This document shows positions 1-6,089 of a stretch of 6,089 bases of DNA, in pieces. The notes beneath the pieces were generated by a model. The model did no database searches and was not told the origin of the DNA. It was given only the letters and a program-made list of their open reading frames with translations. Each line of letters starts with the position of its first letter. Within the stretch, counting starts at the first letter, position 1. Source of the DNA: Candidatus Sulfotelmatobacter sp. (GTDB lineage Bacteria; Acidobacteriota; Terriglobia; Terriglobales; SbA1); the NCBI GenBank assembly GCA_030151135.1, contig JASLEQ010000210.1:1-6089 (forward strand), in the 5' to 3' direction. The position numbers and the translations under genes are program-made.

Positions 1-465
1 CCCTTCATCAAGAATGAAGAAGAAAAAATGGAGGAGGAAACGAAAAAGCTTCTGGGGCAAGTAAACGGCTCCAAAGTAATCCCCGGTGATTTTGGAATGA
101 GCGCGCAGTGCAACCGCGTCGCCGTCGAAGACGGACACACTGAGTCCATCTCCATCCGCCTCAAGAAAAAAGCAAAGGCTGAAGAAATCATCGCCGCCTG
201 GAATTCCTATCGCGCCGAGCCGCAGGAACTCAAACTTCCAAGCGCTCCCGAAAAACCAATCGTCTACCTCGAAGCCAGTGATCGCCCGCAGCCACGCTTC
301 GACGTCGATCTCGGTGCCGGAATGACCACCGCAGTCGGTCGCCTCCGGCCCTGCAGCGTCCTTGATTGGAAGTTCACGGTCCTCTCCCATAACACGATTC
401 GGGGCGCTGCCGGAGCCGCCGTCCTGAACGCCGAACTCTTGAAAGCCAAAGGGTATTTAGGATGA
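1..465 (+). CDS. asd: Aspartate-semialdehyde dehydrogenase, C-terminal part (5' end outside window)
   Basis: The reading frame is open from base 1 (PFIKNEEEK precedes the first Met at 28), so this is the C-terminal ~154 residues of a protein usually near 350 residues. The N-terminal NADP-binding region and catalytic cysteine lie outside the window. The segment SAQCNRVAVEDGHTESISI matches the archaeal/fungal-type ASADH signature. The His of DGHTE (codon 136-138) is the expected catalytic acid/base. The C-terminal features RPCSVLDWKFTVLSHNTIRGAAGAAVLNAELL are also typical of this family, whose members end soon after a GAAxxAxLNAE helix. The enzyme is cytoplasmic and reduces aspartyl-4-phosphate to aspartate 4-semialdehyde with NADPH, using the product of the next gene, lysC, 133 bases downstream on the same strand. 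Family assignment is confident; the subclass (archaeal/fungal-like versus E. coli-like) rests on motif memory. Confidence 0.95.
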   Translation, partial: PFIKNEEEKMEEETKKLLGQVNGSKVIPGDFGMSAQCNRVAVEDGHTESISIRLKKKAKAEEIIAAWNSYRAEPQELKLPSAPEKPIVYLEASDRPQPRFDVDLGAGMTTAVGRLRPCSVLDWKFTVLSHNTIRGAAGAAVLNAELLKAKGYLG

Positions 466-467
466 TT

Positions 468-487
468 GAATGTTCCATAGAACATTC
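468..487. terminator. Perfect 8-bp inverted repeat just after asd stop
   Basis: GAATGTTC and GAACATTC are perfect reverse complements separated by CATA, starting two bases after the asd stop codon. As RNA this would be an 8-bp hairpin with a 4-base loop. No T-run follows, so it is not a classical intrinsic terminator. It could be a 3'-end stabiliser, a partial terminator or a protein-binding palindrome within the asd-lysC spacer. The structure is certain; the function is inferred. Confidence 0.45.
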
Positions 488-501
488 CCGCCAGGAATGC
501 C

Positions 502-550
502 GTCATCCTAAGCGGAGCCGCCGTTCCGCCGGTGCGAAGGATCTCGCGTG
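502..550. repeat. Dispersed intergenic repeat, copy A (GTCATCCTAAGCG...CGAAGGATCT)
   Basis: GTCATCCTAAGCG at 502-514 and CGAAGGATCT at 535-544 flank a small hairpin (GCGGA 512-516 with TCCGC 525-529). The same layout, GTCATCTTGAGCG then an internal hairpin then GTCGAAAGATCC, recurs at 5935-5998. I recall GTCATCCTGAGCG/GAAGGATCT elements as abundant intergenic repeats in acidobacterial and other soil-bacterial genomes. It lies in the asd-lysC spacer and contains a GTG (548) that could be mistaken for the lysC start. Confidence 0.6.
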
Positions 551-580
551 CAGCGCAACCGGCCCCACTTCGACTCGAAT

Positions 581-601
581 TCGGAGGCCGCCCCTCCGAT
601 G
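581..601 (+). promoter_or_regulatory. lysC ribosome binding site enclosed in a 7-bp hairpin
   Basis: A full-consensus GGAGG (583-587) sits 11 bases before the ATG at 599 and decides the lysC start. The same bases form one arm of a perfect stem: TCGGAGG (581-587) pairs with CCTCCGA (593-599) around the loop CCGCC. Folded, the stem covers the whole Shine-Dalgarno and the A of the start codon. It could lower or tune lysC translation. The pairing is seen directly; a regulatory role is inference. Confidence 0.5.
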
Positions 602-1972
602 ATCGTCATGAAATTCGGCGGAACCTCCGTCGAAGACGCTAAAGCCATCGACCGCGTCGCCTCCATCGTCCAGGGACGCCTCTCGCAGCATCCGGTCGTC
701 GTCGTCAGCGCGATGGCTAAAGTGACTGACACCCTCCTCACCATGGCGCGAGCCGCCGGAGAAGGCGAACGCAAAACCGCCCTGAAACTCTGTCGCTCTT
801 TGCAGGAGCGCCATTACAACACCGCCAGCGAGCTGCTCGGTACCGCCCGCTTCACCGAATTTCACTCCGAGCTCGGATCCGACTTCGAATCCCTCGACGA
901 ACTTCTGCGCGGCATCTCCGCGGTCGGCGAGATCACCCCGCGCACCACCGACCACGTCGCCGCCTTCGGCGAAATGCTCTCCAGCAAAATCGTCGCCGCC
1001 GCTTTCGAAGCCCGCGGACTTAACGGAGCACACGTCGACTCGCGTGATGTTCTCGTCACCGATAACGCCTACATGCAGGCAGTCCCTCAATACGAGGAAA
1101 CTAATCAGCGCCTGCAGGACAAAGTTCTTTCCCTGATTCAATCCGGGCAAGTTCCGGTCATGGGCGGATTCATCGGCGCAAATCGTAATGGGATCACGAC
1201 CACCATCGGCCGCGGCGGCTCGGATTTCTCTGCCGCCATCTTTGGCGCGGGGCTCGGCGCCGACCGCATCGAAATTTGGACCGACGTCGACGGTATCCTC
1301 ACCACCGACCCCCGCATCTGCCCCGACGCCCGCCGCATCAAGGTCATCAGTTTCGACGAGGCCGCAGAACTCGCCTACTTCGGCGCAAAAGTTCTTCACC
1401 CGGCCACAGTGTTGCCCGCAATCCAGAAAAATATTCCGGTCTACGTGCTGAACTCACGAAACCCGTCCTGCGAAGGCACGCGCATCACCACGCGCGCCCC
1501 CAAGACAAAAAATATTTTCAAAGCGATCGCCGCCAAGAAGCGCATCACCATCATCGACGTAGCAGCACCACGCATGTTGCTGGCCCACGGATTTCTGCGG
1601 TCAATTTTTGAGGCCTTCGACCGGCACAAAGTATCGGTCGATGTCGTCTCTACTTCGGAAGTCAGCGTCTCATTAACGGTCGACTCCAATCAGGCAATTC
1701 CCGCCCTGGCTGCCGATCTGGCCAAACTGGCCGACGTTAAATATGAAGGCCGCAAAGCGATTGTATGTCTGGTGGGAGAGAATCTTCGCGATACACCCGG
1801 GATCGCCGCGCACGTCTTCCGCGAACTCGCCGACAAAAAAATCCGCATGATCTCTCAGGGCGCTTCCGAAATCAATCTGACATTCGTCATCGAGGAAGAT
1901 GAAGTTCCCGATGTGATCCAGCGCCTCCACAAAACCTTCTTCTCCGACTTGGACCCGGAAGTCTTCGCTTAA
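599..1972 (+). CDS. lysC: Aspartate kinase, monofunctional, with two C-terminal ACT domains
   Basis: This enzyme phosphorylates aspartate with ATP, the first step of the aspartate family pathway, in the cytoplasm. It has 457 residues, close to E. coli LysC (449). The kinase domain covers ~1-300: KFGGTSV at 5-11, RTTDHVAAFGEMLSS at 115-129 (the GE(L/M)xS motif), GRGGSDFSA at 204-212, and IWTDVDGILTTDPR at 226-239, the last followed by the FGAKVLHP block (261-268). ACT domains follow at about 313-385 and 386-450. ACT1 has MLxxxGFL (326-333) and SVDVVSTSEVSVSLTVD (346-362), matching the region that binds lysine in E. coli LysC, so lysine feedback inhibition is likely. ATG 599 is preferred because GGAGG lies at 583-587 and family members begin with a few residues before KFGGTSV. 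An in-frame GTG at 548 would add 17 residues encoded by repeat DNA. ATG 608 is a less likely alternative with no RBS nearby. Confidence 0.96.
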   Translation: MIVMKFGGTSVEDAKAIDRVASIVQGRLSQHPVVVVSAMAKVTDTLLTMARAAGEGERKTALKLCRSLQERHYNTASELLGTARFTEFHSELGSDFESLDELLRGISAVGEITPRTTDHVAAFGEMLSSKIVAAAFEARGLNGAHVDSRDVLVTDNAYMQAVPQYEETNQRLQDKVLSLIQSGQVPVMGGFIGANRNGITTTIGRGGSDFSAAIFGAGLGADRIEIWTDVDGILTTDPRICPDARRIKVISFDEAAELAYFGAKVLHPATVLPAIQKNIPVYVLNSRNPSCEGTRITTRAPKTKNIFKAIAAKKRITIIDVAAPRMLLAHGFLRSIFEAFDRHKVSVDVVSTSEVSVSLTVDSNQAIPALAADLAKLADVKYEGRKAIVCLVGENLRDTPGIAAHVFRELADKKIRMISQGASEINLTFVIEEDEVPDVIQRLHKTFFSDLDPEVFA

Positions 1973-2017
1973 AGTAGATTGCGGCGCACGCACCCATTGG
2001 TCCGCCAGGCAGCTTGT

Positions 2018-2040
2018 GTGGGGCGGGCGCCTCGCCCGCC
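2018..2040. terminator. Strong GC hairpin downstream of lysC (GTGGGGCGG type)
   Basis: GGCGGGCG (2022-2029) and CGCCCGCC (2033-2040) form a perfect 8-bp stem with a 3-base loop, 50 bases past the lysC stop. It lies between two converging genes, so it could limit read-through in both directions, although no T-run follows on either strand. The leading GTGGGGCGG (2018-2026) reappears at 5911-5919 after dapD, suggesting a small dispersed repeat. Termination itself is inferred. Confidence 0.5.
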
Positions 2041-2131
2041 AGCCGAGCTCAGCTAAGCAGTGACTCGTCCTGGCAGCATGAAGGCGGAGCGGTCCATAAT
2101 GCTATTTCGAACTTTTCCTGCTCGCAACGAA

Positions 2132-2149
2132 GCCGGGGCGGGCCCCAGC
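2132..2149 (-). terminator. Hairpin just past the end of the membrane-protein gene
   Basis: On the minus strand GCTGGGG and CCCCGGC form a 7-bp stem (one G-U pair) with the loop CCCG, starting 8 bases after the stop of the minus-strand gene. The G-U pair becomes a C-A mismatch on the plus strand, so the structure suits the minus-strand transcript better. No U-tract follows, so it may act as a 3'-end stabiliser or weak terminator. Confidence 0.4.
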
Positions 2150-2157
2150 AAAAACTC

Positions 2158-2718
2158 TTATGCTCCTCGCCGCACGCTATGTTCTGCCAGCAATTCCTGA
2201 AACAGCAACTGGTAGTGCACCATGGCCTGCCGCAACTCCTCTGTCGTCGCCTTGCCCGTGGTATGCCGCATCGCAATCTCATGGGCCGCGCGATAATTTT
2301 CCACGATTTGCGGATAGTCCACCGACAAATCTTCCGCTCGCGTTTCAAACTCTCCAATCGGATACCCGCGTGCCTGCATCACGCCGGTAATGAGACTGTC
2401 GGCCACGGTCACCGCGGCCCGCGGATCTTCAACGAATCGTTTCTGCACTTCGTCCCAGCGCACCGCAAAACTAGCCCGGTCCGCAGCCGATAGTGCATGG
2501 ATCTTGTACCGGCTTCTGCGTTTCTGCCGGAACTCGAGCACCCCGTCCGCCTTGCGCGGATCGCCTTCGCGTTTTAGAACCCTGTCGTACTCGGGACCAA
2601 ACCTCTCCCGGATTTGTAGTCGCCTCCGCCTCCGCGAATTGATAAACGCAATCACAGCAATCACAATAATCAGGATCACTAATATCCCGATTACAACCGC
2701 CATCCGATGTTGATCCAT
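2158..2718 (-). CDS. Conserved membrane-anchored protein of unknown function
   Basis: This is a 186-residue protein. Residues ~7-27 form one strongly hydrophobic helix (AVVIGILVILIIVIAVIAF), followed at once by NSRRRRR. By the positive-inside rule the rest should lie in the cytoplasm; no lipobox or obvious signal-peptidase site is seen. The soluble part is charged and probably mostly helical, with blocks I recall from hypothetical proteins of many soil bacteria: RERFGPEYDR (37-46), SAADRASFAVRW (77-88), VMQARGYPIGEFETRAEDLSVDYPQIVENYRAAHEIA in the middle, and VHYQLLFQELL near the end. I know no function for this family. The start at 2718 has AGGGGAG (about 2723-2729) at good spacing; Met6 is a possible alternative. 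It is encoded opposite to the surrounding lysine genes, converging on lysC and diverging from dapB, so it probably has its own promoter and is not part of their operon. Confidence 0.85.
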   Translation of the reverse strand: MDQHRMAVVIGILVILIIVIAVIAFINSRRRRRLQIRERFGPEYDRVLKREGDPRKADGVLEFRQKRRSRYKIHALSAADRASFAVRWDEVQKRFVEDPRAAVTVADSLITGVMQARGYPIGEFETRAEDLSVDYPQIVENYRAAHEIAMRHTTGKATTEELRQAMVHYQLLFQELLAEHSVRRGA

Positions 2719-2797
2719 ACTTCTCCCCTTCGCGGCGCTGCTATGGGATGCCCTTCAAATGGCTCGAAGTTGTCAGTCCATCCACTTCTCGATCCCC

Positions 2798-2831
2798 GAC
2801 ATGCCCGTCCCGGCCTGGGGTCCTGCATGTC
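2798..2831. promoter_or_regulatory. 34-bp inverted repeat in the divergent dapB upstream region
   Basis: GACATGC (2798-2804) and GCATGTC (2825-2831) are perfect 7-bp arms 20 bases apart; between them CCC and GGG can pair around GGCCT. The site lies in the 182-base spacer between the divergent membrane-protein gene and dapB. It may be a shared operator or a structured leader. TTGACA occurs on the minus strand at 2833-2828, but no matching -10 sequence is visible at normal spacing. I could not place a convincing promoter for either gene here. Confidence 0.35.
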
Positions 2832-2900
2832 AATCCGGTGCGGGGAGTAGCACACGCGAGGAAAGAGTGCTCCTGTGTTTAAATCTCTACAGGACGATCT

Positions 2901-3587
2901 ATGAACCTGCTTCTTCTCGGCCGCGGCAAGACTGGATCCCAAGTCGCGGATATTGCTTCGGAACGAAAACATCACTTCCGCATGGTGGGTGCGAACGAAA
3001 ACGTTGCCGCCGCCGCGCTAACCACTGAGTCCCTCGCAGGCATCGATTGCATCGTCGATTTCACGGCACCACACTGCGTGCTCGCCAACATCGAGGCCTG
3101 CGTCGCCGCGGGAAAGAATATGGTCGTGGGGACAACCGGCTGGTATCAGGACATCGATCGCGTGCGTCGCTTAGTCGAGCGCCATAAAACTGGTTTCGTC
3201 TACGCGGCGAACTTTTCTGTTGGAGTGAATCTCTTTTTTGACATCGCCCGCACGGCTGCCACCGCCCTTCGCCACGAATATTCCGGTCAAATCTTTGAAC
3301 GCCATCACGCCCACAAGAAAGACGCACCCTCCGGAACCGCGATCGCGATCCAAAAAATCATTCACGACACCGATCACAAACATGAACCGCTCGAGATCAC
3401 CTCTTTTCGCGAAGGCGAGGTCGTTGGATTTCACGAAGTCATCTTCGAATCCCAAGCTGATCGAATTTATCTGAGTCACGACGCCAAGTCCCGCCGCGGC
3501 TTCGCCGAAGGTGCTGTTCGCGCCGCAGAGTGGCTCGTAGGCAAGAAAGGCTTCTACGATTTCAAAGACGTCTGGCATGAACTATAA
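2901..3587 (+). CDS. dapB: 4-hydroxy-tetrahydrodipicolinate reductase (short form)
   Basis: DapB reduces the DapA product to tetrahydrodipicolinate with NAD(P)H in the cytoplasm. Visible motifs: N-terminal Rossmann glycine motif GRGKTG (7-12), VDFT (52-55), GTTG (77-80), NFSVGVN (104-110), the signature ERHHAHKKDAPSGTA (133-147) and a C-terminal RRGFAEGAVRAAEWL. His135 and Lys139 correspond to the E. coli catalytic His159 and Lys163, and PSGT (143-146) binds substrate. At 228 residues it is shorter than E. coli DapB (273). It lacks the long loops after the first strand and before the FREGEVVGFHEV segment, like the compact forms known from Thermotoga-like lineages. The start ATG 2901 is supported by AGGA at 2891-2894. 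It begins the dapB-dapA-dapD run; 199 bases separate it from dapA. Confidence 0.96.
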   Translation: MNLLLLGRGKTGSQVADIASERKHHFRMVGANENVAAAALTTESLAGIDCIVDFTAPHCVLANIEACVAAGKNMVVGTTGWYQDIDRVRRLVERHKTGFVYAANFSVGVNLFFDIARTAATALRHEYSGQIFERHHAHKKDAPSGTAIAIQKIIHDTDHKHEPLEITSFREGEVVGFHEVIFESQADRIYLSHDAKSRRGFAEGAVRAAEWLVGKKGFYDFKDVWHEL

Positions 3588-3639
3588 ATTCCAGCCGCCT
3601 AGGGATCCGCTCTGCGCTTGCGCCCGCCCCATCAACCCG

Positions 3640-3726
3640 GAACGATGCCAGCCGCCGTGGAAGAGCGGCCCTTTTAGGGCCGCGTATGTGCCCGGATAAG
3701 AGGACGGGGCTTTCGCCCCCGTGCCT
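3640..3726. repeat. Double-hairpin intergenic repeat element before dapA
   Basis: Two stem-loops lie side by side. The first is GCGGCCC (3665-3671) with GGGCCGC (3677-3683), loop TTTTA, 7 perfect pairs. The second is GGGGC (3706-3710) with GCCCC (3715-3719), loop TTTC, extendable by AC/GT across a bulged C. I recall GTGGAAGAGCGGCCC...GGGCCGCG followed by a GGGGCTTT-GCCCC hairpin as a common intergenic repeat in Acidobacteriota. Only one copy is in this window, so its repeat nature rests on that memory. It may affect dapB mRNA 3'-end stability or termination before dapA. Confidence 0.5.
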
Positions 3727-3732
3727 CCGCCT

Positions 3733-3746
3733 GTGACGGTCGTCAC
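3733..3746. promoter_or_regulatory. Perfect palindrome upstream of dapA, possible operator
   Basis: GTGACG-GT-CGTCAC is a perfect 6-2-6 inverted repeat centred 47 bases before the dapA ATG. Short dyads of this type are typical of dimeric regulator sites. If transcription starts near the ATG (see the -10-like site), the dyad would overlap or abut the -35 position. No T-run or long stem suggests termination. The regulator is unknown. Confidence 0.4.
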
Positions 3747-3774
3747 GCGATTTTCCCCCGCCACTCATTCGAGT

Positions 3775-3780
3775 TATCTT
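3775..3780 (+). promoter_or_regulatory. Possible -10 element for a near-leaderless dapA transcript
   Basis: TATCTT at 3775-3780 matches 4 of 6 bases of TATAAT and sits exactly 7-12 bases before the ATG at 3787. That is the position expected if the start codon is also the transcript start. The local sequence is AT-rich compared with its surroundings. No good -35 hexamer is seen (TTTCCC at 3752-3757 is poor), so this is tentative. Confidence 0.3.
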
Positions 3781-3786
3781 ATCTTT

Positions 3787-4917
3787 ATGCAACTTCGTGG
3801 ATGTGGCACCGCACTCGTAACTCCCTTTCATCAAGACGGCTCAATTGACGACGCAGCTCTCCGCAACCTGGTCGCATGGCAAATTGAATCCGGAATTGAT
3901 TTCCTTGTACCCTGCGGCACAACCGGCGAGACTCCAACTCTCACTCACGATGAATGGCTGCACGTCATCGACACGACGATTGAAGTTGCTGCCGGACGCG
4001 TGCCCATCGTCGCCGGCGCCACCTCAAACGCCACCCACGAGGCCGTCGCCAAGGCACAGGAACTTGCCAGCCGGCCGGGCGTGGATGCGATTCTCACCGC
4101 ATCGCCGTACTACAACAAGCCTACGCAAGAGGGACAGTATCGCCACTTCAAAGCCATCGCCGAAGCCGTCGGCGACAAGCCGGTCATCCTTTACAACGTC
4201 CCCGGACGCACCGCCGCCAACATCGAACCCGCCACGCTCGTCCGCCTCGCCGAGATCCCAAATATCGTCGGCGTGAAAGAAGCCGGCGGCAACATGACGC
4301 AGATCGCCGAAGTCGCCGCCACCGTTCCAGAACATTTTTTGATCTTCTCCGGCGACGACGCCGTCACTCTGCCCGTCATCGCCCTCGGCGGCGTAGGCCT
4401 CATCTCCGTCGCATCAAACGAAATTCCCCACGAGATGTCCAGTCTTACCCGTGCCGCTCTATCGGGAGATTGGGCAACCGCGCGCAGTCTTAATCGCAAA
4501 TATCTATCGCTGATGCAGGCCAACTTCATCGAGTCCAGCCCGCTACCGGTCAAGGCCGTTCTCGCCATGATGGGCAAACTCGAAGAGGTTTACCGCTTGC
4601 CGCTCGTCCCCATGCGCCGGGACACCCGCTCAAAACTACAAAAGGTCGCCACCGAAGTCGGACTTATTACCAAACCTGCTCCCCCATCTCCCGACGCCGC
4701 GGAATTCTTCATCTACGAGAACTGGGTAGCAGGCCCGCACAAGATCGTCCTGCACCGCGGCACCTGCGGCCAATGCAGCCACGGCAAAGGACGCCCCGCC
4801 GGTCATGAAAATAATCACGCCAGATGGCACGGTCCCTACGCCACCCTGGCCGAAGCCCGAGAAACCGCCCACGCCATGTCCAACATCCTGATTCGCAGCG
4901 AATGCAAATGCGTGTGA
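3787..4917 (+). CDS. dapA: 4-hydroxy-tetrahydrodipicolinate synthase fused to a C-terminal Cys4 domain
   Basis: Residues 1-~295 of this 376-residue protein are a complete DapA, a class I aldolase-type TIM barrel that condenses pyruvate with aspartate semialdehyde. Key residues are present: GTTGE (44-48), SPYYNKP (106-112), YNVPGRT (136-142, Tyr136 and Arg141), GVKEA with Schiff-base Lys164, and FSGDD (187-191). At the allosteric lysine site, His54, Asn81 and Glu85 match E. coli His53, Asn80 and Glu84, but Trp57 replaces His56. E. coli DapA has 292 residues; here a Pro-rich linker (~295-306) leads into ~70 extra residues with CGQC (327-330) and CKC (373-375), listed separately. The fusion is in one uninterrupted frame. 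ATG 3787 is chosen because MQLRGCGTALVTPF is the usual DapA beginning; a GTG at 3721 would start in intergenic repeat-adjacent sequence. There is no good Shine-Dalgarno (only GAG at 3771-3773), so the message may be leaderless. Confidence 0.96.
   Translation: MQLRGCGTALVTPFHQDGSIDDAALRNLVAWQIESGIDFLVPCGTTGETPTLTHDEWLHVIDTTIEVAAGRVPIVAGATSNATHEAVAKAQELASRPGVDAILTASPYYNKPTQEGQYRHFKAIAEAVGDKPVILYNVPGRTAANIEPATLVRLAEIPNIVGVKEAGGNMTQIAEVAATVPEHFLIFSGDDAVTLPVIALGGVGLISVASNEIPHEMSSLTRAALSGDWATARSLNRKYLSLMQANFIESSPLPVKAVLAMMGKLEEVYRLPLVPMRRDTRSKLQKVATEVGLITKPAPPSPDAAEFFIYENWVAGPHKIVLHRGTCGQCSHGKGRPAGHENNHARWHGPYATLAEARETAHAMSNILIRSECKCV
4672..4917 (+). other. C-terminal cysteine-rich extension domain of DapA
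   Basis: This part encodes residues ~296-376. After the linker TKPAPPSPDAAE comes FFIYENWVAGPHKIVLHRG, then TCGQCSHGKGR, a His/Asn-rich stretch ending in ARWHGPYATLAEARETAHAM, and a C-terminal RSECKCV. Four cysteines (327, 330, 373, 375) in a CxxC...CxC arrangement plus nearby histidines suggest a structural zinc site. The pattern resembles small stand-alone proteins I recall from diverse bacteria (IYENW...H.G.CGFC..G.G...WHGPF..L..A......C..C), whose function I do not know. It is not part of the canonical DapA fold. It could aid tetramer assembly, metal-dependent regulation or partner binding; none of this can be told from the sequence. Confidence 0.7.
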
Positions 4918-4972
4918 GTTGTGGGTAAGACATCGGGCACAAACGAGAATTGTCGTTCGGCGCTGAATCGCA

Positions 4973-4999
4973 AATGGCCCGATCGCTCAATGGCTCGAT
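4973..4999. repeat. Short direct repeat (AATGGCYCGAT x2) in the dapA-dapD spacer
   Basis: AATGGCCCGAT (4973-4983) and AATGGCTCGAT (4989-4999) differ at one base and are spaced with a 16-base period. The repeat lies in the 139-base spacer before dapD. It may be a residue of a simple tandem repeat or a pair of protein-binding half-sites on the same helix face offset. Function unknown. Confidence 0.4.
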
Positions 5000-5017
5000 T
5001 CTGCCCAGTTCCAGCTT

Positions 5018-5050
5018 TTGACAACGCGCCAACCCTCAATCAACAATCAA
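5018..5050 (+). promoter_or_regulatory. Possible dapD promoter with perfect -35 and tandem CAATCAA
   Basis: TTGACA at 5018-5023 is a perfect sigma-70 -35 hexamer. AACAAT (5042-5047, 4 of 6 matches) follows after 18 bases and would place the transcript start within a few bases of the dapD ATG at 5057. Overlapping it, CAATCAA occurs twice in tandem (5037-5043 and 5044-5050). There is no Shine-Dalgarno before dapD, consistent with a leaderless message. The -10 is weak, so the call is tentative. Confidence 0.35.
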
Positions 5051-5056
5051 CACTTC

Positions 5057-5884
5057 ATGTCCAACCTTAAAGCCGCTATCGAACGCCTCTCAGCCCAAGG
5101 TGAAGTCGAACGTGATCCCGACGCTCGCAAAATATTTCTGGAATTCCGCGATCAACTCACGCAAGGCAAAATCCGCGCCGCCGAAAAAGTGGACGGCGGC
5201 TGGATCGTCAACACCTGGGTCAAGCAAGGCATCCTCTTGGGGTTCCGTCTAGGTTCTCTTCAGGATATGTCCGCCGGCCTCTCCTTCATCGACAAAGACA
5301 CCTTCCCCGCCCGCCAATTTTCCGTATCCGACAAAGTCCGCGTAGTCCCCGGGGGCAGTTCCGCCCGCGTCGGCGCCTACATCGCTCCCTCAGTCATCTG
5401 CATGCCGCCAATGTTCATCAACGTCGGAGCCTACGTGGACGAAGGCACCATGGTCGATTCCCACGCCCTGGTCGGCTCCTGCGCCCAAATCGGCAAGCGA
5501 GTGCATCTAAGCGCCGCCGCTCAAGTTGGGGGCGTTCTAGAACCGATCAACGCCGCTCCCGTCATCATCGAAGACGACGTCCTGGTAGGAGGCAATTGCG
5601 GCATTTTCGAAGGAACTCTGGTGAGAGCAAGGGCGGTCCTGGGCGCAGGCACAATCTTGACGCGCTCCACCCCGCTCTACGATTTGGTAAAAGGCGAAGT
5701 CTACCGCGCAACAACCGAAGCGCCGCTGGAAGTTCCGGAGAACGCAGTCGTAGTCCCAGGTTCGCGAGCCGTAAAGAAAGGCAAAGCAGCCGACTGGAGT
5801 CTGTCGCTCTATACGCCTGTGATCGTGAAGTACCGCGACGAAAAAACGGACAAGGGAATCGAACTGGAAGACTGGCTGAGATAA
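5057..5884 (+). CDS. dapD: 2,3,4,5-tetrahydropyridine-2,6-dicarboxylate N-succinyltransferase
   Basis: DapD transfers succinyl from succinyl-CoA to tetrahydrodipicolinate, opening the succinylase branch to diaminopimelate. The protein has 275 residues (E. coli 274). The N-terminal helical domain (~1-95) includes [19 protein letters not shown] and LLGFRL. The left-handed beta-helix (~100-235) includes [15 protein letters not shown] (120-134), [14 protein letters not shown] (139-152), GGVLEP (158-163) and IIEDD (170-174). The C-terminal tail includes LYTPVIVK. Asp134 aligns with the catalytic Asp141 of the family. The position of Glu189 appears to be Gly182 here, although a nearby Glu185 is kept. 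ATG 5057 gives the family length; an in-frame TTG at 5018 would add 13 residues with no family match and overlaps a perfect -35 hexamer. No Shine-Dalgarno is visible. It lies 139 bases after dapA on the same strand. Confidence 0.96.
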
Positions 5885-5910
5885 AACACGCCGAATGCAC
5901 CGAGTCCTGG

Positions 5911-5928
5911 GTGGGGCGGACAATCGCC
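5911..5928. repeat. Degenerate copy of the GTGGGGCGG hairpin motif
   Basis: GTGGGGCGG (5911-5919) is identical to 2018-2026 after lysC. Here only GGCG (5915-5918) and CGCC (5925-5928) can pair, a 4-bp stem. It lies 27 bases past the dapD stop, directly before repeat copy B. It is likely a decayed member of the same intergenic element; the short length of the match limits confidence. Confidence 0.3.
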
Positions 5929-5934
5929 AAGCTT

Positions 5935-5998
5935 GTCATCTTGAGCGAAGGGATTGCTTCGCAAAGCGGAGCAATCCCGCCGTCGAAAGATCCCTACC
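5935..5998. repeat. Dispersed intergenic repeat, copy B, with 13-bp hairpin
   Basis: GTCATCTTGAGCG (5935-5947) and GTCGAAAGATCC (from 5982) match the ends of copy A at 502-550. Between them GGGATTGCTTCGC (5950-5962) pairs with GCGGAGCAATCCC (5966-5978) around AAA: 13 pairs, one of them G-T. This is the strongest hairpin in the window. Located 66 bases past the dapD stop, it could end or protect the dapD transcript, though no T-run follows. The internal sequence differs from copy A while the flanks are kept. Confidence 0.65.
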
Positions 5999-6001
5999 GT
6001 C

Positions 6002-6031
6002 TTGCACGTTGCCACCGATCGAGGCTATTCT
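6002..6031 (+). promoter_or_regulatory. Possible promoter for a gene running off the right edge
   Basis: TTGCAC (6002-6007) and TATTCT (6026-6031), 18 bases apart, resemble a sigma-70 promoter. The transcript would start near 6038, shortly before an ATG at 6050. The -35 matches only in its TTG. Confidence 0.25.
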
Positions 6032-6049
6032 CCCGGGACGCTGACTTAC

Positions 6050-6089
6050 ATGAAGCCTTTCGACGGCGCAGTTCGAACCTCTGGAGCGC
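6050..6089 (+). CDS. Possible start of a further gene, truncated by window end
   Basis: ATG at 6050 opens a frame to the window end (MKPFDGAVRTSGA). GGGA at 6035-6038 could be a weak Shine-Dalgarno, and a promoter-like pair lies upstream. Thirteen residues are too few to recognise a family. The position after dapD would suit another gene of the pathway, but nothing here shows it. Confidence 0.25.
   Translation, partial: MKPFDGAVRTSGA

Follow-up and report, generated by a model that had tools for sequence, protein, structure and literature searches.

The dapA reading frame and its C-terminal tail

The window, i.e. the whole stretch of 6,089 nucleotides analyzed here (contig JASLEQ010000210.1 of Candidatus Sulfotelmatobacter sp.), contains, according to Pfam and NCBIfam matches, the end of asd followed by lysC, dapB, dapA and dapD, which together form a lysine/diaminopimelate cluster. 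A lysine/diaminopimelate neighborhood also surrounds dapA in the relatives, as far as their contigs reach, and the three genes dapB, dapA and dapD adjoin each other in the window as well as in many of the 35 related loci described below. No lysine riboswitch was found, as no Rfam family reached its threshold within the window. Between lysC and dapB, a reverse-strand frame of 186 residues (2158-2718) was observed, with a likely membrane segment identified by eye and no family at the curated cut-offs of Pfam and NCBIfam. The gap between lysC and dapB measures 28-198 bases in the 26 loci having both genes, except in L034 (1285 bases), and this is also the only one of the 35 loci with a tblastn match to the protein of the reverse-strand frame.

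The dapA gene runs on the forward strand from the ATG at 3787 to the TGA at 4915-4917 (3787-4917), and translates into 376 residues with no internal stop. DapA, which starts the synthesis of lysine and of cell-wall diaminopimelate, serves as a target for drugs and herbicides and as a textbook case of an allosteric enzyme, and is usually seen as one barrel of about 290 residues. Here, the Pfam DHDPS domain (PF00701) spans residues 3-289 (E 2.9e-89) and the TIGR00674 dapA model residues 8-289 (E 1.6e-100), the latter with an equivalog score of 335.6 bits against a cut-off of 206.15 and covering positions 4-284 of 286 in the model. The frame then continues through a linker into a small domain rich in cysteines. 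The features that matter in the following are, all on the forward strand:

2901..3587, forward strand: dapB, the upstream neighbor of dapA, by family-profile matches
3787..4662, forward strand: DapA catalytic core, residues 1-292 (PF00701, TIGR00674)
4663..4701, forward strand: linker, residues 293-305 (13 residues), free in sequence but of nearly fixed length in the main clade
4702..4914, forward strand: C-terminal cysteine domain, residues 306-376 (71 residues), based on AlphaFold2, pN/pS and stand-alone homologs
4714..4725, forward strand: YENW, residues 310-313, present in 119/119 listed fusions
4753..4776, forward strand: HRGTCGQC, residues 323-330, with an invariant His and the first cysteine pair, putative metal ligands
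4825..4839, forward strand: WHGPY, residues 347-351, in predicted strand 3, ahead of the helix
4903..4911, forward strand: CKC, residues 373-375, the second cysteine pair, putative metal ligands
5057..5884, forward strand: dapD, the downstream neighbor of dapA, by family-profile matches (queried from the ATG at 5057, while the list of open reading frames puts its start at 5018)

Within the HRGTCGQC segment, HRGTC corresponds to residues 323-327 (4753-4767) and CGQC to residues 327-330 (4765-4776). AlphaFold2 predicted the cysteine domain as strand-strand-strand-helix-strand (mean pLDDT 82.2, pTM 0.72), and it is thus predicted to fold by itself. An inspection by eye found no in-frame ATG, GTG or TTG between residues 279 and 315 from which the tail could be started separately. 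The earlier note had placed the tail at 4672-4917. The extension itself, of about 84 residues and with the cysteine motifs, WHGPY and HRGTC, stands as described there, but position 4672 falls inside the linker (residue 296).

The catalytic residues of the E. coli enzyme, given as Thr44, Tyr107, Tyr133, Arg138 and Lys161 in an excerpt of PMC5109050, have their equivalents in T45/T46, Y109, Y136, R141 and K164 of the window protein, as assigned by eye in the alignment to solved DHDPS. All of these are kept in 35/35 tailed and 32/32 tailless DapA sequences compared. The gene product is a normal DapA (4-hydroxy-tetrahydrodipicolinate synthase) with one C-terminal copy of an undescribed small domain.

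Conservation and distribution of the fusion

By searching a collection with one genome per species with the tail only, we found 35 loci, all with Acidobacteriota-type record titles. A DapA core lies beside the tail in 35/35 of these, although a contig end cuts the core in some, and core and tail share a single open frame in 34/35, the frame being broken in L031. When residues 297-376 were scored in a protein search, 2490 proteins came up with E values of up to 0.01. Out of these, 120 were listed, including the window protein, and all counts for listed fusions refer to the other 119. The four cysteine positions are kept in 119/119 of these listed fused-length proteins, and two of the listed records (P0096 and P0097) have a tail identical to that of the window.

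Calculated from 31 sequences, pN/pS was 0.142 in the core and 0.164 in the tail, compared to 0.458 in the linker. This set comprises the window and 30 of the 35 loci, leaving aside L004, L010, L017, L021 and L031, which are truncated, gapped or broken. The tail is thus under purifying selection of almost the same strength as the core. In the same 31 sequences, the two other forward frames of linker and tail contain 75 and 57 stops, respectively.

A misassembly, a frameshift or a gene-calling read-through that joins dapA to a neighboring small gene could in principle produce such a protein, and single cases of this kind do occur, namely the frame-broken L031 and the chimera-like P0043. Nevertheless, the fusion is found in 34/35 loci and in 46/150 genomes of a family sample (two sets that overlap in some genomes), and the stops in the alternative forward frames likewise speak against an artefact, to which we assign a negligible probability; it is refuted by the conservation of the fusion. 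Since the core is present in 35/35 loci, in one frame with the tail in 34/35, and P0096 and P0097 have identical tails, the joining of DapA and tail is neither due to chance nor to the reading frame. The true domain fusion proposed in the earlier note is therefore borne out, as relatives keep both DapA and tail and the tail is under purifying selection. Given this conservation and these pN/pS values, neither absence of the tail from close relatives nor relaxed selection, both named there as refuting, was seen. A common, already described DapA tail, also named, did not turn up either, as none in the libraries searched describes it. As for P0043 (127 aa), it combines the start of an NAD-binding dehydrogenase with the end of a tailed DapA on a contig of 2351 bases, and is perhaps an assembly chimera.

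For the distribution, we took 150 genomes of the family to which one relative belongs. Among these, 46 had the domain on DapA, with one tail match per tail-bearing genome, five had a weaker match outside DapA and 99 had none. A dapA gene was found in 143/150, and 97/143 of these stop near residue 300 with no domain; among these 97 tailless sequences, three are partial and some extend beyond a stop in the six-frame match. A linker about 100 residues longer and rich in Ala, Pro and Glu precedes the same domain in two tailed genomes out of the 46, G431 and G435 (loci L122 and L123). Wider samples gave four fusions in 200 genomes of the class, and the same four in 247 and 396 genomes of the phylum. 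As these four were already part of the family sample, the fusion is restricted to one family as far as sampled, making it the property of one lineage rather than a general feature of DapA. Scoring covered part of the first-look candidates, e.g. 29/72 in the class, 14/43 in the 396 phylum genomes and 37/55 in the family, and weak copies may therefore be missed.

Two further candidates were discarded. The weak genome matches L049-L055 (E 3e-4 to 0.009), from the class and phylum samples, were taken as noise, the combination of CxxC and WxGP in frame being found only in L054 and L055, where it looks chance-like by eye. Secondly, several tailless relatives have another gene after dapA (named by eye), from which came the idea that the tail tracks dapD. 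This was ruled out, as dapD occurs in 141/150 family genomes versus 46 with the tail, and also adjoins tailless dapA, e.g. in G488 and G526.

Relatives and origin of the cysteine domain

A tail profile search returned 512 matches at E up to 1 and, among the 120 listed, stand-alone proteins together with many truncated DapA ends. The small stand-alone cysteine proteins that the earlier note mentioned do therefore exist. These unnamed proteins (P0227-P0258, mostly about 72-81 residues) carry YENW, HxxxCxxC, WHGP and CxC at the spacing of the window tail, and both order and spacing of the motifs are common to the window tail and 22 stand-alones in one alignment (A4), while the 28 stand-alones placed in another (A5) have an identity of 42-57% to the window tail. 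Equivalents of H323, C327 and C330 occur in 119/119 listed fusions and 32/32 stand-alones. The first position of CKC is Cys in 19, Asp in 7 and His in 6 of the 32 stand-alones, and the last position is Cys in 32/32. Genomic context was readable for few stand-alones; the one in L128 adjoins murA (identified by eye).

More divergent relatives were found on Bradyrhizobium and Mesorhizobium plasmids (L056 and L118, the Bradyrhizobium frame being interrupted by a stop), on an IMG/VR contig (L119) and in G532. As in the tail, they have YENW-like, HxxxCxxC and WxGP motifs, but the second pair is CxxC in the divergent relatives L118 and L126, as opposed to CxC in the DapA fusions. In the PLSDB table, itself incomplete, no annotated gene corresponds to either plasmid copy. 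On the IMG/VR contig, the stand-alone (about 3836-4225) lies between a gene with DnaG-primase domains and one with NACHT and FGE-sulfatase domains, so the cysteine-domain family also occurs in mobile or defense-like surroundings. G086 (L129, 3557-4426), whose DapA is tailless, encodes a 290-residue protein that has the cysteine domain at its N-terminus, a C-terminal part of unknown family and, as judged by eye, a likely membrane segment.

In a tree of 69 DapA cores, comprising 35 short-linker tailed, two long-linker and 32 tailless sequences (out of 97), a single branch (100/98) separates the short-linker tailed sequences from all others. The long-linker sequences are placed elsewhere and two changes are needed, but a single tailed clade gave a p-AU of 0.358. 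The domain tree splits 28 DapA-borne copies (25 short-linker and three long-linker, with the 142-residue record P0077 taken as long-linker by eye) from 33 stand-alones (100/99). The same split (100/99) was obtained with 21 DapA-borne copies, the larger set consisting of these plus L101 and L116, which end in SECRC and not SECKC, and five more. The divergent L119, L126 and L129 were left out of both trees; a tree including them was poorly resolved, and one clade of DapA-borne copies gave a p-AU of 0.224. Two independent captures were considered and rejected, given that the test did not reject a single tailed clade (p-AU 0.358) and that all DapA-borne domains included in the domain tree fall on one side. 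The simplest reading of the trees would be that DapA captured a stand-alone domain once, and that the domain was later lost in some lineages or the linker changed. The broader proposal, that an undescribed zinc-binding family was captured once by DapA in an Acidobacteriota lineage, and that the C-terminal helix then adapted to hold the domain, is possible but, in our view, distinctly short of probable.

Possible roles and comparison with known systems

The tail domain is probably zinc-binding. The four cysteines in 119/119 listed fusions support the zinc-binding module suggested in the earlier note, as does the exchange of the third cysteine, in stand-alones, only with Asp or His (32 stand-alones), which is as expected of a metal ligand. 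On the other hand, the long-linker locus L123 (G435) lost one cysteine, the second one (C330) being replaced by Tyr. The mechanism we propose also involves a stretch at the end of the core:

4603..4644, forward strand: C-terminal helix stretch, residues 273-286 (..LVPMRRDTRSKLQK), the proposed docking surface

R270 and Y310 are separated by a distance of 40 in 118/119 listed fused proteins (one was not parsed), in 32 of the 35 loci (39 in the other three) and in 27 out of 30 family loci (39 in two and 42 in one). The core window 273-286 ranked first of 279 on two counts, namely how much tailed and tailless DapA differ and how much conservation the tailed form has gained. Residues 277, 278, 279, 282 and 285 are among the ten core positions that differ most between the two. 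Mean entropy at 274-289 was 0.47 in tailed versus 1.12 in tailless sequences, compared to 0.44 versus 0.68 in the rest of the core. R278 is found in 34/35 tailed and 0/32 tailless sequences, and Ser282 and Gln285 each in 33 versus 2. Five of the ten most different positions lie within 273-292 (hypergeometric p 1.8e-4), and still five of the top 20 (p 0.007), the region being chosen after seeing the data in both cases. Since the helix signal depends on a single split between clades, lineage drift may account for it. The near-fixed linker length and the changed core helix suggest a contact of the tail with DapA.

From these two features, i.e. linker length and remodeled helix, we therefore propose a zinc-held module. 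The domain would bind one zinc via CxxC and CxC, possibly also via the invariant His, and the fixed-length tether would let it pack on the remodeled C-terminal helix (RRDTRSKLQK) of its own subunit. Once docked, the module might stabilize or tune the DapA tetramer, or offer its YENW/WHGP surface to a partner, with the catalytic chemistry of DapA taken as unchanged. In E. coli DHDPS, the C-terminal domain is important for the quaternary structure. We consider the chances about even that a zinc-held module docks on the C-terminal helix and stabilizes, tunes or connects the tetramer. Counting against such a module are the 97/143 dapA-bearing family genomes without tail. The full-length model has a pLDDT below 50 in 247-255, 264-278, 296-303 and 330-344, among others, and is too uncertain at 241-300 to confirm docking. 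Docking and Cys4 site are also not universal, since R278 is replaced by E or D and S282 by A in the long-linker lineage (G431 and G435), and the second cysteine is Tyr in G435.

The same surface motifs allow another reading, in which the domain binds not DapA but a separate partner, e.g. a lysine or cell-wall enzyme or a regulator, and the stand-alones bind this partner as well. YENW, H323 and WHGP are common to fused and stand-alone forms, in one lineage the tether is longer by about 100 residues, the domain is also N-terminal on the 290-residue protein of G086 with its likely membrane segment (by eye), and dapB, dapA and dapD adjoin in the window and many of the 35 loci. The near-fixed tether length and changed helix in the main clade instead suggest an intramolecular contact, and the tail (46/150) does not follow dapD (141/150). 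We regard such tethered recruitment as possible but rather unlikely.

Position 56 of E. coli DHDPS is, in the excerpt of PMC5109050, His or Glu in lysine-sensitive and Lys or Arg in insensitive enzymes; Trp is not covered there. The equivalent residue 57 of the window DapA (3955-3957) is Trp in 35/35 tailed and 30/32 tailless sequences, and as both groups have it, with no contrast, there is no support for the tail replacing lysine feedback. Two other lysine-site positions do differ in frequency, with His at 54 in 33/35 tailed versus 15/32 tailless and Asp at 85 in 28/35 versus 7/32, so that such a replacement is conceivable. Most lysine-site positions, including Trp57, are alike in the tailed and the tailless form. 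Control by lysine may therefore be the same in both, which would leave room for another input. For example, the cysteines could free zinc or form disulfides upon oxidation or zinc shortage and thereby switch DapA activity. Four cysteines in 119/119 listed fusions, on the first committed enzyme of the pathway, would agree with such a metal or redox sensor. Yet structural zinc sites are equally conserved, one fused lineage has lost the second cysteine and positions 54 and 85 differ, so that we regard a sensor as improbable.

Finally, the tail could be a passive appendage with no functional gain, kept only because its loss would destabilize the adapted helix. It is found in part of one family among the sampled genomes, and relatives live without it. 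With selection on the tail almost as strong as on the catalytic core, and with the motifs common to the stand-alones invariant or nearly so, this is very improbable. The single capture of a zinc-binding domain by DapA, with the helix adapting to it, would, if true, mean a new control or physical organization of the first committed lysine/diaminopimelate step, beside or replacing lysine feedback. A conserved, probably metal-binding domain on DapA, found in one group of soil Acidobacteriota, may offer a way of pathway control in soil bacteria.

With regard to known systems, both the architecture and the cysteine domain are undescribed in the libraries and open papers searched, while the enzyme itself is known. 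The tail domain has no clear match in Pfam, NCBIfam or PDB sequences, and none of the open PMC papers that matched searches for the DapA fusion describes it by title or start of abstract (subscription papers being outside this scope). DUF4170 (PF13773) weakly matched 7/25 members of the domain alignment (best E 0.019) but not the window tail at E up to 1, and the shared part may be a generic GPF-x-T-x-x-EA strand-helix motif. Structural comparison with MbtH-like proteins (6ea3_A, 5ja1_B) gave a low Z, of a level common for unrelated folds, and the MbtH family is absent from the Pfam matches of both window protein and domain alignment. Classical zinc ribbons and rubredoxin-like proteins have two CxxC pairs (CxxC...CxxC), whereas the second pair of the DapA fusions is CxC, which sets them apart. 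Residues 3-289 of the window protein fit nearly the whole DapA/DHDPS family model (PF00701; TIGR00674; solved 6mqh, 3flu, 1dhp/1yxc), and the best solved relative is aligned over residues 2-293. The best 60 of 78 solved DHDPS have 289-330 residues and none is aligned past window residue 294, the 84-residue C-terminal extension being what the window DapA has in addition to those listed. The stand-alones are separate short genes, whereas the domain in the window is fused to DapA instead. This fusion is the sole case found with the domain on a protein of known function, and thereby gives a handle on an unnamed family of small proteins.
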